Below are positions 1 through 64,000 of a DNA stretch of 64,000 bases, in pieces. The notes beneath the pieces are model-generated. The model saw only the letters and a list, made by a program, of their open reading frames with translations, made no database searches and was not told the DNA's origin. The stretch comes from Phycisphaerales bacterium (GTDB lineage: Bacteria > Planctomycetota > Phycisphaerae > Phycisphaerales > SM1A02). Made by a program: the position numbers and the translations under genes. How positions within the stretch are numbered: the stretch's first letter is position 1; every line of letters starts with the position of its first letter. The stretch is taken from positions 1-64,000 of the forward strand of contig JASMKH010000009.1 in assembly GCA_030749435.1 (NCBI GenBank), in the 5' to 3' direction.

Positions 1-286
1 TTGCGTCCAGTTTGGCCGCCTCGCCGCCCTCCCAGTCGGTCTGGGCATCGATGTAATCCCACCACGAGCCGAAGTCATCGCTGGAGAGCCTGCTTCGAAG
101 AAGTTCAAGCGCATGCGCGGCGACCAGCGGACCGTTGAGTTCGTCCTCCGCCCGCTGCTGCAGCATCACCCCGGCCGGGAAGAGTGCGGCGATACTAATC
201 AGGCCGATCCCCAGGATGAAGATCGCCATCAGAAGTTCGATCAGCGAGAAGCCCCGCTTCGGGAATGGTCGGCGGAAGCGATTCAT
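1..286 (-). CDS. Pseudopilin / prepilin-type protein, C-terminus beyond the window edge
   Basis: This is the first part of a type IV pilin-like protein; its ORF was not in the track because it runs off the window. Translating the minus strand from the ATG at 286 gives MNRFRRPFPKRGFSLIELLM, which is the short basic leader, the Gly-Phe cleavage site, the +5 Glu and a long hydrophobic helix. Prepilin peptidase is expected to cut after the Gly and methylate the Phe. The start overlaps the stop of the upstream pseudopilin gene as ATGA, so it belongs to the same operon and is probably translationally coupled. The hydrophobic segment contains IFILGIGLISIAALFPAG, which resembles minor pilins of the PilV/GspI kind. 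The C-terminal domain is missing from the window, so the exact class cannot be assigned. Confidence 0.85.
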   Translation of the reverse strand, partial: MNRFRRPFPKRGFSLIELLMAIFILGIGLISIAALFPAGVMLQQRAEDELNGPLVAAHALELLRSRLSSDDFGSWWDYIDAQTDWEGGEAAKLDA

Positions 287-1395
287 CGGTTGGCGGCCTC
301 CATCGGCACACCACTGAACTTGTTGAAGTGCAGTTGCCTGGCGTTGGCGTCGATGAACTCCCGCAGGGAGGCCGCGCGAACGCTCACGGCCTTTCGCCGC
401 ACCGGGTCGGTCGACGAATCCAGCCACGTCATGGGATCGAGTTGCTCGCGGGCCTCGCGATCGTCGTAGACCGCCAGCCACGCGCCCGTCACGACCAGCG
501 GCTCGTCATCCAGATGTTGTTGGCAGATCGGCAGCCGCTCGGCCTCGTTGTCCTCCCACATGTCCTTGGTGGCGACGTGCAGACCGTCACTGAGCCGGTA
601 CCGCGCTCCTACAAAGCAGCCAGCCGAAGGGGGCGACCATGAGAGTGGTTCGGCCGCACCATCGGCCACGGGGGGGCAGGCATCTGGCAGTCCGAACCCA
701 GCCGGGTCCTGCCGGTTGCAGTAGTCGATGCCTTCATACCGCTGGAATCCATCCGCGTTGAAGTCGACCCACAGCCAGTCGGCGTCGGCAGCGTGCACGA
801 TATTGGCGACCGCGCCGTCACCCGAGAACAGGATGCCAATCATCTGCCCGGGCGCTTCGGGCAACTTGGAGGCGAACTGACTTGGAGTGAGGTACTGCAC
901 ATCCCCGTCGTAGGCCATCGGGTCGGTCGTTGGCGAGTTGCTGTAGTCGCTCAGGTTGGAAATCCGGTGCCCGGGCACAGCGACGCCGATGCCCTCAGCC
1001 AACTGCATGGGCTTTCCGGAACCGACGGGGACGAATCGCGCCGTCCTTGGTTCATTGATGGATCCCGGGTCGCCCGACTCCGGATCAGGAATCCAGGGGA
1101 AGGCCTCGCCGGAATACTGGGCCACGATGCCTTCCAACTGCTGCACGCCCGGCGCGGTGATGGTCGGACGGAACACGAGTGCCGTGGGCCGGGCATCCTC
1201 GATCGCGCGCTGCCGCGCGATCGTGAGCATGTTTTTGACTTCCTCCACGGCACCGGCCCTCCGCACGTCCGATGCGATGGCCTGGTAGGAGGCCACGGTC
1301 GCAAGTCCGAGTACACCAATGATCGCCACGACCGCGAGCAGTTCGATGAGCGTGAACGCGGTACGGATCCTCTGGCTGTACCGGCGGTTCACCAT
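283..1395 (-). CDS. Pseudopilin with prepilin N-terminal methylation motif (370 aa)
   Basis: This is a secreted or pilus-assembled pseudopilin. Residues 1-13 are basic (MVNRRYSQRIRTA) and are followed by FTLIELLAVVAIIGVLGLA, the classical class III signal with Glu at +5. An alanine replaces the usual Gly at the -1 position, which prepilin peptidases tolerate. The remaining 330 residues form a large soluble domain with several aromatic and acidic stretches and no domain I can name. GspH/FimT-type minor pseudopilins are normally about 150-200 aa, so this one is long. It overlaps both neighbours by four to seven bases, placing it inside the pilus/secretion operon that runs leftwards from 9.8 kb. 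Confidence 0.85.
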   Translation of the reverse strand: MVNRRYSQRIRTAFTLIELLAVVAIIGVLGLATVASYQAIASDVRRAGAVEEVKNMLTIARQRAIEDARPTALVFRPTITAPGVQQLEGIVAQYSGEAFPWIPDPESGDPGSINEPRTARFVPVGSGKPMQLAEGIGVAVPGHRISNLSDYSNSPTTDPMAYDGDVQYLTPSQFASKLPEAPGQMIGILFSGDGAVANIVHAADADWLWVDFNADGFQRYEGIDYCNRQDPAGFGLPDACPPVADGAAEPLSWSPPSAGCFVGARYRLSDGLHVATKDMWEDNEAERLPICQQHLDDEPLVVTGAWLAVYDDREAREQLDPMTWLDSSTDPVRRKAVSVRAASLREFIDANARQLHFNKFSGVPMEAANR

Positions 1396-2255
1396 TGACG
1401 TACCCCGTACGAATAGAGGTTGTCCTCGGTTCTACGGAAGCGAGCGTCCTCCTGAGCGGGCGTAAATGCGGTTCCCAGCGTGTGCGTGAAACCGACCCAG
1501 CCGTATCGCTGATCGGGGCCGGCACTCATGAAGTAGGTGCGATCGCCCGATGCCGGGCCGAAAGCCCGCTCCTCAAAGGTACGGATCGTGCCGTCTTCAT
1601 CCTGCAGCGCGGTATTGGTCGTTCCATCCAACTCTTCGTCGTTGACGCCCGAGGATGATGTGCCGCTGTCGAACCAGTCGCGTCCGGCGAACACAACGAT
1701 CACGGGGCGGCCCCACGTGTCGACCAGCAACTTGTCGGTCGGAGATGACCCCGTGCCGACCTCCTCCCAGAACTCGCTCGGCAGTTTGGCCAGAATCGCG
1801 CGACACGAGTCGATCGACTGCAGCCGCTTCAGGACATCCACCATCAGTTTGCGGCCGGCTCGATTCGACATGGCCGTCTCCCAACTCGAAAAGTCGTCGG
1901 GAGCAACCGAGAAGTCCTCCAGGAAACCGACACCGTCGACCTGATCCTGTCCGTACACGCCGCGGACGGGGATGTCGTAACTGCTCAGCCCGTTGAGCGG
2001 CTCGTCCAGGTAGGGCTGGGTACCCCCGCCGTCACCCTGCCCGTACGTCATCGCGTGACCGGTGTGCTGTTCAAACTCGGCCATGGCCGCGTCGAGCAGG
2101 CTCAGCATGTCCTGCGTCTTCCGCCGATCCGCCGACTCAAGGACGGCCGACCCGATGGAGAGCGTGATGGCAGCGAGAATGCTGATGATCACGATGGCGA
2201 TCATCAATTCAATCATGGTGAAGCCGCGGCGCGATCCTGTTCGCCTTTCACTCAT
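1389..2255 (-). CDS. Pseudopilin with GFTMIEL methylation motif (288 aa)
   Basis: The N-terminus is MSERRTGSRRGFTMIELMIA, giving a basic leader, Gly|Phe cleavage site, Glu at +5 and a hydrophobic helix to about residue 35. The following segment (ADRRKTQDMLSLLDAAMAEF) resembles the alpha-helix of GspG-like major pseudopilins. The C-terminal part contains TWGRPVIVVF and a late AGPDQRYG motif, both common in planctomycete prepilin-like proteins. It overlaps the pseudopilin genes on both sides by a few bases. It is probably a structural component of the pseudopilus driven by the ATPases encoded upstream. Whether the machine is a T2SS or a type IV pilus cannot be decided from this gene alone. Confidence 0.85.
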   Translation of the reverse strand: MSERRTGSRRGFTMIELMIAIVIISILAAITLSIGSAVLESADRRKTQDMLSLLDAAMAEFEQHTGHAMTYGQGDGGGTQPYLDEPLNGLSSYDIPVRGVYGQDQVDGVGFLEDFSVAPDDFSSWETAMSNRAGRKLMVDVLKRLQSIDSCRAILAKLPSEFWEEVGTGSSPTDKLLVDTWGRPVIVVFAGRDWFDSGTSSSGVNDEELDGTTNTALQDEDGTIRTFEERAFGPASGDRTYFMSAGPDQRYGWVGFTHTLGTAFTPAQEDARFRRTEDNLYSYGVRQW

Positions 2256-3499
2256 TGGCCGACCTCCACGATGTTGTCCCTGTTGGCCTCCTCGGTGGCA
2301 GCAACGCCAGCATCAAAAGCAGGCTTGCCAAGCCACCGCAGGTCCATACCGTCCTCGTACCAGCCCGAGGCTGCACTGTCGTAGGCCCCGTGATCGCCGC
2401 GGCCGTCGGAGAGTCCGTCGATCGCCTCACCGGGAAAGTCCACCCGCGCCCAGTCGTAGATGCGGCGGTTCGGCCCTGCGGACATGAATGCGAATCGGCC
2501 CGTCAGCAGCGTCCTTGGAATCGACGGATCACCGCGTGAACTGCCCCCATCGAGCGGTCCGTAGTCCCCCCACCGCTGATCACTTTCATCGACGAACCAC
2601 CAGTCGGTGCCTTCGCCCTCGTCGAACTCCCAGGGACGCAGCGCAAAGTACTCCGCCATGCTCGGGGAGTAAGTCCAGCCCACCGAGGGCTGATAGTCGG
2701 GCGGATACGTGCCACCGGGATTTCCGGGCGGATGATTCAGCCGGTAGTACCGGATGGGCGTGCCCCACGCATCCACAATGACCTTCGGGCCACAGGCGCT
2801 GTAACCGGCGTCGCCGGGGAAGAGAACCAGCGGTTGATTCGTCGCCGGGTCAATCGAGCCGTCCCAGGCCCCGAAGTCCCAGTGATCGGAGGCGTCCGCA
2901 TTCTCCTGGCTGCAGTCTCCATCCCAACCGATGGCGCCGACCATGGCCGGGTCGTCGAGTTCCAGGTACGGCCCAAGCACCTCGCCAAGATGGCCATCGC
3001 GTTCCGGGCGACGCTCGCACAGTTCCGCTCGGCCATCGTCGGCGCCAAGTGCGTCAGACCACGAGGCATTCCAGAATCCATCATCGCCCGGCCTGCGGAT
3101 TCCGAGCGCGGCGGCCGTCTCGGCGGTGGGATCTTCGGGGTCATAGCCATAGCCGTCGTGCTGCTCGTCGCCATAGCCCAGCAGGTACTCGGCTGGCGAT
3201 GTGTAGGAGTAGCGCCGCTGCATCGCCGTCAGATAGGCCGGATAGCCTCCCACCATCTTGCGGGTCGGCTCCAGGCCGTCGACGCCCGCTCGGTCATTGT
3301 CCAGCAGCGGCGGCAGGCAGCCCGCCTCTGACTCGAACCGGGTCACGGCCTGCGACAACGCCTTGAGCCGCGACTTCGTCGTCGCCACCATCGCGGCTTC
3401 GCGGGCGCCGCCGGCGGCGACAACGAGCAGACCGATCAGGAGAACGATGATCGCCATCGTGACGAGAATCTCGATCATCGTAAAGCCGCGGAATCGCAT
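2252..3499 (-). CDS. Pseudopilin with GFTMIEI methylation motif (415 aa)
   Basis: This is the first of four consecutive pseudopilin genes. MRFRGFTMIEILVTMAII shows a very short leader (five residues before the Phe), Glu at +5 and a strong hydrophobic helix. A helical segment with KSRLKALSQAVTRFESEAGC follows, then a long tyrosine- and tryptophan-rich C-terminal domain of nearly 350 residues containing DAWGTPIRYYR and FMSAGPNRRI. The WG(T/R)P and SAGP motifs are shared with the next gene, which suggests gene duplication within the operon. The stop overlaps the next start (ATGA). The gene lies three bases after the PilC/GspF gene. Confidence 0.85.
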   Translation of the reverse strand: MRFRGFTMIEILVTMAIIVLLIGLLVVAAGGAREAAMVATTKSRLKALSQAVTRFESEAGCLPPLLDNDRAGVDGLEPTRKMVGGYPAYLTAMQRRYSYTSPAEYLLGYGDEQHDGYGYDPEDPTAETAAALGIRRPGDDGFWNASWSDALGADDGRAELCERRPERDGHLGEVLGPYLELDDPAMVGAIGWDGDCSQENADASDHWDFGAWDGSIDPATNQPLVLFPGDAGYSACGPKVIVDAWGTPIRYYRLNHPPGNPGGTYPPDYQPSVGWTYSPSMAEYFALRPWEFDEGEGTDWWFVDESDQRWGDYGPLDGGSSRGDPSIPRTLLTGRFAFMSAGPNRRIYDWARVDFPGEAIDGLSDGRGDHGAYDSAASGWYEDGMDLRWLGKPAFDAGVAATEEANRDNIVEVGQ

Positions 3500-3501
3500 G
3501 G

Positions 3502-4839
3502 CTACTGGTTCTCCGAAACCGACTGAATCATCTTGACCAGCGGCATGAAGAGGGCGAGCACGATGCCGCCGACGACCGTACCGAGCACAACAACAAGCAT
3601 CGGCTCGACGAGGCTCAGCAGCGACTGCACGGCCACATCGACTTCTTCGTCGTAGTTGTCCGCGACCTTCATCAGCATGACGTCGAGATCGCCGGTCTCC
3701 TCGCCCACGTCGATCATGTTCACGACGATTCCGTCGCAGACCTTGGACTCGCGAAGCGGCGTCGCGAAGGACTCACCTTCCCGAATGGAATCATGCACCC
3801 GCTGCAGCGCCCGTTCGAACACCCAGTTTCCGCAGGTATCCCGCGTGATGTTGACCGCTTCAAGAATCGGGACGCCCGCTGAAACCAGCGTACCGAGCGT
3901 CCGCGTAAAGCGGGCCACCGTCGTCTTTTCGACCAGCACACCGACCACCGGAATCTTGAGCACGATCCAGTCGATGGATGCGCGACCGAATCCGGTCTTC
4001 TTGAACACCTTCAGGAGGGCGATGGCCACAAAGGGCGCCGCCACGATCACCGTCCATCCGGGGATCATCTGCCCCGCATTCTTGCCCGCCACCCAGGAGC
4101 TGGCATCAATGAGAAACTTCGTCAGGCCGGGCAGTTCAATCTCGAAGTCGGCGAAGATCTCCTCGAACTTCGGAATCACGAAGTACATGATGCCTGTGAC
4201 GATCGCAATGGCGATGATCACGACCACCGTCGGATAGATCATCGCACCCTTGATGCGGGCGCGAAGCCTCGCCGCCTTCTCCATGAAGTTGGCCAGACGC
4301 TGCAGGATGACGTCGAGCACACCGCCGACTTCGCCGGCCGCCACCATCTTGCAATAGAGCCGGTCGAACCCCTTGGGGTGCTTGGCAAATGCGTCGGAGA
4401 GCGTGGAGCCCGCTTCGACGTCGGTGACGACCTGGGTCAGAATGCCTTTCAGTTTCCCGGGCTTCTGCTGCTGCTCAAGAATCTGCAGCGATCGCAGCAA
4501 CGGCAAACCTGCATCCTGCAGCGTGGAGAGCTGGCGTGTGAACTGCGTCAGGACCTTGATCTTGACCGGGCCGAAGCTCGGAATCTTGATCTCGATCCCC
4601 TTCTTCTCCTTCTTGGCCTTCGCGGCAGGCTCGGCCTTCTTGGCCTTCTTCTTCTTCTTCTTGCCCGAGCCTTTGCGGCCCTTCTTCCCGCCGGCCTCGC
4701 CGTCCCCCTGCGTCACGGACGTCGGGAAGAACCCTTGGCCGCGAATCTGCTGAATGGCGTCCTCGCTGCTGCCTGCTTCGACGGATCCACTGGTCGGTTT
4801 GCCCGCGGAGTCCAATGCTTCGTACTGATAGGTCGCCAT
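3502..4839 (-). CDS. Type II secretion / type IV pilus inner-membrane platform protein (GspF/PilC family)
   Basis: Polytopic platform protein that couples the assembly ATPases to pilin extrusion. It starts with MATYQYEALDSAGKPTSGSV, the typical PilC/GspF N-terminus. Two cytoplasmic T2SF domains are visible: residues about 100-225 (QFTRQLSTLQDAGLPLLRSL) and about 300-430 (FTRTLGTLVSAGVPILEAV). Hydrophobic segments follow each domain (IYPTVVVIIAIAIVTGIMYF and the C-terminal VEPMLVVVLGTVVGGIVLAL). At 445 aa it is slightly longer than usual because residues about 48-80 form an extremely lysine-rich linker. It sits between the PilB ATPase gene and the pseudopilins in one operon. Confidence 0.95.
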   Translation of the reverse strand: MATYQYEALDSAGKPTSGSVEAGSSEDAIQQIRGQGFFPTSVTQGDGEAGGKKGRKGSGKKKKKKAKKAEPAAKAKKEKKGIEIKIPSFGPVKIKVLTQFTRQLSTLQDAGLPLLRSLQILEQQQKPGKLKGILTQVVTDVEAGSTLSDAFAKHPKGFDRLYCKMVAAGEVGGVLDVILQRLANFMEKAARLRARIKGAMIYPTVVVIIAIAIVTGIMYFVIPKFEEIFADFEIELPGLTKFLIDASSWVAGKNAGQMIPGWTVIVAAPFVAIALLKVFKKTGFGRASIDWIVLKIPVVGVLVEKTTVARFTRTLGTLVSAGVPILEAVNITRDTCGNWVFERALQRVHDSIREGESFATPLRESKVCDGIVVNMIDVGEETGDLDVMLMKVADNYDEEVDVAVQSLLSLVEPMLVVVLGTVVGGIVLALFMPLVKMIQSVSENQ

Positions 4840-4867
4840 GTGTTGCCCTCACCGGCCGAGGCCGGGT

Positions 4868-6748
4868 CTACTCCTCGCTGATCGTCTCGCGAAGCACTTC
4901 ATCGATGGTGGTTCGCCCGTCGAAGATGGACAGGAGGCCCGACTCACGGAGCGTCCGCATGCCGCGTTTGCGACACTCGGTTCTCAGCAGTGCGGTCGAC
5001 GCCTGCTTCATGATGAGTTCCCGAAGTGCGTCATCCATGGTCATAATCTCGAACAGGGCCAGCCGTCCCTTGTATCCACTGCCGTTGCAACTCTCGCACC
5101 CGGCTCCTCGGAAGAAAGACTGGCCCACGACGTCCTCGGGACGCAATTCCAGTTCCATGAGTTCCGATTCGCTCGGGGTGTACTGCTGCTTGCACTTCAG
5201 GCAGATCCGGCGGACCAGTCGCTGCGCCACGATCGCCTCAACCGTCGCCGTAATCAGGAACGACTCAACCCCGAGATCGATCATCCGGAGAACGGTCGAC
5301 GGCGCGTCGTTGGTGTGCAGCGTGGAGAATACGAGGTGCCCGGTGAGTGCCGCCTGAATGGCAATCTGAGCGGTCTCCAAGTCGCGGATTTCGCCGACGA
5401 GGATCGTGTCCGGATCCTGTCGAAGGAAGGATCGCAGCAGCCTCGCAAACGTCAGCTCCTGATCCGTGTTCACTTGGCACTGCACCAGACCGTCAATGTC
5501 GTACTCCACCGGATCTTCGGCGGTGAGAATCTTCGTGTCCGGTTCGTTGAGCGCGCTCAACGCCGCGTACAACGTGGTCGTCTTGCCCGAGCCGGTCGGA
5601 CCTGTGATCAGAACGACGCCATTGGGCCTCCGAATGAGTTCGTTCATCGTGCCCAGTTCGTCATCCCGGAGCCCGACACGATCAATCGCCAGTTCGACGT
5701 TGCTGCGGTCGAGCACACGCATCACGACCGACTCGCCGTACATGGTCGGCAGGACCGAGATACGCAGGTCGATGGGATTCCGATTCACCGTCAATTCAAT
5801 GCGGCCGTCCTGCGGCAACCGCCGCTCAGCAATGTCGAGGTTGGCCATGACCTTGATGCGGGACACGATTGGAAGGGCCAGATGCGGGGGCGGCGGAACC
5901 ATTTCGTAAAGCACGCCGTCGATGCGATACCGCATCCTGAACTCCTCCTCGAACGGTTCGAAGTGGATGTCACTGGCCTTGTCCTTGATGGCCTGCAGCA
6001 GAACGAGGTTCAGCAGCTTGACGACCTTGTTGTCCTCCGAGGCGGCGGCCAGTTGCTCAAGATCGATCGACTCGCCGCGGCCCTCCAACGCTGCAAGCGT
6101 GTCGGAGTCCTCCAGCGCCGCCATGACGTCAAGCATGGACGACCCGGCCTGCGTCGTGGATCCGTACAGTCGCTCGATGGCCGCCTCCACCGCTGAGGGA
6201 GGCGCCACGACGGCGTTGACCTTGAATCCCATCAGCAGACGCAGGTCATCGACCGCTCTGTAATTGTCAGCCGACTTCATGGCGATTGTGATCGCCCGAC
6301 GCTCCGAGTCGAAAGCCACAGGCACAATCTGATAGGTGCGGGCCGTCTCGGCCGGAAGGTGTTCGATCAGGGCCTCGTCGATCGAATCCGGGTCAAGCTC
6401 GATGAAGTCCAGGCCGATCTGACCGGCCAGGACCTGCAGCACATCCTGCTCGGTGATCTTGCCCAGTTCCTGAAGGATCTCACCGACCTTGTTCCGCTCC
6501 CCCTTCTGGGCCCGCCGCTTCTGAATCGCGAGGGCCTCGTGGACCTCCTCGCGGGTCAACTTCCCCAACTTGACGAGCACCCGGCCAAATCGCCGGCCCT
6601 TGAGCTCGGCCGCCGCACTGCCATCGCTCCGCCTGCGTCGCCGGGAACGGCTGGTACTGCTGCTGGAACGGGTTCGCGGCGCGGTGCCCGGCTGGGGCGT
6701 GCCCGCCGAATCGCTGCCAGCGCGCTCAGGTTGTTCTTTCTTGGACAC
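4868..6748 (-). CDS. Type II secretion / type IV pilus assembly ATPase (GspE/PilB family)
   Basis: Hexameric cytoplasmic ATPase powering pilus or pseudopilus extension. The order of parts is: a serine/arginine-rich N-terminal tail (residues 1-50), an MshEN-type N-terminal domain (about 55-220), and the catalytic domain. The catalytic domain has Walker A GPTGSGKTTTLYAA, the Asp box with EDPVEYDIDGLVQCQVN, Walker B ILVGEIRDLETAQIA and the His box HLVFSTLHTND. A four-cysteine zinc site (CLKCKQ...CESCNGSGYKG) is present, as in PilB/GspE. The 626-residue length is normal for the family once the tail is counted. It lies between pilT and pilC. A 180-bp gap upstream could hold a promoter. A paralogue lies at 8087-9835. 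Confidence 0.95.
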   Translation of the reverse strand: MSKKEQPERAGSDSAGTPQPGTAPRTRSSSSTSRSRRRRRSDGSAAAELKGRRFGRVLVKLGKLTREEVHEALAIQKRRAQKGERNKVGEILQELGKITEQDVLQVLAGQIGLDFIELDPDSIDEALIEHLPAETARTYQIVPVAFDSERRAITIAMKSADNYRAVDDLRLLMGFKVNAVVAPPSAVEAAIERLYGSTTQAGSSMLDVMAALEDSDTLAALEGRGESIDLEQLAAASEDNKVVKLLNLVLLQAIKDKASDIHFEPFEEEFRMRYRIDGVLYEMVPPPPHLALPIVSRIKVMANLDIAERRLPQDGRIELTVNRNPIDLRISVLPTMYGESVVMRVLDRSNVELAIDRVGLRDDELGTMNELIRRPNGVVLITGPTGSGKTTTLYAALSALNEPDTKILTAEDPVEYDIDGLVQCQVNTDQELTFARLLRSFLRQDPDTILVGEIRDLETAQIAIQAALTGHLVFSTLHTNDAPSTVLRMIDLGVESFLITATVEAIVAQRLVRRICLKCKQQYTPSESELMELELRPEDVVGQSFFRGAGCESCNGSGYKGRLALFEIMTMDDALRELIMKQASTALLRTECRKRGMRTLRESGLLSIFDGRTTIDEVLRETISEE

Positions 6749-6930
6749 TGGGCCAGTTCCCTATACACCCGAGTCAGGGCCCCTCGCCACGCTCAGCATC
6801 CCGCCGGGCTCGTCCTGAACCCTGCCGGTTCGCCGTCGGTCGCATCCGAGTATGCCGTGCTCGATATCCCGATGCAAGGCCCAACATGGACCTTTTCTGC
6901 TATTGCCACCGGCCAAATGCAATGATCACA

Positions 6931-8049
6931 TCAGGCCTTGGCTGAGTCTGCCTGGTCGAGTTCCGTGCGTCCGACCGACTTCCCAACCCTGTGAATCCGG
7001 TTCGTGAGTTCCGAGGCATCCCTGGCCTTGTCGATCATCTCCTCGGCATCGATGATGCCCCGCTCGAAGAGGCCCCACAGGTGGTCGTCGAGCAACTGCA
7101 TGCCGAACTTCTTGCCGGTCTGAATCGCCGAGTCGATCCGGAAGGTCTTGTTCTCCCGGATCAGGTTGGCGATGGCGGGCGTCACGACCAGGAACTCATA
7201 GGAGGCAACCCGCCCCGGCTTGTCGGCCCGGGTGAGCAACTGCTGCGAAAGCACCGCAAGCAGCGTCACCGAAAGCTGCACCCGAATCTGCTCCTGCTGA
7301 TTCGTGGGGAAGGCGTCGATGATCCGGTTGATCGTGCCCGAGGCGCCCGTCGTGTGGAGCGTCGCGAAGACCAGGTGGCCCGTTTCCGCTGCCGCAATCG
7401 CCGCTTCGATCGTCTCCAGGTCACGCATCTCGCCCACCAGAATGACGTCCGGGTCCTGACGCAGCGCGCGGCGGAGCGCCTCGGCGAAGGAGGGCACATC
7501 CACCCCGACTTCCCGCTGATTGACAACGGACTTCTTGTGGTAGTGGTAGTACTCGATCGGGTCCTCGACGGTGACGATGTGCCGGTCGAAACTCATGTTG
7601 ATGTGGTCGATCATGGTGGCGAGGCTGGTCGTCTTGCCCGACCCGGTCGGCCCCGTCACGATGAACAGGCCCCGCGGCCGACGAATCAATTCCCGAACGA
7701 TCTCGGGCAGGCCAATCTGATCGAAACTCAGCAATTCATTGGGGATGAGACGCAGCGCGATGCTGACGTTGCCACGCTGACGGAAGACCGCCACCCGGAA
7801 GCGGGCTCGATCGCCGTACGCAAAGCCGAAGTCCGTGCTGCCGTGTTCCTGAAGTTCCTGCTGACATCGTTCCGGCGTGATCGACTTCATCAGCGCGACC
7901 GCGTCTTCATTGTCCAGAACCTTGGTGTCCAGACTCCTCAGACGGCCGCTCAGCCGCAGCGTCGGCTTCCGCCCCACCGAAATGTGGAGATCGGACGCGT
8001 CCTGGCGGATCACCGTGTCGAGAAGTCGATCAATCTGAATACTTGACAT
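6931..8049 (-). CDS. pilT: Twitching motility / pilus retraction ATPase PilT
   Basis: Hexameric ATPase that disassembles type IV pili. Motifs seen are the N-terminal DASDLHISVGRKP box, Walker A GPTGSGKTTSLATMIDHIN, the Asp box VEDPIEYYHYHKKSVVNQREVG, Walker B VILVGEMRDLETIEAAI and the His box HLVFATLHTTGA. AIRNLIRE-type motifs at the C-terminus appear as AIANLIRENKTFRIDSAIQTG, which is diagnostic of PilT over PilB/GspE. I chose ATG 8049 (MSSIQIDRLL) because PilT proteins begin close to this point; the track start is a GTG at 8082 only four bases after the upstream stop. Its presence argues that the machine here is a retractable type IV pilus and not only a T2SS. Confidence 0.95.
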   Translation of the reverse strand: MSSIQIDRLLDTVIRQDASDLHISVGRKPTLRLSGRLRSLDTKVLDNEDAVALMKSITPERCQQELQEHGSTDFGFAYGDRARFRVAVFRQRGNVSIALRLIPNELLSFDQIGLPEIVRELIRRPRGLFIVTGPTGSGKTTSLATMIDHINMSFDRHIVTVEDPIEYYHYHKKSVVNQREVGVDVPSFAEALRRALRQDPDVILVGEMRDLETIEAAIAAAETGHLVFATLHTTGASGTINRIIDAFPTNQQEQIRVQLSVTLLAVLSQQLLTRADKPGRVASYEFLVVTPAIANLIRENKTFRIDSAIQTGKKFGMQLLDDHLWGLFERGIIDAEEMIDKARDASELTNRIHRVGKSVGRTELDQADSAKA

Positions 8050-8086
8050 TGGTTCTGTGCTCGCCTTACCGGCGGCGGACACGCTC

Positions 8087-9835
8087 CTACTCGGAATCCA
8101 TATTGGCCGTGACGAGCACCTCGGCCTGCGCGAACCGCGAAATCTCGTTCATCGTCGTGACGCCGTTGAGAATCTTGACCTTTCCATCCTGAAGCAGCGA
8201 TCGCATGCCATTGCGAACCGCGGCGGCCCGCAATTCGGACACGGGCGCCTGCTCGAAGGCCATCTCTCGAAGTTCGGTCGTCATCTGCATCATCTCAAAA
8301 ATAGCCTTCCGGCCCTTATACCCGATGCCGCCGCACTTGCCGCATCCGGTGGCGCGGAGGATCTTGCCCTCACCCTCGGCCGCACTGATGTCGACCAGCC
8401 GCATGAGCTTCGAATCGGGATCCGGATCGGCTTCCGAGCACTCCTTGCACAGCACGCGAATGAGTCGCTGGGCCATGATTGCCTGAATGGAACTCGCCGC
8501 GAGATAGGGCTTGACCCCCATATCGACCAGTCGCGTGATTGCCGACGGCGCGTCATTGGTATGCAGCGTCGAGAAGACGAGGTGGCCTGTGAGCGCCGCC
8601 TGAATGGCGATGTCGGCCACTTCCCGGTCCCGGATTTCACCGATCAGCACGATGTTGGGCGCCTGCCGCAGCATCGACCGAAGAATCGCCGGGAAGGTCA
8701 GCCCGATGCCCTCGTTGACCTGACACTGATTGATCCCCGGGAAGCTGTACTCGACCGGATCCTCCGCCGTGATGATCTTGCGGTCGGGGCGGTTGAGCAC
8801 GTCGAGGGCCGAATACAGCGTCGTCGTCTTTCCCGAGCCGGTCGGGCCCGTCACCAGAAAGATCCCGTTGGGGCGGCGGATGATTCGGTTGAAGTGATCC
8901 AGATGGTCAGGCTCAAAGCCGAGATTCTGCAGACCGATCCGCACCGAGTCGGGCCTCAGAATACGAAGCACGACCGACTCGCCGTGATAGGCCGGACAGG
9001 CGCTCACACGAAAGTCGATCTGATCGCCATCCACGTCCAACTTGATCCGCCCGTCCTGGGGAATCCGCTTCTCGGCGATGTTGACGCCCGCCATCAGCTT
9101 CAAGCGGGCCAGCAGCGCCGACTGCATGCGCTTGGGCAGGTTGTCCCGGACATGACACACACCGTCAACGCGGTACCGCAGCAGCACGCGGTCCTCCATC
9201 GGTTCGACGTGGATGTCAGATGCCCGCCCACGAACCGCTTCGGTGATCAGTTTGTTGACCAGTTTGACGATCGGCGCGTCGTCTCCATCGCCGCCGATGT
9301 CCACCGACGCATCAACCGAGCGGTCCACCGAGGTGTCGACCGAGACGTCGATCGACTCGGTCACCAACGACCCACGCTCCACGGCCGCCCCACTCCCGAG
9401 CTGCTCATCGATGTACGCCTTCAGTGCGCTCCGGGGCGCCAGAATGGGATCGATCTCGGCCTTGAGCCGGAATCGCAGCAGGTCAAGCAGCTCCAGATCC
9501 ATCGGATCGTGGATCAGGAGCTTCATACGACCGCCAACCATGCCCGCGGGCGCCACCAGATGCTTGCGAACGACGTCCTTGGGCGCCGCATCCAGTTCGA
9601 TGTCCCCGAGATCCTCGGCACTGGCCATCGGATTGAAGTCCATCCCGAACTGCTCGGCCAACGCCTTGGAAACCTGCAGGTCATCGCACGCACCGGACTC
9701 GATCAGGCACTCACCGAGCCGCTTTCCGCTGCCTTTGGCGAGCTTCAGCGCTGTCTCCAACTGCGCATCGGTGATGACTTCTGCCTCAAGCAGCATCTCA
9801 CCGAGTTTGCGTCGGACTCTGGTTCGCCGTGCCAT
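8087..9835 (-). CDS. Second GspE/PilB-family assembly ATPase (582 aa)
   Basis: First gene of the leftward pilus/secretion operon. The natural start is ATG 9835 (MARRTRVRRKLGEMLLEAEV), where the MshEN-like N-terminal domain begins; the track's extension to 10048 has no family resemblance. The N-domain spans about residues 1-150. A short repetitive SVDx linker follows at about residues 160-180, then the catalytic ATPase core: Walker A GPTGSGKTTTLYSALDVL, Asp box EDPVEYSFPGINQCQVNEG, Walker B IVLIGEIRDREVADIAI, His box HLVFSTLHTNDAPSA. A tetracysteine zinc motif is present (CKECSE...CGKCGGIGYKG). Having two extension-type ATPases beside one PilT suggests separate machines or specialised subunits. 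Confidence 0.95.
   Translation of the reverse strand: MARRTRVRRKLGEMLLEAEVITDAQLETALKLAKGSGKRLGECLIESGACDDLQVSKALAEQFGMDFNPMASAEDLGDIELDAAPKDVVRKHLVAPAGMVGGRMKLLIHDPMDLELLDLLRFRLKAEIDPILAPRSALKAYIDEQLGSGAAVERGSLVTESIDVSVDTSVDRSVDASVDIGGDGDDAPIVKLVNKLITEAVRGRASDIHVEPMEDRVLLRYRVDGVCHVRDNLPKRMQSALLARLKLMAGVNIAEKRIPQDGRIKLDVDGDQIDFRVSACPAYHGESVVLRILRPDSVRIGLQNLGFEPDHLDHFNRIIRRPNGIFLVTGPTGSGKTTTLYSALDVLNRPDRKIITAEDPVEYSFPGINQCQVNEGIGLTFPAILRSMLRQAPNIVLIGEIRDREVADIAIQAALTGHLVFSTLHTNDAPSAITRLVDMGVKPYLAASSIQAIMAQRLIRVLCKECSEADPDPDSKLMRLVDISAAEGEGKILRATGCGKCGGIGYKGRKAIFEMMQMTTELREMAFEQAPVSELRAAAVRNGMRSLLQDGKVKILNGVTTMNEISRFAQAEVLVTANMDSE
9296..9355 (-). repeat. Five tandem 12-bp units inside the GspE-like ATPase gene
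   Basis: The minus strand reads five consecutive degenerate copies of a 12-mer of the form TCGGTCGACACC. They encode SIDV-SVDT-SVDR-SVDA-SVDI in the linker between the N-terminal and catalytic domains. The units stay in frame, so copy-number changes would alter linker length without breaking the protein. Confidence 0.75.
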
Positions 9836-10065
9836 GTAGTGAACGCTCCTGATCGCCGGGCAGATACGAACTGCCGAAATGGACCCCGGTGAGCCGAAGC
9901 GGTGCATCCTACAGACTGGATGCTCGCCGGAGAACCCGGCACCGGCTACCCTGCCCCGCGTGGCCCGAGCAGGGCTGCCCACCGCCGCGAGCCTCTGAGG
10001 CCGCCACCGGTGAGCGGCAGTGAGCGTCGAGCACTGGACCCCAGGCACAGGGCGTACCGAGCACG

Positions 10066-10116
10066 GGACATCATCGAGGACTGGACATCATCGAGGGCAG
10101 GACATCATCGAGGGCA
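10066..10116 (+). repeat. Three tandem 17-bp repeats just upstream of coaB
   Basis: GGACATCATCGAGGACT is followed by two identical copies of GGACATCATCGAGGGCA, ending four bases before the GTG start chosen for coaB. The GAGGG of the last unit falls in the ribosome-binding position. The repeat sits in the 285-bp divergent spacer between the secretion operon and coaB. I saw no other structure in that spacer. Confidence 0.8.
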
Positions 10117-10120
10117 GGCA

Positions 10121-10759
10121 GTGAGAATCGTGATTACCGCCGGACCCACCCGCGAACCGGTCGATGCCGTCCGGCTGCTCACCAACAGATCATCCGGAAG
10201 CATGGGGCGTGCGGTTGCACGGCAGGCCCGCATTCGCGGACATGACGTGCGCCTGCTGCTCGGACGGGGCGCCGGTTCCCCTCCAGAAGACCTGCGTGAA
10301 TGCACGATCGCCTTTGACACCACCGCCGAACTGCAGTCCCTGCTTGAGACCGAGTTTCCCCGGGCCGACCTGTTGATCATGGCAGCGGCCGTGGCCGATT
10401 TCATTCCGGTGCCCGGGCCGCAGGCCAAGCGACGCCGGAGCGACGGGCCATGGGACTTGCGGCTCGAGCCCGCCCCCGACCTGGTCGCGGCGATCGCGGC
10501 AACCAGGACGCCCTGCCAGCGGGTCATCGGCTTCGCCCTCGAGCCAGCCGAGGACCTTGAGTCCCGCGCCCGCGCCAAGCTCGCCCGAAAGGGACTCGAT
10601 GCCATCGTGGCCAACCCGCTTGAAACCATGGAGTCGAGCCGTGTCTCGGGCATCTTCATCACCTCCGAGGGCACCACGATGAGGGCGCCAGCCGACCTTC
10701 CCAAACCCGCCTTCGCCGCGTGGCTGCTGGATCGAATCGACGACTCGGCCGGACCGTGA
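10121..10759 (+). CDS. coaB: Phosphopantothenoylcysteine synthetase, CoaB domain alone
   Basis: Condenses 4'-phosphopantothenate with cysteine using a nucleotide triphosphate, the second step of coenzyme A synthesis. The start is the GTG at 10121, giving VRIVITAGPTREPVDAVRLL, which matches the CoaB nucleotide-binding loop. The track ORF extends further upstream through non-homologous sequence and the 17-bp repeats. NRSSGSMG (NTP binding), MAAAVADFIPV and FALEPAEDL are recognisable family motifs. The C-terminus keeps the IVANPL segment. Bacterial CoaB is usually fused behind the flavoprotein decarboxylase CoaC (about 400 aa in total); here only about 212 aa are present, so CoaC must be encoded elsewhere. 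The gene is divergent from the secretion operon and leads into the antiporter gene. Confidence 0.9.
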   Translation: MRIVITAGPTREPVDAVRLLTNRSSGSMGRAVARQARIRGHDVRLLLGRGAGSPPEDLRECTIAFDTTAELQSLLETEFPRADLLIMAAAVADFIPVPGPQAKRRRSDGPWDLRLEPAPDLVAAIAATRTPCQRVIGFALEPAEDLESRARAKLARKGLDAIVANPLETMESSRVSGIFITSEGTTMRAPADLPKPAFAAWLLDRIDDSAGP

Positions 10760-10796
10760 CGGGGTGGGGCCGCCCCCCGCTATCCTCCCTCACCCA

Positions 10797-12287
10797 ATGT
10801 CCACCGACCTGACACGAAACGAACCACACGGCCCGGCCGGACCTCGCACGTGGACGCTGGCGATCTGCATCGGCGGCTCACTGCTCATGGCCATCCCGCT
10901 CTTCTGGGGCCTCTTCGCCACCCACCACGAGGCCCACGCGGAGCATGCCCACGCCCCGAACGGCTGGATCATCGGAACCCTGCCGTTCATGCTGATCCTC
11001 AGCGCCATCGCGCTGCTGCCGCTGCTCCCGAAGACAGCTGGATGGTGGCACAGCAACCTGAGCCGCTTTCTGGTCGCGGTGCTCTGTGGTCTCGCCACGC
11101 TGGTCTACCTCTGGATCGTCGAGGGTTGGCAGGCGGTCGGTCTGACGCTGGATCATGCCGTCCTTCAGGAGTACATACCCTTCATCGTCCTGCTGTTCAG
11201 CCTCTACGTCATCAGCGGCGGCATTCACATCGGCGGCGATGTGCGTGCCCACCCACTGGTCAATACAGGTTGGCTCGCAGCGGGCGCGGCCATCGCCAGC
11301 TTCATCGGAACGACGGGCGCCAGCATGCTGCTCATCAGGCCGCTGCTCAATACCAACCGGGAGCGACGGCACAAGGTGCACACCGTCGTCATGTTCATCT
11401 TCCTGGTAAGCAACATCGGCGGCACACTTCTTCCGATCGGCGACCCGCCGCTCTTTCTGGGCTACCTCGCCGGCGTTCCGTTCTTCTGGACGCTCGGCCT
11501 GTGGGTTCCCTGGGCGATCGCCTGCATCCTGCTGCTCATCATCTACTACGCGTGGGACTCCGTGCTCTACAAACGCGAGCCCGAAGTCGTCCGGCTCTTC
11601 GACAAGGCCAACGTCCAGCCCCTGCATCTCGAAGGTGGCATCAACATCCTCTGGATGTTCGGCGTCGTCGCCTGCGTCGCGTTCATCGCACCGGGCAAGC
11701 CGGTGCCAGGCACCACCATGGAGGCATTCGACTTCCTTCGGGAGTTGATGATGCTCCTCTTCGTCGTGCTCTCCCTTGCCACAACCGCTCGGCACGTCCG
11801 CGAGTCGAATCACTTCGAGTACGGCGCAATCATCGAGGTCGCCGCGTTGTTCATCGGCATCTTCGTTGCGATGCAGGTGCCACTGACCGTGCTGAAGGCT
11901 CAAGGCGAGGAAATGGCCGCCATCCTCTCCGAGCCATGGATGTACTTCTGGATCACGGGCGGACTGAGCAGCCTGCTCGACAACGCTCCGACCTACCTCG
12001 TGTTCTTCCGGCTCGCCGAGGCTGGCACGCCCGCTGGCGCTGACGGGGCAATGCAACTTCTGGACGGTGGCTGGATCAGTGAGTCGCGTCTGATCTTCAT
12101 CTCGCTGGGCGCCGTTTTCATGGGCTCGATGACCTACATCGGTAACGGCCCCAACTTCATGGTGAAGGCCATCGCGGAGCAGACGGGCGTCAGGATGCCG
12201 TCCTTCTTCGGATTCCTGATCAGGTACAGCATCCCGGTCCTGCTGCCGGTGTTCGTCCTCATCACCGTGCTCCTCGTGGCCTTTTGA
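10797..12287 (+). CDS. Na+/H+ antiporter-like ion transporter (ArsB/NhaD superfamily)
   Basis: Polytopic inner-membrane carrier of about 496 aa, starting at ATG 10797 (MSTDLTRNEP) and not at the track start. At least ten hydrophobic segments run along the protein. The motif GTTGASMLLIRPLL and the following VSNIGGTLLPIGDPPLFLGYL are characteristic of the sodium:proton antiporter/citrate carrier (IT) superfamily, as is SSLLDNAPTYLVFF near residue 395 and GNGPNFMVKAIAE near 450. The family normally exchanges Na+ for H+, but the substrate cannot be proved from sequence. A histidine-rich loop (HHEAHAEHAHAP) follows the first membrane helix. The gene lies 38 bases after coaB and 28 before thiS, in a plus-strand run. 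Confidence 0.85.
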   Translation: MSTDLTRNEPHGPAGPRTWTLAICIGGSLLMAIPLFWGLFATHHEAHAEHAHAPNGWIIGTLPFMLILSAIALLPLLPKTAGWWHSNLSRFLVAVLCGLATLVYLWIVEGWQAVGLTLDHAVLQEYIPFIVLLFSLYVISGGIHIGGDVRAHPLVNTGWLAAGAAIASFIGTTGASMLLIRPLLNTNRERRHKVHTVVMFIFLVSNIGGTLLPIGDPPLFLGYLAGVPFFWTLGLWVPWAIACILLLIIYYAWDSVLYKREPEVVRLFDKANVQPLHLEGGINILWMFGVVACVAFIAPGKPVPGTTMEAFDFLRELMMLLFVVLSLATTARHVRESNHFEYGAIIEVAALFIGIFVAMQVPLTVLKAQGEEMAAILSEPWMYFWITGGLSSLLDNAPTYLVFFRLAEAGTPAGADGAMQLLDGGWISESRLIFISLGAVFMGSMTYIGNGPNFMVKAIAEQTGVRMPSFFGFLIRYSIPVLLPVFVLITVLLVAF

Positions 12288-12314
12288 ACTGCATGGGATA
12301 GCATGTGGCTTCCC

Positions 12315-12515
12315 ATGCGAATCGACGTCAACGGTCAACCTATGCATCTGGACGAGGCGATCTCGATCGAGCAGTTGCTTGATCGCCTGGATCGCACTCC
12401 GGGCCCATGCGCGGTGGAACGCAATGGCCTCCTCGTCCCATGGCGAACACGCGAAGCTGTGCAGGTTGAAGATGGCGACGCCATTGAGGTTGTGACCCTC
12501 GTCGGAGGAGGATGA
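12315..12515 (+). CDS. thiS: Sulfur carrier protein ThiS
   Basis: Small ubiquitin-like sulfur carrier (66 aa from ATG 12315, [12 protein letters not shown]). The protein ends in TLVGGG; ThiS proteins end in Gly-Gly, which is adenylated by ThiF and converted to the thiocarboxylate that donates sulfur to the thiazole ring. The VERNGLLVP segment matches the conserved ThiS core (V.N...VPR). The upstream in-frame ATG at 12303 is possible but adds residues not typical of the family. Its stop overlaps the start of thiG, so the two are coupled. No TPP riboswitch is visible in the 27 bases upstream. Confidence 0.92.
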
Positions 12516-13381
12516 AGATGAGCATCACGCAAACCGAGTCGGGAGTTGAGACGGCGCCGCTCGCGATCGGCCAACACACGCTCCGAAGCCGCCTCGTCGT
12601 GGGCACAGGCAAGTACGAGACGTATGAGGTCATGCAGGAGGCGCTCCAGGCGAGCGGGTGCGACGCCGTCACTGTGGCGGTCCGCCGGGATCGGCTGCTT
12701 GACGCCCAGGGCCGATCACTGCTCGACCATCTCGATCTGGACAGATACACGGTGCTCCCGAATACGGCTGGCTGCTTCGACGTTGCCGACGCGATTCGCG
12801 TCGCACGGCTCGGTCGTGATCTGCTCGAACAACTGGGGAATCCCGGCGCGGACTGGGTCAAACTCGAGGTCCTGGGTGATCGAGCGACCCTGCTCCCCGA
12901 CCCGGTCGGAACACTGGAGGCCTGCCGCGAACTCGTCGCCGACGGCTTTACGGTGCTGTGCTACTCCAGCGACGATCCAATCATGGCCTGCAGGCTCCGA
13001 GACGCTGGTGCCGCCGCCGTCATGCCCGCAGGAAGCCCGATCGGATCGGGACGCGGCATCGCCAACCCCGGGGCCATCGCAATCATCCGCGACTTGCTCA
13101 AGTGCCCGGACCAGGGCGGCGACCCCGACTATCCCCTGATCGTCGATGCCGGTGTCGGGACGCCGAGCGATGTGACGCTCGCCATGGAACTCGGTGCCGA
13201 CGGCGTCCTGCTCAATACCGGCATCGCCCACGCGAGCGAACCGGTCCGCATGGCCCACGCCATGCGGTGCGCCTGCGAAGCCGGATACCACGGCATCCGC
13301 GCCGGCCGCATCGGCCGCACGCTCTACGCCACGGCCTCCAGTCCCTGGACCGGCGTGATCGGCAGCATCCCGGGCGAATAG
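12512..13381 (+). CDS. thiG: Thiazole synthase ThiG
   Basis: Forms the thiazole phosphate moiety of thiamin from 1-deoxyxylulose-5-phosphate, dehydroglycine and ThiS-thiocarboxylate. The TIM-barrel signature [12 protein letters not shown] lies near the N-terminus and WVKLEVLGD carries the Schiff-base lysine. [15 protein letters not shown] and [12 protein letters not shown] line the phosphate-binding end, followed by [14 protein letters not shown]. The length of 289 aa is slightly above the usual 255-265. The start overlaps the thiS stop (ATGA); a second Met (MSITQ) six bases further on is equally possible. It converges with the phosphohexomutase gene eight bases downstream. No thiF or thiH is in the window. 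Confidence 0.97.
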
Positions 13382-13389
13382 GCCACAGT

Positions 13390-14796
13390 TCAGTGGTCGA
13401 CGCGCGTCCCCAGAAGCGGTTCGACCTCGGCGAGGCGGGCAGCGACGTCCTCGTCGTTCCTCGCTTCCAGATTGAGCCGCAGGAGTGGCTCTGTGTTGCT
13501 GGGGCGGACATTGCACCACCAGTCTCCGAGATCCACGGTGATGCCGTCCAGCCGATCAATCGTCGCGTCGGGAAAGGCCGACGCCAGTCGCTCCATCGCG
13601 GCCGTCTTGTCGTCCACCTGAAAGTTGATCTCCCCGCTCTGGCTGTACCGCCTCGCCTCCGCAATGATCTCACTGAGCGGACGACCGTCTTCGACCACCG
13701 CTGTGCACACCGAGGCAAAGGCCATGGCACCCGAGTCCGCGTTGAAGTTCTCGCGGAAGTAGAAGTGCCCCGAGAGTTCTCCGCCGAAGACGGCATTGTG
13801 ATCGGCCATCGCCTGCTTCATGAACACGTGCCCGACTCTGCTTCGCAGTGGATCACCGCCGGCCTCTCGAACGAGTTCGCTGGTGCTGCGGCTGCTCCGA
13901 AGATCGAAGACGACCGCGCCTCCGCCGGACGCTCGAAGGAAGCGTTGACCAAGCCACCCGGTCACCAGATCGCATCCGACGATTCCGCCCTGCTCATCCA
14001 CCACCATGCAGCGATCGGCGTCACCGTCGAAGCAGATCCCGAGCGCACAGCCCTGAGCGACCGTGGCTTCCCGAACCTGCTGGAGATTCGCCTCCACCAG
14101 CGGGTTGGGCTCGTGCACGAAGGTGCCCGACGTGTTGTCGAAGTTGATCTTCAGAATCTCGATGCCGGGAACATCCTCGAAGAGTTTGGGGACCATTGTT
14201 CCGGCCATGCCGTTGGACGCGTCGACGGCCACCTTGATGGTGACCGCTCCACTCAGAAGGTCGTCACCGAGCATGCCGAAGACATGTTCGCGGTAGGCGT
14301 CCCAGAGGTCGATCGTCTCGAGAGACCCCACCAATGGGGCATCGCCTTCACTGCCCGCATCGGTTGCCAGTTGCCTGATCTCCTGCAACCCCGTTTGCTC
14401 GCCGACGGGCTTGCCGTGCAGGCGACTGATCTTGAAGCCGTTGTAGTTGGCGGGATTGTGGCTGGCCGTCGTCTGCACGCCACCGATGCATCCTTCATGA
14501 TTGACTGCGAATGGCACACACGGCGTGTCGACCAGCCCGACGTCCAGCACGTCACCACCCCGAGCGCGGATCCCGGCCTGCAGGGCCGCGACCAGTCCCG
14601 GGCTGGTCAGCCGCATGTCGTGGCCCACGGCCACCGTCCGCCGCCGCCGCTCGGGCAATGCCTCCAGACCCCGCTGCGCGAGGAGAAACTCCGCCACGCC
14701 GCATCCGATCCGATAGGCCACGGCCTCGTTCAAGGGATCAGGAACGGTGGCACGAACGTCATACGCTTTGAATACGGTGCTCAACATAGGCGGCAT
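13390..14796 (-). CDS. Phosphomannomutase/phosphoglucomutase (alpha-D-phosphohexomutase)
   Basis: Interconverts hexose 1- and 6-phosphates for nucleotide-sugar and exopolysaccharide synthesis. The phosphoserine loop TASHNPANYNGFKI, the Mg-binding loop GICFDGDADRCMVV, the sugar-specificity loop GGELSGHFYFREN and the C-terminal phosphate-binding RPSNTEPLLRLN are all intact. The FKAYDVRATVPD beginning resembles ManB/AlgC proteins of about 460 residues. I place the start at ATG 14796 (MPPMLSTVF); the ATG at 14787 is also good and the longer track start is not supported. The GGE(L/M)SGH loop suits both mannose and glucose phosphates. The gene lies 22 bases after the helicase gene on the same strand. 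Confidence 0.92.
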   Translation of the reverse strand: MPPMLSTVFKAYDVRATVPDPLNEAVAYRIGCGVAEFLLAQRGLEALPERRRRTVAVGHDMRLTSPGLVAALQAGIRARGGDVLDVGLVDTPCVPFAVNHEGCIGGVQTTASHNPANYNGFKISRLHGKPVGEQTGLQEIRQLATDAGSEGDAPLVGSLETIDLWDAYREHVFGMLGDDLLSGAVTIKVAVDASNGMAGTMVPKLFEDVPGIEILKINFDNTSGTFVHEPNPLVEANLQQVREATVAQGCALGICFDGDADRCMVVDEQGGIVGCDLVTGWLGQRFLRASGGGAVVFDLRSSRSTSELVREAGGDPLRSRVGHVFMKQAMADHNAVFGGELSGHFYFRENFNADSGAMAFASVCTAVVEDGRPLSEIIAEARRYSQSGEINFQVDDKTAAMERLASAFPDATIDRLDGITVDLGDWWCNVRPSNTEPLLRLNLEARNDEDVAARLAEVEPLLGTRVDH

Positions 14797-14818
14797 GGTA
14801 CCGCTCGGGGCGGCGCCC

Positions 14819-16831
14819 CTAGTCGTCGGCGAGATCCTCAACTCGGATTCCCCCAGGAAGCGCCTGCGTGAACGCGCGGCCGTACTGCTTCCGAACGATG
14901 CGTGAATCGAGCACCGCGACCAGCCCGCGATCGTGACTCGACCGGATCAGTCGACCGATGCCCTGACGGAACCGCTGCACGGCCCGTGGAAGCGTCTCGT
15001 CCCGAAACGCCGAGCCTCCCGCGGCCTTCACCGCCTCGCACCGCGCCTCCACCAGAGGTCGATCCGGTGGCTCGAAAGGCAACCGCGTGATGATGACATT
15101 GCGAAGCGATGCCCCCGGCACATCCACACCCTGCCAGAAACTCGCCGTCCCGACCAGCACACCACCGTCCCGCTGACGGAACCGCTCCACCAGCGCGCCG
15201 GGCGGCCCGTCACGCCCCTGCACCAACACCTCGCCGCCTGCCTCGCGGAGCCTCGCCTCGCCCCTGGAGGCGATCGCGTTGACGATTCGAAAGCTCGTAC
15301 ACAACACCAGGGCGTCGCCTGAGGTTCGATCGACCAACTGCACCACCCGGTCGATCAACGCATCGACATACCCCGCCTCGGAGGGCTCCGGCATGCCGGA
15401 GTCGATGACGAGCCGCATCTGGCTTGCCAGATCGAACGGGCTGCCCTCCAGCAGCGTTTCGGCCTCAACACACCCAAGCCGCGACGCGACGTGACCGAAT
15501 CCCTGAGGCGGGCTTGACAGCGTCGCACTGGTGAGCACCACGCCCTTGCCGCCACCGAACAGCGCGGTTCCGAGCACCGGCGCCACATCTATGACCGTGC
15601 ACCTGAGCGCCGGGCGGGGGGTCCGATCCCGCCCCTGCTCCAGGCCGTCGAGGTAGTACACGGCCCCATCAACGTCGTGCGCCAGCAGCCGACGGATTCC
15701 CGTCGCCATGCCGCCCGCGCGAATCGCCCATGCCGCCAGTTCGGCACGCGTTTCGTCATCGGCGCAGGCACTCCGCGCCGCGGTGATCGACTCCGCAAGC
15801 GATTCGAGCGGTGTCGAGAGCACATCCTCCACGATGTGCGGTTGCCGAATCCGGCCACCCGGCACGCCACTGCGTGACTGCCAATCGAGCAGCGCATCGA
15901 AAAACTGTTTCGCCGCAGCCCTCGACGCTCGAACATGCACCACGCAGCGGGCAATCGCGCCGTCGCCCTCCTGCGAGCCGAGCCAGCCCCGCTTCTCGTC
16001 CGCGCTCAGCAGCGCATTGAGCAACCGTTCGACGCCCGCCTCCGAGACCTGCATACCGAAGTGGTCTGCGGCCACGTCCTCGACGGCGTGCGCTTCGTCG
16101 AGTATCACGTGATCGTGCTCAGGCAGCAGTGCCGCCCCGCCGAGCCGGAGCGCCATGTCGGAGAAGAACAACGCGTGGTTGCAGACCAGCAGGTTGCCCT
16201 GCTGCATCCGCTCGCGGTCCCGCTGGTAAAAGCACTCGTCATACCGGGGGCACTTGGATCCCATGCAGTTGTTCGCATCGCTCTGAACATGCTCCCAGAC
16301 GCCCCCGCGTGGCAGTTGCGGCAGCGTCGCGCGTGTTCCGTCCGAGGTTTCGCGAGCCCAAGCGTCGATGATGTCCAGCGATGCTCGCGAAGGGGCGTCC
16401 ATGCCGGCCCGCTTCCTGCGGCGTGCAAGATCGAGCCTGCGGCGGCTGAGGTAATTCGCCCGCCCCTTCACGAGGACGGGCTTCACCGATCCCCGCCTCA
16501 GCGGCAGAAGCAGCGGGATGTCCTTGTTGAGAAGCTGCTCCTGCAACGCGATGGTGTGGGTCGACACGACCACCCGCGCCCCCTCCGACTCGATGCAGTC
16601 CATCGCCGCAAGCAGATAGGCGAACGACTTGCCCACACCGGTTCCCGCCTCGGCCAGCAGCGTCCGCTTCGCTGCAAGCGCTTCGGCGATGGCCCGCGCG
16701 AGTCGCACCTGTTCCTGCCTGACCTCGAAGCCCGGCAGCGTCTCGACGAGTTGGCCACCTTCCGCCAGAAGGTCGACGAGTTCACCGTGCCTCACGAGGA
16801 ATCCCACCGATCGGAGCGCGGGCCGGCTCAC
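14819..16831 (-). CDS. DinG/YoaA-type ATP-dependent DNA helicase (XPD-like, FeS)
   Basis: 5'-3' superfamily 2 helicase expected to unwind R-loops and damaged DNA. Visible motifs are Walker A AEAGTGVGKSFAYLLA (I), VVSTHTIALQEQL (Ia), DEAH as VILDEAHAVEDVA (II), VVLTSATL (III), and the C-terminal set VGTASFWQGVDVPG (V) and QGIGRLIRSSHDRGLVAVLD (VI). Four cysteines in CMGSKC...CFYQ... and LVCNHALFF fit the FeS cluster region between motifs Ia and II. The 670-aa length is normal. The track start overlaps rsmG by 50 bases; a GTG at 16795 would reduce this to 14 bases and may be the true start. RsmG lies immediately upstream. Confidence 0.92.
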   Translation of the reverse strand: MSRPALRSVGFLVRHGELVDLLAEGGQLVETLPGFEVRQEQVRLARAIAEALAAKRTLLAEAGTGVGKSFAYLLAAMDCIESEGARVVVSTHTIALQEQLLNKDIPLLLPLRRGSVKPVLVKGRANYLSRRRLDLARRRKRAGMDAPSRASLDIIDAWARETSDGTRATLPQLPRGGVWEHVQSDANNCMGSKCPRYDECFYQRDRERMQQGNLLVCNHALFFSDMALRLGGAALLPEHDHVILDEAHAVEDVAADHFGMQVSEAGVERLLNALLSADEKRGWLGSQEGDGAIARCVVHVRASRAAAKQFFDALLDWQSRSGVPGGRIRQPHIVEDVLSTPLESLAESITAARSACADDETRAELAAWAIRAGGMATGIRRLLAHDVDGAVYYLDGLEQGRDRTPRPALRCTVIDVAPVLGTALFGGGKGVVLTSATLSSPPQGFGHVASRLGCVEAETLLEGSPFDLASQMRLVIDSGMPEPSEAGYVDALIDRVVQLVDRTSGDALVLCTSFRIVNAIASRGEARLREAGGEVLVQGRDGPPGALVERFRQRDGGVLVGTASFWQGVDVPGASLRNVIITRLPFEPPDRPLVEARCEAVKAAGGSAFRDETLPRAVQRFRQGIGRLIRSSHDRGLVAVLDSRIVRKQYGRAFTQALPGGIRVEDLADD

Positions 16832-17507
16832 CCGGCCGCCTTGGGTACATTCGCGGCATCGGCCCGGTCCGCCGCACGACCACGATGGTGCCGGACGGCG
16901 TGCGATGCGTCAGTTCAACCGTACCGCCGAGCACCTTGAGTGCCTTGCGAGACGCTTTGATCTCCTCATCCGCCCGCTGCCCCTTGATCGCCAGCAGCAC
17001 GCCGCCCTCGACCAGCAGCGGCAGGCTGAGTTCCAGCAGGACAGGAAGACCCCCAACCGCGCGAGCAGTCACGACGTCCCAGGCAGCCCGGCCCCCACCT
17101 TCGGGCGTTCCAAGCGACTCGGCTCGCTCGGCGATGACGGTGACATGGTCGAGCCCGAGCGCCTCGGCCGTCTCAGCGAGGTACCGGGCCTTCTTTCCGG
17201 TGGCTTCCAGAAGCGTGATGGGAAGCTCAGGCATCGTGATCGCGAGCGGAATGCCCGGCAGCCCGCCTCCGGACCCGATGTCGATCAGGTTCCGCGCCCC
17301 GGCCGCCTCGACAAACGCAAGCAGCGCCAGGCTGTCCAGAACGTGCCTGCTCCACGCCGACTCCCGCTCAACGATTCGGGTGAGATTCATCCGCCGGTTG
17401 GCGGCGTCCAGCAGATCGAGAAAGTGTGCCAGTCGCCCGATCTCGTCCCTGCTCAGCTCAAGCTCGTAAGGCCCGGCCAATCTCTGAACTGCAGCGACCT
17501 CATCCAT
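16782..17507 (-). CDS. rsmG: 16S rRNA (guanine527-N7)-methyltransferase RsmG (GidB)
   Basis: SAM-dependent methyltransferase modifying G527 of 16S rRNA. The SAM-binding loop LIDIGSGGGLPGIPLAI follows the typical N-terminal NLTRI....HVLDSLAL segment (present as MNLTRIVERESAW then HVLDSLALL), and ITLLEATGKKARYL is motif II. VVTARAVGGLPVLLEL is the conserved ARA motif. The C-terminus carries the usual YPRRPGEPAR tail followed by a short extra segment. I chose ATG 17507 (MDEVAAVQRL), which has a GAGG nine bases upstream and overlaps rodA by only eight bases. The track start at 17528 is an in-frame alternative. Confidence 0.95.
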   Translation of the reverse strand: MDEVAAVQRLAGPYELELSRDEIGRLAHFLDLLDAANRRMNLTRIVERESAWSRHVLDSLALLAFVEAAGARNLIDIGSGGGLPGIPLAITMPELPITLLEATGKKARYLAETAEALGLDHVTVIAERAESLGTPEGGGRAAWDVVTARAVGGLPVLLELSLPLLVEGGVLLAIKGQRADEEIKASRKALKVLGGTVELTHRTPSGTIVVVRRTGPMPRMYPRRPGEPARAPIGGIPREAR

Positions 17508-18717
17508 ACGAATCATCCTCGGAGCCAAACTCGAACGTCTCCCGCCACAGGCGACTTGGGGGCCGCAATCCGACGTTGAGCAGAAGGCCGATCAGCAACC
17601 ATACCGCCACCAGGCTCGACCCACCGGCACTGATGAATGGCAAGGTCATTCCCGTGATGGGCATCACGCCGATCGTCATGCCGGTGTTGACCACCATCTG
17701 CGTAACAAGCAGCGTCGTCGCCCCAACCGCCACCAGCCTCCCGAAGGCCTCCCGACACTGCGCTGCGACGAGCAATCCGCCGAGCGTCAACAATCCGAAC
17801 AGCCCCCACGTCACAATCGCGCCGGCAAGCCCCCATCTGGCGATGATGACAGCGAACACCATGTCGTTGTGTTCCTCCGGGAGATGGTTCCAATGCACCA
17901 GCCGCTGCGCCTGCTCGCGACCATGCCCGGTCAACCCACCGGCGCCCACCAGCGTCATCGCTCGCTGCCCCTGATATCCGATGTCGTCAACAAAGGTCGT
18001 ATCACCCTGCATCTGAGCCCACATGGCCATGATGCGATCACGCTGATGCGGACGCAGCAGCGGCGTCATCGCCCCGGCACCGATCAGGCCCAGCAGGCCC
18101 ACGATGCAGAGGTCACGCAGCCGCGCACCGGCCGCGATCAGCATCGCAATGGCCGTCGGCAGGAACAGCAGCGCGGTCCCGAGATCCGGCTCCAGCAACA
18201 CGAGTCCCATGGGAACCAGCGCGATCAGCAGCGGCGGCAGCAGGCCGCGAAGACGACGGTGATTGCGTCGGAACCGCAGCCATGTGGCGATCGCCAGGAC
18301 CACCGCGACCTTGGCCAGTTCCGAGGGTTGAAAGTCCATGACGACGAGGTTGATCCACCGTCTCGCGCCGTTCCGGGGACGAACAATGGCCTCCGGGACG
18401 CCCGGGACCAGCAGAAACACAAGCAGCACCGCGACCCAGATCAGCAGCGGCCAACTGATCCACTGCAGAAACCGGTGGGAGGGCCAGGTCACCATGGCGG
18501 CGGCCAGAAGCCCGATCGCCAGAATCGCACTCTGCTTCGGGACAAGTTCCGGGCGGGTCGTCCCGATGGCGGCCAGTCCAATTGCCGTCAGCACGATGGC
18601 CGCCGCCACACACAGCCAGGCGGGCGTCAACCAGTTCACCCGGTGCAGCCACGTACGCCGTGAGGTCCGGCGAAGACCGCCACCCGGCCGAACCACGCTG
18701 CGGGCCCTTCCGCTCAC
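17500..18717 (-). CDS. rodA: Rod-shape SEDS peptidoglycan glycosyltransferase RodA
   Basis: Polytopic SEDS polymerase of the elongasome, about 405 aa and ten hydrophobic segments. The track ORF is too long because its first 170 codons are antisense-frame readthrough over the PBP2 gene. The GTG at 18717 overlaps the PBP2 stop as GTGA and gives the right family length. Conserved SEDS motifs are FQPSELAKVAVVLAIA, LLEPDLGTALLFLP, the loop LPEEHNDMVFAVIIA and the C-terminal PITGMTLPFISAGGSSLVAVW. It is called RodA over FtsW because it is coupled to a PBP2-type transpeptidase. The stop overlaps rsmG. Confidence 0.93.
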   Translation of the reverse strand: MSGRARSVVRPGGGLRRTSRRTWLHRVNWLTPAWLCVAAAIVLTAIGLAAIGTTRPELVPKQSAILAIGLLAAAMVTWPSHRFLQWISWPLLIWVAVLLVFLLVPGVPEAIVRPRNGARRWINLVVMDFQPSELAKVAVVLAIATWLRFRRNHRRLRGLLPPLLIALVPMGLVLLEPDLGTALLFLPTAIAMLIAAGARLRDLCIVGLLGLIGAGAMTPLLRPHQRDRIMAMWAQMQGDTTFVDDIGYQGQRAMTLVGAGGLTGHGREQAQRLVHWNHLPEEHNDMVFAVIIARWGLAGAIVTWGLFGLLTLGGLLVAAQCREAFGRLVAVGATTLLVTQMVVNTGMTIGVMPITGMTLPFISAGGSSLVAVWLLIGLLLNVGLRPPSRLWRETFEFGSEDDSYG

Positions 18718-20972
18718 GGCGTCGGACCCCCGAGCAGCCCCTCCGACTGCATCGCGCGGACCACCTGATCGGCGATCGGACCAGCGACGCGGCCCCCGGA
18801 GCCTCCGTACTCGACCAGTACCGCCAGGGCATACCGCCACGGGCCTCCCTCGTCGGCGAGCAGCGCGACCACCCAGGAGTGGTCCAGTCCGGTGACCTGC
18901 TCGCCAGCCTCGATCACACCGTCCCCATCGACATCGCGGGCCCAGGGCGGCGCCTGCGCGGTGCCCGTCTTGGCGGCAATGCCAACACCCTCGACGCGGA
19001 AGATCGGCTCCTGACCGGTCGGCAGCGAGAGGTGGTTGCCGGTTCCCCAAGGTTGACGCACCACATCTTCGAGCCCCTTGATCGCCAGGGCAGCCACGCC
19101 AGGCGCAATGGGCCGACCTTGGGGCTGATGGCGTGGCACATGCCCCCTCACGATCGTGGGCGGAACGTGCCGGCCGTGCCGCGCCAGCGTCGCATAGGCG
19201 TTCGCCGCGTGCAGCGGGGTCCACGTGGAGCGGCCCTGACCGATGGCGAGCATGATGCGCTCGAAGGCCGCCTCTCCGGCTCGCTCCAACCTGGCGATGT
19301 CTTCAGGCTTGGGGCGCGTGCCGGCAACCTCGATGGCGCCGGCCGACCAATCCGGGGTCAGGCCGATGTCCAACGGCTCACCGAGGCCGAAGGCGGCAAG
19401 CCAGTCCGCCAGTCGCCTCGCCCCGAGCCGGTCGCCGAGCTCGTAGAACCAGCTGTTGCAGGATCGGGCCAGCGCTTCGACCGCGCCGAGCGGGCCGTGC
19501 GTCGCCATGCCGTACCTGGGCCGGTAGATCCAGCATCGTGCAATACCCGGCGCATGCGCGAAGTGATGCCCATTGCAGGTGATGACGGAATCCGGCTTGA
19601 TGACCCCTTCGGTCAACGCCGCAGCGAGTACCAGCGGCTTGACGATGGATCCGGGGGGGACAGCGACCTGGACGCCGCGCACGAGCCAGGGCTGAAGTGC
19701 CGCGGCCTGCGCAGGATCGAACTGGCCAAGGGTGTCCGGTGTCGATGCCATTGCCAGAATCTCGCCCGACTGGATTTCCAGCACAACGACGCTCGCAGGC
19801 AGTTGGGTTCCGAGCGGAAGCGCCGCATTGGCATGGAATTCCTGCACCGTGGTCAGGCCAACCGACGTGTCGAGAATCGCCTCGATTCGCGTCTGGAGGG
19901 CTGCGTCAATCGTGAGATGGACGTCCTCCCCGCCGATGGGCTGCTCCCGCGACTGCTCGCCCGCGTCCCGATCCCGAATGACGACGCCGACCGCACCGCG
20001 GAGGGTGTCCTCGAAGGCTCGCTCGATGCCCCGCGCACCCACCACATCGTCGGCTCGGTATCCGCCGCGATCGATCCGGCCGGTGTCGGGATGTTCGAAT
20101 GGCCTTCGCTCAACGTCTTCCTCCCAGACCTCCGTTCGCACATCGCCGACAAGGGCGCCTGCCACCCGAGGGACCCTGACATGCTCGATCCCTCCGCTGC
20201 GAAGGGGGCCTGGCAGCGAAGCGCGGTCGACCTCGACCATCCGGTCTTCATCGGGTCTGAACCGCACCCGGGCGTAGTGCAAGCCGACCAGATCGGGGTA
20301 CTCCGAGGCGAATGCCTCAAGTCCGGAGGCCGGCGCATCACAGAGATCGGGAATGATGACGTGCGACTCGGCCTGTTCACGGATGGGACGCGGGACAAAC
20401 TCCGGGCCCCCGTCCCGACCGAAGCGGGCCTCGTGACGGCGGCGTTGCTGATCCCAGACCACTGCGGCCATCCGCTGCACGCGGCTTCGGATGTGGTTGA
20501 GTTCCTCGTCGAGTTCGTGTCTGGACCGCCCTCCAGCGTGGGCGATCTCATCCCACAATGTCTCCAGTACGGCGTCCCACGGCGGCCGCGCCTCGGCGAT
20601 GGCCCCGGCGCGCACCTCAGGCGATGCCATGGACCACGCATCACGTCCCATGGCCCGCCGAGCAGCGGCAACCGCGCGATCCTCCGCCCACTGCCCCGTG
20701 ATCGCATCGAAAGCCACCCGGACCTCCCACCGAGGCTCATCTCTGGCCAGCACGGTCCCGTGTCGGTCCACGATCGAGCCCCGCCAGGTCGGCAGCCACG
20801 ATCGCTGCTTCAACCGCGACTCGGCCACGCTGCGATGGGCCGCCCCCTGCACCACGGTGAGCCGAATCGCCTGAACGAGGAGCCCGACGATCACGATGCC
20901 GGTCGCGACGGCGAGGAGCCGCAGGCGACGGTGATACGTGACTGGGGCCTTGCGGCGTGTGGCAATGGGCAT
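18714..20972 (-). CDS. mrdA: Penicillin-binding protein 2 (class B transpeptidase, elongation)
   Basis: Periplasmic peptidoglycan D,D-transpeptidase anchored by one N-terminal helix (VATGIVIVGLLVQAI). The transpeptidase domain shows the three catalytic boxes in order: SxxK as PPGSIVKPLVLAAAL, SxN as SCNSWFYELGDRLG, and KTG as AAKTGTAQAPPW. The N-terminal dimerisation/pedestal begins with RGSIVDRHGTVLARD. From ATG 20972 (MPIATRRKAPVTYHRRLR) the protein is about 752 aa, around 100 more than typical PBP2, because the pedestal is enlarged. The track start at 21077 adds a proline/arginine-rich tail and cannot be excluded. Partner SEDS protein RodA is coupled downstream; mreBCD are not in the window. 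Confidence 0.93.
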   Translation of the reverse strand: MPIATRRKAPVTYHRRLRLLAVATGIVIVGLLVQAIRLTVVQGAAHRSVAESRLKQRSWLPTWRGSIVDRHGTVLARDEPRWEVRVAFDAITGQWAEDRAVAAARRAMGRDAWSMASPEVRAGAIAEARPPWDAVLETLWDEIAHAGGRSRHELDEELNHIRSRVQRMAAVVWDQQRRRHEARFGRDGGPEFVPRPIREQAESHVIIPDLCDAPASGLEAFASEYPDLVGLHYARVRFRPDEDRMVEVDRASLPGPLRSGGIEHVRVPRVAGALVGDVRTEVWEEDVERRPFEHPDTGRIDRGGYRADDVVGARGIERAFEDTLRGAVGVVIRDRDAGEQSREQPIGGEDVHLTIDAALQTRIEAILDTSVGLTTVQEFHANAALPLGTQLPASVVVLEIQSGEILAMASTPDTLGQFDPAQAAALQPWLVRGVQVAVPPGSIVKPLVLAAALTEGVIKPDSVITCNGHHFAHAPGIARCWIYRPRYGMATHGPLGAVEALARSCNSWFYELGDRLGARRLADWLAAFGLGEPLDIGLTPDWSAGAIEVAGTRPKPEDIARLERAGEAAFERIMLAIGQGRSTWTPLHAANAYATLARHGRHVPPTIVRGHVPRHQPQGRPIAPGVAALAIKGLEDVVRQPWGTGNHLSLPTGQEPIFRVEGVGIAAKTGTAQAPPWARDVDGDGVIEAGEQVTGLDHSWVVALLADEGGPWRYALAVLVEYGGSGGRVAGPIADQVVRAMQSEGLLGGPTP

Positions 20973-21343
20973 CGGAGGAAAAGGGTTCCAGATGGGTGGC
21001 TCGTCGTGCGGCTGCAGTCTACGTCTCCGCGTTCGCTCAGGAGGCCCTGCCGGGGGAATCGGCCTTGCACGCCTCACCCGATGGCTGCTACGCTACGCGG
21101 TCTTCCCTTGTGAGGAGCCGTCGGTGAGGGCCTGCTGCAGGTCGGCGCCGCACGGGGCACACGGTCGCGGCTGACACGTGCTCCAGCTCCGGGAAGGCCA
21201 GCCGCGGCACGCGTCTCGACGCATTCCGCGCCTTCCACCGTTGTGACGCCTCGCTGCTGGCGTCGGAGTCCCGGATCGCGTACGCGGAGCATCAGGCCCG
21301 TTGCGGGCCAGCCCCCCGCCACACACAGGAATCTGCTCACGAA

Positions 21344-21415
21344 TGGCCCGTGGTGTAATCGGTAACACACCTGGTTTTGGTCCAGGCATTCCAAGTTCAA
21401 ATCTTGGCGGGCCAG
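21344..21415 (+). tRNA. tRNA-Gln (anticodon TTG)
   Basis: The cloverleaf can be drawn by hand. The acceptor stem TGGCCCG pairs with CGGGCCA, followed by discriminator G. The D-arm contains GGTGTAATCGGTAACAC. The anticodon stem CCTGG/CCAGG encloses the loop TTTTGGT, giving anticodon TTG (codon CAA). The T-arm contains AAGTTCAAATCTT. CCA is not encoded. It stands alone, about 370 bases after the PBP2 start on the other strand and 13 bases before the GlmU-like gene. Confidence 0.96.
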
Positions 21416-21428
21416 TGCGAACACGCTC

Positions 21429-22211
21429 ATGAATCCTCAGACGTCAACCCGGCAGCGACCCTGCGCCGCAGTCATTCTGGCTGCAGGCAAGGGAACGCGG
21501 ATGCAGAGTGATCTGCCCAAGGTCCTTCACGAGGTCCAGGGCCAGCCGATGGTCCACTGGGTCGTGAAAGCCTGCCGGGAGGCGGGCGCCACGCCGATCC
21601 TGCTCGTGATCGGTCACGGCGGCGAACTGCTTCGGGACGCCTTCCAGGGCGATGATGACATCCGATTCGTCGAGCAGCCCGAACAACTCGGCACGGGGCA
21701 CGCGGTCGAGGTCTGTCGCGAGGAGCTCGCTCAACTGAGCGGCGATACCTTCGTCCTCGCCGGTGATGGCCCGCTCATTCGCGCAGCCACACTCAAGTCG
21801 CTTCGAGCGGCCCATCAGCGGCACCACGCTGCTGCCACGCTTGCAACTGCAGTCCTGGAGAATCCAACCGGCTACGGACGCATCGTCCGCGGAGACGACA
21901 ACCGGTTTCAGGCCATTGTCGAACAGAAGAATGCATCCGAGGCCGAGTTGGCGATCGGGGAGGTGTACCCCTCCTACGCGTGCTTCGACATCGACCGCCT
22001 CCTCGAGACGCTGGTCGACCTGCCGCGAGATCCCATCGGCGGCGAGTACTACATCACCGAGGTGCCCGCCATGATGTCCGGACGCGGCTGGACTGTAGAA
22101 CTGCTCCCCGAAGTTCCCTCCGAGGACGTCCTCTCGATCAACACGCCTGAGCAGTTGGCTCAGGTCGACTCCCTTCTTCTTCAGCGCATGCAGACGGAGG
22201 CCGCGACATGA
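21429..22211 (+). CDS. UDP-N-acetylglucosamine pyrophosphorylase-like, uridyltransferase domain only
   Basis: Nucleotidyltransferase making UDP-GlcNAc from GlcNAc-1-phosphate and UTP for peptidoglycan. The signature AAVILAAGKGTRMQSDLPKVLH is the GlmU nucleotide-binding loop. EQLGTGHAVEVC, LAGDGPLIR and NPTGYGRIVR (uracil/sugar binding) and IVEQKNASEAE follow in GlmU order. Bifunctional GlmU is about 450 aa with a C-terminal left-handed beta-helix that acetylates glucosamine-1-phosphate. This ORF stops at 260 aa after the linker region, so the acetyltransferase half is absent. Its stop overlaps prs (ATGA), so it is a complete gene and not a truncation by a frameshift that I can see. Confidence 0.88.
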   Translation: MNPQTSTRQRPCAAVILAAGKGTRMQSDLPKVLHEVQGQPMVHWVVKACREAGATPILLVIGHGGELLRDAFQGDDDIRFVEQPEQLGTGHAVEVCREELAQLSGDTFVLAGDGPLIRAATLKSLRAAHQRHHAAATLATAVLENPTGYGRIVRGDDNRFQAIVEQKNASEAELAIGEVYPSYACFDIDRLLETLVDLPRDPIGGEYYITEVPAMMSGRGWTVELLPEVPSEDVLSINTPEQLAQVDSLLLQRMQTEAAT

Positions 22212-23188
22212 ATCTCGATCGCGATCACCTGAAGATCTTCGGTGCCCGCGCGGGCCAGGAACTCGCCACGGAGGTATGCGGCCACCTCGACATTCCGGAG
22301 GGTGCCGCCGAGACCGAACTCTTCCCGGACGGTGAACTGCTGGTCCGCATCGACGAAGACGTCCGGGGACGAGACTGCTTTGTCGTGCAGTCGACCTGCG
22401 ACCCGGTCAACGCCAATCTGATGGAGTTGCTGATCTACATCGACTGTCTTCGCCGCGCCTCGGCCAAGCGAATCACCGCGGTGATCCCCTACTTCGGATA
22501 CGCGAGGCAGGACCGCAAGGACGCAGGCCGCACACCGATCACCGCGAAGCTCGTCGCCAACCTCATGACCGCGGCTGGCGCCGATCGCGTGCTGTGCATG
22601 GATCTGCACGCGGCGCAGATTCAGGGATTCTTCGACATTCCGCTCGACCACCTGACGGCGTCAACGGTCATCGGAGGCTACTTCCAAAGCATCCGAAGTG
22701 AACTTGGCGACCTCGCCATTGTGTCCCCGGACGTGGGCAACGTCAAAGTGGCCAACGGCTACGCGTCAATGCTCGACGCCGATCTCGCCATCATCGACAA
22801 GCGGCGGGAATCTGGCGAGAGCGTCGCATCCAAGAACCTGATCGGCGAGGTTGTAGGGCGGACCGTCCTCATGGTCGACGACATGATCTCAACCGCGGGG
22901 ACGATCTGCGAAGCCGCTCGACTCGTTCTGGATCGAGGCGCCGATCGCGTCATCGCCGCAGCCACCCACCCCGTGCTGTGCGGTCTGGCAATGGACCGCC
23001 TGCAGGAGGCGCCCATCGAGCAACTCGTCGTCACCGACACCATCCCGGATCGCGGTCGGCTCAATCCCATCCGCGGCAAGCTCGTCGAACTGGCTGTCGC
23101 CCCGCTCCTGGGCGAAGCGATTTACCGGATTCACCACGACATGTCCATTTCATCCCTGTTCCAGCGTGGAACAGGGGTCAAACGCTGA
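22208..23188 (+). CDS. prs: Ribose-phosphate pyrophosphokinase (PRPP synthetase)
   Basis: Makes phosphoribosyl pyrophosphate from ribose-5-phosphate and ATP, feeding purines, pyrimidines, histidine and NAD. Family features in order: FPDGELLVRIDEDVRG (PDGE box), the ATP-binding flexible region IPYFGYARQDRKDAGRTPIT, DLHAAQIQGFFDIP (metal-binding DLH), SPDVGNVKVANGYA and the PRPP-binding loop VLMVDDMISTAGTICEAA. The 326-aa length is standard. The start overlaps the GlmU-like gene. The last codons contain a perfect 10-bp inverted repeat (separate entry). L25 follows after 48 bases, and this glmU-prs-rplY-pth order is widespread in bacteria. Confidence 0.97.
   Translation: MNLDRDHLKIFGARAGQELATEVCGHLDIPEGAAETELFPDGELLVRIDEDVRGRDCFVVQSTCDPVNANLMELLIYIDCLRRASAKRITAVIPYFGYARQDRKDAGRTPITAKLVANLMTAAGADRVLCMDLHAAQIQGFFDIPLDHLTASTVIGGYFQSIRSELGDLAIVSPDVGNVKVANGYASMLDADLAIIDKRRESGESVASKNLIGEVVGRTVLMVDDMISTAGTICEAARLVLDRGADRVIAAATHPVLCGLAMDRLQEAPIEQLVVTDTIPDRGRLNPIRGKLVELAVAPLLGEAIYRIHHDMSISSLFQRGTGVKR
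23154..23176 (+). other. Perfect 10-bp stem, 3-nt loop hairpin at the 3' end of prs
   Basis: CCCTGTTCCA-GCG-TGGAACAGGG is a perfect inverted repeat ending 12 bases before the last base of the prs stop codon. No T-run follows, so it is not a canonical intrinsic terminator. It may stabilise or delimit the prs mRNA before rplY. It also encodes the prs C-terminus, so coincidence is possible. Confidence 0.6.
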
Positions 23189-23236
23189 AACACGCGCCGC
23201 GACACACCGTCGCCGCGATCACTGGAGGACCCAATC

Positions 23237-23896
23237 ATGGGCCACGACACCCCGACCATCGAGGTCGCCACCCGCGAGCGAACCGGAACTCGGTACGCCA
23301 AGCGGCTGCGTGACGCCGGTCGCCTGCCAGCCGTGATCTACGGTCACGGTGGCGAACCATGCCACGTCAGCGTCGATGCGCTGGAAGCGACCGACCATCT
23401 TCATCACGGCGTGCACGTCATGGACGTCAGCGTCGACGGCGGCAAGACCGAGACCTGCCTGATCAAGGAACTGCAGTTCGGCCATCTGGGCGACAACCTC
23501 GTACACATCGACTTCGCTCGCGTGGACCTCAATCAGATCGTGAACGTCAATGTTCCGGTCAATCTCTCCGGCACTGCCAAGGGCACCAAGGAAGACGGCG
23601 CCATGCTGGTGGTCGTCAGAAGCGAGATCGAGGTCCGGTGCAAGGTCAGTGCGATTCCCTCTGAAATCAAGGCAAACATCAGCGAGTTGACCGAGGCCCT
23701 GACCATCGGCGATCTTGACCTGCCGGAAGGTGTCGAGGCGATTCTCGATCTTGAGAAGCACATCGCCCACATCGCCTACAAGGCGGTCGAGGAAGATGAG
23801 ACCGATGCCGAGGCTGGCGACGTCGATGCCGACGGTGCCGAGCCCGAGGTCATCACCGAGAAGAAGGACCAGGGAGCGGCCGACGGCGAGGAGTGA
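23237..23896 (+). CDS. rplY: 50S ribosomal protein L25 (long CTC form)
   Basis: 5S rRNA-binding protein of the large subunit. The N-terminal L25 domain contains RERTGTRYAKRLRDAGRLPAVIYG and LIKELQFGHLGDNLVHIDFARVD, typical of the CTC-type long form. The C-terminal TL5/CTC beta domain (about residues 95-185) contains VPVNLSGTAKGTKEDGAML. A final 35-residue acidic tail (EEDETDAEAGDVDADGAEPE) extends beyond the usual end. GGAGG stands eight bases before the ATG. The gene lies between prs and pth as in many bacteria. Confidence 0.95.
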   Translation: MGHDTPTIEVATRERTGTRYAKRLRDAGRLPAVIYGHGGEPCHVSVDALEATDHLHHGVHVMDVSVDGGKTETCLIKELQFGHLGDNLVHIDFARVDLNQIVNVNVPVNLSGTAKGTKEDGAMLVVVRSEIEVRCKVSAIPSEIKANISELTEALTIGDLDLPEGVEAILDLEKHIAHIAYKAVEEDETDAEAGDVDADGAEPEVITEKKDQGAADGEE

Positions 23897-23917
23897 TCCT
23901 CACCGCGGCGTCACACC

Positions 23918-24517
23918 ATGCGACTCGTCGTTGGAATCGGCAATCCCGGCACACAGTACGACCGCACCCGGCACAACGTCGGGTTCGAGGCGGTCGATCG
24001 GATTGCGCGAAGGATCGCCCCAGGGGAGATCGCCCGCAGCCGATTCCAGGCGGCCAGCATCGAGGTGACGACTGAATCCGACCGCATCATGCTGCTCAAG
24101 CCATTGACGTTCGTCAACAAGAGCGGCCAGTCGGTGTCTGAAGCCGTCCGGTTCTACAAACTCAACCCGGAAGAAGACCTCCTGGTCATCGTCGACGATA
24201 CGGCGCTGCCGTGTGGTCGTATTCGGGTTCGGCAGTCGGGCGGGGCCGGTGGTCACAACGGACTGCGAGACATCGCCACCCACCTCAGCGCTGACAACTG
24301 GGCTCGAATCCGGATTGGAATCGACGCGCCGGGTGACATCCCCCTTTCTTCCTATGTGCTCGGCAAGTTCCGTCCGGACCAGCAGGACGCCGTCGAGCAA
24401 GGCATCGAACAGGCCGTCGAGGCGGCCACCTGCTGGATGACCCGCGGCACCGTAGCCGCCATGAACGCCTTCAACGCCGATCGGGAGCCGACGAGCTCAC
24501 CGGAGGAGATCAACTGA
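23918..24517 (+). CDS. pth: Peptidyl-tRNA hydrolase
   Basis: Cleaves peptidyl-tRNAs released by drop-off, recycling tRNA. MRLVVGIGNPGTQYDRTRHNVGFEAVD carries the catalytic His (in TRHNVGF) and the substrate-binding Asn. LLKPLTFVNKSGQSV (Asn of the active site), VIVDDTALPCGRIRVRQSGGAGGHNGLRDI and RIRIGIDAPG follow in family order. The length is 199 aa, normal. The stop is directly followed by the rpsF ATG (TGAATG), and the GGAGGAG inside its last codons probably serves as the rpsF ribosome-binding site. Confidence 0.97.
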   Translation: MRLVVGIGNPGTQYDRTRHNVGFEAVDRIARRIAPGEIARSRFQAASIEVTTESDRIMLLKPLTFVNKSGQSVSEAVRFYKLNPEEDLLVIVDDTALPCGRIRVRQSGGAGGHNGLRDIATHLSADNWARIRIGIDAPGDIPLSSYVLGKFRPDQQDAVEQGIEQAVEAATCWMTRGTVAAMNAFNADREPTSSPEEIN

Positions 24518-25048
24518 ATGTCTGAAACAACTGTCAACACCTATGAGGGCATGTTCCTCTTTCCACAATCTGCATCGGCCGATCTCGGTACGGCGAGCCA
24601 ACACGTGCTCGACCACATTGAGAAGGTCGGCGGAGAAGTCGTCTCATTCCGCAAGTGGGATGACCGACGTCTGGCGTACCCGATCAAGGGCAATAAGCGA
24701 GGCGTCTACTTCCTCGGGTTCTTCACCCTCTCGGCAGACAAGTTCGCCACGCTCGAGCGGAACCTGCTGCTCTCCGAGGAGGTCCTGCGATTCCTGATCA
24801 CGCGAGCGGACCACCTCAGCCAGGATGAGATGAAAGCAGCCGAAGGCCGCACCGAGCTGGCGGATGAGATCAAGCTCCGCAGCGAGCAGAAGGCCGACGA
24901 GGCCAGTTCGTCCGTACGCGCCACGACGCGTGCGGAGCGTGAGGCCGCCGAAGCTGCCGAGGGCACGGCTGGTGAAGACGAGGGTGCCGAGCCCGTTGCC
25001 GATGATGCCGCGGCCGACGCCCCCGAGGAGGAACCCGCGGCATCGTGA
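24518..25048 (+). CDS. rpsF: 30S ribosomal protein S6 with acidic C-terminal extension
   Basis: Small-subunit platform protein. The S6 fold covers about residues 1-105: NTYEGMFLFP at the start, EKVGGEVVSFRKWDDRRLAYPIKGNKRGVYFL in the middle and EVLRFLITRAD at the end. A low-complexity tail of about 60 residues rich in Ala and Glu follows (EDEGAEPVADDAAADAPEEE). S6 in E. coli carries post-translationally added glutamates, so an encoded acidic tail is notable. It abuts pth and is followed by ssb and rplI. The usual rpsR partner is missing here. Confidence 0.94.
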   Translation: MSETTVNTYEGMFLFPQSASADLGTASQHVLDHIEKVGGEVVSFRKWDDRRLAYPIKGNKRGVYFLGFFTLSADKFATLERNLLLSEEVLRFLITRADHLSQDEMKAAEGRTELADEIKLRSEQKADEASSSVRATTRAEREAAEAAEGTAGEDEGAEPVADDAAADAPEEEPAAS

Positions 25049-25118
25049 AATCGGTGCCGCACTTCGGCGATTCGTCAGACGGCCTCATCGTGAGGCGGTA
25101 CGATGGGCCCCCGAAGAC

Positions 25119-25124
25119 AGGAGG
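25119..25124 (+). promoter_or_regulatory. Ribosome-binding site deciding the ssb start
   Basis: AGGAGG lies nine bases before ATG 25134. It fixes the SSB start at MAGSVNKVFLMG and shows that the longer track ORF from 24864 is a shadow over rpsF. Confidence 0.85.
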
Positions 25125-25133
25125 ACGTGCCCC

Positions 25134-25577
25134 ATGGCCGGCAGTGTGAACAAAGTGTTTCTGATGGGAAATCTCACGCGGGACGTGCAGTTGAAGCACA
25201 CCGCCAACAACACCGCCGTGGCCAATCTCGGCCTCGCCGTCAATCGCCGCTATCGCAACAACGCCGGCGAGATGCAGGAAGAGACCACATTTGTGGACTG
25301 CGAGGCATGGGGGCGCACCGCCGAGACGATGGCAAAGTATCTCTCGAAGGGCCGGCCGGTCTTCATCGAGGGTCGGTTGCGACTCGACGAGTGGCAGGAT
25401 CGCGAGGGCAACCGCCGATCCAAACTCGTCGTTGTCATCGACACGTTCACTTTCGTTGACAGCCGTGGCGGGAACAGCGGCGGCGGGGGCGGTGCCGGGG
25501 GCGGCGGCAAGCGAAGCGAATCGAGTTATCAGCCCACGACCGGCAGCCAGAACACGCCGGATGACATCCCTTTCTGA
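25134..25577 (+). CDS. ssb: Single-stranded DNA-binding protein
   Basis: Protects single-stranded DNA and recruits replication and repair partners. The OB fold spans residues 1-110 (MAGSVNKVFLMGNLTRDVQL, TFVDCEAWGRTAETMAKYLSKG and FIEGRLRLDEWQDREGNRRSKL). A glycine-rich linker (about residues 112-125) and the canonical partner-binding tip DDIPF at the C-terminus follow. The length of 147 aa is typical. It sits between the S6 and L9 genes, the common place for ssb. Confidence 0.97.
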   Translation: MAGSVNKVFLMGNLTRDVQLKHTANNTAVANLGLAVNRRYRNNAGEMQEETTFVDCEAWGRTAETMAKYLSKGRPVFIEGRLRLDEWQDREGNRRSKLVVVIDTFTFVDSRGGNSGGGGGAGGGGKRSESSYQPTTGSQNTPDDIPF

Positions 25578-25661
25578 CCGGCGAGCGTCGCCGAGCAGAC
25601 TTCAAGACGCTGGGGTGCCGAACACGAGGCACTCCTCAACTCCCACTGGAGGACACCGCAC

Positions 25662-26249
25662 ATGAGTCGTAGAACAGTCAATCTCCTGCTGCTTGAGAAT
25701 GTCGAAAGCCTCGGCATCATCGGCGACGTGGTCAAGGTACGCACGGGCTATGCCCGGAACTACCTGCTGCCGATGGGCATGGCCGAGCCGCCGAGCGACG
25801 AGCGAATCGAAGAACTGCGTGCCGAGCGAGCCGATGCGCTCGCCCGGGTGGAAGCCCGCCGGTCGGACCGCGAAGCCCTCGTCTCGCGCATGGAGGAAGT
25901 CGAACTCACCCTCATTCGTTCCTGCAACGACCGCGGTGGCCTGTACGGCTCGGTGACCCAGCGGGACATCGCCGACGGGCTGGAGCAGGTCGGGTATCCC
26001 GGCGTCGACATTCGTGCCGTCCGCCTGCCCGCCTCCATTCGGCGGATTGGCTCGTACGAGGTGCCGATTCAGTTCGAGGCGGACCTTCGGGCGGAGATCA
26101 CGGTGATCGTCGAACCGGACCAGCCGCTCGAAGAGCGCGAGGAGATGGAGTTCGACGACGAGGGCGAACTCATCGAGAAGCCCGCACCAGCCGCCGAGAC
26201 GCCAGCCGAGCAGGCTGCACCCGCCGAAGGCGAGAAGGCGGAAGCCTGA
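25662..26249 (+). CDS. rplI: 50S ribosomal protein L9 with acidic/alanine tail
   Basis: Two-domain 23S rRNA-binding protein influencing frame maintenance. The N-terminal domain has LLLENVESLGIIGDVVKVRTGYARNYLLP, the L9 signature, and a long helix connects it to the C-domain (LYGSVTQRDIADGL). The core ends near residue 160 and is followed by a Glu/Ala/Pro-rich extension (EKPAPAAETPAEQAAPAEGE) not found in standard 150-aa L9. GGAGG stands nine bases before the start. It ends the plus-strand ribosomal cluster. Confidence 0.96.
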   Translation: MSRRTVNLLLLENVESLGIIGDVVKVRTGYARNYLLPMGMAEPPSDERIEELRAERADALARVEARRSDREALVSRMEEVELTLIRSCNDRGGLYGSVTQRDIADGLEQVGYPGVDIRAVRLPASIRRIGSYEVPIQFEADLRAEITVIVEPDQPLEEREEMEFDDEGELIEKPAPAAETPAEQAAPAEGEKAEA

Positions 26250-26361
26250 TTCGGCCTCTCACCGCGTCAGGAGGGTCCAGGAACCAACGCACCGCGAGTC
26301 GAGTACCGCCCTGGCGGGAGGTCATTGGGCTCGAAAGGAATCGGAGTCGGGCGTGCCTCGT

Positions 26362-26793
26362 TCAGGCGACGCAGGCGTCGGGTGAGGCCGCTTCGGACTC
26401 GGAGATCGGTCTGCCTGCGGGCGGCCGGTTCTGGGCCACCTCGCCGAACTGGAGTTCGAGATACCGAGCGATGTAGTCCAGAATGCTCGACGCCTCCGGG
26501 ATCTCAGGGTTGCTTGTGGCTCCCGAGGGCTCGAAGATCATGCCCTTGAACCGTCTGACGGCGTCGTCGACCGGTAGCCCGTACTGCAGCGAGATCGAGA
26601 AACTCCGGCAGAACCCCTGAATCAGACCGGAGAGCGTGGAGCCCTCCTTGCTCATCTTGATGAAGATCTCACCGGGCCTTCCATCCTCGAAGAGACCCAC
26701 TGTCAGGTAGCCCTCGAACCCACTGACGGAGAACTTGTGCGTGGTGGACTCCCGCGTCGTGGGGAGAATCTCTCGTTGTCGATCGGTGAGCAT
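26362..26793 (-). CDS. Stand-alone protein resembling the C-terminal domain of class II (B12-dependent) ribonucleotide reductase
   Basis: The central part (THKFSVSGFEGYLTVGLFED, GEIFIKMSKEGSTLSGLI, LQYGLPVDDAVRRFKGMIFEPSG, NPEIPEASSILDYIARYLEL) reads like the segment near the C-terminus of adenosylcobalamin-dependent NrdJ or the separate NrdJb subunit. No catalytic barrel is present and the paired cysteines of the NrdJ tail are absent; only isolated Cys residues occur. The likely start is ATG 26793 (MLTDRQREILPT), preceded by AAGGA, giving 143 aa. In split systems NrdJb partners NrdJa, but no nrdJa is adjacent. It could be a regulator or accessory of a ribonucleotide reductase encoded elsewhere. 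Identification rests on motif memory only. Confidence 0.7.
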   Translation of the reverse strand: MLTDRQREILPTTRESTTHKFSVSGFEGYLTVGLFEDGRPGEIFIKMSKEGSTLSGLIQGFCRSFSISLQYGLPVDDAVRRFKGMIFEPSGATSNPEIPEASSILDYIARYLELQFGEVAQNRPPAGRPISESEAASPDACVA

Positions 26794-26980
26794 CGAGGTC
26801 CTTCCGTGGCCCGTTGGGGGCGCGTCCCGGTCGAACTGCTCCGATGCTGACGGAGCCAAGGCGATCGCGACCTACCCGACTTCTCTCTGCGAAGCGTGCA
26901 CTCATCGGCACATCCGACAACTACATCCATGCAGCCAAGGCGTGCATCGGCAGGGCGTCAGGTTGGACTTGAATCACGAG

Positions 26981-27892
26981 TCAGTACAGGGCAATCAACG
27001 CACCCACCGCCCCCGCCGCCGCCGCCCACCCGGCAATCGTGATCACTCGACCGCGACCGGCCGGCGCGCGGGCCCATCCGGCCACAACGCCGCTGAAGGC
27101 GAGCACGGCGGCCCCGGGCGCGGCGAGCGTCTCCAGGCCGTCGATCCACGGGTAGCCCGCAACCACGGAGGCACCGCCCAGAACCGCCTGCAGGGCGACC
27201 CGCACGGCGTCCTGGCTCACTGTGGCAAGGACGAGCACTGGCCCGATGGCCGCGGCCCAGCCCGCGGCCAGCATGGCGGTTCGGCGGCCCAGCCGCGCCG
27301 CCGCGACGATCGGCAAGCCGGTACCGACGGCCATCAGGATCAAGAGCGTCGCCAGGCTCGGTCCGGCCTGATTCGCCACCACCGCCAGCCCCACGGCGAT
27401 TGCGACGCTGAGCAGAATCCAGCCGGCCCCTGGCCCGCCGTGCCCCTCGTAGGCCCGTGGTATCGAGTCCGCCCACACCAGAACGAGCCCGGCGGCGCAC
27501 ACCACGATCAGCAGGAACTGTGGGCCACTTCCCGCGGCGGCGAGCAGCAGCAGCATGACGCCGATCGCCGGCCATGCCAGCGGTACATGGTCATCCGCAT
27601 GCCAGTCGGGATGGCCGCGCCGCATTCGGGCAAGCAGCATCGGCGGCACGGCCAGCAGCGCCGCGATGGGCGCCACAACGAGGGGCCCCAGTGATCCGAT
27701 CAACGAGTCGTGGGTTCCCCCGGACTGCACCAGCCCGATCGCCGGCACCGTCATACAGAGCGGAATCCAGAGTGTGGCGAGCAGGCGACGCGGCCGGCCG
27801 GGGTGATCGGCCTCCCGCATCATCCGATCCGCGGCCATCAGTAACGCCCCGCCCAGGGCCAACGCGGCTGCCAGTGTCACGATCGAGCCCAT
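26981..27892 (-). CDS. Polytopic membrane protein of unknown function
   Basis: About 303 aa from ATG 27892 (MGSIVTLAAALALGG); the longer track start would overlap mfd. The protein is very rich in Ala, Gly, Leu and Val, with around eight hydrophobic segments and few charged loops (one is MRRGHPDWHADDHVP). I recognise no catalytic motif. It follows mfd with a 25-base gap on the same strand and probably shares its transcript. It may be a planctomycete-specific integral membrane protein. Confidence 0.7.
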   Translation of the reverse strand: MGSIVTLAAALALGGALLMAADRMMREADHPGRPRRLLATLWIPLCMTVPAIGLVQSGGTHDSLIGSLGPLVVAPIAALLAVPPMLLARMRRGHPDWHADDHVPLAWPAIGVMLLLLAAAGSGPQFLLIVVCAAGLVLVWADSIPRAYEGHGGPGAGWILLSVAIAVGLAVVANQAGPSLATLLILMAVGTGLPIVAAARLGRRTAMLAAGWAAAIGPVLVLATVSQDAVRVALQAVLGGASVVAGYPWIDGLETLAAPGAAVLAFSGVVAGWARAPAGRGRVITIAGWAAAAGAVGALIALY

Positions 27893-27917
27893 GCGGGAGG
27901 GATGGTACGTGGACGCC

Positions 27918-30900
27918 TCAGGAGTCGCCAGACGAGACTGATGTCTGCCTGGCCAGTCGACCACCCAGATGAGCAAGCACGGCCTCGATCGTCTGCTGCC
28001 CGGCAGGCAGTCGCCACCAGACTTCGCCGAGGTCCTGGCCGCTGCTCGTGCCCACCCTCCGCACCCGTCCGGGCAGGCCGTTCAACCGCGCCAGCAGGGC
28101 CGCCGCGCGAGGCGTCTGGAAGACGAGGTCATCATCGCGCCGCAGAAGCGCCCGAACGCCGTGCGGGGCCGCCAACGCAGCGAGCGAGCGGACCATTCGA
28201 AGTCGGTCCGCCGGAGGCGGCACGTGGCCATAGGCGCTTTCCAGATCATCCATCACCGACTGGATCGCATCGAGCGAGTTGGCTCGTGAGAGTCGGCGAT
28301 AGGCGTCGAGCCGCCGCGACTCACTGGGAATCCACGGCTCCGGGAAGTACCCGTTCCAACCAATGTCAACGATGCATGGGGGCTCCTCGACCGACCGACC
28401 CTCTTTGAGATCCTCCACTGCCCGCTCCAGCAGGCGACAGTACAACTCGTACCCGACCGCTGCGATGTGCCCCGACTGCTCGGGACCGAGCAGGTTGCCC
28501 GCACCGCGGAGTTCCAGATCACGAAGCGCGATTCGGAAGCCGGCCCCCAACATGGAGAACGACTCCACCGCTTCCAGACGTCGCCGGGCTTCCGGACGGA
28601 CGGTCCGCGTCATCGGAAGCAGCAGGTAGCAGTAGGCGCGATGTCGTGAACGCCCCACGCGGCCTCGAAGCTGGTGCAGATCCGCCAGGCCGAACCGATC
28701 GGCTTCGTTGATGATCATGGTGTTCGCATTGGGGATGTCGATCCCCGATTCAATGATCGTGGTCGCCACCAGAATGTCGGCCTCATGCCGCATGAAGGTG
28801 CGCATTGTTTCTTCCAGCGCGCTGGGCGTCATACGACCGTGTCCGGTGACGATCCGTGCGTCCGGAACCAGTTCGCGGATGGCTTCGGCCACGTCGTTCA
28901 GATCGCTGATTCGATTGTGAACGACGAACACCTGCCCCTCCCTGGCCAACTCCCGCTTGATTGCCGCCCGCAGCCGTTCCTTGTTCCACGGCATGACCTC
29001 GGTCACAACGGCCCGCCGATCGACCGGGGCCGTCTGCAGACTGCTGATGTCGCGGAGACCCATCATTGACATGTGGAGGGTTCGCGGAATCGGTGTTGCG
29101 GTCATCGTGAGGACATCCACGGTCGCCCTGAGTTCCAGCAGCCGCTGTTTGTGTTCCACCCCGAATCGCTGCTCCTCGTCGATCACCACGAGCGCCAGGT
29201 CCTTGAACCGCACGTCGTGACTGAGCAACCGATGCGTACCGATCAGCACATCGACCTCACCGGCAGCCGTCGCCTTGAGGATCTCCCGCTGCTGGCCCCG
29301 CGTCTTGAACCGGCTCATGGACTCGACACGGAACGGGAATCCTGCGAACCGGCTTCGGACGGTGCGTTCGTGCTGCTCGGCCAGCACCGTCGTCGGAACA
29401 AGAATCGCCACCTGCCGCCCCGCCGCCGCGGCCCGAAAGCCTGCGCGAATCGCCACCTCGGTCTTGCCGAACCCCACGTCGCCGCAGACCAGCCGATCCA
29501 TTGGTCGCGGCGTCTGCATGTCACGCCGCACCGCGTCGAATGCCGCCGCCTGGTCCTGCGTCGGGTCCCATGGAAAGGCCGCCTCAAACTCGTTCTGCCA
29601 CGGGCCGTCGGTGGGGAATCCGACGCCGACGCGGCTCCGGCGAACCGCCTGCACCCGCAGTAACTCGGCGGCGAGGTCGCGAACCGATTCGGCTGCCCGC
29701 TCCTTTCGATTCCCCCAGGCCCGGCCCCCGAGCAGGGATCGCTCCGGCTTTCCCTTGAAGGCGCCAATGTAACGGTGCACGTCTTCGATACCGGTGGCGG
29801 GAACGAGCAGCCGCGCCCCCTGCGCGAACTCGAGCACGAGGAACTCCTCTTTGGAGTCCTCTCCCGCGTCCTTCCGTGACTGCAACCGCATCCCAAGGAA
29901 CTCCGCCACGCCGTGCGATCGGTGGACCACATGATCGCCTGGCGAGATCTCAACGAAGGCATCCAGATCTCTTCTTGCCCCGCTGCCATGAGCGCGGCGC
30001 CGCACCTGATACCGGTGGACGATTTCGTGGTAGGGCACGTACTGGACCGGCGGGCCTTCCCCGTGCCACACGAACCCGCGGTGCAGGTAGCCCTCAGCGA
30101 TCTCCGCTGCCGGTGGCATGTCTCCAAGCAGTTCCCGCAGCCGCGCGGCATCTCCGGAATGTTGGCAGACCAGCACCAACCGGTGTTGTTCGGCGCGGTG
30201 GCGAAGGTCCTCGATCGCCTCGGCGGCCTGATCCGGAAAGGCTGGAAGCAGCGAGACGGGGATTTGCAGCCCCGAACCGTCCAGGGAGGTCCCGATCATG
30301 CACACGCCGCTGCAGCGGGCGACCAGCGCCGCCTGGACATCCTCGATGTCGGCGATCCAGCCACCCCCCGCCACGCGGTCGGAGTAGGACCTGGCCTGCT
30401 CCCTGATCTCGGCCGGGTCGTCGAGGACGGCGGCCCACCGCGCATCGAACAGGTCCGGCAGGATTCGCGGGGCGTCCCCTTCCTCAGGGCTCAAGGCATC
30501 CACGGACATGGCGCCGACGATGAGGTCCAGGCGATCCAGCCGCTCAGCGGACCCCATCGTGTCCAGATCGATGGCGTGCAGCGACTCAACGTCCTCACCG
30601 AAGAGATCCACTCGCGTGGGCACCCCGACCTCGGGAAACAGATCCATGACGTCGCCCCGCACGGCAAACTCGCCGGGTCGCTCCACCGTCGCGGCGCGAT
30701 CCCATCCGGCTGCGGTCAACCAGGCGATCAACTCGGACGGGTCGAGTCGATCACCGGGCCGGATGGTCCGCAACTGGTCTTGAAGATCCTCGGGCGGGGG
30801 CACCGGTTGCATCAGCGCGGCGATTGGCGCCACGACGACCGTGTTCACTTGGCCAAGGTCGCGGACGAGGCGCAGTCGCTCGGCGATCAGGTCCGAGCGG

Positions 30901-31187
30901 GCGCTCGTTTCTCCGGGAAGCGTTTCTAGGGCCGGAAACCGAATCGCCGCAGTCCCGCCCGCCACCAACTCCTCGATCGCCTCGTCCGCCTGGTCGAGGT
31001 GGGCCGTGACGAGCAGTCGGGGCGATGGTTGCTTTCGGGCGAGGGCCGCGAGCACGAGGCAGGTCGATGAACCGGCGCGGCCTTCGATGCTGACGACGCC
31101 CCGCTGCATCGCCTCGCCGATCCGATCAATGAGCGGCGACTCGTCGATCGCCTCGTGCCAAGTCTCCGGTGGAAGGTCGACTACCAC
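27918..31187 (-). CDS. mfd: Transcription-repair coupling factor Mfd
   Basis: ATP-dependent translocase that removes stalled RNA polymerase and recruits UvrA. The N-terminal UvrB-like module covers about residues 1-400. The RNA polymerase-interacting domain (about 420-500, ISPGDHVVHRSHGVAEFLGM) precedes the RecG-like helicase: Walker A CGDVGFGKTEVAIRAGF, PTTVLAEQH, DEEQRFGVEHKQRL, TMTATPIPRTLHMSMMGLRD, and the C-terminal ATTIIESGIDIPNANTMII and QLRGRVGRSRHRAYCYLL. The true start is probably GTG 31187 (VVVDLPPETWHE), which overlaps the TAG of the HhH gene. The track extension reads that gene in another frame. The length is then about 1089 aa, typical of Mfd. Confidence 0.95.
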   Translation of the reverse strand: MVVDLPPETWHEAIDESPLIDRIGEAMQRGVVSIEGRAGSSTCLVLAALARKQPSPRLLVTAHLDQADEAIEELVAGGTAAIRFPALETLPGETSARSDLIAERLRLVRDLGQVNTVVVAPIAALMQPVPPPEDLQDQLRTIRPGDRLDPSELIAWLTAAGWDRAATVERPGEFAVRGDVMDLFPEVGVPTRVDLFGEDVESLHAIDLDTMGSAERLDRLDLIVGAMSVDALSPEEGDAPRILPDLFDARWAAVLDDPAEIREQARSYSDRVAGGGWIADIEDVQAALVARCSGVCMIGTSLDGSGLQIPVSLLPAFPDQAAEAIEDLRHRAEQHRLVLVCQHSGDAARLRELLGDMPPAAEIAEGYLHRGFVWHGEGPPVQYVPYHEIVHRYQVRRRAHGSGARRDLDAFVEISPGDHVVHRSHGVAEFLGMRLQSRKDAGEDSKEEFLVLEFAQGARLLVPATGIEDVHRYIGAFKGKPERSLLGGRAWGNRKERAAESVRDLAAELLRVQAVRRSRVGVGFPTDGPWQNEFEAAFPWDPTQDQAAAFDAVRRDMQTPRPMDRLVCGDVGFGKTEVAIRAGFRAAAAGRQVAILVPTTVLAEQHERTVRSRFAGFPFRVESMSRFKTRGQQREILKATAAGEVDVLIGTHRLLSHDVRFKDLALVVIDEEQRFGVEHKQRLLELRATVDVLTMTATPIPRTLHMSMMGLRDISSLQTAPVDRRAVVTEVMPWNKERLRAAIKRELAREGQVFVVHNRISDLNDVAEAIRELVPDARIVTGHGRMTPSALEETMRTFMRHEADILVATTIIESGIDIPNANTMIINEADRFGLADLHQLRGRVGRSRHRAYCYLLLPMTRTVRPEARRRLEAVESFSMLGAGFRIALRDLELRGAGNLLGPEQSGHIAAVGYELYCRLLERAVEDLKEGRSVEEPPCIVDIGWNGYFPEPWIPSESRRLDAYRRLSRANSLDAIQSVMDDLESAYGHVPPPADRLRMVRSLAALAAPHGVRALLRRDDDLVFQTPRAAALLARLNGLPGRVRRVGTSSGQDLGEVWWRLPAGQQTIEAVLAHLGGRLARQTSVSSGDS

Positions 31188-31507
31188 CGGATGCAGTCCT
31201 GCAGGCGTGCCAGAAGGACCGGCCCCACGCCATCGACCTTCTGCAGATCGGCCGGGGCGCGAATCGCGCCGGCCGCTGCCGTCACAGCGAGGCGGCGGGA
31301 CAGCACCGGACCAACCCCGGGTACCAACTGCCACATGGAGGGATCGGAGGTGTCCGGCTCGATGATCGCGATGTCGCCCCACCCCGCAGCGGGGATTGGC
31401 TGGCCCCCGTGGCGGTTCCAGGCCGACATGGCCGCCAGCCCGAGGCAGACGGCCATGACTGCCGCAGGCCCACCCCGCCGCCGATCACATGCGTATCGAC
31501 GGGTCAT
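31181..31507 (-). CDS. ComEA-like helix-hairpin-helix protein with N-terminal membrane anchor
   Basis: Small protein (108 aa from ATG 31507). A single hydrophobic segment (AAVMAVCLGLAAMSAW) lies near the N-terminus, then a linker, then two HhH motifs: LVPGVGPVLSRRLAV and KVDGVGPVLLARLQD. This is the ComEA arrangement, in which a membrane-anchored HhH pair binds DNA non-specifically during uptake. ComEA of competence systems works with type IV pili, and a pilus operon lies in the same window. The start overlaps the stop of the GH10-like gene (ATGA), and its own stop overlaps the mfd GTG, so the three are coupled. Confidence 0.85.
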   Translation of the reverse strand: MTRRYACDRRRGGPAAVMAVCLGLAAMSAWNRHGGQPIPAAGWGDIAIIEPDTSDPSMWQLVPGVGPVLSRRLAVTAAAGAIRAPADLQKVDGVGPVLLARLQDCIRW

Positions 31508-32994
31508 GACGCCTGCGGTGGCAGCGGACCAAGCGGCTTGGAGAGTTTGCGTCGCCACCCCACAAGTTGCTTGAGCACCTCCTTGGCCGAACCACGCTCC
31601 GAGATGAGGCCAGCCGAACGTGGGCGAGTGTCCTCATGATCGAAGAGATCGGTCCAGATGACCGACTCCACGTGGGGTTTGGAGAGCAGCATCGGAATCG
31701 CGCGGTTGGTCCACTGGCTCTGGAGCGTCTCGGTCCATGCATCTCGCCACCGGCCGCCACCTTCGGCGACATCAAGCGAGGGCACGCCGAGATCCGTCAC
31801 AAGCACCCGAAGGTCGAGCAGAATGTACCGGTCGAGCAGTCGGCTGATCTCCATGAGATCTCGCATTGACCGTCCGTCTTCTCCGTCGCCAAACTGAAGC
31901 CGCAACCCGACTCCGTCGAGTCGAATGCCGGCCTGAGTGAGTTGTTCCAGAAACGCCGCCGGAGGAAGCGCATCGGGATGCTTGAAGATGAACTCGCTCC
32001 ATGGCTGCTCGACCTCGATGATGACGCGGCGGCCGCGGTGCCCCTCACGAACACGCAGCGCCAGCGTGCGGGCGAGGTCAATCATCTCTTTGGGCTTGAG
32101 CGACATCGTCGTATTGGTGTTGAATCCGGTTCCGATCGACCACATCCCCAGGTGATCGCCGTATCTGGCGACGACCTGTTCGACATGCTCGTAGGCCAGA
32201 TCGCGGAGGTGCTCGTAGGACACGGCCCGGCTGGCGACCCAGCCCGGCAAACCGTGCCTGCCCAGGTCGATCAGGGGTCCCCCGAGCACGCGGCAGCCGT
32301 TGTCCTCGGCCCACGCAATCCAGTCGTCGGTCTGCTCCCATCGGTAGGCGCCTTCCTCGGGACACAAACGGTCCCAACGCAGCGGAATGGCCAGCAGTCG
32401 GAAGTGCCGCTTGGCAAGTTCGCGAAGTGCCTCGCCGCTTCGAGATGGATCGATGCGAACGCCGATCGACGTCGATGGAGCTGGCTTGGCGCGGAATCGC
32501 CGCTTGAGCAGGATCTCGGCATGGGCAATCGCGAGTCGTTCTGAAGCCCGGATCGCCAGCGCAAGCGATGCGTGCCCGGCCTGATCGGCCTTGGCCCGGT
32601 CACTCGTCACCATGGCGGTCGTGAACAGTCGCCGGGCCTCCTCCCAGAGCCTCATCGCCGGATGGGTGTCGTCAAGATCCACCATCATCCACTCCTCTGC
32701 CTTGTGGACGAACATGGCGATGCGGTGTCGCGCGAGTTCCACCGACAGGACATAGGGGGCGTCCCGTGGCGGGAGCAGGCAGGTCCGGAGCGAGAGCTCG
32801 CCAGGTTCGCCGGCGTCGTACATGAGACTCATGGCCGTCGCGCCGGAACCCCGCCGCAAGCATTCGATGATGCCCTCGCGGGTCCGAATCTTCCCGGCGA
32901 CCACCATCTCATCCTTGTCAATGAGGATGGCGTGGTGGAGCGAGCCCGAGTCGGTGGGCCCCTCGGCGTCATGGGAGGTGAATCGAAGCATCAT
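31504..32994 (-). CDS. GH10-like (xylanase-fold) protein lacking the expected catalytic glutamates
   Basis: The C-terminal 320 residues look like a glycoside hydrolase family 10 barrel: FRLLAIPLRWDRLCPEEGAY, RWEQTDDWIAWAEDNGC and GLPGW match the early strands of GH10. Where GH10 has the acid/base Glu (W.VVNE) the sequence reads MWSIGTGFNTN, and where the nucleophile stands (ITELD) it reads VLVTDLGVPS. Both catalytic glutamates seem replaced. The N-terminal 190 residues form a separate domain with FTSHDAEGPTDSGS at the start. I choose ATG 32994 (MMLRFTSHD) for about 496 aa. No signal peptide is seen. It may bind carbohydrate or be a structural homologue only. It begins the coupled set with the HhH gene and mfd, and is divergent from purC. 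Confidence 0.7.
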   Translation of the reverse strand: MMLRFTSHDAEGPTDSGSLHHAILIDKDEMVVAGKIRTREGIIECLRRGSGATAMSLMYDAGEPGELSLRTCLLPPRDAPYVLSVELARHRIAMFVHKAEEWMMVDLDDTHPAMRLWEEARRLFTTAMVTSDRAKADQAGHASLALAIRASERLAIAHAEILLKRRFRAKPAPSTSIGVRIDPSRSGEALRELAKRHFRLLAIPLRWDRLCPEEGAYRWEQTDDWIAWAEDNGCRVLGGPLIDLGRHGLPGWVASRAVSYEHLRDLAYEHVEQVVARYGDHLGMWSIGTGFNTNTTMSLKPKEMIDLARTLALRVREGHRGRRVIIEVEQPWSEFIFKHPDALPPAAFLEQLTQAGIRLDGVGLRLQFGDGEDGRSMRDLMEISRLLDRYILLDLRVLVTDLGVPSLDVAEGGGRWRDAWTETLQSQWTNRAIPMLLSKPHVESVIWTDLFDHEDTRPRSAGLISERGSAKEVLKQLVGWRRKLSKPLGPLPPQAS

Positions 32995-33083
32995 CGCGGC
33001 GCGGCATTCTACGGTGGATTCCACCGGCGACGACGACCTGTGCCCAAGTGCTACACTTCGCCCCCTACACAGGAGCCATTCCA

Positions 33084-34028
33084 ATGCAAGCCGCCCCCAA
33101 TGCCCCCATCATGACCACGACGCTCCCGTTGGAGGGCAAGCGGCAGGGCAAGGTCCGCGACATCTACGAGGTGCCGGGCATCGAGAACACCCCCCCGCAG
33201 GTACTCATCATCGCGACGGATCGAATCAGCGCTTTCGACGTTGTCATGCCGACTCCCGTCCCGGGGAAAGGGCAGGAACTCACGGCGATCAGCACGAAGT
33301 GGTTCGACATGATTCGGTCCTGGGATCTCATCCCGCACCATCTCGAGTCGACGGAGCCTGCTGCCGTTCGAGGCGTGGATGCCTCGCACGCAGGCCAACT
33401 GCAAGGGCGGATGATGCTCGGCAGAGCGGCCCGAGTGATACCCGTCGAGTTCGTCGTCCGAGGCTACATCACGGGATCCGGGTGGAAGGAGTATCAGCAG
33501 TCCGGAACCGTTTGCGGCATCTCGCTTCCGGAAGGTCTGCGGCACTGCGAGCAGTTGCCGGAGCCGATCTTCACGCCCGCGACCAAGGCGGATGAGGGGC
33601 ACGACGAGAACATCGACTTTGAGACCGCATGTTCGATTGCAGGGCGGGAGGTGATGACCAGACTTCGCGATGTGTCGGTTGAGATCTACCGACGAGCGGC
33701 GGAGTACGCGAGGGAGCGCGGGATCATTCTCGCGGACACGAAGTTCGAGTTCGGGTATGCCTTGGACGCGGACGGAAACGAAACGGACGAGATCATGCTG
33801 ATCGACGAGGTGCTGACGCCGGACTCAAGCAGGTTCTGGCCGGCGGAGGACTATGAGATTGGCCGGGATCAGGACTCCTTCGACAAGCAGTACGTGCGAA
33901 ATCATCTGGAGGGGCTGGTTCAGAGTGGGCGATGGGACAAGACGCCGCCCGGACCGGAGCTCCCGGATGACGTGGTGGTCAATACGCTGGCGAGGTACCG
34001 CGAAGCGCATCGCCGCTTGTTCGGCTGA
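33084..34028 (+). CDS. purC: Phosphoribosylaminoimidazole-succinocarboxamide synthase
   Basis: SAICAR synthetase joining CAIR and aspartate with ATP in purine synthesis. GKVRDIYEV and IIATDRISAFDVVMPTPVPGKG (the ATP-site STDR/SAFD box) open the protein. VEFVVRGYITGSGWKEY, FTPATKADEGHDENIDF and ILADTKFEFG (metal and substrate sites) follow in order. The length is about 314 aa from ATG 33084 (MQAAPNAPIM), with AGGAG upstream. The long PurC form (about 300 aa) is common in these bacteria. Its stop is 20 bases before the first RAYT-associated repeat. Confidence 0.96.
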   Translation: MQAAPNAPIMTTTLPLEGKRQGKVRDIYEVPGIENTPPQVLIIATDRISAFDVVMPTPVPGKGQELTAISTKWFDMIRSWDLIPHHLESTEPAAVRGVDASHAGQLQGRMMLGRAARVIPVEFVVRGYITGSGWKEYQQSGTVCGISLPEGLRHCEQLPEPIFTPATKADEGHDENIDFETACSIAGREVMTRLRDVSVEIYRRAAEYARERGIILADTKFEFGYALDADGNETDEIMLIDEVLTPDSSRFWPAEDYEIGRDQDSFDKQYVRNHLEGLVQSGRWDKTPPGPELPDDVVVNTLARYREAHRRLFG

Positions 34029-34047
34029 AGCAGCCGCACGAACAGCC

Positions 34048-34155
34048 GCACGAAAGCTGGACACCCACCAATCCTCCCTGACGCCGCTGCCGAAGCCAGC
34101 AAGCACGAAAGCTGGACACCCACCAATCCTCCCTGACGCCGCTGCCGAAGCCAGC
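34048..34155 (+). repeat. Two tandem copies of a 55-bp repeat carrying GGACACCCACC
   Basis: GCACGAAAGCTGGACACCCA begins a near-identical unit at 34048 and again at 34103, the copies matching through CTGCCGAAGCCAGC. Each unit contains one GGACACCCACC 11-mer. The array starts 20 bases after the purC stop. Confidence 0.9.
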
Positions 34156-34208
34156 GGTCAATCTTGGACACCCACCGATCAGCCCCGGGTCAATCCTGGA
34201 CACCCACC
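34059..34208 (+). repeat. Left block: four GGACACCCACC 11-mers (REP-like)
   Basis: Identical 11-mers occur at 34059, 34114, 34166 and 34198, all in the same orientation and separated by 55, 52 and 32 bases. They are the reverse complement of the six 11-mers on the other side of the transposase gene. From 34209 to the end of the transposase gene at 34409 I see no gene or further repeat. Confidence 0.9.
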
Positions 34209-34408
34209 GTATCGGAGCGGCAGCAGTGCGAATCACGTGCAATTCAGCGGTGTGCGTGGTTCGATCTGGGAAGGGGAACGAATTCGGCCGGTCCAATGCA
34301 GCCAAGTCGCCGCTTTGACGGGGATGGCGGCAGCATCGTGTCACACCGATAGCGTTCTGCCTATCTGGATTTGTGTTCTTGGACGTGCCGCACTAGCGAC
34401 AGACGCAT

Positions 34409-35347
34409 CTAGCCCGACCAATTGCGGAGCGGACTGAGCACCCAGGACCCATTGCGGCGCCTCGCTTCACGGCGAAGCGCCTCGGCTGCGCCGATCGCCG
34501 TGCCAGAAACCGAATCGAGACCACGCACAAGGGCGTCCTTCCAACTCGCCCTGGTCAACCCGAGCCGCTCCAGTATCGAGGGAAGGCTGCGAGGGCTCGC
34601 GTGCTTGCCCGGCGTGACGGCCCGCGCCCACGCATCGACATGCTGGATATAGCCTCGATCCGTGAAACCCGGTATCGGCTGAAGGGCGATACGCGTCTTG
34701 GGCCTCCGGCCAGCAAGCGTCCTCGCTCGCTGTCCGATGGACCCGTGCTCTGTCTGCTCGATGCGTTCGACGATCCCGGCCCGCACAGCATTCAAGTCAA
34801 TGTACGTCGCCACGGCGGCGATCGCGGCTTCGTCAAGAACCGCGATACATCCAAAGCGACCTTCCCAGAAGTGACCGGTACAGTCATCCTCAGCGTTGGC
34901 ACGCCTGGCGATGGGCTCCTTGAGTTTGGCCATAAACCAGCTGACGCTTGAGAGACGCTTTCGGAGGACAGCGATGCGACCATCCTTCGCAAGAATCTCG
35001 TCAATCTCCTCCTCCGTCGGTTCGGAATCAATCGGAATACCGCGACGGCGTCTACGCCAGTTGCACGGGCAGATTCGCAGATACCGATCCGCGACCTCGC
35101 GATCGGTCCATCCCTTCACAATGTCAGGCCGAATGGCCAGCAGGATGTGCAGGTGATTGGAGAGGATCTCCCATGCGTAGACGTCGAGAGCCATGATCGA
35201 GACGAGCAACTCGAGCTGTCGCTGCAGCCAGTCACGACGATGATCGAAGCCATCGCCGCACAGGTGGGCTCGCCGGACACAGCGGCTGATGGTGTGGTAC
35301 ATGCCGGGTCGCTCTGGATCAACAACGGCCTTGCGCGGTGTCGGCAC
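34409..35347 (-). CDS. REP-associated tyrosine transposase (RAYT), Y1/HUH family
   Basis: Single-strand-specific nuclease related to IS200/IS605 TnpA, expected to cut and join at REP-like sequences. The N-terminal YHTISRCVRRAHLCGDGFDHR is the usual RAYT opening. The metal-binding HUH motif is NHLHILLAI. Near the middle FWEGRFGCIAVLDE and TYIDLNAVRAGIVE match the conserved (F)WE.RF and Y(I).LNPVRAG segments that contain the likely catalytic Tyr. The length of 312 aa is typical of the larger planctomycete/proteobacterial RAYTs. The start is a GTG at 35347. Ten 11-mer repeats flank it in inverted orientation, supporting the call. The gene is intact, so activity is possible. Confidence 0.92.
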   Translation of the reverse strand: MPTPRKAVVDPERPGMYHTISRCVRRAHLCGDGFDHRRDWLQRQLELLVSIMALDVYAWEILSNHLHILLAIRPDIVKGWTDREVADRYLRICPCNWRRRRRGIPIDSEPTEEEIDEILAKDGRIAVLRKRLSSVSWFMAKLKEPIARRANAEDDCTGHFWEGRFGCIAVLDEAAIAAVATYIDLNAVRAGIVERIEQTEHGSIGQRARTLAGRRPKTRIALQPIPGFTDRGYIQHVDAWARAVTPGKHASPRSLPSILERLGLTRASWKDALVRGLDSVSGTAIGAAEALRREARRRNGSWVLSPLRNWSG

Positions 35348-35390
35348 GGCGAGTCCTCCTGTGTGCTGATCCGCACCCTACGCGGTGATT

Positions 35391-35570
35391 CGGAGAACAA
35401 GCCAACGACTGCGGAAAGGCAGGTTGGTGGGTGTCCGATCTTGCGGCTGCCCGGAACGGTTGGTGGGTGTCCAGCGTTGCCGGAGAACAAGCCAACGACT
35501 GCGGAAAGGCAGGTTGGTGGGTGTCCGGTCTTGCGGCTGCCCGGAACGGTTGGTGGGTGTCCAGCGTTGC
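35391..35570 (+). repeat. Two 90-bp tandem repeats with two GGTGGGTGTCC each
   Basis: CGGAGAACAAGCCAACGACT begins copies at 35391 and 35481. They differ at a single base (35438 A, 35528 G), so the duplication looks recent. Being 30 codons long, the unit keeps the frame open and produces the false N-terminal extension in the ORF track of the tricorn gene. Confidence 0.93.
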
Positions 35571-35621
35571 CGCAGCGTTGCCGTTGGTGGGTGTCCAGCG
35601 TTGCCCAGTTGGTGGGTGTCC
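35426..35621 (+). repeat. Right block: six GGTGGGTGTCC 11-mers (REP-like)
   Basis: Identical 11-mers start at 35426, 35462, 35516, 35552, 35586 and 35611. Four of them share a longer unit, GTTGGTGGGTGTCCAGCGTT, or differ from it only at the first base. The block lies between the RAYT start and the tricorn start, a 321-bp interval with no other content that I can see; any promoter of the protease must lie in or beside it. Confidence 0.93.
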
Positions 35622-35668
35622 AGCGTTGCCATTATGGTGCCCGATCGATTGTCGACTCGGAGACCGCC

Positions 35669-38600
35669 ATGCCCCTCGCGTTCATCATCCCCGCAATGCT
35701 CACCCTCGCTTCCAGCGGCACCTACCCGCAGTACCCCAGCCTCTCCCCGCACGGCGACTTCATCGTGTATTCGGACCGGGGCGACCTCTGGTCAGCGCCC
35801 ATCGCCGGCGGTTCAGCCACCCGGCTGACCAGCCACCCTGCCAGCGAACTTCGTTCGGCGTTCTCGCCCGACGGCTCATGGCTCGCCTTTGAGTCCGACC
35901 GCGACGGCGTTCGCACCATCTACCGCATGCCCGTCGCGATCGACGCTGGCGCGCTCACGCCGAGCGGCCCCATCGAACGCATCACGACCTCGGACCGCTG
36001 GGAAGCGCTCTCTGGCGTGACGCCCGACAGCACCGCCGTGCTCTTTCACTCCTACCGTGAGCCTGAGATTTACCGCCAACCGCAGATGTACCGAGCCCCG
36101 ATCGACGGTGGCCCTGTGCAGCGCCTGACCAACGCCTTCGGGCGCTCGCCACGTCAGGGGCAGGACGGGCGGATCCTCTTCAGTCGCGGCTCCGCGCCTT
36201 GGGAGCGTCCCGCCTATCGAGGAGCCGGCAACCGCGACGTGTGGAGCCTCGAGTTGACGAACCCCACCGCGCCCGTCTTTGAGCACCTCACCGACCACAA
36301 CGCCAATGATGGGCAGGCTCATCCGCTTCCAGATGGCGGCGCCGTCCTGCTCTCAGCGCGAGACGGGCAGAATGATGTCTGGGTCATCGACGCCGCCGGA
36401 TCCGCCACCAATCGAACCGAACTGGCCTCCGGCAACGCGGCCACGATCGGCCACGGCGCCCGCGATCTGACGGTCTCTGCCGATGGCCGGACCGCCGCCG
36501 CCGTGGTCTGGGACACGCTGCATTCGCTCGACCTCTCGACCCCGAACGCTCCACTCAAACCGATCCAGGTACGGTCGACCGCGGCGGACCGCGCTGACCT
36601 CGACCGGAAAGTCGAGCGGCTTGACCACAAAGTCGGCGAGGTGGCCCTTCATCCCTCAGGAGATGCCCTCGCCGTCGCCGCACGAGGCGAAGTGCTCGTG
36701 CGAAGCACCGAGGAGGGCCATCCAACCCGGCGGGTCACGCGCGACCACGCGCGGCAGCGACACATCGCCTGGTCACCCGACGGCCAGACGCTCTACTTCA
36801 CCAGCGACGCAGACGGAGACGAAGGCATCTGGGCAGCCCGCGTGACGCTCACACGGAGCGACCTGCTGCCTGAGGAGGACGAGCCCACCGAGGATGCTGA
36901 CCCGCCCGCGGATGACCAGGCAGGTGAAGCACCCGAAGCGGACGACCCTGCCTCGCCCGAGCCGCTTCCCGAGGACGACCCCGACCCAACCCCGGACGAG
37001 CGTGCGGCGGACCCGGACCCGGAAAACGAAGATGCGGACGAGGAGGACGCCCCCACCAAGAACGAGACTGGCACATCGTGGGCGGATGCGCTCCGCTTCG
37101 AGATTGAATCGGTCGTACCAGGCCCTGCCGCCAGCCGCCCCATGCCCTCGCCCGACGGCCGCGCCCTGCTGTACCAACGCGGGATCGGTGATCTCTGGCT
37201 CCGCGATCTCGCCACCGGCGAGGACACACTGCTTCTGGAGAGTTGGGACGCACCCGAAGTGCGATGGGCCAGCGACTCGCGTCACATCGTCTACTCGGTG
37301 AGCGACCTCGACTTCAACAATGACATCTGGCTCATGGACGTGCTGGCTCCCGCAGATGCGGTCAATCTCACGATGCACCCCGACATCGACCGAGCACCAC
37401 GCCTCTCGGCCGACGGCAAAGTGCTCGTCTACCTGAGCGACCGCAACCGCATCGGGGACAACTGGGAGTACGACGTCTGGGCCATCCCGCTAGATCCGTC
37501 GCTGGAAGACATGACGGACTACGAACTGGACGCGTACTACAAGGACGCCGCCAAGGCGGCCAGCAAGCGGAAGATCCTCCCGCTCGCCTCCGAATCATCC
37601 GCGCCAGCAGTTGCCGAGTCGGATGCCGCCGAGGAAACGGCCGAAGGCGAGTCCGAGGCGGACGCCGCCGAGGAAACCGTCGCCTCGAAAGACGAAGACG
37701 GCCCGCTCGAATTCACCGACCTCGACACCGCCTGGAAGCGCGCCTATCGGCTCACCAACCTCGAAGGCAGTGAGAACGACCTGTACCTCACGCCTGGGGG
37801 CGACACCATCATCTTCTCGGGCACTGTTGGTGAGGACGCTGGCCTCTGGACCATGAACCACCGCGGAAAGGAACGCACGAAGATCACGTCGGGCAGCGTG
37901 TCGAATGTGCGGGGCAACCTCACCGGCAAAAAGGTGACCTTCGTGGGCAACCGCGCCGCCAAACACGCCCCGGCAGGCGGGGGCAAGGTCGAGTCGTGGC
38001 CGATCGACGCCGACGCTCGCATCGAGGTCGCGGCCGAGCAGCGGCAGAAGTTTGGCGAGGCCGCCAGAACATTCGGCCGAACCTTCTATCACCCAACGAT
38101 GAAGGGACTGGACTGGGACGCCATCTCCGAGCGGTACGCCGATCTCGCGGCACAGACCCGCACGGCTCAGGCGTTCAACCGCGTCGTCGATCATCTGCTC
38201 GGAGAAGTGAACGGCTCCCACACGGGCATCTCCGGAGGCAGCGCCTATCGAGGCCCGAGGCACGGCATCGGACACCTCGGCGTTCACGTCGAGCCTGCGG
38301 ACGGTGGCTATCGCGTCACCGAGGTGCTTGCGGGCGGCCCGGCGGATCGCGCCGAGGGCGGACTGGCCGTTGGCGATGTGATCGTCGCCGTCAACGACTC
38401 GCCGCTCTCCGGCGGAGGTGTCCTCCGCGACCTCCGCACCGCAATGGAAGGCACCGCCGATGCCGAGACACTCGTCGACATTGTCGACCGCGACGGTTCA
38501 CCGCGAACCGTACTGCTCGAGCCGATCCGCTATTCCCAGTGGAGCCGCCTGGACCGGGCTGACGAGATCGATCGCCGCCGCGCACACGTTGCACAGGCAA

Positions 38601-39223
38601 GCGATGGTCGCCTCGGCTACCTGCACATTCAGGGCATGAACCTGCCGAGTGTGCATCAGTTCGAGCAAGATCTCTACGCCGCCGCGCACGGCAGGGACGG
38701 GCTCATCATCGACGTGCGGGACAACGGCGGCGGGTACACCACCGACATCCTGCTGGCGAGCCTGACCGCACCAAACCACGCCTACACGATCCCCCGCGGT
38801 GCCGACATCGAAGACGTCCGGCCGGACTCGTACCCACGCGACAGGCGGCTGCTCTATGGCTACAGCCGCCCCATCGTCGTGCTCTGCAACGAGAACTCCT
38901 TCAGCAACGCGGAGATCTTCAGCCACGCCATCAAGACGACTGGCCGCGGGACGCTCGTGGGCGAGGAGACATTCGGTGGCGTCATCTCAACCGGCGGCTT
39001 CGGCCTCATCGACGGCACGCGTGTCCGGCAGCCATTCAGAGGCTGGTACCTGCCCGACGGCACCGACATGGAGAGCCGCGGCGCGATTCCCGACATCCGA
39101 GTCGAGCGCACCCCGGCCGACGAGGCGGCGGGCCGCGACGCTCAACTGGACGCTGCTGTCGATACGCTGCTCAAGCAGCTCCCGAAGACGCCGCCAGCCG
39201 TGCACCCAAGACCGGCATCGTGA
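35669..39223 (+). CDS. Tricorn-type S41 protease with beta-propellers and PDZ domain
   Basis: Large peptidase that in archaea degrades oligopeptides released by the proteasome. The start is ATG 35669 (MPLAFIIPAMLTLASSGTYP), giving 1184 aa; the track extension only translates repeats. The N-terminus could be a signal peptide. WD/TolB-like propeller blades (LSPHGDFIVYSDRGDLW, FSPDGSWLAFESDRDG, WSPDGQTLYFTSDADG) occupy roughly residues 20-400 and 480-780. An acidic linker separates them. A PDZ domain (GIGHLGVHVEPADGGYRV) and the C-terminal S41 protease core follow: INGSHTGI-like histidine region VNGSHTGISGG, DVRDNGGG, and the nucleophile region NENSFSNAEIF. These match tricorn closely. Confidence 0.9.
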   Translation: MPLAFIIPAMLTLASSGTYPQYPSLSPHGDFIVYSDRGDLWSAPIAGGSATRLTSHPASELRSAFSPDGSWLAFESDRDGVRTIYRMPVAIDAGALTPSGPIERITTSDRWEALSGVTPDSTAVLFHSYREPEIYRQPQMYRAPIDGGPVQRLTNAFGRSPRQGQDGRILFSRGSAPWERPAYRGAGNRDVWSLELTNPTAPVFEHLTDHNANDGQAHPLPDGGAVLLSARDGQNDVWVIDAAGSATNRTELASGNAATIGHGARDLTVSADGRTAAAVVWDTLHSLDLSTPNAPLKPIQVRSTAADRADLDRKVERLDHKVGEVALHPSGDALAVAARGEVLVRSTEEGHPTRRVTRDHARQRHIAWSPDGQTLYFTSDADGDEGIWAARVTLTRSDLLPEEDEPTEDADPPADDQAGEAPEADDPASPEPLPEDDPDPTPDERAADPDPENEDADEEDAPTKNETGTSWADALRFEIESVVPGPAASRPMPSPDGRALLYQRGIGDLWLRDLATGEDTLLLESWDAPEVRWASDSRHIVYSVSDLDFNNDIWLMDVLAPADAVNLTMHPDIDRAPRLSADGKVLVYLSDRNRIGDNWEYDVWAIPLDPSLEDMTDYELDAYYKDAAKAASKRKILPLASESSAPAVAESDAAEETAEGESEADAAEETVASKDEDGPLEFTDLDTAWKRAYRLTNLEGSENDLYLTPGGDTIIFSGTVGEDAGLWTMNHRGKERTKITSGSVSNVRGNLTGKKVTFVGNRAAKHAPAGGGKVESWPIDADARIEVAAEQRQKFGEAARTFGRTFYHPTMKGLDWDAISERYADLAAQTRTAQAFNRVVDHLLGEVNGSHTGISGGSAYRGPRHGIGHLGVHVEPADGGYRVTEVLAGGPADRAEGGLAVGDVIVAVNDSPLSGGGVLRDLRTAMEGTADAETLVDIVDRDGSPRTVLLEPIRYSQWSRLDRADEIDRRRAHVAQASDGRLGYLHIQGMNLPSVHQFEQDLYAAAHGRDGLIIDVRDNGGGYTTDILLASLTAPNHAYTIPRGADIEDVRPDSYPRDRRLLYGYSRPIVVLCNENSFSNAEIFSHAIKTTGRGTLVGEETFGGVISTGGFGLIDGTRVRQPFRGWYLPDGTDMESRGAIPDIRVERTPADEAAGRDAQLDAAVDTLLKQLPKTPPAVHPRPAS

Positions 39224-39297
39224 CGCGAGCCCTCATCATCATCGGTATGGTGGCAGTCGGCCTTCTGGTGTGGCGGGTGATCAGGGATCAGGACTGA
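39220..39297 (+). CDS. Candidate 25-residue single-pass membrane micro-protein
   Basis: The GTG at 39220 overlaps the tricorn TGA stop (GTGA) and opens a reading frame VTRALIIIGMVAVGLLVWRV ending IRDQD at the TGA at 39297. The peptide is one membrane helix with a positively charged N-terminus and charged end. Its overlap with the protease stop suggests translational coupling. It is too short for the ORF track, and no homologue can be checked here, so it may be chance. Confidence 0.35.
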   Translation: MTRALIIIGMVAVGLLVWRVIRDQD

Positions 39298-39325
39298 CGT
39301 TTTTTACCTTTGACTCGAGTTTGTC

Positions 39326-40645
39326 ATGACCACAACCAATTCCACGACGCAACAACTGATCGGCGAGAATGCAGCGAGCGATCTCGTCGGCAACGCCATC
39401 ACGTGGCTCAAGTCCCTGACGACGGAGTGGGGACTCGGCGATCTGTGGGCCGACATCGTGGCTGGCGCGATCGCCGTGGCAACGGTCATCATCGTGTGCA
39501 TCATCGCCAACCTCATCGGAAAAGCGATCATTCACGCAGTCGTCAACCGGACGTTGAGCCGTCGCGAGTCGGTGATCGCGCACGCGATCGTCGAGAACAA
39601 GGTCTTCAATCGTCTCTCGCAACTCGTTCCGGTCGCCGTACTCACGTTCGCATTGCCGGCATTCGCGCAGTATGGGGTCGATTGGTGGCTCCGGCCGGTA
39701 CTCGAGGTGTACGTCATCTTCGTACTCCTTCTCGTGTGCTTCGGACTTCTGGAAGTCGGGGAAGTGCTGGTGACGCAGCGGGGACTCGAGAACAAGATCC
39801 CCGCCACGGGCCTCTCGCAGGCTGGCAAGGTGGTGCTGACCTTCGTCGCCATTGTGCTGACACTCAGCGTGATCTTCTCGCAATCGCCGCTGTGGTTCCT
39901 CTCGGGACTGGGCGCCGCGACGGCGGTGATCATGTTGATCTTCAAGGACTCAATCCTCGGACTCGTCGCTGGCATTCAGGTCACCGTCAACGACATGGTC
40001 CGTGTCGGTGACTGGATCACTGTGCCGAGCAAGGGGATCGACGGTGACGTCGAGGAAATCACGCTCACGACTGTTCGCGTGCGGGCCTTCGACAAGACCG
40101 TGTCATTGGTTCCGGCGTACACCCTCATCGCCACCCCGTTCACGAACTGGCGGGCAATGTCAGAGTCGGGCGGACGCCGCATCAAGCGGTCAATCAACAT
40201 CGACCTCGAGACGATCCGATTCGTCGGCCGCTCGGATCTGGAGCGGTATCGCAAGTTCACCCTGCTGGCCGACTACCTCGATACCACCATCGCTGAGGTT
40301 GATGCTTGGAATGCCGAGCACGACGTTGATACGACCGAGCAGATCAACGGCCGGCAACAGACCAACGTCGGCATCTTCAGAGCCTACGTCGCGGCCTACC
40401 TCCGTGGGCACCCGAAGATCCACACGGACACCGGGTTCACATTCCTCATCCGCCAACTCGAGCCGACCGCGAATGGGCTCCCGATCCAGTTGTACGTCTT
40501 CACCAATGACAACCGCTGGGTCCCCTATGAGCAGATCCAGGCCGACATCTTCGACCACCTGCTCGCGGCCGTCCGCGAGTTCGATCTGGCGGTCTTCCAG
40601 GCCCCCGGCGGACGCGATGTGCAGTCGCTTCGCCGCGACCATTGA
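39326..40645 (+). CDS. Mechanosensitive ion channel, MscS family (YbdG-like)
   Basis: Inner-membrane osmotic release valve. Hydrophobic segments fill residues 40-225, ending in the pore helix region (FLSGLGAATAVIMLIFKDSILGLVAGIQ), followed by the MscS beta-domain (VGDWITVPSKGIDGDVEEITLTTVRVRAFD) and YTLIATPFTNWRAMSESGGRRIKRSI, where GGRRIKRS is typical of YbdG/medium-length members. The C-terminal cytoplasmic part resembles YbdG and not MscS proper, with FRAYVAAYLRGHP. The length is 439 aa. It starts 28 bases after the candidate micro-ORF. Confidence 0.93.
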   Translation: MTTTNSTTQQLIGENAASDLVGNAITWLKSLTTEWGLGDLWADIVAGAIAVATVIIVCIIANLIGKAIIHAVVNRTLSRRESVIAHAIVENKVFNRLSQLVPVAVLTFALPAFAQYGVDWWLRPVLEVYVIFVLLLVCFGLLEVGEVLVTQRGLENKIPATGLSQAGKVVLTFVAIVLTLSVIFSQSPLWFLSGLGAATAVIMLIFKDSILGLVAGIQVTVNDMVRVGDWITVPSKGIDGDVEEITLTTVRVRAFDKTVSLVPAYTLIATPFTNWRAMSESGGRRIKRSINIDLETIRFVGRSDLERYRKFTLLADYLDTTIAEVDAWNAEHDVDTTEQINGRQQTNVGIFRAYVAAYLRGHPKIHTDTGFTFLIRQLEPTANGLPIQLYVFTNDNRWVPYEQIQADIFDHLLAAVREFDLAVFQAPGGRDVQSLRRDH

Positions 40646-40676
40646 TCCCCCGTCTGCTGGTATCCTCCGCGCCCCC

Positions 40677-41618
40677 ATGAATATGACCAGCCCCGTCTTC
40701 GGTGAATGCCAGTTGAATGTCGTCAAGCCCAGAGCACCCGTCGTGGGCCGCGTCGTCGAGTCCACCCCGTGCTTGAAGGGGCGATCCGCGTCCTACGTGC
40801 GGCACATCGCCATCGACGTCTCGGGGACACCGCTGGCGGGCAGTTTCCGAGCGGGCCAGTCCTTCGGCGTGGTTCCTCCGGGCGTCAACGAGAAGGGCAA
40901 GCCTCAGTCCGTCCGCCTGTACTCCATCTCCGCGCCCACATGGGGCGAGGACGGAGATGGCAACGTCGTCGCGACGACCTGCAAGCGTCTCATCGACGAG
41001 TACTGGCAGGAAGGATCGGACGAGCACCACCTGTTCGTTGGCCTCTGCAGCAACTACCTGTGCGACCTCAAGGTGGGCGACGAGGTGCTGGTAACGGGCC
41101 CCGCTGGCAAACGCTTCCTGCTTCCTGAGGATCCCTCCCAACACGATTACGTCTTCGTGGCCACCGGCACCGGCATTGCGCCGTTCCGCGGCATGGTGAA
41201 GGAACTGCTGGAGCACCCGGATGGCCCCTGCCAGAGTGAGATTCACCTCGTCATTGGCGTCCCCTATGGGACGGACCTCATGTACGACCAGTGGTTCAGC
41301 GAACTGGCCAGCGCCCACCCGAACTTCCACTATCACACCGTGATCAGCCGGCCTGAAGTCGGGCGGCGAATGTACGTCGACCAGTACATCGTCGAGACCG
41401 TAGACCCGTTCCACCGCGTCCTCGCGAGTGACCGCAACCTGCTGTACATCTGCGGCATCGAAGGAATGCAGCACGGGATCTACCGTCTGCTCGAGACGCT
41501 CGGCGTGGCCCGGGACTACCTGCAGCTTCCCGACGATTCACCCTGCCTCGCCGATGCCGACAAGGCCACTCTCAAGCGGCTCAAACCATCCGACCGCTGC
41601 ATGGTCGAGGTCTATTGA
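40677..41618 (+). CDS. Ferredoxin-NADP+ reductase, plant type
   Basis: FAD flavoenzyme moving electrons between ferredoxin and NADP(H). The start is ATG 40677 (MNMTSPVFGECQ); the track ORF runs back over the MscS gene. The FAD motif RLYSISAPTWG, the isoalloxazine loop TTCKRLIDEY, the CSNYLCDLKVGDEV box and the NADP loop FVATGTGIAPFRGMV are all present, followed by the nicotinamide segment YICGIEGMQHGI. The chain ends in MVEVY; a C-terminal Tyr stacking on the flavin is the plastid/cyanobacterial FNR hallmark. Length about 313 aa. It converges with the fibro-slime gene, leaving only seven bases. Confidence 0.93.
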   Translation: MNMTSPVFGECQLNVVKPRAPVVGRVVESTPCLKGRSASYVRHIAIDVSGTPLAGSFRAGQSFGVVPPGVNEKGKPQSVRLYSISAPTWGEDGDGNVVATTCKRLIDEYWQEGSDEHHLFVGLCSNYLCDLKVGDEVLVTGPAGKRFLLPEDPSQHDYVFVATGTGIAPFRGMVKELLEHPDGPCQSEIHLVIGVPYGTDLMYDQWFSELASAHPNFHYHTVISRPEVGRRMYVDQYIVETVDPFHRVLASDRNLLYICGIEGMQHGIYRLLETLGVARDYLQLPDDSPCLADADKATLKRLKPSDRCMVEVY

Positions 41619-41625
41619 CTGGCCG

Positions 41626-42522
41626 CTAGTCGAAGGCCGCTGTCATCGAGGGGATTCCCGCGTCCCCCAGTTCGAGACTCGTTGAGATCCGGAAGTTGGA
41701 CTGGGTCCTGTGCCGCTCCGCGAAGAAGAAGTCCAGCGTGTACGTCTCGCCGTCAGTCAAGCCGAGCCGATCGAGATCGACATACTGTTCGACTGCGGCG
41801 TGGACACCGCCCAGATCGATCACCAGTTCGCCGTCGATGTAGACCCACACGTCATCGTCCCCGACGAAGCGGAAGTAGTTCGCATTGCCCTCGTTGTAGG
41901 TGAACTCGGTGTGAAGCTCAAAGGTAAAGTGGAAGTTGTGGTCAGGCGAACCGCCGCTGTTTCCGAAGAGTTGATCATCGATCGGAAAGAATCCGCCGAG
42001 CGAAGCGTAGAGCGGATCCAGCGCGTCGTCGAAGAGGTAGCTGCCGTCCTCCTGACGTACGAATGAAAGTGTCAGCGGCTGAGAGAGATTCTTCCCGGGC
42101 ACATCGCGATACCACGACCAGAACGACGAGTGCGAGCGAATCCCGCCGGTGTCACTTGGGCCCCAATCGATGGATGAGTCACCCTGCGCCGGGTCGTACA
42201 ACAGGTAGCAGATGGGATTCCCGACAGCGTCCTCACACTGGCCATCGACGCGGTGACCATCACCACTGAAGATCGGCCGACCGTCGCCGCCGAGGTCCGG
42301 ATCGATGTTCCCGCAGTAGAGTCCGAAACCGCGCCGCGGCCGCTTCTCAAAGTCGCTGTGACCGCCGTGCGTCCGCCGCTCCCTGAAGTCGCGGACCGTA
42401 CCGGTCAGATCGATGGTCGCCGGCTCCGATGCCAGACCGGACGAGGAAGCCGCCAGCAGGCCGGCGAGGGCCGACACTGCCAACCTGCTCCAGGTGAATC
42501 GGTGTTGATGAGAGGTGTGCAT
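41626..42522 (-). CDS. Secreted fibro-slime domain protein
   Basis: An N-terminal signal peptide (SRLAVSALAGLLAASSSGLA) precedes a domain starting TIDLTGTVRDFRERRTHGGHSDFE, the fibro-slime domain beginning. It ends with FRFVGDDDVWVYIDGELVIDLGGVH and YTLDFFFAERH, which are PA14-like strands characteristic of the family. No PEP-CTERM or membrane anchor follows, so the protein is probably released or attached otherwise. It is 298 aa, essentially one domain. The family was named from Dictyostelium and Fibrobacter slime proteins, and occurs in Planctomycetota and Myxococcota; the biological role is unproven. It converges with the FNR gene and diverges from murA. Confidence 0.9.
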   Translation of the reverse strand: MHTSHQHRFTWSRLAVSALAGLLAASSSGLASEPATIDLTGTVRDFRERRTHGGHSDFEKRPRRGFGLYCGNIDPDLGGDGRPIFSGDGHRVDGQCEDAVGNPICYLLYDPAQGDSSIDWGPSDTGGIRSHSSFWSWYRDVPGKNLSQPLTLSFVRQEDGSYLFDDALDPLYASLGGFFPIDDQLFGNSGGSPDHNFHFTFELHTEFTYNEGNANYFRFVGDDDVWVYIDGELVIDLGGVHAAVEQYVDLDRLGLTDGETYTLDFFFAERHRTQSNFRISTSLELGDAGIPSMTAAFD

Positions 42523-42663
42523 GTCAATCCTCCGATCGGGGGCATCCCCATGTCACAAAGGAACGTACGATTCGCGGCTGAATCCCCAAAGAGTCGATGA
42601 CAGGAAAGCAACACCACCGCGTGCAGGCTGTAGGATCTGGCGCGACAGGGAGACGAGGAAGCA

Positions 42664-43983
42664 ATGGACGCACTGCGGATTCAAGGAGGAACGCGGCTCT
42701 CGGGGACCCTAGAGGTGGATGGATCGAAGAATGCGGCCCTGCCAGCCATGGCAGCCGCCATCCTCTCCAGCGACGAGGTCACCCTTCGCGACGTTCCGAC
42801 GCTCTCCGACATTGGCAATATGGTCAAACTGCTCCGGGAACTCGGATGCGAGGTCACCGGGAAGGGCCGCGACTGCACGATCCGCACAACCGACTCCTCC
42901 GCCACGCACGCCCGCTATGACATCGTCCGAACAATGCGAGCGAGCATCTGCGTGCTCGGTCCCCTGCTCGCGGCCCGCGGCGAGGCCCGCGTCTCCATGC
43001 CGGGCGGCTGCGCCATCGGAGACCGACCGGTTGATCTGCACCTGCGAGGACTCGAAGCACTCGGAGCCACCATCGAACTCGATGGCGGCGACATCATCGC
43101 CCGGGCCGATCGGCTCCGCGGGGCGACGGTCTTCCTGGGGGGCCCGTTCGGATCGACGGTTCTGGGCACCGCCAACGTCATGTCGGCCGCCACGCTGGCC
43201 GAGGGCCGAACCGTCATCGAGAGCGCCGCGTGCGAGCCAGAGATCAGCGGTCTGGCCAACATGCTCAATGCCATGGGCGCCCGCATCAGCGGCGCAGGCA
43301 CGCCCCGGATCGTGATCGAAGGCGTCGAGTCACTCGGCGGCGTGGCGTACCGCATCATCCCTGACCGAATCGTCGCCGGAACGATCGCGATGGGCGTCGC
43401 GATGACCAATGGCGAGGCCACGCTGACCAACTTCCCCTACGACAACCTGCTTGCCGTACTCGACCGGCTCACGATCGCCGGCGTCCACATCACTCGCACG
43501 AATCCGGAAGAAGATCCCAGGCGGTGCAGCGTTCATGTCGCGAGCGAGCGGCGGTTGAGGCCGGTGCTGTACACCACACAGCCCTACCCCGGGTTTCCGA
43601 CCGATCTGCAGGCGCAAATGATGGCGCTCATGTGCCTCGCCGACGGCAACAGCATCGTGACCGAGCGAATCTACCCCGACCGATTCCTGCACGTCTCGGA
43701 ACTGACTCGGATGGGCGCCACCCTGTTCAGATCCGGCCCCACCGTCGTCGTACAGGGAGGCGATCAACTCATCGGCGCCCCGGTGATGGCGAGCGATCTG
43801 CGGGGATCCGCTGCGCTGGTGATGGCCGGACTCGTCGCCCGGGGCGAGACGATCGTGCAGCGGGTGTATCACCTCGACCGCGGCTACGTGCGGCTGGAAG
43901 AACAGTTCAATGCGCTTGGCGCGGGCATCGCACGATTTGATCACAGTCCGGCGGACTCGATTGAATCTGCCGAGGCCCTCTAG
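42664..43983 (+). CDS. murA: UDP-N-acetylglucosamine 1-carboxyvinyltransferase MurA
   Basis: First committed step of peptidoglycan synthesis, adding enolpyruvate to UDP-GlcNAc. MDALRIQGGTRLSGTLEVDGSKNAALP is the canonical opening with the catalytic Lys in GSKNA. The loop MPGGCAIGDRPVDLH carries the phosphoenolpyruvate/fosfomycin-binding Cys. Strands with TTQPYPGFPTDLQAQMMAL and RIYPDRFLHVSELTRMGA complete the inside-out barrel. The length is 439 aa, normal for single-copy MurA. Its TAG stop overlaps the stop of the SpoU gene on the other strand through CTAG. Confidence 0.97.
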   Translation: MDALRIQGGTRLSGTLEVDGSKNAALPAMAAAILSSDEVTLRDVPTLSDIGNMVKLLRELGCEVTGKGRDCTIRTTDSSATHARYDIVRTMRASICVLGPLLAARGEARVSMPGGCAIGDRPVDLHLRGLEALGATIELDGGDIIARADRLRGATVFLGGPFGSTVLGTANVMSAATLAEGRTVIESAACEPEISGLANMLNAMGARISGAGTPRIVIEGVESLGGVAYRIIPDRIVAGTIAMGVAMTNGEATLTNFPYDNLLAVLDRLTIAGVHITRTNPEEDPRRCSVHVASERRLRPVLYTTQPYPGFPTDLQAQMMALMCLADGNSIVTERIYPDRFLHVSELTRMGATLFRSGPTVVVQGGDQLIGAPVMASDLRGSAALVMAGLVARGETIVQRVYHLDRGYVRLEEQFNALGAGIARFDHSPADSIESAEAL

Positions 43984-44789
43984 CGCAGCCCCGCCAGCAC
44001 AATGCCTGCCGCAACGACCACGTTGAGCGACGGGACGCCTCGCGACATCGGAATCTCGACGACTTCGTCGCACACGTCGAGTATCGCATCATCGAGTCCA
44101 TGCCCTTCCGGCCCGACAACCAGGACCCGGCGTCCGCCGCGAGGCTGCTCGCCGAGCGGCGCCGAACGCGGACATGACTCCGCGGCGGTCACCCGAAATC
44201 CGTGGCGATGGAGCGTCTGAAGGGCACCTGAGAAGTCCCCTGTGACAACCCACGGGACGCTCAGCACGTGGCCCATCGAAACCCGAATCGCCTTTCGGTA
44301 CAGTGGATCGCAGCACCGCCCGTCAAGCAGAAGCTCTGACACGCCCAGCGCGGCCGCCGTGCGAAACAGACCGCCCATATTGTCCGAGTTGTTGATGCCC
44401 GAGGCAGCGAGCACCACGCAGGGGCCGTCCGCTGGAAGCCGCTCGAGAAGTCGCTCGAACACAAGATCCTGCTCGATCGGCCGCCACCCGGCAGCGAGTA
44501 CGCCCCGGTGTACGTGGAAGCCAGCGATTGACTCCATGATCCCAAGATCGGCCACGTGAACGGGGCACGACTCCGGCAAGCCCTTGAGATCCAGGGCCAG
44601 TCGCTCGTACTTCGAGGGAGACAGCAGCAGTGAATGCAGTCGCTCCGGCGTTCGGAGCAGCCGCCGCACCACCATCTCGGACTCCGCCATGAAGATGCCC
44701 TGGCGGCCACGCAGGTCACGGTCTCGAACATCTCGAAACACGTCGACCCGAGGGTCATCGCTATCAACAATCGCTATGGGCTCACTCAC
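43980..44789 (-). CDS. TrmH/SpoU-family RNA 2'-O-methyltransferase
   Basis: SPOUT methyltransferase acting on rRNA or tRNA. The three C-terminal motifs are clear: LAASGINNSDNMGGLFRTAAALG (motif 1), VLVVGPEGHGLDDAILD (motif 2) and EIPMSRGVPSLNVVVAAGIVLAG (motif 3 with the knot). The N-terminal 90 residues form a substrate-binding-like region (GIFMAESEMVVRRLL). Length 269 aa. The target RNA cannot be deduced. Its start overlaps the MlaD-like gene (ATGA), so it is the last gene of the MCE operon; it converges with murA. Confidence 0.9.
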   Translation of the reverse strand: MSEPIAIVDSDDPRVDVFRDVRDRDLRGRQGIFMAESEMVVRRLLRTPERLHSLLLSPSKYERLALDLKGLPESCPVHVADLGIMESIAGFHVHRGVLAAGWRPIEQDLVFERLLERLPADGPCVVLAASGINNSDNMGGLFRTAAALGVSELLLDGRCCDPLYRKAIRVSMGHVLSVPWVVTGDFSGALQTLHRHGFRVTAAESCPRSAPLGEQPRGGRRVLVVGPEGHGLDDAILDVCDEVVEIPMSRGVPSLNVVVAAGIVLAGLR

Positions 44790-46120
44790 TGCGATGGAGG
44801 CACCGAATCGCCATGCAGAATCTGGGAGAGTTGCTGCTGGGCTCGCTCGTACCGCCGCACTGCATCGGTCAGATTCTCCCGGACAAGGCGAAAGTCTGCC
44901 GCCGACTCGTCAAGTTCGTGCCCGCGAGATTCGATCAGACGGTCCATGCTCTCGGCCGCAGATTTCAGATCCGCAGCCCCGAAGACGAAGTTGCGGGAGG
45001 ACTCATACAGCAGTTCACCCGTCACTTCCTCTTTGGAAGGCTGGTACAGCAGCTTCCAGGGCGCATTGCGGACCTCAACGAGGAGCATGTCGACCTGCTG
45101 TGAGGCGAGACTCAGGTTTGCCAGCGTGGTGCCAATGTCGGCCGACCAGAGCGGCGCGTTCGCACGCAGGTCCGCCATGGTCACCTTCGCGTCGGCCAAC
45201 GTGGTGCTCAGGTCGTCGATCACACCCTGGATCTTCTTGCGATTGTCATTGATGAGCGCCTTCACATCGGTCACGATGAGTGCCAGGTCATCCGACTTGG
45301 TCATGAACTTGTCGACCTCGGCAGACCAGCCAGTCTGGCCGTCCGGACCGACCCAGTCGAGCCTGAGTCTGGCCATGAACTGCTCGGCATCGCTCAGTGC
45401 CCCGCGAACTTGAGCGGCCGAGGTATCCCCGAGTGCCCACTCGATCACGTACCCGTCTCCGCCCATCTTCTGGAACACGTGGCCGAGCGTATCGGCACCC
45501 GCTTGCACCGACTTTGCCTCCTCCGCACCAAGGATCCATTCCAGCACATATCCCTCCTCTCGGAGGCGACCGGTGATCTCCTCAATACGCTCGAGACTGC
45601 CGGAGAGGGCTGCCCCCGCATCAGGTCCCAGCAGCGAAGCCAGCATCCCTCCGGACGGCGTGCCCCGGAACACATCGCCCGCGGCGAGCAATGTCCCGGG
45701 TTCACCCATGTCGGTCGCGTCGCGATGGGCGTCGTCCCACCCCACCGACGAAAGCGAGATTGCTGAGTCGGCGCTGATCAATCCGTTCTGAATCACGGCA
45801 ACGGCATTGGAGTAGAGCGACACGTCCGCCGGGATCGAAAACGTAACCTCGATCTCACGAAGTGGGTCCTCCGAGTCCACGAAGTCCACCGCTTCAACCT
45901 GCCCGGTCAGCACGCCGCCGAGTCGCACTTCGCTGCCGGAACTGAGGAACCCCACGCCATCGGCCACGGTGAACGTCACGCGGTAACTCGTCGTCGGTGG
46001 CCCGACGAGCCTTCCCCACACATCACCGAGGATGAAGATGACAACGACACCGGTCACCACTGCGCACAGCACGAAGATGCCGGCCTTGACGTTGTTGTCG
46101 GCTTGTCGGTTCCCACTCAT
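44786..46120 (-). CDS. MCE/MlaD-family lipid-binding protein
   Basis: Membrane-anchored lipid carrier of an ABC lipid-transport system. An N-terminal helix (AGIFVLCAVVTGVVVIFILGD) precedes a single MCE domain (about residues 45-135) with YRVTFTVADGVGFLSSGSEVRLGGVLTGQV, the typical GA..V...G..VRLGG core. The remaining 300 residues are helical and likely coiled, with many Gln, Ala and Asp, such as DDLALIVTDVKALINDNRKK. I use ATG 46120 (MSGNRQADNN), because the track start overlaps the upstream ATPase gene. Upstream lies the MlaF-like ATPase gene; downstream the TrmH gene. No MlaE permease is in the operon. Confidence 0.9.
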   Translation of the reverse strand: MSGNRQADNNVKAGIFVLCAVVTGVVVIFILGDVWGRLVGPPTTSYRVTFTVADGVGFLSSGSEVRLGGVLTGQVEAVDFVDSEDPLREIEVTFSIPADVSLYSNAVAVIQNGLISADSAISLSSVGWDDAHRDATDMGEPGTLLAAGDVFRGTPSGGMLASLLGPDAGAALSGSLERIEEITGRLREEGYVLEWILGAEEAKSVQAGADTLGHVFQKMGGDGYVIEWALGDTSAAQVRGALSDAEQFMARLRLDWVGPDGQTGWSAEVDKFMTKSDDLALIVTDVKALINDNRKKIQGVIDDLSTTLADAKVTMADLRANAPLWSADIGTTLANLSLASQQVDMLLVEVRNAPWKLLYQPSKEEVTGELLYESSRNFVFGAADLKSAAESMDRLIESRGHELDESAADFRLVRENLTDAVRRYERAQQQLSQILHGDSVPPSQ

Positions 46121-46121
46121 G

Positions 46122-47078
46122 TCAGGTGCCACCTTTCTCTCGACTGCCCCGAAGCAATCCACGCCAGAAACCCATTCCGCCAGCGGCTCGCGTCGACTGT
46201 ACCGAACGTCCGCCGGTCAGCTTGCTGTTATCGATGCCAAGCAGATCAACGGCGTAGGCGTTCTCACCGCCCTCACCGTGTTCGGTCATCGGCCCCTCAG
46301 GGTCACCCCGAAGGAACTGCCGAATGAGCTGCTGCGTGTCGTCCAGATCAGCCATGCTGTCGTCGGGCCAATCTCGCAGCCGCTCAAAGTCCGCGCGCGG
46401 CGCGTTCATGAGCACCCGGCCCTGGTGCAGCATCACCATGCGATCGGCGATCGTGAAGGCGGAGTCCATCTCGTGAGTCACGACGACACTCGCAACCCCG
46501 AGTCGCGTCGTCAGATCGATGATGAGTTGATCAATCGACGCAGAGGTCACGGGGTCCAGCCCGGCGCTCGGTTCGTCATAGAAGAGGATTTCAGGATCGA
46601 GTGCCAGTGCGCGAGCAAGTCCCGCACGCTTCTTCATCCCGCCGCTGATCTGGGCCGGGTACTTCTCTGCCGCCTCACGAAGGTCGACGAGTTCTAGCTT
46701 GATCTTCACCATCATGTCGATGATGGAGGCATCCAGATCGGTGTGTTCCTCGAGAATCAGCGCCACATTCTCAGCAACCGTCATGGAGTTGAACAGGGCG
46801 CCGGACTGGAACAGAATGCCGAACTTCTTACGGACCTCGTTGAGTTGCGCCTCCGAGAGCGTCGCCAGGTCCCGGCCCAGCACTTCAACGCGTCCTTCGT
46901 CCGGATTGAGCGATCCGATCATGTGCCGAAGCGTCGTCGACTTGCCGCAGCCAGATCCGCCCATGATGACCACGGTCTCGCCGCGTTTGACTTCCAGATT
47001 GACTCCATCCAGCACGGTCTGATCGCCGAATCGCTTGACGAGATGCTGCATTGAAATCACCACGTCCGAGGCCGTCAT
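46122..47078 (-). CDS. ABC transporter ATPase, MlaF-like
   Basis: ATPase of an MCE-type lipid transporter. The ABC core covers about residues 1-250: Walker A IMGGSGCGKSTTLRHMIGS, Q-loop LFQSGALFNSMTVAENVAL, signature QISGGMKKRAGLARALA, Walker B EILFYDEPSAGLDPVTSAS and switch His in VVVTHEMDSAF. GxxF.SMTV.ENV and PAQISGGMKKR are diagnostic of the MlaF group. A further C-terminal 70 residues (GENAYAVDLLG and a Gly/Arg tail) are unusual for MlaF. The ATG at 47078 overlaps the upstream membrane-protein stop (ATGA). The MlaD-like gene follows. Confidence 0.92.
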   Translation of the reverse strand: MTASDVVISMQHLVKRFGDQTVLDGVNLEVKRGETVVIMGGSGCGKSTTLRHMIGSLNPDEGRVEVLGRDLATLSEAQLNEVRKKFGILFQSGALFNSMTVAENVALILEEHTDLDASIIDMMVKIKLELVDLREAAEKYPAQISGGMKKRAGLARALALDPEILFYDEPSAGLDPVTSASIDQLIIDLTTRLGVASVVVTHEMDSAFTIADRMVMLHQGRVLMNAPRADFERLRDWPDDSMADLDDTQQLIRQFLRGDPEGPMTEHGEGGENAYAVDLLGIDNSKLTGGRSVQSTRAAGGMGFWRGLLRGSREKGGT

Positions 47079-47695
47079 GGAATCGGGTCCTGTCCGTCCG
47101 CCGGGTACGTCAGCACCTGGCCGCTCGGAAGCGTGACTTCGAATCGATCGAATGCGGTGACCCATCCCCGATCAGGCGCACTGAGCAGGAATCGTGCAGT
47201 CACGGTCGCGGCCCCTTGGTCGAACATCGCCTCGTACGGTACCCAGATCCCCCACCATCCGGCGGCGCCGGGCGGCTCGGTCGCCATCTCCGCTTCCGAT
47301 GGCCGCGTGGATCTGATCATGCCGAGTTCGGACGTCAGCGACACCAGGAAGGCCCTCGCACCCTGCGGCTCACCGACACCTCCAGTCTCGCCGATGAACC
47401 GCTGAATCTCGCCTTGCTGTCCGATCTGCAGCACCGCAGCAGGACCGGCCAACAGAGGAACCCGAACATGGTCATCCCACCACCAGGCCGCAAGCGTGGT
47501 CAGCGGGGTCACGACCACACCGATGACGATTGCAGCCAACGCCAGCCGCCGCCCCCGACGTCCATTGACCCGAACGTCCCTGAGCGCCCAGAGCCCGGCA
47601 GGGATGGCTGCCGCGGTTACAAACGGGCACAGTCCGATTGAAAGCACACATGCGAGAATCGCCCAGGGGCTGAGTTTGCCGCTGCCCACCGTCAT
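47075..47695 (-). CDS. Small membrane protein with DUF4190-like N-terminus
   Basis: The N-terminal 65 residues contain two hydrophobic segments (AILACVLSIGLCPFVTAAAIPAGLWALRDV and RRLALAAIVIGVVVTPLTTLA), the DUF4190 pattern of paired helices. The remaining 140 residues form a soluble domain ending with a FEVTLPSGQVLTYPA strand. No enzyme motif is visible. It resembles the next upstream protein in layout, so they may be paralogues. It overlaps both the upstream gene and mlaF-like gene (ATGA), so it is inside the MCE operon, but it is not an MlaE permease, which has five or six helices. Confidence 0.75.
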   Translation of the reverse strand: MTVGSGKLSPWAILACVLSIGLCPFVTAAAIPAGLWALRDVRVNGRRGRRLALAAIVIGVVVTPLTTLAAWWWDDHVRVPLLAGPAAVLQIGQQGEIQRFIGETGGVGEPQGARAFLVSLTSELGMIRSTRPSEAEMATEPPGAAGWWGIWVPYEAMFDQGAATVTARFLLSAPDRGWVTAFDRFEVTLPSGQVLTYPADGQDPIP

Positions 47696-48378
47696 GGCGT
47701 GGCTGGGTCTTCCGGCGGCGAGGCGGCAGCCTCGTCACCACCCAGCGAGATCTCACCACTGGGCCCGGTCACGGCAATTCGGGTCAGCGTGCCGCGCAGT
47801 TCAAACGCTGCACTCCCGGCCACGATGTCGACAACCGCGGCGCCGTCCCATGTTGCCTCACCAGCGGTCACTACGATCCATGCCGACCAACGCGGCTGCA
47901 GCGGATTGTCGCCCTCCATCGGTTGCATCGACTTGACCCCGACGCCCTGCACCTCGCCCATCGCCTGGAAGGACTCGGCGAATCGGCTGATCGCCTGCTC
48001 GGTCGGCGGCGTGGCATCGGTCGACCAATACCGCAGCGCGGCCGCGGTGTTTCCGTCGGACACATCGGTGAGGAAACTCGTCACCGTGGCCGACACGGAT
48101 TGCTTCATCGCCCGGTCCGCCCAGTCGCCAGCAGCACCCCACGCCCACCATCCAGCGAGCGTCATGAGGACACCGCCCCAGATGGCCAGCGTCGCAGCCC
48201 GGCCACCCCCGAGACTGCCAGCCGAGACGCCGACGCGTCGCTTCGCGATGAGGCCCATCAGACTCCCAAGCAGGTTGAGCGGAATGCACATCGGAATGAA
48301 CGCCAGAACGACGCCGACCACCGCCAGACGGGAGATCCGCGGTGTCGGAACAACGGGCTGTGGGCGGTGTTCGCACAT
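47692..48378 (-). CDS. Small membrane protein, probable paralogue of the next gene
   Basis: From ATG 48378 (MCEHRPQPVVPTP) the protein is about 228 aa. Two hydrophobic stretches (RLAVVGVVLAFIPMCIPLNLLG and TLAIWGGVLMTLAGWWAWG) precede a soluble domain with DGNTAAALRYWSTDATP and ending FELRGTLTRIAVTGPSGE. The layout (two helices, 120-140 residue domain, terminal TGPSG strand) matches the downstream protein. The start for the track at 48402 overlaps the murD region only slightly and cannot be ruled out. It is the first gene of the MCE operon, divergent from murD. Confidence 0.75.
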   Translation of the reverse strand: MCEHRPQPVVPTPRISRLAVVGVVLAFIPMCIPLNLLGSLMGLIAKRRVGVSAGSLGGGRAATLAIWGGVLMTLAGWWAWGAAGDWADRAMKQSVSATVTSFLTDVSDGNTAAALRYWSTDATPPTEQAISRFAESFQAMGEVQGVGVKSMQPMEGDNPLQPRWSAWIVVTAGEATWDGAAVVDIVAGSAAFELRGTLTRIAVTGPSGEISLGGDEAAASPPEDPATP

Positions 48379-48408
48379 GCGTGCGTGAATGGTACGTACC
48401 ATCGAGCC

Positions 48409-49683
48409 ATGGCGGAACTTGCGGGCCAGCGGATACTGCTCATGGGACTCGGGTCCTTCGGTGGAGGTCTTGGCTGCGCTCGTTGGTTGATCGATCAGGG
48501 GGCCGATGTGACCGTCACCGATCTCCGCTCACGCGAGGACCTGCAGGAGGGCATCGAAGACCTGGAGGGAGCCCGGCTGGTGCTGGGAGAGCACAACCCG
48601 GCGGACTTCACCGCCACCGATCTTGTCGTCGTCAATCCCGCCGTTCCCCACCCGTGGAACAACACCCTGCTTCAGGCGGCAGTGGCGGCTGGCGCAGCAC
48701 TGACCACCGAGATCGCGCTGCTCACGGCACGGATCGATCGACGCCGCTGCATTGGAATCACCGGCACCGCCGGCAAGTCGACCACGGCCGCCATGACGCA
48801 CCACCTGCTCCGGGCCGCGGGAGTCGATGCCCGCCTCGGTGGCAATATCGGAGGCAGTTTGCTCTGCGATCTGGACACCATGGGCCCCGACACCTGGGTC
48901 GTGCTGGAACTCTCCAGCGCGCAGCTTCACTGGCTCGGGCGTGAGCCTGGCTGGTCCCCCGGCATCGCCGGCACGACCAACATCGCCCCAAATCATCTCG
49001 ATTGGCATGAAACCGAGTCGCACTACCGGGACAGCAAGGCGGTCATTCATCGATTCCAGGATGCCCGCGACACATTCATTCGGGGCGAGTCGTGTGACCC
49101 GATCACGGAGACGCTGCGTGTTCCGGGCGAGCACAACCGGCGCAATGCTGGCATGGCGCTTGAGCTGGCACGGCGGGTGATCCCCGACATTCATCCAGCG
49201 TGCCTCTCGTCCTTCCCGGGGCTCCCGCACCGACTTTGCGCGGTGGGCACGCACAGCCCGCCGAGGTTCTACGACGACTCCAAGGCGACCACGCCGGAGG
49301 CCACCCTGCTCGCCCTTGAGGCCTTCCCTGATCCAAGCCGCATCCATCTCATCGCCGGGGGATACGACAAGGGCGTGTCTCTCGAATCCATCGCCCGTCG
49401 GTGCGAACAGCTCGCCGGGCTCTACACGATCGGCGCCACCGGGCCAGCGCTGGCCGATGCCGCGGGCGGCTCGTGCACCCCCTGCGAGACGCTTGAGCGA
49501 GCCGTAGCGAGGGCCCTTCCCCGAATGCGCTCCGGCGATGTCCTCCTGCTCAGCCCCGGTTGCGCTTCGTGGGATCAGTTCAGCGACTACCGCCAGCGGG
49601 GGCGGCGGTTCACCACGCTGGTCTCGGACCCAGTCTCAACTCAGGACGGTTCGGCCGTCCCGACCAGTTCCTCGATCGACTGA
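48409..49683 (+). CDS. murD: UDP-N-acetylmuramoylalanine-D-glutamate ligase MurD
   Basis: Adds D-glutamate to UDP-MurNAc-L-Ala. From ATG 48409 (MAELAGQRILLMGLG) the length is 424 aa; the track ORF extends back over the divergent gene. The Rossmann N-domain (LLMGLGSFGGGLGCARWL) is followed by the ATP loop CIGITGTAGKSTTAAMTHHLL, VLELSSAQLHWL, TNIAPNHLDWHET, and the C-domain DDSKATTPEATLLALEAF and GGYDKG. The SFGGG loop replaces the usual GxTGxS-like segment but the fold is kept. The 3' end overlaps the dihydroorotate dehydrogenase gene by 43 bases on the opposite strand. Confidence 0.93.
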   Translation: MAELAGQRILLMGLGSFGGGLGCARWLIDQGADVTVTDLRSREDLQEGIEDLEGARLVLGEHNPADFTATDLVVVNPAVPHPWNNTLLQAAVAAGAALTTEIALLTARIDRRRCIGITGTAGKSTTAAMTHHLLRAAGVDARLGGNIGGSLLCDLDTMGPDTWVVLELSSAQLHWLGREPGWSPGIAGTTNIAPNHLDWHETESHYRDSKAVIHRFQDARDTFIRGESCDPITETLRVPGEHNRRNAGMALELARRVIPDIHPACLSSFPGLPHRLCAVGTHSPPRFYDDSKATTPEATLLALEAFPDPSRIHLIAGGYDKGVSLESIARRCEQLAGLYTIGATGPALADAAGGSCTPCETLERAVARALPRMRSGDVLLLSPGCASWDQFSDYRQRGRRFTTLVSDPVSTQDGSAVPTSSSID

Positions 49684-50567
49684 CACCCCTGCCGGCGAAC
49701 CCACTTTCGGAGTCCGCGAAGCACTTTCCGCGGCCGCCTCGGGTCGACGAACAACGCCGTTCCTAGCCCAACCGCCGAGGCGCCCGCCAGAATGAACTCC
49801 GCAGCATCCTGCCACCGCATCACACCACCGAGGCCGATGATGGGCACGCCCGCCGGCTCCGCAAGGTCCCGGTAGACGTCGGCCACCATGCGAACAGCGA
49901 GCGGGTGAATGCCCGGACCGCTGGCGCCCCCCGACCAGCGGCCAATACGGGACTTCCGGGTCGAGACGTCGATGGACATCGCAGGCACCGTGTTGATCAG
50001 CGTGAGCGCGTCGGCGCCGGACTCGATCGCCACGTCCGCCGCCACGCTCGGCCGAGCGAAATCGAGCGGCAGTTTGACAATCATCGCGACGCTCTTGAGC
50101 ACCCGCCTGAGATCGACCAGCAAGGTCCGCAGTTGCTCGGGCGATTCGGCGTATGCCCGCCCATCATCCGTGTTGGGGCATGACACGTTGACCTCGACAG
50201 CCTTGACAAAGGCCATCGACTGCATCGCAGCAGCGACCTGTTCGTACTCGCCGATGGATTCCCCGGCGATCGAAGGGATCGCCGGGATGGGAAGATCACG
50301 TACATGCATCGCCACATCGGTGACGAACGCATCAAGCCCGACGTTTGCCAGCCCCACCGCATTGAGCATGCCCGATTCCAGATCGGTCACCCGCATGGGG
50401 GGATTGCCCGAGCGGGCCTCCAGCGTGATGGACTTGGTGACGACCGCGCCGAGCCCTCGCAGTCGATCAACCGATGCCAGTTCGATTCCATACCCGGCCG
50501 TTCCCGCGGCCGCAATGAGCGGCGAGTCGAGGTGCAGGCCCGCGATTTCGGTGGACAGGTCGGCCAT
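49641..50567 (-). CDS. Dihydroorotate dehydrogenase, class 1 (PyrD-like)
   Basis: FMN enzyme oxidising dihydroorotate to orotate in pyrimidine synthesis. The start is ATG 50567 (MADLSTEIAGLHLDSPLIAA). VEVNVSCPNTDDGRAY holds the class 1B-type catalytic Cys. Substrate/FMN segments SITLEARSGNPPMRV, NAVGLANVGL, TLINTVPAMSIDV and SGPGIHPLAVRMV follow, then IIGLGGVMRWQDAAEFILAGASAVGLGTAL. The missing electron-transfer subunit (PyrK) is not in the window. The related dihydrouracil/dihydrothymine dehydrogenases share these motifs, so function is likely but not certain. Length about 308 aa. It overlaps the murD end. Confidence 0.87.
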   Translation of the reverse strand: MADLSTEIAGLHLDSPLIAAAGTAGYGIELASVDRLRGLGAVVTKSITLEARSGNPPMRVTDLESGMLNAVGLANVGLDAFVTDVAMHVRDLPIPAIPSIAGESIGEYEQVAAAMQSMAFVKAVEVNVSCPNTDDGRAYAESPEQLRTLLVDLRRVLKSVAMIVKLPLDFARPSVAADVAIESGADALTLINTVPAMSIDVSTRKSRIGRWSGGASGPGIHPLAVRMVADVYRDLAEPAGVPIIGLGGVMRWQDAAEFILAGASAVGLGTALFVDPRRPRKVLRGLRKWVRRQGCQSIEELVGTAEPS

Positions 50568-50617
50568 CGACCGCACAGGCTACCCGCAGGGCAAGGCCAC
50601 CGAGGTAGGCTACGGGG

Positions 50618-51271
50618 ATGAACACCCCGACGCCTGAACAATCCCCCTCGCAGGACGCGGCGCTGACCGATCGCATCGCTCAGTTTGAGAACATGGCCGT
50701 CGCTGACCCTTCCAATGAGATGGCTCACTTCAGTCTTGGATCCTCCTACCTGAAGGCGAACCGCGCGGCGGAGGCTGCCAAGGCCCTCGCCAAATGCATC
50801 GAACTCAATCCGGACATGAGCAAGGCCTACGAACTCTGCGGGCAGGCTCTGGTCGCTGCGGGCGACCGGGACAAGGCCGAAGAAGTGCTCTCCCGCGGAT
50901 ACCTGATCGCTGCCGGACGAGGCGACCGGATGCCACAGGAAGCCATGGCCGCGCTGCTGGGCACGATCGGTCGACCGGTCCCTGACATCGATGCGGCGAC
51001 GGCCGAGAAGGCCCGAACACTCGAAGCCAGCGGATCCTTCGTGTGCAGGTGCAGCGGATCGCCGGGCACCCAACTGGCCGATCCGCCATTCAAGGGGCCC
51101 GTCGGCGCGTGGATCGCCGAACACATCAGCGAAGAGACGTGGGACGTCTGGATCCATCAAGGCACGAAGGTGATCAACGAACTTCGGCTGGATCTCTCAC
51201 GGCCTGAGGATTCCGCCATGTACGACCAGCACATGTACGACTTCCTGGATGTGCCCGAAGATGTCCGGTAG
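50618..51271 (+). CDS. TPR domain fused to a YggX-type Fe(2+)-trafficking domain
   Basis: Residues 20-100 form TPR-like helices (FSLGSSYLKANRAAEAAKAL and AYELCGQALVAAGDRDKAEEVL). Residues about 140-217 resemble YggX: a Cys near the domain start (GSFVCRCSG), then LADPPFKGPVGAWIAEHISEETWDVWIHQGTKVINE, where YggX has PGELGKRI..EIS.EAW..W...QT.LINE, and finally DSAMYDQHMYDFL matching the helix ending MVNFLF. YggX helps protect or deliver iron to Fe-S proteins; normally it is a single 90-aa domain. The fusion here looks unusual. The gene stands alone, divergent from the dihydroorotate dehydrogenase and convergent with the BatA-like gene. Confidence 0.8.
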   Translation: MNTPTPEQSPSQDAALTDRIAQFENMAVADPSNEMAHFSLGSSYLKANRAAEAAKALAKCIELNPDMSKAYELCGQALVAAGDRDKAEEVLSRGYLIAAGRGDRMPQEAMAALLGTIGRPVPDIDAATAEKARTLEASGSFVCRCSGSPGTQLADPPFKGPVGAWIAEHISEETWDVWIHQGTKVINELRLDLSRPEDSAMYDQHMYDFLDVPEDVR

Positions 51272-51274
51272 GCG

Positions 51275-53227
51275 TCACCGGACCAGCCGCCGCGTATAGA
51301 CGCCCCACTCGATCAGCAGCACCCCCAATGACGCCGCGATCGCCCATGGCCAGAGCGGCACGGGCCGCCCGACGCCAGTACCCACCGAAACCTGCACGCC
51401 GCCGATCCGAGTATCGGCGGTTCGCAGCAGTTGCCCCTCATCCTCCGAGGGCAGGTGCGCAGCGATCAACTGATGCCCGCCCTCCGCCCCGTCCCACACC
51501 ACCAGCCACGGGCCCGCCTCCTCCAGCGGCCCAAGTTGGGTGCTCCCTCGGCCCTCCGGAACCTGCAGCACGTGCTGCCTGCCGCCAGGCGACGTGGCCG
51601 TGATCCGCGTCACCGCAGGGGGAAGCGGCACGGTGACAACGTCGCCCGCGTCGGGCGGCTCGATGCCTCCCGCCTCACCACGGCGAGCCAACCAGTCGAT
51701 CGCATCCACAAGAAAGGTCACAAAGCTCTGGTCCCAGGGCCACGTGCTCCGGGCGGGATCAAACGCCACGTGAATCCGCCTGTGGCCTGCCTCCTCCCAT
51801 GCCACGACGAGCGGTCCGCCGACCCCCTCGAGCAGCACCTCCGCCACGCCGGTCACCTCGACACCTTGTGGATTGCTGACCCAGAGCGATCCTGGCGGTC
51901 CGCCACGAAGTACGGGGTGGCGAACCGACCCGGGAATGACCGAGTCGGAATCGCGTCTGGGCGTCCAGCGAAGGTGCTTCGATGGAAGCGGGGCGTCGAA
52001 CGACAACGTGGGCGTCTCCGGAAGCAGGTCGGGCGCCATGCCCGCCAGCACCATGACCTGGTGGTCTCCGAACTGCACCGCCTGACCATCTGCGGTATCG
52101 GCCGATCGAACGCTGGTTCGTCCCAGGCTCTTCATCGCGCGAACCATGAGTTTGGGATCCGGACCGTAGACCCCGATGCGGACATCCCCGGTCGGCGGCA
52201 CGACACACCAGTCCGCATCGTCGGCCACCAGCGCATCCGGATTCAGCAGCGACACCTCGACCAGCACTTCCTCGGGCCGGTCGAACGAGGTGAAGACGAG
52301 GTCCCGGACCCCCGGCTTGAAGTCCGCGCCCACTTCACCCCGGCCTGCAGGCAATGTGACATCTTCGATATGCACCGGTGTTCCATCAATCGACATCTGC
52401 ACCGTGGCCTCTGCCGGCGACGAGGACCAGTTCACGATTGACGCGAAGACCTGCACTTCATCGGGGTCGTCCGGAAGTCGCTCCGCCACCACCGACTGAA
52501 CGCTTCGATTGGGCGTATCACGACGGCCGACCAGGTGCACGACCAGCGGATCGCCACGTGTCACGACCTCGTCTCGGTCCACCAACCCGCCATCGGTGAA
52601 CAACTCGATCCGCGCCGGCTCGCCGAGTTCGCGAGGGTTGTCCGGATCGGGCTGGCTCGCCCACGCCCGCGCCATCGCCAGCCCCTCTGAGAGACGCCCT
52701 CGGGTATCGGCTGGCGTCAACCTCCGGATCGCCTCGAGCAGGGCGCGGCGTGAACTGGTGAACGGCTGTTCAATCTCAGCAGAGGCCCCCAGTGAAACGA
52801 TCATGGTCGAACCCCCCGAGTCTGCAAACCAACCGCCCGGATGCAGCCGATCGACGGCCCCTTCGGCCATTTCGAGGGCCTCTTCAAACCGTGATCTTCC
52901 ATCCGACCCGTCACGGGCCTTCATCGACGCGGATCGGTCGATCAGAAGCACCGTCCTGCCACCTCGGCCCGCGGCCGACTCGAACCGTGGCTGTGCCACG
53001 GCGAGCCCCACCAACAGGAGTGCCAACACCTGCAGGAGAAGCAGCAGACTGAGTCGCAGCCGCTGAAAGGGAACGTTGGCCTGAATGTCCTCGGCCGCCT
53101 CCATCCAGAGGTCGGCGCACGGGACAACCTGCCGCGCTCTGCGCAGCCGGAGCAGGTAGAGCGCCAGCAGCACCGGAACCAGCGCAAGCAGCAGCCAGAA
53201 CGCAGACCACGGCGTGAACAGGGTCAT
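51275..53227 (-). CDS. BatA-like membrane protein with VWA domain
   Basis: The BatA N-terminal double-helix module is evident: FTPWSAFWLLLALVPVLLALYLLRLRRARQVV and, near residue 65, LLLLLQVLALLLVGLAVA. A von Willebrand A domain follows with intact MIDAS VLLIDRSASMKARDG (DxSxS). The long remainder, to residue 620, contains beta-rich segments; a C-terminal membrane helix (PLWPWAIAASLGVLLIEWGVYTR) closes the protein. Length 650 aa. BatA/VWA, DUF58 and MoxR proteins are normally co-operonic and are thought to act together in stress, metal handling or chaperone-like insertion. The preceding gene overlaps by four bases. Confidence 0.87.
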   Translation of the reverse strand: MTLFTPWSAFWLLLALVPVLLALYLLRLRRARQVVPCADLWMEAAEDIQANVPFQRLRLSLLLLLQVLALLLVGLAVAQPRFESAAGRGGRTVLLIDRSASMKARDGSDGRSRFEEALEMAEGAVDRLHPGGWFADSGGSTMIVSLGASAEIEQPFTSSRRALLEAIRRLTPADTRGRLSEGLAMARAWASQPDPDNPRELGEPARIELFTDGGLVDRDEVVTRGDPLVVHLVGRRDTPNRSVQSVVAERLPDDPDEVQVFASIVNWSSSPAEATVQMSIDGTPVHIEDVTLPAGRGEVGADFKPGVRDLVFTSFDRPEEVLVEVSLLNPDALVADDADWCVVPPTGDVRIGVYGPDPKLMVRAMKSLGRTSVRSADTADGQAVQFGDHQVMVLAGMAPDLLPETPTLSFDAPLPSKHLRWTPRRDSDSVIPGSVRHPVLRGGPPGSLWVSNPQGVEVTGVAEVLLEGVGGPLVVAWEEAGHRRIHVAFDPARSTWPWDQSFVTFLVDAIDWLARRGEAGGIEPPDAGDVVTVPLPPAVTRITATSPGGRQHVLQVPEGRGSTQLGPLEEAGPWLVVWDGAEGGHQLIAAHLPSEDEGQLLRTADTRIGGVQVSVGTGVGRPVPLWPWAIAASLGVLLIEWGVYTRRLVR

Positions 53228-54165
53228 CGCAGCAACCCTCCGCGGCGAAGTTCATCGAGCAGCAGTGACTCCACGTCCGAATCACTCGGGATCGCAAGAT
53301 GAGCGCCTCCGCTGCGGCGGGCCGCATCACGCACAAGCGCGACGCGGGCATCGAGTTTCGCCCGGTATGCCCGGAGCAGTGCGGGCGTCACCGTGACCTC
53401 TCGGGTCGATCCATCCTCGGCATCTTCAAGTCGGAGATCACCTGCCAGTCCGCAGGCCCCCGGATCAAGTTCCTGTGGACTGAGAATCTGCAGGCAGTGC
53501 AGGTCATCACCACCACCGCCGAGAAGTCGCATCGCCGGAAGCGGGTCGCCCTCACCGAGGAAGTCGCTCAGAATCACGACGACGCCGCGGCCCCGCCTCG
53601 TGGGTGCCAGCATGCGAACACCCGACTCGAACGTCTCACCACCATCGGCACCGGCGATCTCTCGGCCCAGCAACCATCGACCCAGTTCCGCCGTTCGGCT
53701 TCTTCCACGCAGGTCCCTGAGGTGATTGACGCCATGGCTGTCCCACGTCGCCACGCTCAGGCGATGTCTGGAGGCGAGCGAAATGCTGCCGATCGCCATC
53801 GCCACGCGTCTGGCGAAGTTCCACTTGGCAGGTGCGCCCCAGTCCATCGAAGGAGTGGCGTCGAGCAGCAGCAGCACACTCAGGTCCTCCTCGTCGAGAT
53901 AGAGCTTCAGAAAGAGGGCGTCGAGCCGCGCATAGACGTTCCAATCCACGTACCTCAGGTCATCCCCGGCGACATAGGGGCGGTAGTCGGCAAAGTCGAT
54001 GCTGAACCCGCGTCGGCGACTGCGGCGCTCGCCATGCAACTTGCCAGCGAGCACCTTCTTCGAAGTGATTTCGAGTCCCTCCATCGCAGCGAGCAGGCGA
54101 GGTCCGAGGAGGTCCTCGATGGACTCGGGCGGAGGCGCGGGATCGGTGCCGAAGCCGTGAATCAT
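53224..54165 (-). CDS. DUF58 domain protein
   Basis: Cytoplasmic VWA-like protein of the BatA/MoxR system. GERRSRRRGFSIDFADYRPYVAGDDLRYVDWNVYAR is the DUF58 signature (normally R..G.G.EF...R.Y..GD..R.IDW....R). VLLLLDATPSMDWG is a MIDAS-like region. Length is about 313 aa from ATG 54165 (MIHGFGTDPAPPP), whose start overlaps the MoxR stop (ATGA). It overlaps the BatA-like gene at its end. Function is unknown beyond the association with MoxR ATPases. Confidence 0.9.
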   Translation of the reverse strand: MIHGFGTDPAPPPESIEDLLGPRLLAAMEGLEITSKKVLAGKLHGERRSRRRGFSIDFADYRPYVAGDDLRYVDWNVYARLDALFLKLYLDEEDLSVLLLLDATPSMDWGAPAKWNFARRVAMAIGSISLASRHRLSVATWDSHGVNHLRDLRGRSRTAELGRWLLGREIAGADGGETFESGVRMLAPTRRGRGVVVILSDFLGEGDPLPAMRLLGGGGDDLHCLQILSPQELDPGACGLAGDLRLEDAEDGSTREVTVTPALLRAYRAKLDARVALVRDAARRSGGAHLAIPSDSDVESLLLDELRRGGLLR

Positions 54166-55196
54166 CGCAGGCACTCCTCCGCTGGCGTGGGAACATCCTC
54201 AAGCAGTTTGGCGACGAGATCGTCGGCGGTGAGTCCATGGCCTCGGCCTTCGGGACCAGGCGCCAGACGATGCCGCAGACAGTTGCCCGCCACACTTCGT
54301 ATGTCGCTGCACGAGACCGCGAGCCGACCGGCGGTCATGGCCGCCACCTGCGCGGTCCGCCTCAAGGCGATTGCAGCCCGCGGGCTGCACGGCGCCGCGG
54401 CATACCTCCCGACGTCCCCGGACGCGGTGCCCAGCACAAGCGCCGCAATCCAGTCGTTGACATGCGGCGCCACGAGGATGCGACGACTCAGCAGCGAGGC
54501 CTGCTCAAGAAACACGCCGTCGATGGTTGGTCTGATGTTGGGACGTTCCGGAGCGGTCGTCTTCTCGATGATGCCCTCCAGCACTTCTGCCTCGGGGGGA
54601 TGCACGTTGATCTGCATGAGGAAACGATCGATCTGCGCTTCGGGAAGCCGATGGGTGCCTTCCTGCTCGATTGGATTCTGGGTCGCCAGCACGATGAATG
54701 GTCTTGGAAGGTCATGGCTGAGTCCCGCCACGGTCACCCGCCGCTCCTGCATCGCTTCAAGCAGCGCGGATTGCGTGCGAGGAGACGCTCGGTTGATTTC
54801 ATCAGCCAGTACCAGTTGGTGGAAGATCGGCCCGGGACGAAAGACGGTGCCGCGCGTTCCCCCTCGCCCCTCGGCCATGACGGTCGTGCCGGTGATGTCC
54901 GCCGGCATGAGGTCGGGCGTAAACTGAATCCTCCCCACATCGAGGCCGGTTGCAGCTGCCACGGTTCGGACCAACAGCGTCTTGCCCGTTCCGGGAACGC
55001 CCTCCAGCAGCGCATGCCCATCTGCCATGAGGCAGCCCAGTACCGCATCCACCACATCCTCCTGCCCGAGCACCGCGGAGGCAATCTCCCCTCGCAGCGC
55101 CGCGATGCCTTGCCGAATACGGTCCACCGCATCGACGACGCCGGCTGCGTCACCAGGATCGCCATTCGGAGGCGGCATGAGGCGGCCGCTGGTCAT
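54162..55196 (-). CDS. MoxR-family AAA+ ATPase
   Basis: AAA+ ATPase with Walker A LLEGVPGTGKTLLVRTVA, Walker B LVLADEINRASPRTQSALLEAMQE, sensor-1 FIVLATQNPIEQEGTHRLPEAQIDRF and the arginine finger region of MoxR. FTPDLMPADITGT is the characteristic MoxR sequence. Length 344 aa. It is co-transcribed with the DUF58 and VWA genes by ATGA overlaps. MoxR ATPases activate or assemble metal or redox enzymes in other bacteria; a substrate cannot be named here. Confidence 0.93.
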   Translation of the reverse strand: MTSGRLMPPPNGDPGDAAGVVDAVDRIRQGIAALRGEIASAVLGQEDVVDAVLGCLMADGHALLEGVPGTGKTLLVRTVAAATGLDVGRIQFTPDLMPADITGTTVMAEGRGGTRGTVFRPGPIFHQLVLADEINRASPRTQSALLEAMQERRVTVAGLSHDLPRPFIVLATQNPIEQEGTHRLPEAQIDRFLMQINVHPPEAEVLEGIIEKTTAPERPNIRPTIDGVFLEQASLLSRRILVAPHVNDWIAALVLGTASGDVGRYAAAPCSPRAAIALRRTAQVAAMTAGRLAVSCSDIRSVAGNCLRHRLAPGPEGRGHGLTADDLVAKLLEDVPTPAEECLR

Positions 55197-58069
55197 TGGG
55201 AGTCATCCTTGTCGCGAAGCCGCCGACGCACCTCCCGCAGCCGCTCCAAAGTGGTTTCCGCTTCGGCCTCGTCCGCCTTCGGTGGAGATGTGTCAGGCTC
55301 GGGCGGTGCGGGGGTGCGGGTTGATGCCCGCCGCTGCTTCGCCGCCGACCGGACGCGCTTCCACGCCGCGCCCGTTGTCGCTGCAGCGGCCGCCGTCCCC
55401 TCGGCTGCGCGGCGGGCGAGCACTTCACGCCGCTGCCGATCAGGGACGATCCGCCGAACTGCCACGTCGACGAGCAGCAATGCCGCGGCAATCATTGCCA
55501 GCACAGCCCAGGCGCTTCGACGGCTGGAGGCATTGTCCAATCCCGCCCGCTCGAAGATCACCGCCTCGTCTGGAGCGGTGTCAGTGGAAAGCACCCGCCC
55601 CCCACTTCGAGTTGCAGCTTCTCGAAGCAGGGACTCGTGACTGCTGATTACGGCGTCCTCCTCAGCCCAGTTGCGCACGACCGCGCCCTGTACCCAGCCT
55701 TCGATCGGCGCGCCGGTCTCCGGATCCGCACCACGGTGACGCACCGCAACAACCCAGCCGCCGGGCTCCGTCATCGTGAACACGCCCTGATAGCGGCCCG
55801 GTCCGACCTGCCGCATGTTCAAAGGTGCCGAGACGCCGCCCGGACCGAGTACGGCTGCATCGGTCTGCAGGAAATTGGAGAACGCAGCGCCCCCATGGGT
55901 CCCTCCGTCGGTGGCCTCCAGTTCGACGACCACTTCGCCGTCATCACCTTCACGAAGGTTCAGTACATGACGATCGTCATCACCCGGGCGGCGGAGCCAC
56001 GAGAGCACCCGCTTCCAGAGCGTGGATGCCCCGCTCCATGCGGACCAGGATTCTGTCCAGAGATTGCCTACGTCGCTGGTGAAAACCACCACCCGACCGA
56101 GTCCATGAAACCACCATGCGAGAATCGGATCGGACTGGCCATTGTTTGGGACGAGCATGCCGTCGACCGCGAGCCCTCCGAGCGGCTCGGTCAGCACATA
56201 CCCCTCAATCGGCGGCGGGGTGCCGAGGTTCGCCATCAGGTCCGCCGGTAGTGGACCCCCTGGCGGCCCCCCCCAGTTCGGCTGAACCAACCCCGCCTGG
56301 ATCAACGATCGAGAGACAACCTGCGCTTCCTCGATGAAGATCTGGGGAAGGTCCAACGGACTCGTGACGTCGTAGAATCGCCCGCCGGTGACCGTCGCGA
56401 TCGCCGACATCCTCCGGCGATCGGTCGGCGTCCCGTGGCCGCCAACCATGACCGTCGTCACCGTGATCGCCTCGGCGACGCACTGCTCAAGAAGCTCGCT
56501 GCCCGGAGGCTGGGGATCGCCATCGGAGATGATGATCATGTGCCGCTGCCCGGCCTCCACCCCGACAATCCCGTCAATCGCCAGCTCCATGGACGGCACG
56601 AACGAAGGCATGTCTCCGTACTTCAGGCTGCCAGCGGCACGCATCGCCTTGGACTTATCTCCGGCAAGTTGCATCGGAAGCGCCCAGATCGAGTCGCCTG
56701 CGCGATTGTCGTACTCGACCATTCCAACGTAGTCGACGCTCGACAGCGCATCGATGGCCGCTTCAGCGACCCGCCTGCCCCAGAAGTTGCCCTGCGGCAT
56801 CTCGCACGAGTGCAGAACCAGCGCCAAGGCCCCCCGTCGAACCTGGCGTTCTGCTGGCGGATCCAGACCGACCGGCAGCACGCCCGCCACAGACGAACCG
56901 ATCCACCCACCGGCGCCGAGTGCCGTTGGGCCTCCGGTCACAAGCAGGCCGCCACCACCATCTCGAACCCACTGCGCCAACTCACCGTCGACGTGGTCGG
57001 GGATCGCCCACCGGGGCAGATTGACCAGCACGATGGCGTCCCAGGCAGCCAGCGCCGTAGGGCCCCCGTGCAGGGCCTCGACGCCCGCCTGCCGCACCTC
57101 GGCCCCTGAAGATGCCAACAGCGATGCGAGCGCCGCGGTTTCATCCGGCGATTCGGCAACGAGCAGGACGCGACCTCGCCCGGAGACGAGTGACACGGCA
57201 GCCGCGCGGTTGTTTGACGCGATGACGTCGCCGCTTGCTGCGGCGGGCTCGAACAAGGCCTCGATTCGCTGCGTGTCGCTGGAACTGGCCGGGAGCGTCA
57301 TCGGAATGACCGAGACGCCTCCCTCCAGGGAGAGGTCGATTCCTTCCGACACCGGCATGCCGTCCTGCAGCAGCACCAGGCGGCCGCGCGCAGGTCCCTC
57401 GCTCCTCATGACAACCCGCAGCGGCACTGATTCCCCCGGCCTGATCTGACGAGGCGCCACGAGGCGCTCGACCATCACTTCGCCGGTTCGCACGTACGTC
57501 ACTGGCAGCACATCGATCGGAATGCCCGCATCCCCTGCGGTCTGAGCTGCCTTGAGAAGCGAACCGGTGGTTTCGTTCCCGTCGCTCACCAGGAGGATGC
57601 GGTGGGTCCCCCCGTCCGGGAGCAGTCCCTTGGCAAACTCGACCGCGCGGGCGAGATCGGTGGCATCGAACGACCCGCTCGCCGCCCCCAGCGACACGAC
57701 GCCGTCGGCATCGGGCATCAGGACAGCCCGCGCATCCCGGCCTGCGTCGACAAGGGCGATGAAGTCGGATTCGCCACGCTCGACGGTCGCGTCCTGAATC
57801 CACCGCACCGCGGCGGCAAGCCCCGCCTGATCCATGGATCTGCTCCGGTCCAGGACCACGGCCACCGTCTGTTGGTCGCTGCGGCGATCAAGTACCGGGT
57901 CGGCCAGCGATGCGACCAGCGCGATGATCAGCAGGCATCGCAACAGCGGAATGACCAGGCCCCGAATGGGCCCAAGCGACATCCTCGCGCCCCGCGACCA
58001 CCAGAGCACGGGAACGAGCAGGACGAGAAGCACCAGCCATCCCGGATGTTCAAACTGCATCAGGGCCAA
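55193..58069 (-). CDS. Large membrane protein with VWA, GATase-1-like and second VWA-like domains
   Basis: Predicted BatA/CatA-type protein of 958 aa. Two N-terminal membrane helices (HPGWLVLLVLLVPVLWWSRG and LLRCLLIIALVASLADPVL) precede a VWA domain with an intact MIDAS, VVLDRSRSMDQAG. A segment near residues 280-390 resembles glutamine amidotransferase class 1 folds (DAIVLVNLPRWAIPD and GLLVTGGPTALGAGGW). A second VWA-like region begins at LALVLHSCEMPQGN, where the MIDAS Asp is lost, then MIIISDGDPQPPGSELL. One more membrane helix lies near residue 865, before the MoxR gene. The start may also be ATG 58060. It heads the MoxR/DUF58/VWA set. Confidence 0.85.
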   Translation of the reverse strand: MALMQFEHPGWLVLLVLLVPVLWWSRGARMSLGPIRGLVIPLLRCLLIIALVASLADPVLDRRSDQQTVAVVLDRSRSMDQAGLAAAVRWIQDATVERGESDFIALVDAGRDARAVLMPDADGVVSLGAASGSFDATDLARAVEFAKGLLPDGGTHRILLVSDGNETTGSLLKAAQTAGDAGIPIDVLPVTYVRTGEVMVERLVAPRQIRPGESVPLRVVMRSEGPARGRLVLLQDGMPVSEGIDLSLEGGVSVIPMTLPASSSDTQRIEALFEPAAASGDVIASNNRAAAVSLVSGRGRVLLVAESPDETAALASLLASSGAEVRQAGVEALHGGPTALAAWDAIVLVNLPRWAIPDHVDGELAQWVRDGGGGLLVTGGPTALGAGGWIGSSVAGVLPVGLDPPAERQVRRGALALVLHSCEMPQGNFWGRRVAEAAIDALSSVDYVGMVEYDNRAGDSIWALPMQLAGDKSKAMRAAGSLKYGDMPSFVPSMELAIDGIVGVEAGQRHMIIISDGDPQPPGSELLEQCVAEAITVTTVMVGGHGTPTDRRRMSAIATVTGGRFYDVTSPLDLPQIFIEEAQVVSRSLIQAGLVQPNWGGPPGGPLPADLMANLGTPPPIEGYVLTEPLGGLAVDGMLVPNNGQSDPILAWWFHGLGRVVVFTSDVGNLWTESWSAWSGASTLWKRVLSWLRRPGDDDRHVLNLREGDDGEVVVELEATDGGTHGGAAFSNFLQTDAAVLGPGGVSAPLNMRQVGPGRYQGVFTMTEPGGWVVAVRHRGADPETGAPIEGWVQGAVVRNWAEEDAVISSHESLLREAATRSGGRVLSTDTAPDEAVIFERAGLDNASSRRSAWAVLAMIAAALLLVDVAVRRIVPDRQRREVLARRAAEGTAAAAATTGAAWKRVRSAAKQRRASTRTPAPPEPDTSPPKADEAEAETTLERLREVRRRLRDKDDSQ

Positions 58070-58079
58070 TGCTACTGCG

Positions 58080-60518
58080 CTATCGGCCGGGAGGATCCTT
58101 CGCCGCAGAATCGGTCGAACCCAGCGCCCCTCGAGGCACGGTCATGATGCGTGCATTCCCGGTGTCAAGCACGTGAACGGCATCGTGCGCCGCGTCATAG
58201 CAGACGCCCCAAGGCATCCGAAGCCTGCCCGCCGCCGCGCCCCAGCCACCCCAGAGCCCAAGCGGCGTGCCTGTGGCGGACCATCGGGACAATCGATGCA
58301 ACCCGTACTCCGTGACAACGATGCTCCCGTCGGGGAGGGCCGCGACACCGTAGGGGTAACGCAAGTGTCCCTGCCCAATGACCGCCAACACGGCGCCCGT
58401 CGCAGGGTCGATCCCCTGAATGCGATGGTTGCCCGAGTCGGCGACCCACAGCACCGACCCGTCGAGCGAGAACGCGAGCGACTGTGGACGGTGAAACTGG
58501 CCCGGCTCGGAGCCCGGAGACCCGATACTCCGAATCACGTGACCCGCGGCATCGAAGACCTGCACGCGGTCGTTCCCGCCATACTCTGACACGAACCACG
58601 CCCCGCCAGGGCTCACCGCCACGTCGGTCGGGTAGATGAACTCGCCGGGACCCGTGCCATAGCGTCCGAAGGTTCGTACCAACGTGCCGCAGCGGTCGAA
58701 GACCGTGACCCGGTACTCGTGCGTATCGGCGACCGCCACCCCTTCGTCGAAAACGCCCAATCCGGTCGGCTTCCCGTTGTCCCATGCAGGCATGGTCCAG
58801 AGGCAATCGACCTCGCCGCCTCGCAATCGCTGTACCCGCGCAGACTTGTCCACCACGTACACCGCACCCTCGGCGTCAACAGCAATGGCCCGCGGCGTAT
58901 CGAATCGCCCGGGCGCCCGGCCCGGCAGCCCAGTCACTGAGGCGTGGGGCACCGGCGGATCCGCCTCCCCTGTTGTCTCGGTACCGCACGCGGGAATCAG
59001 CACGAGAATTGCCAGCATCGACGCGACGGAGACGCCACGTGATCCACAACGCAGCAGGACGCGGATTCCCAGGCAGGACGCGACCGCTGCGGCCGCAATC
59101 CACGCCAACAACCTGACGACGGAGTCCGGGCGTTGATAGTGAATCGCGTTGAGCATCGTCGTCGCAAGCGGCGGGTGTCGCATCGGAGGTGCCAGCGAAG
59201 CGGCGAGACTGATGTCAGTCATCGCCATCGTCATCGCGACGAGACCGGCGCCCAGCATGCCCGCGCTCACGACCGGGCTCAGGTGCCACCATGCCGCGGC
59301 ATCGATCGCCCGAAGCGACCGGTCCGCATCGGACTGCGTGCGATGGATCCAGCGAGCGGTCAGCACCGCGACAGCGCCGCCGCGTACCAGAAGGCCCAGC
59401 GTCCACGCCCCGCCACTGTTCATCACCACGCCCCCGAAGGCGCCCCGCCAACCGGCAGCGACCGCCGCGCCGATGAGCGGCGCGGGAAGCAGCGCCGCAG
59501 CAACCCAGGTCCACCCCGCCACATTGGCCAGACGACTCTTCCAGACGCCGCGTGTTGCCGCGACCAGAGCAGCTGAAACTGCGCCGACCAGAAGCGAGCG
59601 GGCCAAAGCGGTCCCGACGGCTGGCCAGACGAGAAGCCCTTCACCGGGTTGCACCCGTATCCACATGAAGCCCACAAGCACCAACGGCGCACCGACCAGC
59701 AGCCCGAAGAGCACCATCGCGACGATCGCGGCACCACGAGAGACGGCAGCGGGCGCCAGCCGCTGCGGCGCCGGCCGCCCAACCCAGATCCACAGCACAC
59801 CGGCACCAAGCACAGCCGCGGTGGCAAGTGGCAGGCTCGCAGCAACCAGTGCGCCGCCCGAGGCACCGAGATCCCCTCGAGCCCTGAGTTCATTGGCGAT
59901 CGTGAAGACGCCCGCCAGATCGAAGGCGGTCGTGCATCCCGCGGTCAAGAGAAGCGTCACGATCGAGGCAACCACGACGCCTGCCCGCTCGGTTCGCAGC
60001 CGCGCTCCCTGGCGCCGCCACCATGAGGCGCCGTCAAGGCGCATGGACTCCGATCGATCGCGCGTCCACCGCATGCATACGGGCAACAGACAGCACACCG
60101 CAACCGGCCAGGTCCAGGACACCATGGCCACCCCCAGCACCCCCCGCCGCAACATGCCGACATCTCCGTTGGACACGGCGAGTTCGTGGAGCCAACTGCC
60201 TGGCGGCATGATGGACCACCACGTGTAGTACACGGCCCACGGTGGCAACAGCAAGCCGACCAGCAACCAGGCAGCGAGCCATGCAAGCCGGTTGGATGGC
60301 TGGCTGGCGAGGTATCGCGCCGCCGGCACCGCAGCGACGACGGCGGCTGCGGCGACGCCGGCTGACCAGCACAGGGTCACCCACAGCAGCGACCAGGCGT
60401 CATGCAACGGGCCGGCGTGGGGCGCATCCGGGGCACCGCCGGGCCGCAACAACAGCGACACCGCGGGCCAGCCGACGACGATGAACCAGATGGCCGCAAA
60501 GATCGCCTTACCGACCAC
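58080..60518 (-). CDS. ABC permease fused to a C-terminal NHL beta-propeller through a lipobox
   Basis: One open frame joins two unlike parts. Residues 1-490 hold about twelve hydrophobic helices like a double MetI-type (FbpB/ThiP) metal or thiamin permease, with PAARYLASQ and APLIGAAVAAGWRG. From residue 494 a hydrophobic segment ends in the lipobox LVLIPAC at Cys 511. Residues 515-812 are NHL repeats (DTPRAIAVDAEGAVYVVDKSARVQRL, IYPTDVAVSPGGAWFVSEYGGNDRVQVFD, HRPQSLAFSLDGSVLWVADSGNHRIQ). I place the start at GTG 60518, preceded by GGGGAGGGG, 11 bases into the upstream gene. The track start 60587 is possible. No stop or frameshift separates the halves. Confidence 0.8.
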   Translation of the reverse strand: MVGKAIFAAIWFIVVGWPAVSLLLRPGGAPDAPHAGPLHDAWSLLWVTLCWSAGVAAAAVVAAVPAARYLASQPSNRLAWLAAWLLVGLLLPPWAVYYTWWSIMPPGSWLHELAVSNGDVGMLRRGVLGVAMVSWTWPVAVCCLLPVCMRWTRDRSESMRLDGASWWRRQGARLRTERAGVVVASIVTLLLTAGCTTAFDLAGVFTIANELRARGDLGASGGALVAASLPLATAAVLGAGVLWIWVGRPAPQRLAPAAVSRGAAIVAMVLFGLLVGAPLVLVGFMWIRVQPGEGLLVWPAVGTALARSLLVGAVSAALVAATRGVWKSRLANVAGWTWVAAALLPAPLIGAAVAAGWRGAFGGVVMNSGGAWTLGLLVRGGAVAVLTARWIHRTQSDADRSLRAIDAAAWWHLSPVVSAGMLGAGLVAMTMAMTDISLAASLAPPMRHPPLATTMLNAIHYQRPDSVVRLLAWIAAAAVASCLGIRVLLRCGSRGVSVASMLAILVLIPACGTETTGEADPPVPHASVTGLPGRAPGRFDTPRAIAVDAEGAVYVVDKSARVQRLRGGEVDCLWTMPAWDNGKPTGLGVFDEGVAVADTHEYRVTVFDRCGTLVRTFGRYGTGPGEFIYPTDVAVSPGGAWFVSEYGGNDRVQVFDAAGHVIRSIGSPGSEPGQFHRPQSLAFSLDGSVLWVADSGNHRIQGIDPATGAVLAVIGQGHLRYPYGVAALPDGSIVVTEYGLHRLSRWSATGTPLGLWGGWGAAAGRLRMPWGVCYDAAHDAVHVLDTGNARIMTVPRGALGSTDSAAKDPPGR

Positions 60519-61539
60519 CGAGCGGCGCCCCTCCCCACGCGGTCGCGGCTGCAGCGACGGCGTCCTGAGCATTGGACTCGACGGCATCGATGTCCAGCAG
60601 GAGCGGCGATGCGATCAGCAGATCGGGGAACTCCGAGGCCACCGACTCCTGAAGGGGGATGTTCCCGGAGACCGAGCTCGCCAGCATGCGGGCGGTGTGG
60701 TCCGACAGGAGCCAGTCCGTCAGTGCCGCCGCTTCGCTCGGATGCGGCGCCCCCTGCAGAATGGCCACGGTGTTTGGCATCACCATCGGTCCGCCGCCAG
60801 CAACGGGGGCATGGCCGGGAATCACCATGGCAAGCTTTGCCCCGGTCCGATTCGCTGCCCGTACATCGTCGGCGTCGGTCGCTCCGAGCAGTGCTTCGCC
60901 CCGCCGAACCGCGTCGACCACCGCCGCATTCCCGCCAGGAAGCATCCGCACGCCGCCAGCCCGCATGTCCGCAACCCAGTTCGCGTACGACTCCGGTCCC
61001 GCGAGCCACCGCATCGCCGCCAGATGGCCGCCGGTGGTTCCGAATCTCGGGTCCGCAAACACCACCTCCCCGGCCCACCGAGGGTCGGGCAGGTCGAACC
61101 ACGAATCGGGCAGGTCGTCACGATCGATCCGGCGAGGATCAAACACCAGCACGCGGGGTCGTGGCGAGAACGCGTGCCACTCGTGGTTGGGCGAGCGCCA
61201 TGCTTCGGGCCACGCCGTGGTAACCGGCGACACGTGGGGCGCCAACAGGCCTTCGTCCAGAAGCGCCTCGGTCCCGATCGCTTCTGACGACCAGAGTACG
61301 TCTGCCACACCATGGCCCCGCTCGGCGCGCAGGCGGTCAAGCAACCCCGTGGTCTTCCTCGCTTCGGTGTCCCCCACCATCAGGACGCGGATTCCGGTCT
61401 CAGACTCGAATCGCCTGAGTATCGGCAACGCAATCGCTTCATCGGTCGACACGTACACGACCACCTGCCGCTCGCGTCGCAGGCATCCCCCCAGCATCAC
61501 GACGCCGACCAGACCGATCGTCAGCCAACGCGCACTCAC
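60508..61539 (-). CDS. Lipoprotein extracellular solute-binding protein (FbpA/ThiB-like)
   Basis: The N-terminus MSARWLTIGLVGVVMLGGC is a lipoprotein signal with lipobox MLGGC. The mature protein begins VVVYVSTDEAIALPILRRFE and continues FESETGIRVLMV, typical of iron or metal-binding ABC receptors (VY.S.d....p.l..FE..tGikv). VLWSSEAIGTEALLDEGLLA, ANWVADMRAGGVRMLPG and GNAAVVDAVRRGEALLGATDADDV also match that family. Length 343 aa. The permease-NHL gene follows; no ABC ATPase is nearby. The ligand (ferric iron, other metal or thiamin) cannot be told from sequence. Confidence 0.87.
   Translation of the reverse strand: MSARWLTIGLVGVVMLGGCLRRERQVVVYVSTDEAIALPILRRFESETGIRVLMVGDTEARKTTGLLDRLRAERGHGVADVLWSSEAIGTEALLDEGLLAPHVSPVTTAWPEAWRSPNHEWHAFSPRPRVLVFDPRRIDRDDLPDSWFDLPDPRWAGEVVFADPRFGTTGGHLAAMRWLAGPESYANWVADMRAGGVRMLPGGNAAVVDAVRRGEALLGATDADDVRAANRTGAKLAMVIPGHAPVAGGGPMVMPNTVAILQGAPHPSEAAALTDWLLSDHTARMLASSVSGNIPLQESVASEFPDLLIASPLLLDIDAVESNAQDAVAAAATAWGGAPLGGR
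60527..60536 (-). promoter_or_regulatory. Strong ribosome-binding site for the permease-NHL gene
   Basis: GGGGAGGGGC on the minus strand lies about nine bases before GTG 60518, inside the end of the solute-binding-protein gene. It supports a coupled GTG start over the longer ATG frame in the track. Confidence 0.6.
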
Positions 61540-63206
61540 GGCTGTTCTGGTTCCGCGTGTTCGGGTGGGGCGGGCTTCGGCTCGGCGGCCTGTCCGGTCT
61601 CAGCCGGACGCGAGGCAAACCATGCGGCAACTGCCTCGCGGTACCGCTTGGGAATGCGCCGGACATCAACCCCCTCGGCCGCGCGCCGTTTGGCCTCGAG
61701 GATCCGCGGCCCGACGGCCTGCCCGATTCCACCGCCCCGGATGGGTCCCGCTACGGGCGAGGCAGCCACGACGGCGGCGGACCGATCGATTGCAGTGTCG
61801 GCCCTTGTTGCCACCCGAGAGGTCTCCTCGGATGTACCAGGGTTGCCACGGCCACCACCCCTTGGCGACATGCCGCCGGGACCGGGCCTGGAACCACTCG
61901 ATGCGTTGGCAGCTGCCCCTCGACACGCCGACCTGCACGCAGAAGCCTGGTCCGATTGGCGTTGACACTTGGCGAGCCCCTGACATTGCGACTTCGTCGA
62001 ATTGCCCCGCTCCTTGCTGGGGTTCCGGCATTGACTCGCGGCCGACTGGCACTCACTGGCGAGCCCCTCCACGGCTTTGGAACCGGCGCACTCCGAATTG
62101 AGCAACCGCTTCAGCTCCTCTTTCTGGGCAGGGCTGAGGTTCTTGGACGCGTCGATCTTCTTTTCAAGACGCGGCAGATCGTCGAGGTCGGCCGGATCCA
62201 GTCCCGCAGCGCGTACCGCGGCCGCCGCTGCATCTTCGGCCTCGGCGGCGTTCTGAAGATCCTGAGCCAGGGCCTCAAGCGCCGCAGCGCGATCGGCAGC
62301 ATCGGACTCAGCGCCGGCCTGAAGCGACTCGAGTGCGGCTTGGGCAGCCTCGAAGTCCCCCGCCGTCAGCGCACGGCGCAACGGCGTCGCGGCATCACCA
62401 CTTCCAGTGGGCAGCGATCGAAGTCGCTCCCGAACCCGCTCGAGCGTCGCTTGCTCAGGCGAGACATTGAACTCGTCCAGCCGGCGGTTCACCGCCGTCA
62501 ATCGCTTGATGGCCTCCTGGCGAATCTGCTCGGGTGTCGTGAGATCATCCGGAATCTCAAGGTCAAGGTCCCCACCAACTTCCTCAGCAAGGTCAGGAGC
62601 GTTGGCGAGGGCATCTCGCACCGACTTGAGCATCTCGTCTGTGTTCAACTGTGTCTGAGCCAACGCGCGAGGATCCGCCGGAGGCGGCGATGCGCCCAGC
62701 GGGGGCAACCAGGCCACAACGATCGCCGCAATCGCCAGTGGAGCCGGCCACCACCAGCGACGTGGAACGGCCATCGGAACGGCGGCGGACACACCGCGGC
62801 GGACGCGAGGATGGTCAGCGAGCGTGGCGGCGGCGGCCCGCTGCGCGGCGCAGACCGGACTCGAGGAGTCCTCCTCGAAGGCCATGGCCGTAGAGAATGC
62901 GTCGTTGAGTCCCAGCCGTTCGTCCAGCACGATGGCAGCGGACTGGCGGCTCACAGCGACCCATGGAGCCACGATCACCAACGCGCCACCGATTGCGACC
63001 ACCAGCCACATCACGATCCAGCCCCAGGGAAGGGCAGCCCCACCTGCCAGAAAGGCCCATGCAGCCGTGACGAATGCCGCGCCAGCGGCCACGGTGGCCA
63101 GCACACACAACGCATCGATCAGCAGATTCAAGGTCAGCCGGCGGGCGGCCCGCCTGATCAGGCCGACAACCCTGCGATTGTGCTGATTGGTCGAAGACGA
63201 CGCCAT
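61536..63206 (-). CDS. Membrane protein of unknown function with helical, Cys/Gln-rich C-terminal region
   Basis: Two hydrophobic helices near the N-terminus (LLIDALCVLATVAAGAAFVTAAWAF and WGWIVMWLVVAIGGALVIVAPWVAV) and a third around residue 155 (WWWPAPLAIAAIVVAWLPPLG) anchor the protein. Residues 190-380 are charged, alanine-rich and predicted helical. A Cys/Gln/Ser-rich segment follows at about 385-445 (ECQSAASQCRN and KSQCQGLAKCQRQSDQASAC), then a Gly/Pro-rich linker and a basic helical end (KRYREAVAAWFASRP). No domain was recognised; planctomycete genomes carry similar proteins beside VWA/BatA genes. The stop overlaps the solute-binding-protein start (ATGA). Confidence 0.7.
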   Translation of the reverse strand: MASSSTNQHNRRVVGLIRRAARRLTLNLLIDALCVLATVAAGAAFVTAAWAFLAGGAALPWGWIVMWLVVAIGGALVIVAPWVAVSRQSAAIVLDERLGLNDAFSTAMAFEEDSSSPVCAAQRAAAATLADHPRVRRGVSAAVPMAVPRRWWWPAPLAIAAIVVAWLPPLGASPPPADPRALAQTQLNTDEMLKSVRDALANAPDLAEEVGGDLDLEIPDDLTTPEQIRQEAIKRLTAVNRRLDEFNVSPEQATLERVRERLRSLPTGSGDAATPLRRALTAGDFEAAQAALESLQAGAESDAADRAAALEALAQDLQNAAEAEDAAAAAVRAAGLDPADLDDLPRLEKKIDASKNLSPAQKEELKRLLNSECAGSKAVEGLASECQSAASQCRNPSKERGNSTKSQCQGLAKCQRQSDQASACRSACRGAAANASSGSRPGPGGMSPRGGGRGNPGTSEETSRVATRADTAIDRSAAVVAASPVAGPIRGGGIGQAVGPRILEAKRRAAEGVDVRRIPKRYREAVAAWFASRPAETGQAAEPKPAPPEHAEPEQP

Positions 63207-63284
63207 CTCTCAAGTGTACGCCCGGGACCACACCCGCCGCGCGGTGCGGCCCTGGGGGGGCCTCCACGCCCGCACGAAACCCTT

Positions 63285-63815
63285 TCAGGTGCCTCCGCCT
63301 GCCGAGCGGCGAAAAGCCACCCAGCCAAACCCGGCCCCCGCGCCCAGCAGGACAATGGCAAGACCGCCCGAAACCAGCGTCCACCATGCCATTGACGGCG
63401 TCGGATCCGGTCCGACCGCAATGAGCGGTGCCTGCCCGCCATCGGCCAATCGGATGGCCCAAGTGCCGGCAGTCGCATCGAACGTCCCGATGACCGTACC
63501 AGCCCTGCTGGGCTCGGCGTATCGGATGATCTGGGTCGCAGGCACCAACGGTCGCAGTTCGCCATCCGGGCCAACGAGGTTCAGGTCGGAAGCGGCGATA
63601 AGCGATCCGGTCCGTTCCATACCGCCAAGGACCGAGCGGGTCTCGCACGCAACGACCCACACACCTGGGTCAGCGACCTCGAACCGCGCTTCATCCTGGA
63701 CCTCGCAGGTGTGAAGGTCGAAGGACGCAATCGACCCAATGGTGCCCGCCAGCAGCACGAGCATCGCCGCAACACAGCAGCCCACCGCCACCCAACCCAG
63801 TTGGCGGCGAGTCAC
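63285..63815 (-). CDS. Small double-pass membrane protein of unknown function
   Basis: GTG start at 63815 overlaps the upstream DHHA1 stop (GTGA). The 176-aa protein has one helix at each end (GWVAVGCCVAAMLVLLAGTIGSIA and WWTLVSGGLAIVLLGAGAGFGWVAF), with a beta-rich region between them containing FDLHTCEVQDEARFEVADPG and TVIGTFDATAGTWAIRL. No family is recognised. It lies 78 bases upstream of the previous entry on the same strand. Confidence 0.7.
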   Translation of the reverse strand: MTRRQLGWVAVGCCVAAMLVLLAGTIGSIASFDLHTCEVQDEARFEVADPGVWVVACETRSVLGGMERTGSLIAASDLNLVGPDGELRPLVPATQIIRYAEPSRAGTVIGTFDATAGTWAIRLADGGQAPLIAVGPDPTPSMAWWTLVSGGLAIVLLGAGAGFGWVAFRRSAGGGT

Positions 63816-64000
63816 AGCGCCTTGAGCGCGGCTTCGACCGCGCGCTTCGCCTCGAGCATCGTGCCCTCAATCCGCGCCCCGGCCGCATGCACATGCCCGC
63901 CGCCGCCAAGATGCGTCGCCGCGTTGCGCGCGTCAAGAAACGCGCCGCCCGGCGTTGCGGGGGGCTTGGACCTGAAGCTCGCCTTGACGCCGCCCTCCTT
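63812..64000 (-). CDS. DHH/DHHA1 family phosphoesterase (NrnA-like), C-terminal fragment at the window edge
   Basis: The last 62 codons of a minus-strand gene cut by the window end; the track does not include it. Translating from 64000 gives KEGGVKASFRSKPPATPGGA then DARNAATHLGGGHVHAAGAR, the DHHA1 GGGH..AAGA signature of oligoribonuclease/pAp-phosphatase NrnA and related nanoRNases. The sequence ends EAALKAL. Its TGA overlaps the GTG of the next gene. The enzyme's catalytic DHH domain lies outside the window. Confidence 0.8.
   Translation of the reverse strand, partial: KEGGVKASFRSKPPATPGGAFLDARNAATHLGGGGHVHAAGARIEGTMLEAKRAVEAALKAL

Follow-up and report, generated by a model that had tools for sequence, protein, structure and literature searches.

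Described systems of comparable layout

FbcH, the cytochrome b/c1 polyprotein of Bradyrhizobium, consists of a polytopic protein with an internal signal after it, where the precursor is cut to give two proteins. Its cleavage depends on signal peptidase I and involves no lipid. Among importers, FbpB (PDB 9j4r, FbpBC of Thermus thermophilus) represents the two-halved type I permease of 12 transmembrane segments (TM), and its gene lies next to that of a solute-binding protein (SBP). The importer OpuA is built from a TMD, an anchoring helix, an 11-aa linker and an extracellular domain (PMC11065425). In the MoxR-vWA beta-propeller ternary systems the propeller occupies the C-terminus of the vWA protein, and the P-loop of MoxR often reads GXXXTAKS (PMC7159879). 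Finally, stand-alone NHL lipoproteins occur in Planctomycetia; their genes immediately precede VWA-MoxR genes, and in most of the proteins the lipoprotein signal is N-terminal.

The gene considered here lies in a window of 64,000 nucleotides, the whole stretch of DNA that was analysed. It shares with FbcH a polytopic part and an internal signal, although the proteins are unrelated and a different peptidase is proposed. FbpB is the best match in both sequence and fold and has the same permease type and an adjacent SBP gene, but the fused locus holds no ATPase gene, its EAA motif is eroded and a C-terminal lipoprotein has been added. Like OpuA, the product combines a permease, an extra hydrophobic segment, a short linker and a predicted extracytoplasmic domain. 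However, the OpuA domain binds substrate and no lipobox has been described for it, whereas here an NHL propeller follows an invariant lipobox and substrate binding is assigned to a separate SBP gene. The Planctomycetia lipoproteins belong to the same propeller family, but they are encoded separately from the permease, in some cases with the gene of an ABC ATPase in between. As in the ternary systems, MoxR, VWA and propeller occur in one neighbourhood; the propeller is, however, a separate lipoprotein part, Pfam detects no propeller in either VWA protein of the window, and the window MoxR has the P-loop GVPGTGKT instead of GXXXTAKS, so that membership in those systems was rejected. Literature searches on FbcH, on polytopic proteins with an internal lipobox and on the operon described here returned nothing on point.

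One reading frame for permease, signal and propeller

The fused gene and its neighbours are arranged as follows.

63285..63815, minus strand: 176-aa protein whose N-terminal segment is hydrophobic, encoded upstream in the operon (ORF, operon comparison)
61536..63206, minus strand: 556-aa membrane protein (TM556), conserved operon member (operon comparison)
60508..61539, minus strand: SBP, SBP_bac_6 / PhnS-like, with its own lipobox MLGGC (Pfam, homology)
58080..60518, minus strand: fused gene, FbpB-like permease, internal lipoprotein signal and NHL propeller (one frame; 89 non-redundant fused homologues)
55193..58069, minus strand: VWA / GATase1-like membrane protein, 958 aa, next downstream (Pfam, operon comparison)
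54162..55196, minus strand: MoxR AAA+ ATPase (AAA_3 2e-58)
53224..54174, minus strand: DUF58 protein (Pfam)
51275..53227, minus strand: BatA-type VWA membrane protein (Pfam)

The frame extends on the minus strand from 60587 to 58080 and keeps 835 codons open between an ATG at 60587, from which the residues of the fused protein are numbered here, and a TAG stop at 58080-58082. Judged by its context, the likeliest start is the GTG at 60518, which had already been put forward in the first-pass annotation and is plausible: GGAGG stands 10 nt upstream, and the GTG overlaps the stop of the SBP gene. The same annotation had described a permease passing into a lipobox and then into NHL repeats within one ORF, with a product that is either cut or left tethered, and this description agrees with the ORF, domain and lipobox analyses, both in its domain order and in the two outcomes that the sequence suggests. 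Across the junction the protein reads IRVLLRCGSRGVSVASMLAILVLIPAC534GTE, and no stop interrupts it.

The propeller is well defined.

58128..58940, minus strand: six-bladed NHL beta-propeller, residues 550-820 (Pfam, PDB, Foldseek)

Pfam recognizes the NHL family with 1.3e-22 and the PDB comparison finds 6d69 with 1.1e-40; the repeats form the six blades of an NHL beta-propeller, and Foldseek and profile searches liken it to the NHL domains of Thin and TRIM71. The model of the full-length fused protein reaches a mean pLDDT of 89.7 but loses confidence at 532-540.

It had been suggested that homologues with the same domain order be sought, and these exist throughout the class Phycisphaerae, at 26-72% identity and mostly in uncultured bacteria. 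At least part of the fused protein is matched in 55 of the 61 genomes searched, in many over the whole fused length, while scanning GTDB genomes added 80 loci, almost all from Planctomycetota. Both searches together yield 95 fused loci (89 non-redundant). Some search rows list a stop within the match; the junction itself is open in the loci inspected. Homologues that are always two separate genes had been named as an outcome that would speak against the fusion, and the homologues are instead mostly fused.

A permease with an eroded coupling motif

The N-terminal portion of the fused protein contains three features of interest.

59052..60518, minus strand: permease part, residues 24-512, 12 TM, predicted N-in/C-in, fold of the ferric importer FbpB (profile, model, loop charges)
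59988..60050, minus strand: first coupling loop (EAA position), residues 180-200, with LDG (D185) (alignment of fused and unfused permeases)
59253..59324, minus strand: second coupling loop (EAA position), residues 422-445, EAA eroded, here AIDAAA (same alignment)

The permease profile matches PDB 9j4r_A with an E-value of 1.7e-13, and the permease model (pLDDT 84) finds the same structure in Foldseek (E 4.8e-9, TM 0.72/0.74), which corresponds to the 2 x 6 TM fold of type I ABC importers of the FbpB family. Pfam reports no permease family (BPD_transp_1) in the window protein or in the 33 members of alignment A1, and BPD_transp_1 matches 13 of 20 proteins in alignment A3 (best 9.3e-9). Loop charges alternate across the 12 TM; the permease is inferred to insert N-in/C-in, and the alternation implies that the propeller should lie outside.

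The coupling loops set the fused permeases apart. In a comparison whose ATPase-bearing group is distant and whose Fisher test takes related sequences to be independent, the full EAA...G motif of the second loop is found in 1/56 fused permeases versus 10/12 unfused ones with an adjacent ATPase gene, and an aspartate precedes the glycine in 47/56 (loop 1) and 42/56 (loop 2) fused permeases versus 0/12 of the latter. The split permeases of Phycisphaerae, which have no ATPase, likewise show the full motif in 0/4 cases. The alignments suggest that the EAA coupling motif has disappeared from the fused permeases and that a conserved LDG has arisen in them. Because of this erosion and of the new motif, the fused permease would no longer be driven by a standard ABC ATPase, and the loss of the coupling motif therefore makes the label 'transporter' uncertain for the product.

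The cognate ATPase expected of an ABC importer locus is also missing: no ABC ATPase gene was found in the fused operons of the window and its relatives. In the phylum survey unfused permeases occupy ORFs of about 500-690 aa and stop shortly after TM12. Four Planctomycetia loci (L207, L209, L214 and L217) have the order permease, ABC ATPase, propeller, with VWA next in three of the four within the sequence covered. Because these four operons hold the ATPase gene between permease and propeller, the fusion probably arose in a Phycisphaerae ancestor in which loss of that gene would have joined the permease to the lipoprotein.

It could be argued that the fused permease is still an ordinary importer of the ferric or phosphonate type, borrowing an orphan FbpC-like ATPase encoded elsewhere. 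Such a borrowed partner would compete only with the functional part of our interpretation and is compatible with cleavage. It would account for the retention of an SBP beside the permease, a PhnS-like one, and relatives do hold orphan FbpC-like ATPase genes, next to parB and other unrelated genes. Nevertheless, these orphans also occur where the fusion is absent, none was found in the window's own 84%-complete genome (one MalK-type ATPase only), and the EAA motif is eroded, so that a borrowed ATPase is less likely than not. No single best ATPase partner is named, since the operon ATPases and the orphan ATPases of Phycisphaerae fall in neighbouring groups with long branches.

Another ABC-component fusion occurs in the same genome (L192:7358-9721, minus strand, G000:C56), where a 787-aa ORF, read by eye as a solute-binding protein plus a MalF-like permease, adjoins a MalG-like gene and a MalK ATPase.

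The internal lipoprotein signal and its predicted processing

Between permease and propeller the following elements can be recognized.

58989..59051, minus strand: internal lipoprotein signal peptide, residues 513-533, 13th hydrophobic segment, predicted in-to-out (sequence, loop charges)
58986..58997, minus strand: lipobox I531-P532-A533-C534 (Cys in 95/95 fused loci)
58941..58985, minus strand: linker, residues 535-549 (model confidence lowest at 532-540)

The lipobox is preceded by R513 and R517 and by a hydrophobic stretch, that is, by the basic n-region and the h-region of a lipoprotein signal, but in the fused form this signal is internal, after 12 TM, instead of N-terminal in the precursor. 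The loop before it carries a charge of +2.7 and the region after it one of -1.0. In the AlphaFold model TM12 and the signal run together in a single long helix of low confidence, a point against the processing proposed below. The lipobox cysteine has G/A/S at -1 in 95/95 fused loci (four of these were missed by a strict filter and checked by eye), and in 91/91 cases the nearest K/R sits 13-24 residues before it. C534 is invariant in the aligned fused homologues of alignments A1 (33) and A2 (56); across the 56 aligned fused proteins, the only invariant positions before residue 545 are P115, H483 and C534. As C534 is invariant while residues 490-533 have a mean conservation of 0.36, the predicted lipobox is more than chance, and the conserved cysteine, the G/A/S at -1 and the upstream basic residue favour processing of the predicted signal.

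We favour, with a probability of roughly 0.65, a natural polyprotein, encoded in a MoxR-VWA operon, in which a predicted Lgt/LspA cut would separate a membrane module derived from the permease from a propeller anchored by lipid. The 13th hydrophobic segment would act as an internal signal and export the propeller, Lgt would lipidate C534, and LspA would then cleave before this residue, so that the membrane protein derived from the permease and a periplasmic propeller with a lipid anchor would result in equal amounts.

By analogy with OpuA, the product might instead stay in one piece, with an uncut anchor helix holding the propeller to the permease; the conserved cysteine could even be lipidated yet left uncut. 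The succession of TMD, helix, linker and extracellular domain in OpuA (PMC11065425) offers a precedent, and the fusion has been retained in most lineages, in family f4 even outside the operon. A plain anchor, however, needs no lipobox, yet cysteine and G/A/S at -1 are found in every fused locus, and several lineages have split the gene without losing either part. Permanent tethering is thus unlikely.

The enzymes that the proposed cleavage would require are widespread, with LspA in 57 and Lgt above the cut-off in 52 of the 61 genomes. The 84%-complete genome to which the window belongs yielded neither, probably on account of its gaps, because the same-genus genomes G001, G002, G007 and G008 have both. 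More of an argument against the cut is G030 (L041, L078; 2.0 Mb, 91% complete), where no Lgt or LspA is detectable and the fused gene nevertheless keeps the lipobox LLVSC.

Two products could also result from a second translation start just upstream of the signal peptide. Some in-frame ATG exists at 54/89 junctions, but a start codon with a Shine-Dalgarno sequence (SD) is present at only 8/89 (9%), no commoner than in background windows (8.6%), whereas start and SD are found near 28-78% of real operon-gene starts. The window itself offers only a TTG at -40; the ATG at 59018 (M524), noted earlier as lacking a visible ribosome-binding site and showing none on inspection, comes too late and would give a signal without positive charge. 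Internal initiation is therefore unsupported and very unlikely. An assembly or sequencing error concealing a stop or frameshift between two genes, the other objection raised in the first-pass annotation, has a negligible chance and was rejected, because the fused frame, although read here in a draft of 58 contigs (84% complete), recurs in 89 non-redundant sequences that come from many different assemblies, one of them a genome in a single contig.

Split and stand-alone forms

Planctomycetia encode the propeller in a gene of its own, which as a rule immediately precedes the VWA genes; these proteins mostly carry an N-terminal lipoprotein signal, and two signals appear Tat-like by eye. Splits are also found within Phycisphaerae (L155, L174, L180, L184, L077 and L045), where each propeller has its own signal. 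Taken together, nearly all stand-alone and split propellers have an ordinary N-terminal lipoprotein signal. The propeller tree groups all fused forms in a single clade (SH-aLRT 99) that also holds scattered separate members, while 13 separate rows form the outgroup. L051 and L157 appear separate in the tree solely because their contigs end there. The topology fits one early fusion followed by several later splits.

Some loci depart from these patterns. The Planctomycetia propeller of L217 (near 4874-6442, minus strand) has a hydrophobic N-terminal segment that lacks a lipobox cysteine, a membrane anchor and not a lipoprotein signal. Two loci of the Phycisphaerae clade, L185 and L191, keep propeller and VWA genes, and no permease was found in the sequence covered. 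At L151:5656-10716 a single 1687-aa ORF combines the permease with a partial match to the propeller and covers the position of the VWA gene, possibly as a triple fusion, possibly as a deletion or assembly artefact.

Association with the MoxR-VWA operon

The gene order TM556, SBP, fused gene, VWA, MoxR, DUF58, BatA is kept in most genera. In family f4 (L073, L075, L083, L034, L036 and L039) the fused gene lies outside the MoxR-VWA operon, and the three loci read have neither SBP nor ATPase nearby. The eroded EAA motif and the new LDG suggest that the permease, together with SBP and propeller, may form the membrane and sensor part of the neighbouring MoxR-VWA system; this is the weakest step of the interpretation, and we give it slightly less than an even chance. 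More tentative still is the combined picture of a class-wide polytopic precursor cut internally by LspA and an ATPase-less permease within a MoxR-VWA machine, in which LDG would have replaced EAA as the docking motif for another partner.

If correct, the proposed processing would provide a clear, class-wide case in which a lipoprotein signal functions within a polytopic protein, with a bearing on substrate recognition by Sec, Lgt and LspA, and signal-peptide searches confined to N-termini may miss such internal cases. The loci would also offer natural before and after stages of an ABC permease losing its ATPase, in which the fate of the coupling motif and a possible repurposing are directly testable, and would connect the MoxR-VWA operons, which are poorly understood, with a module derived from a transporter.

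Elsewhere in the window (35147-35500, plus strand), a large protease-like ORF shows repeats of ENKPTTAERQVGGCP when its 5' part is translated, probably a non-coding repeat read through.
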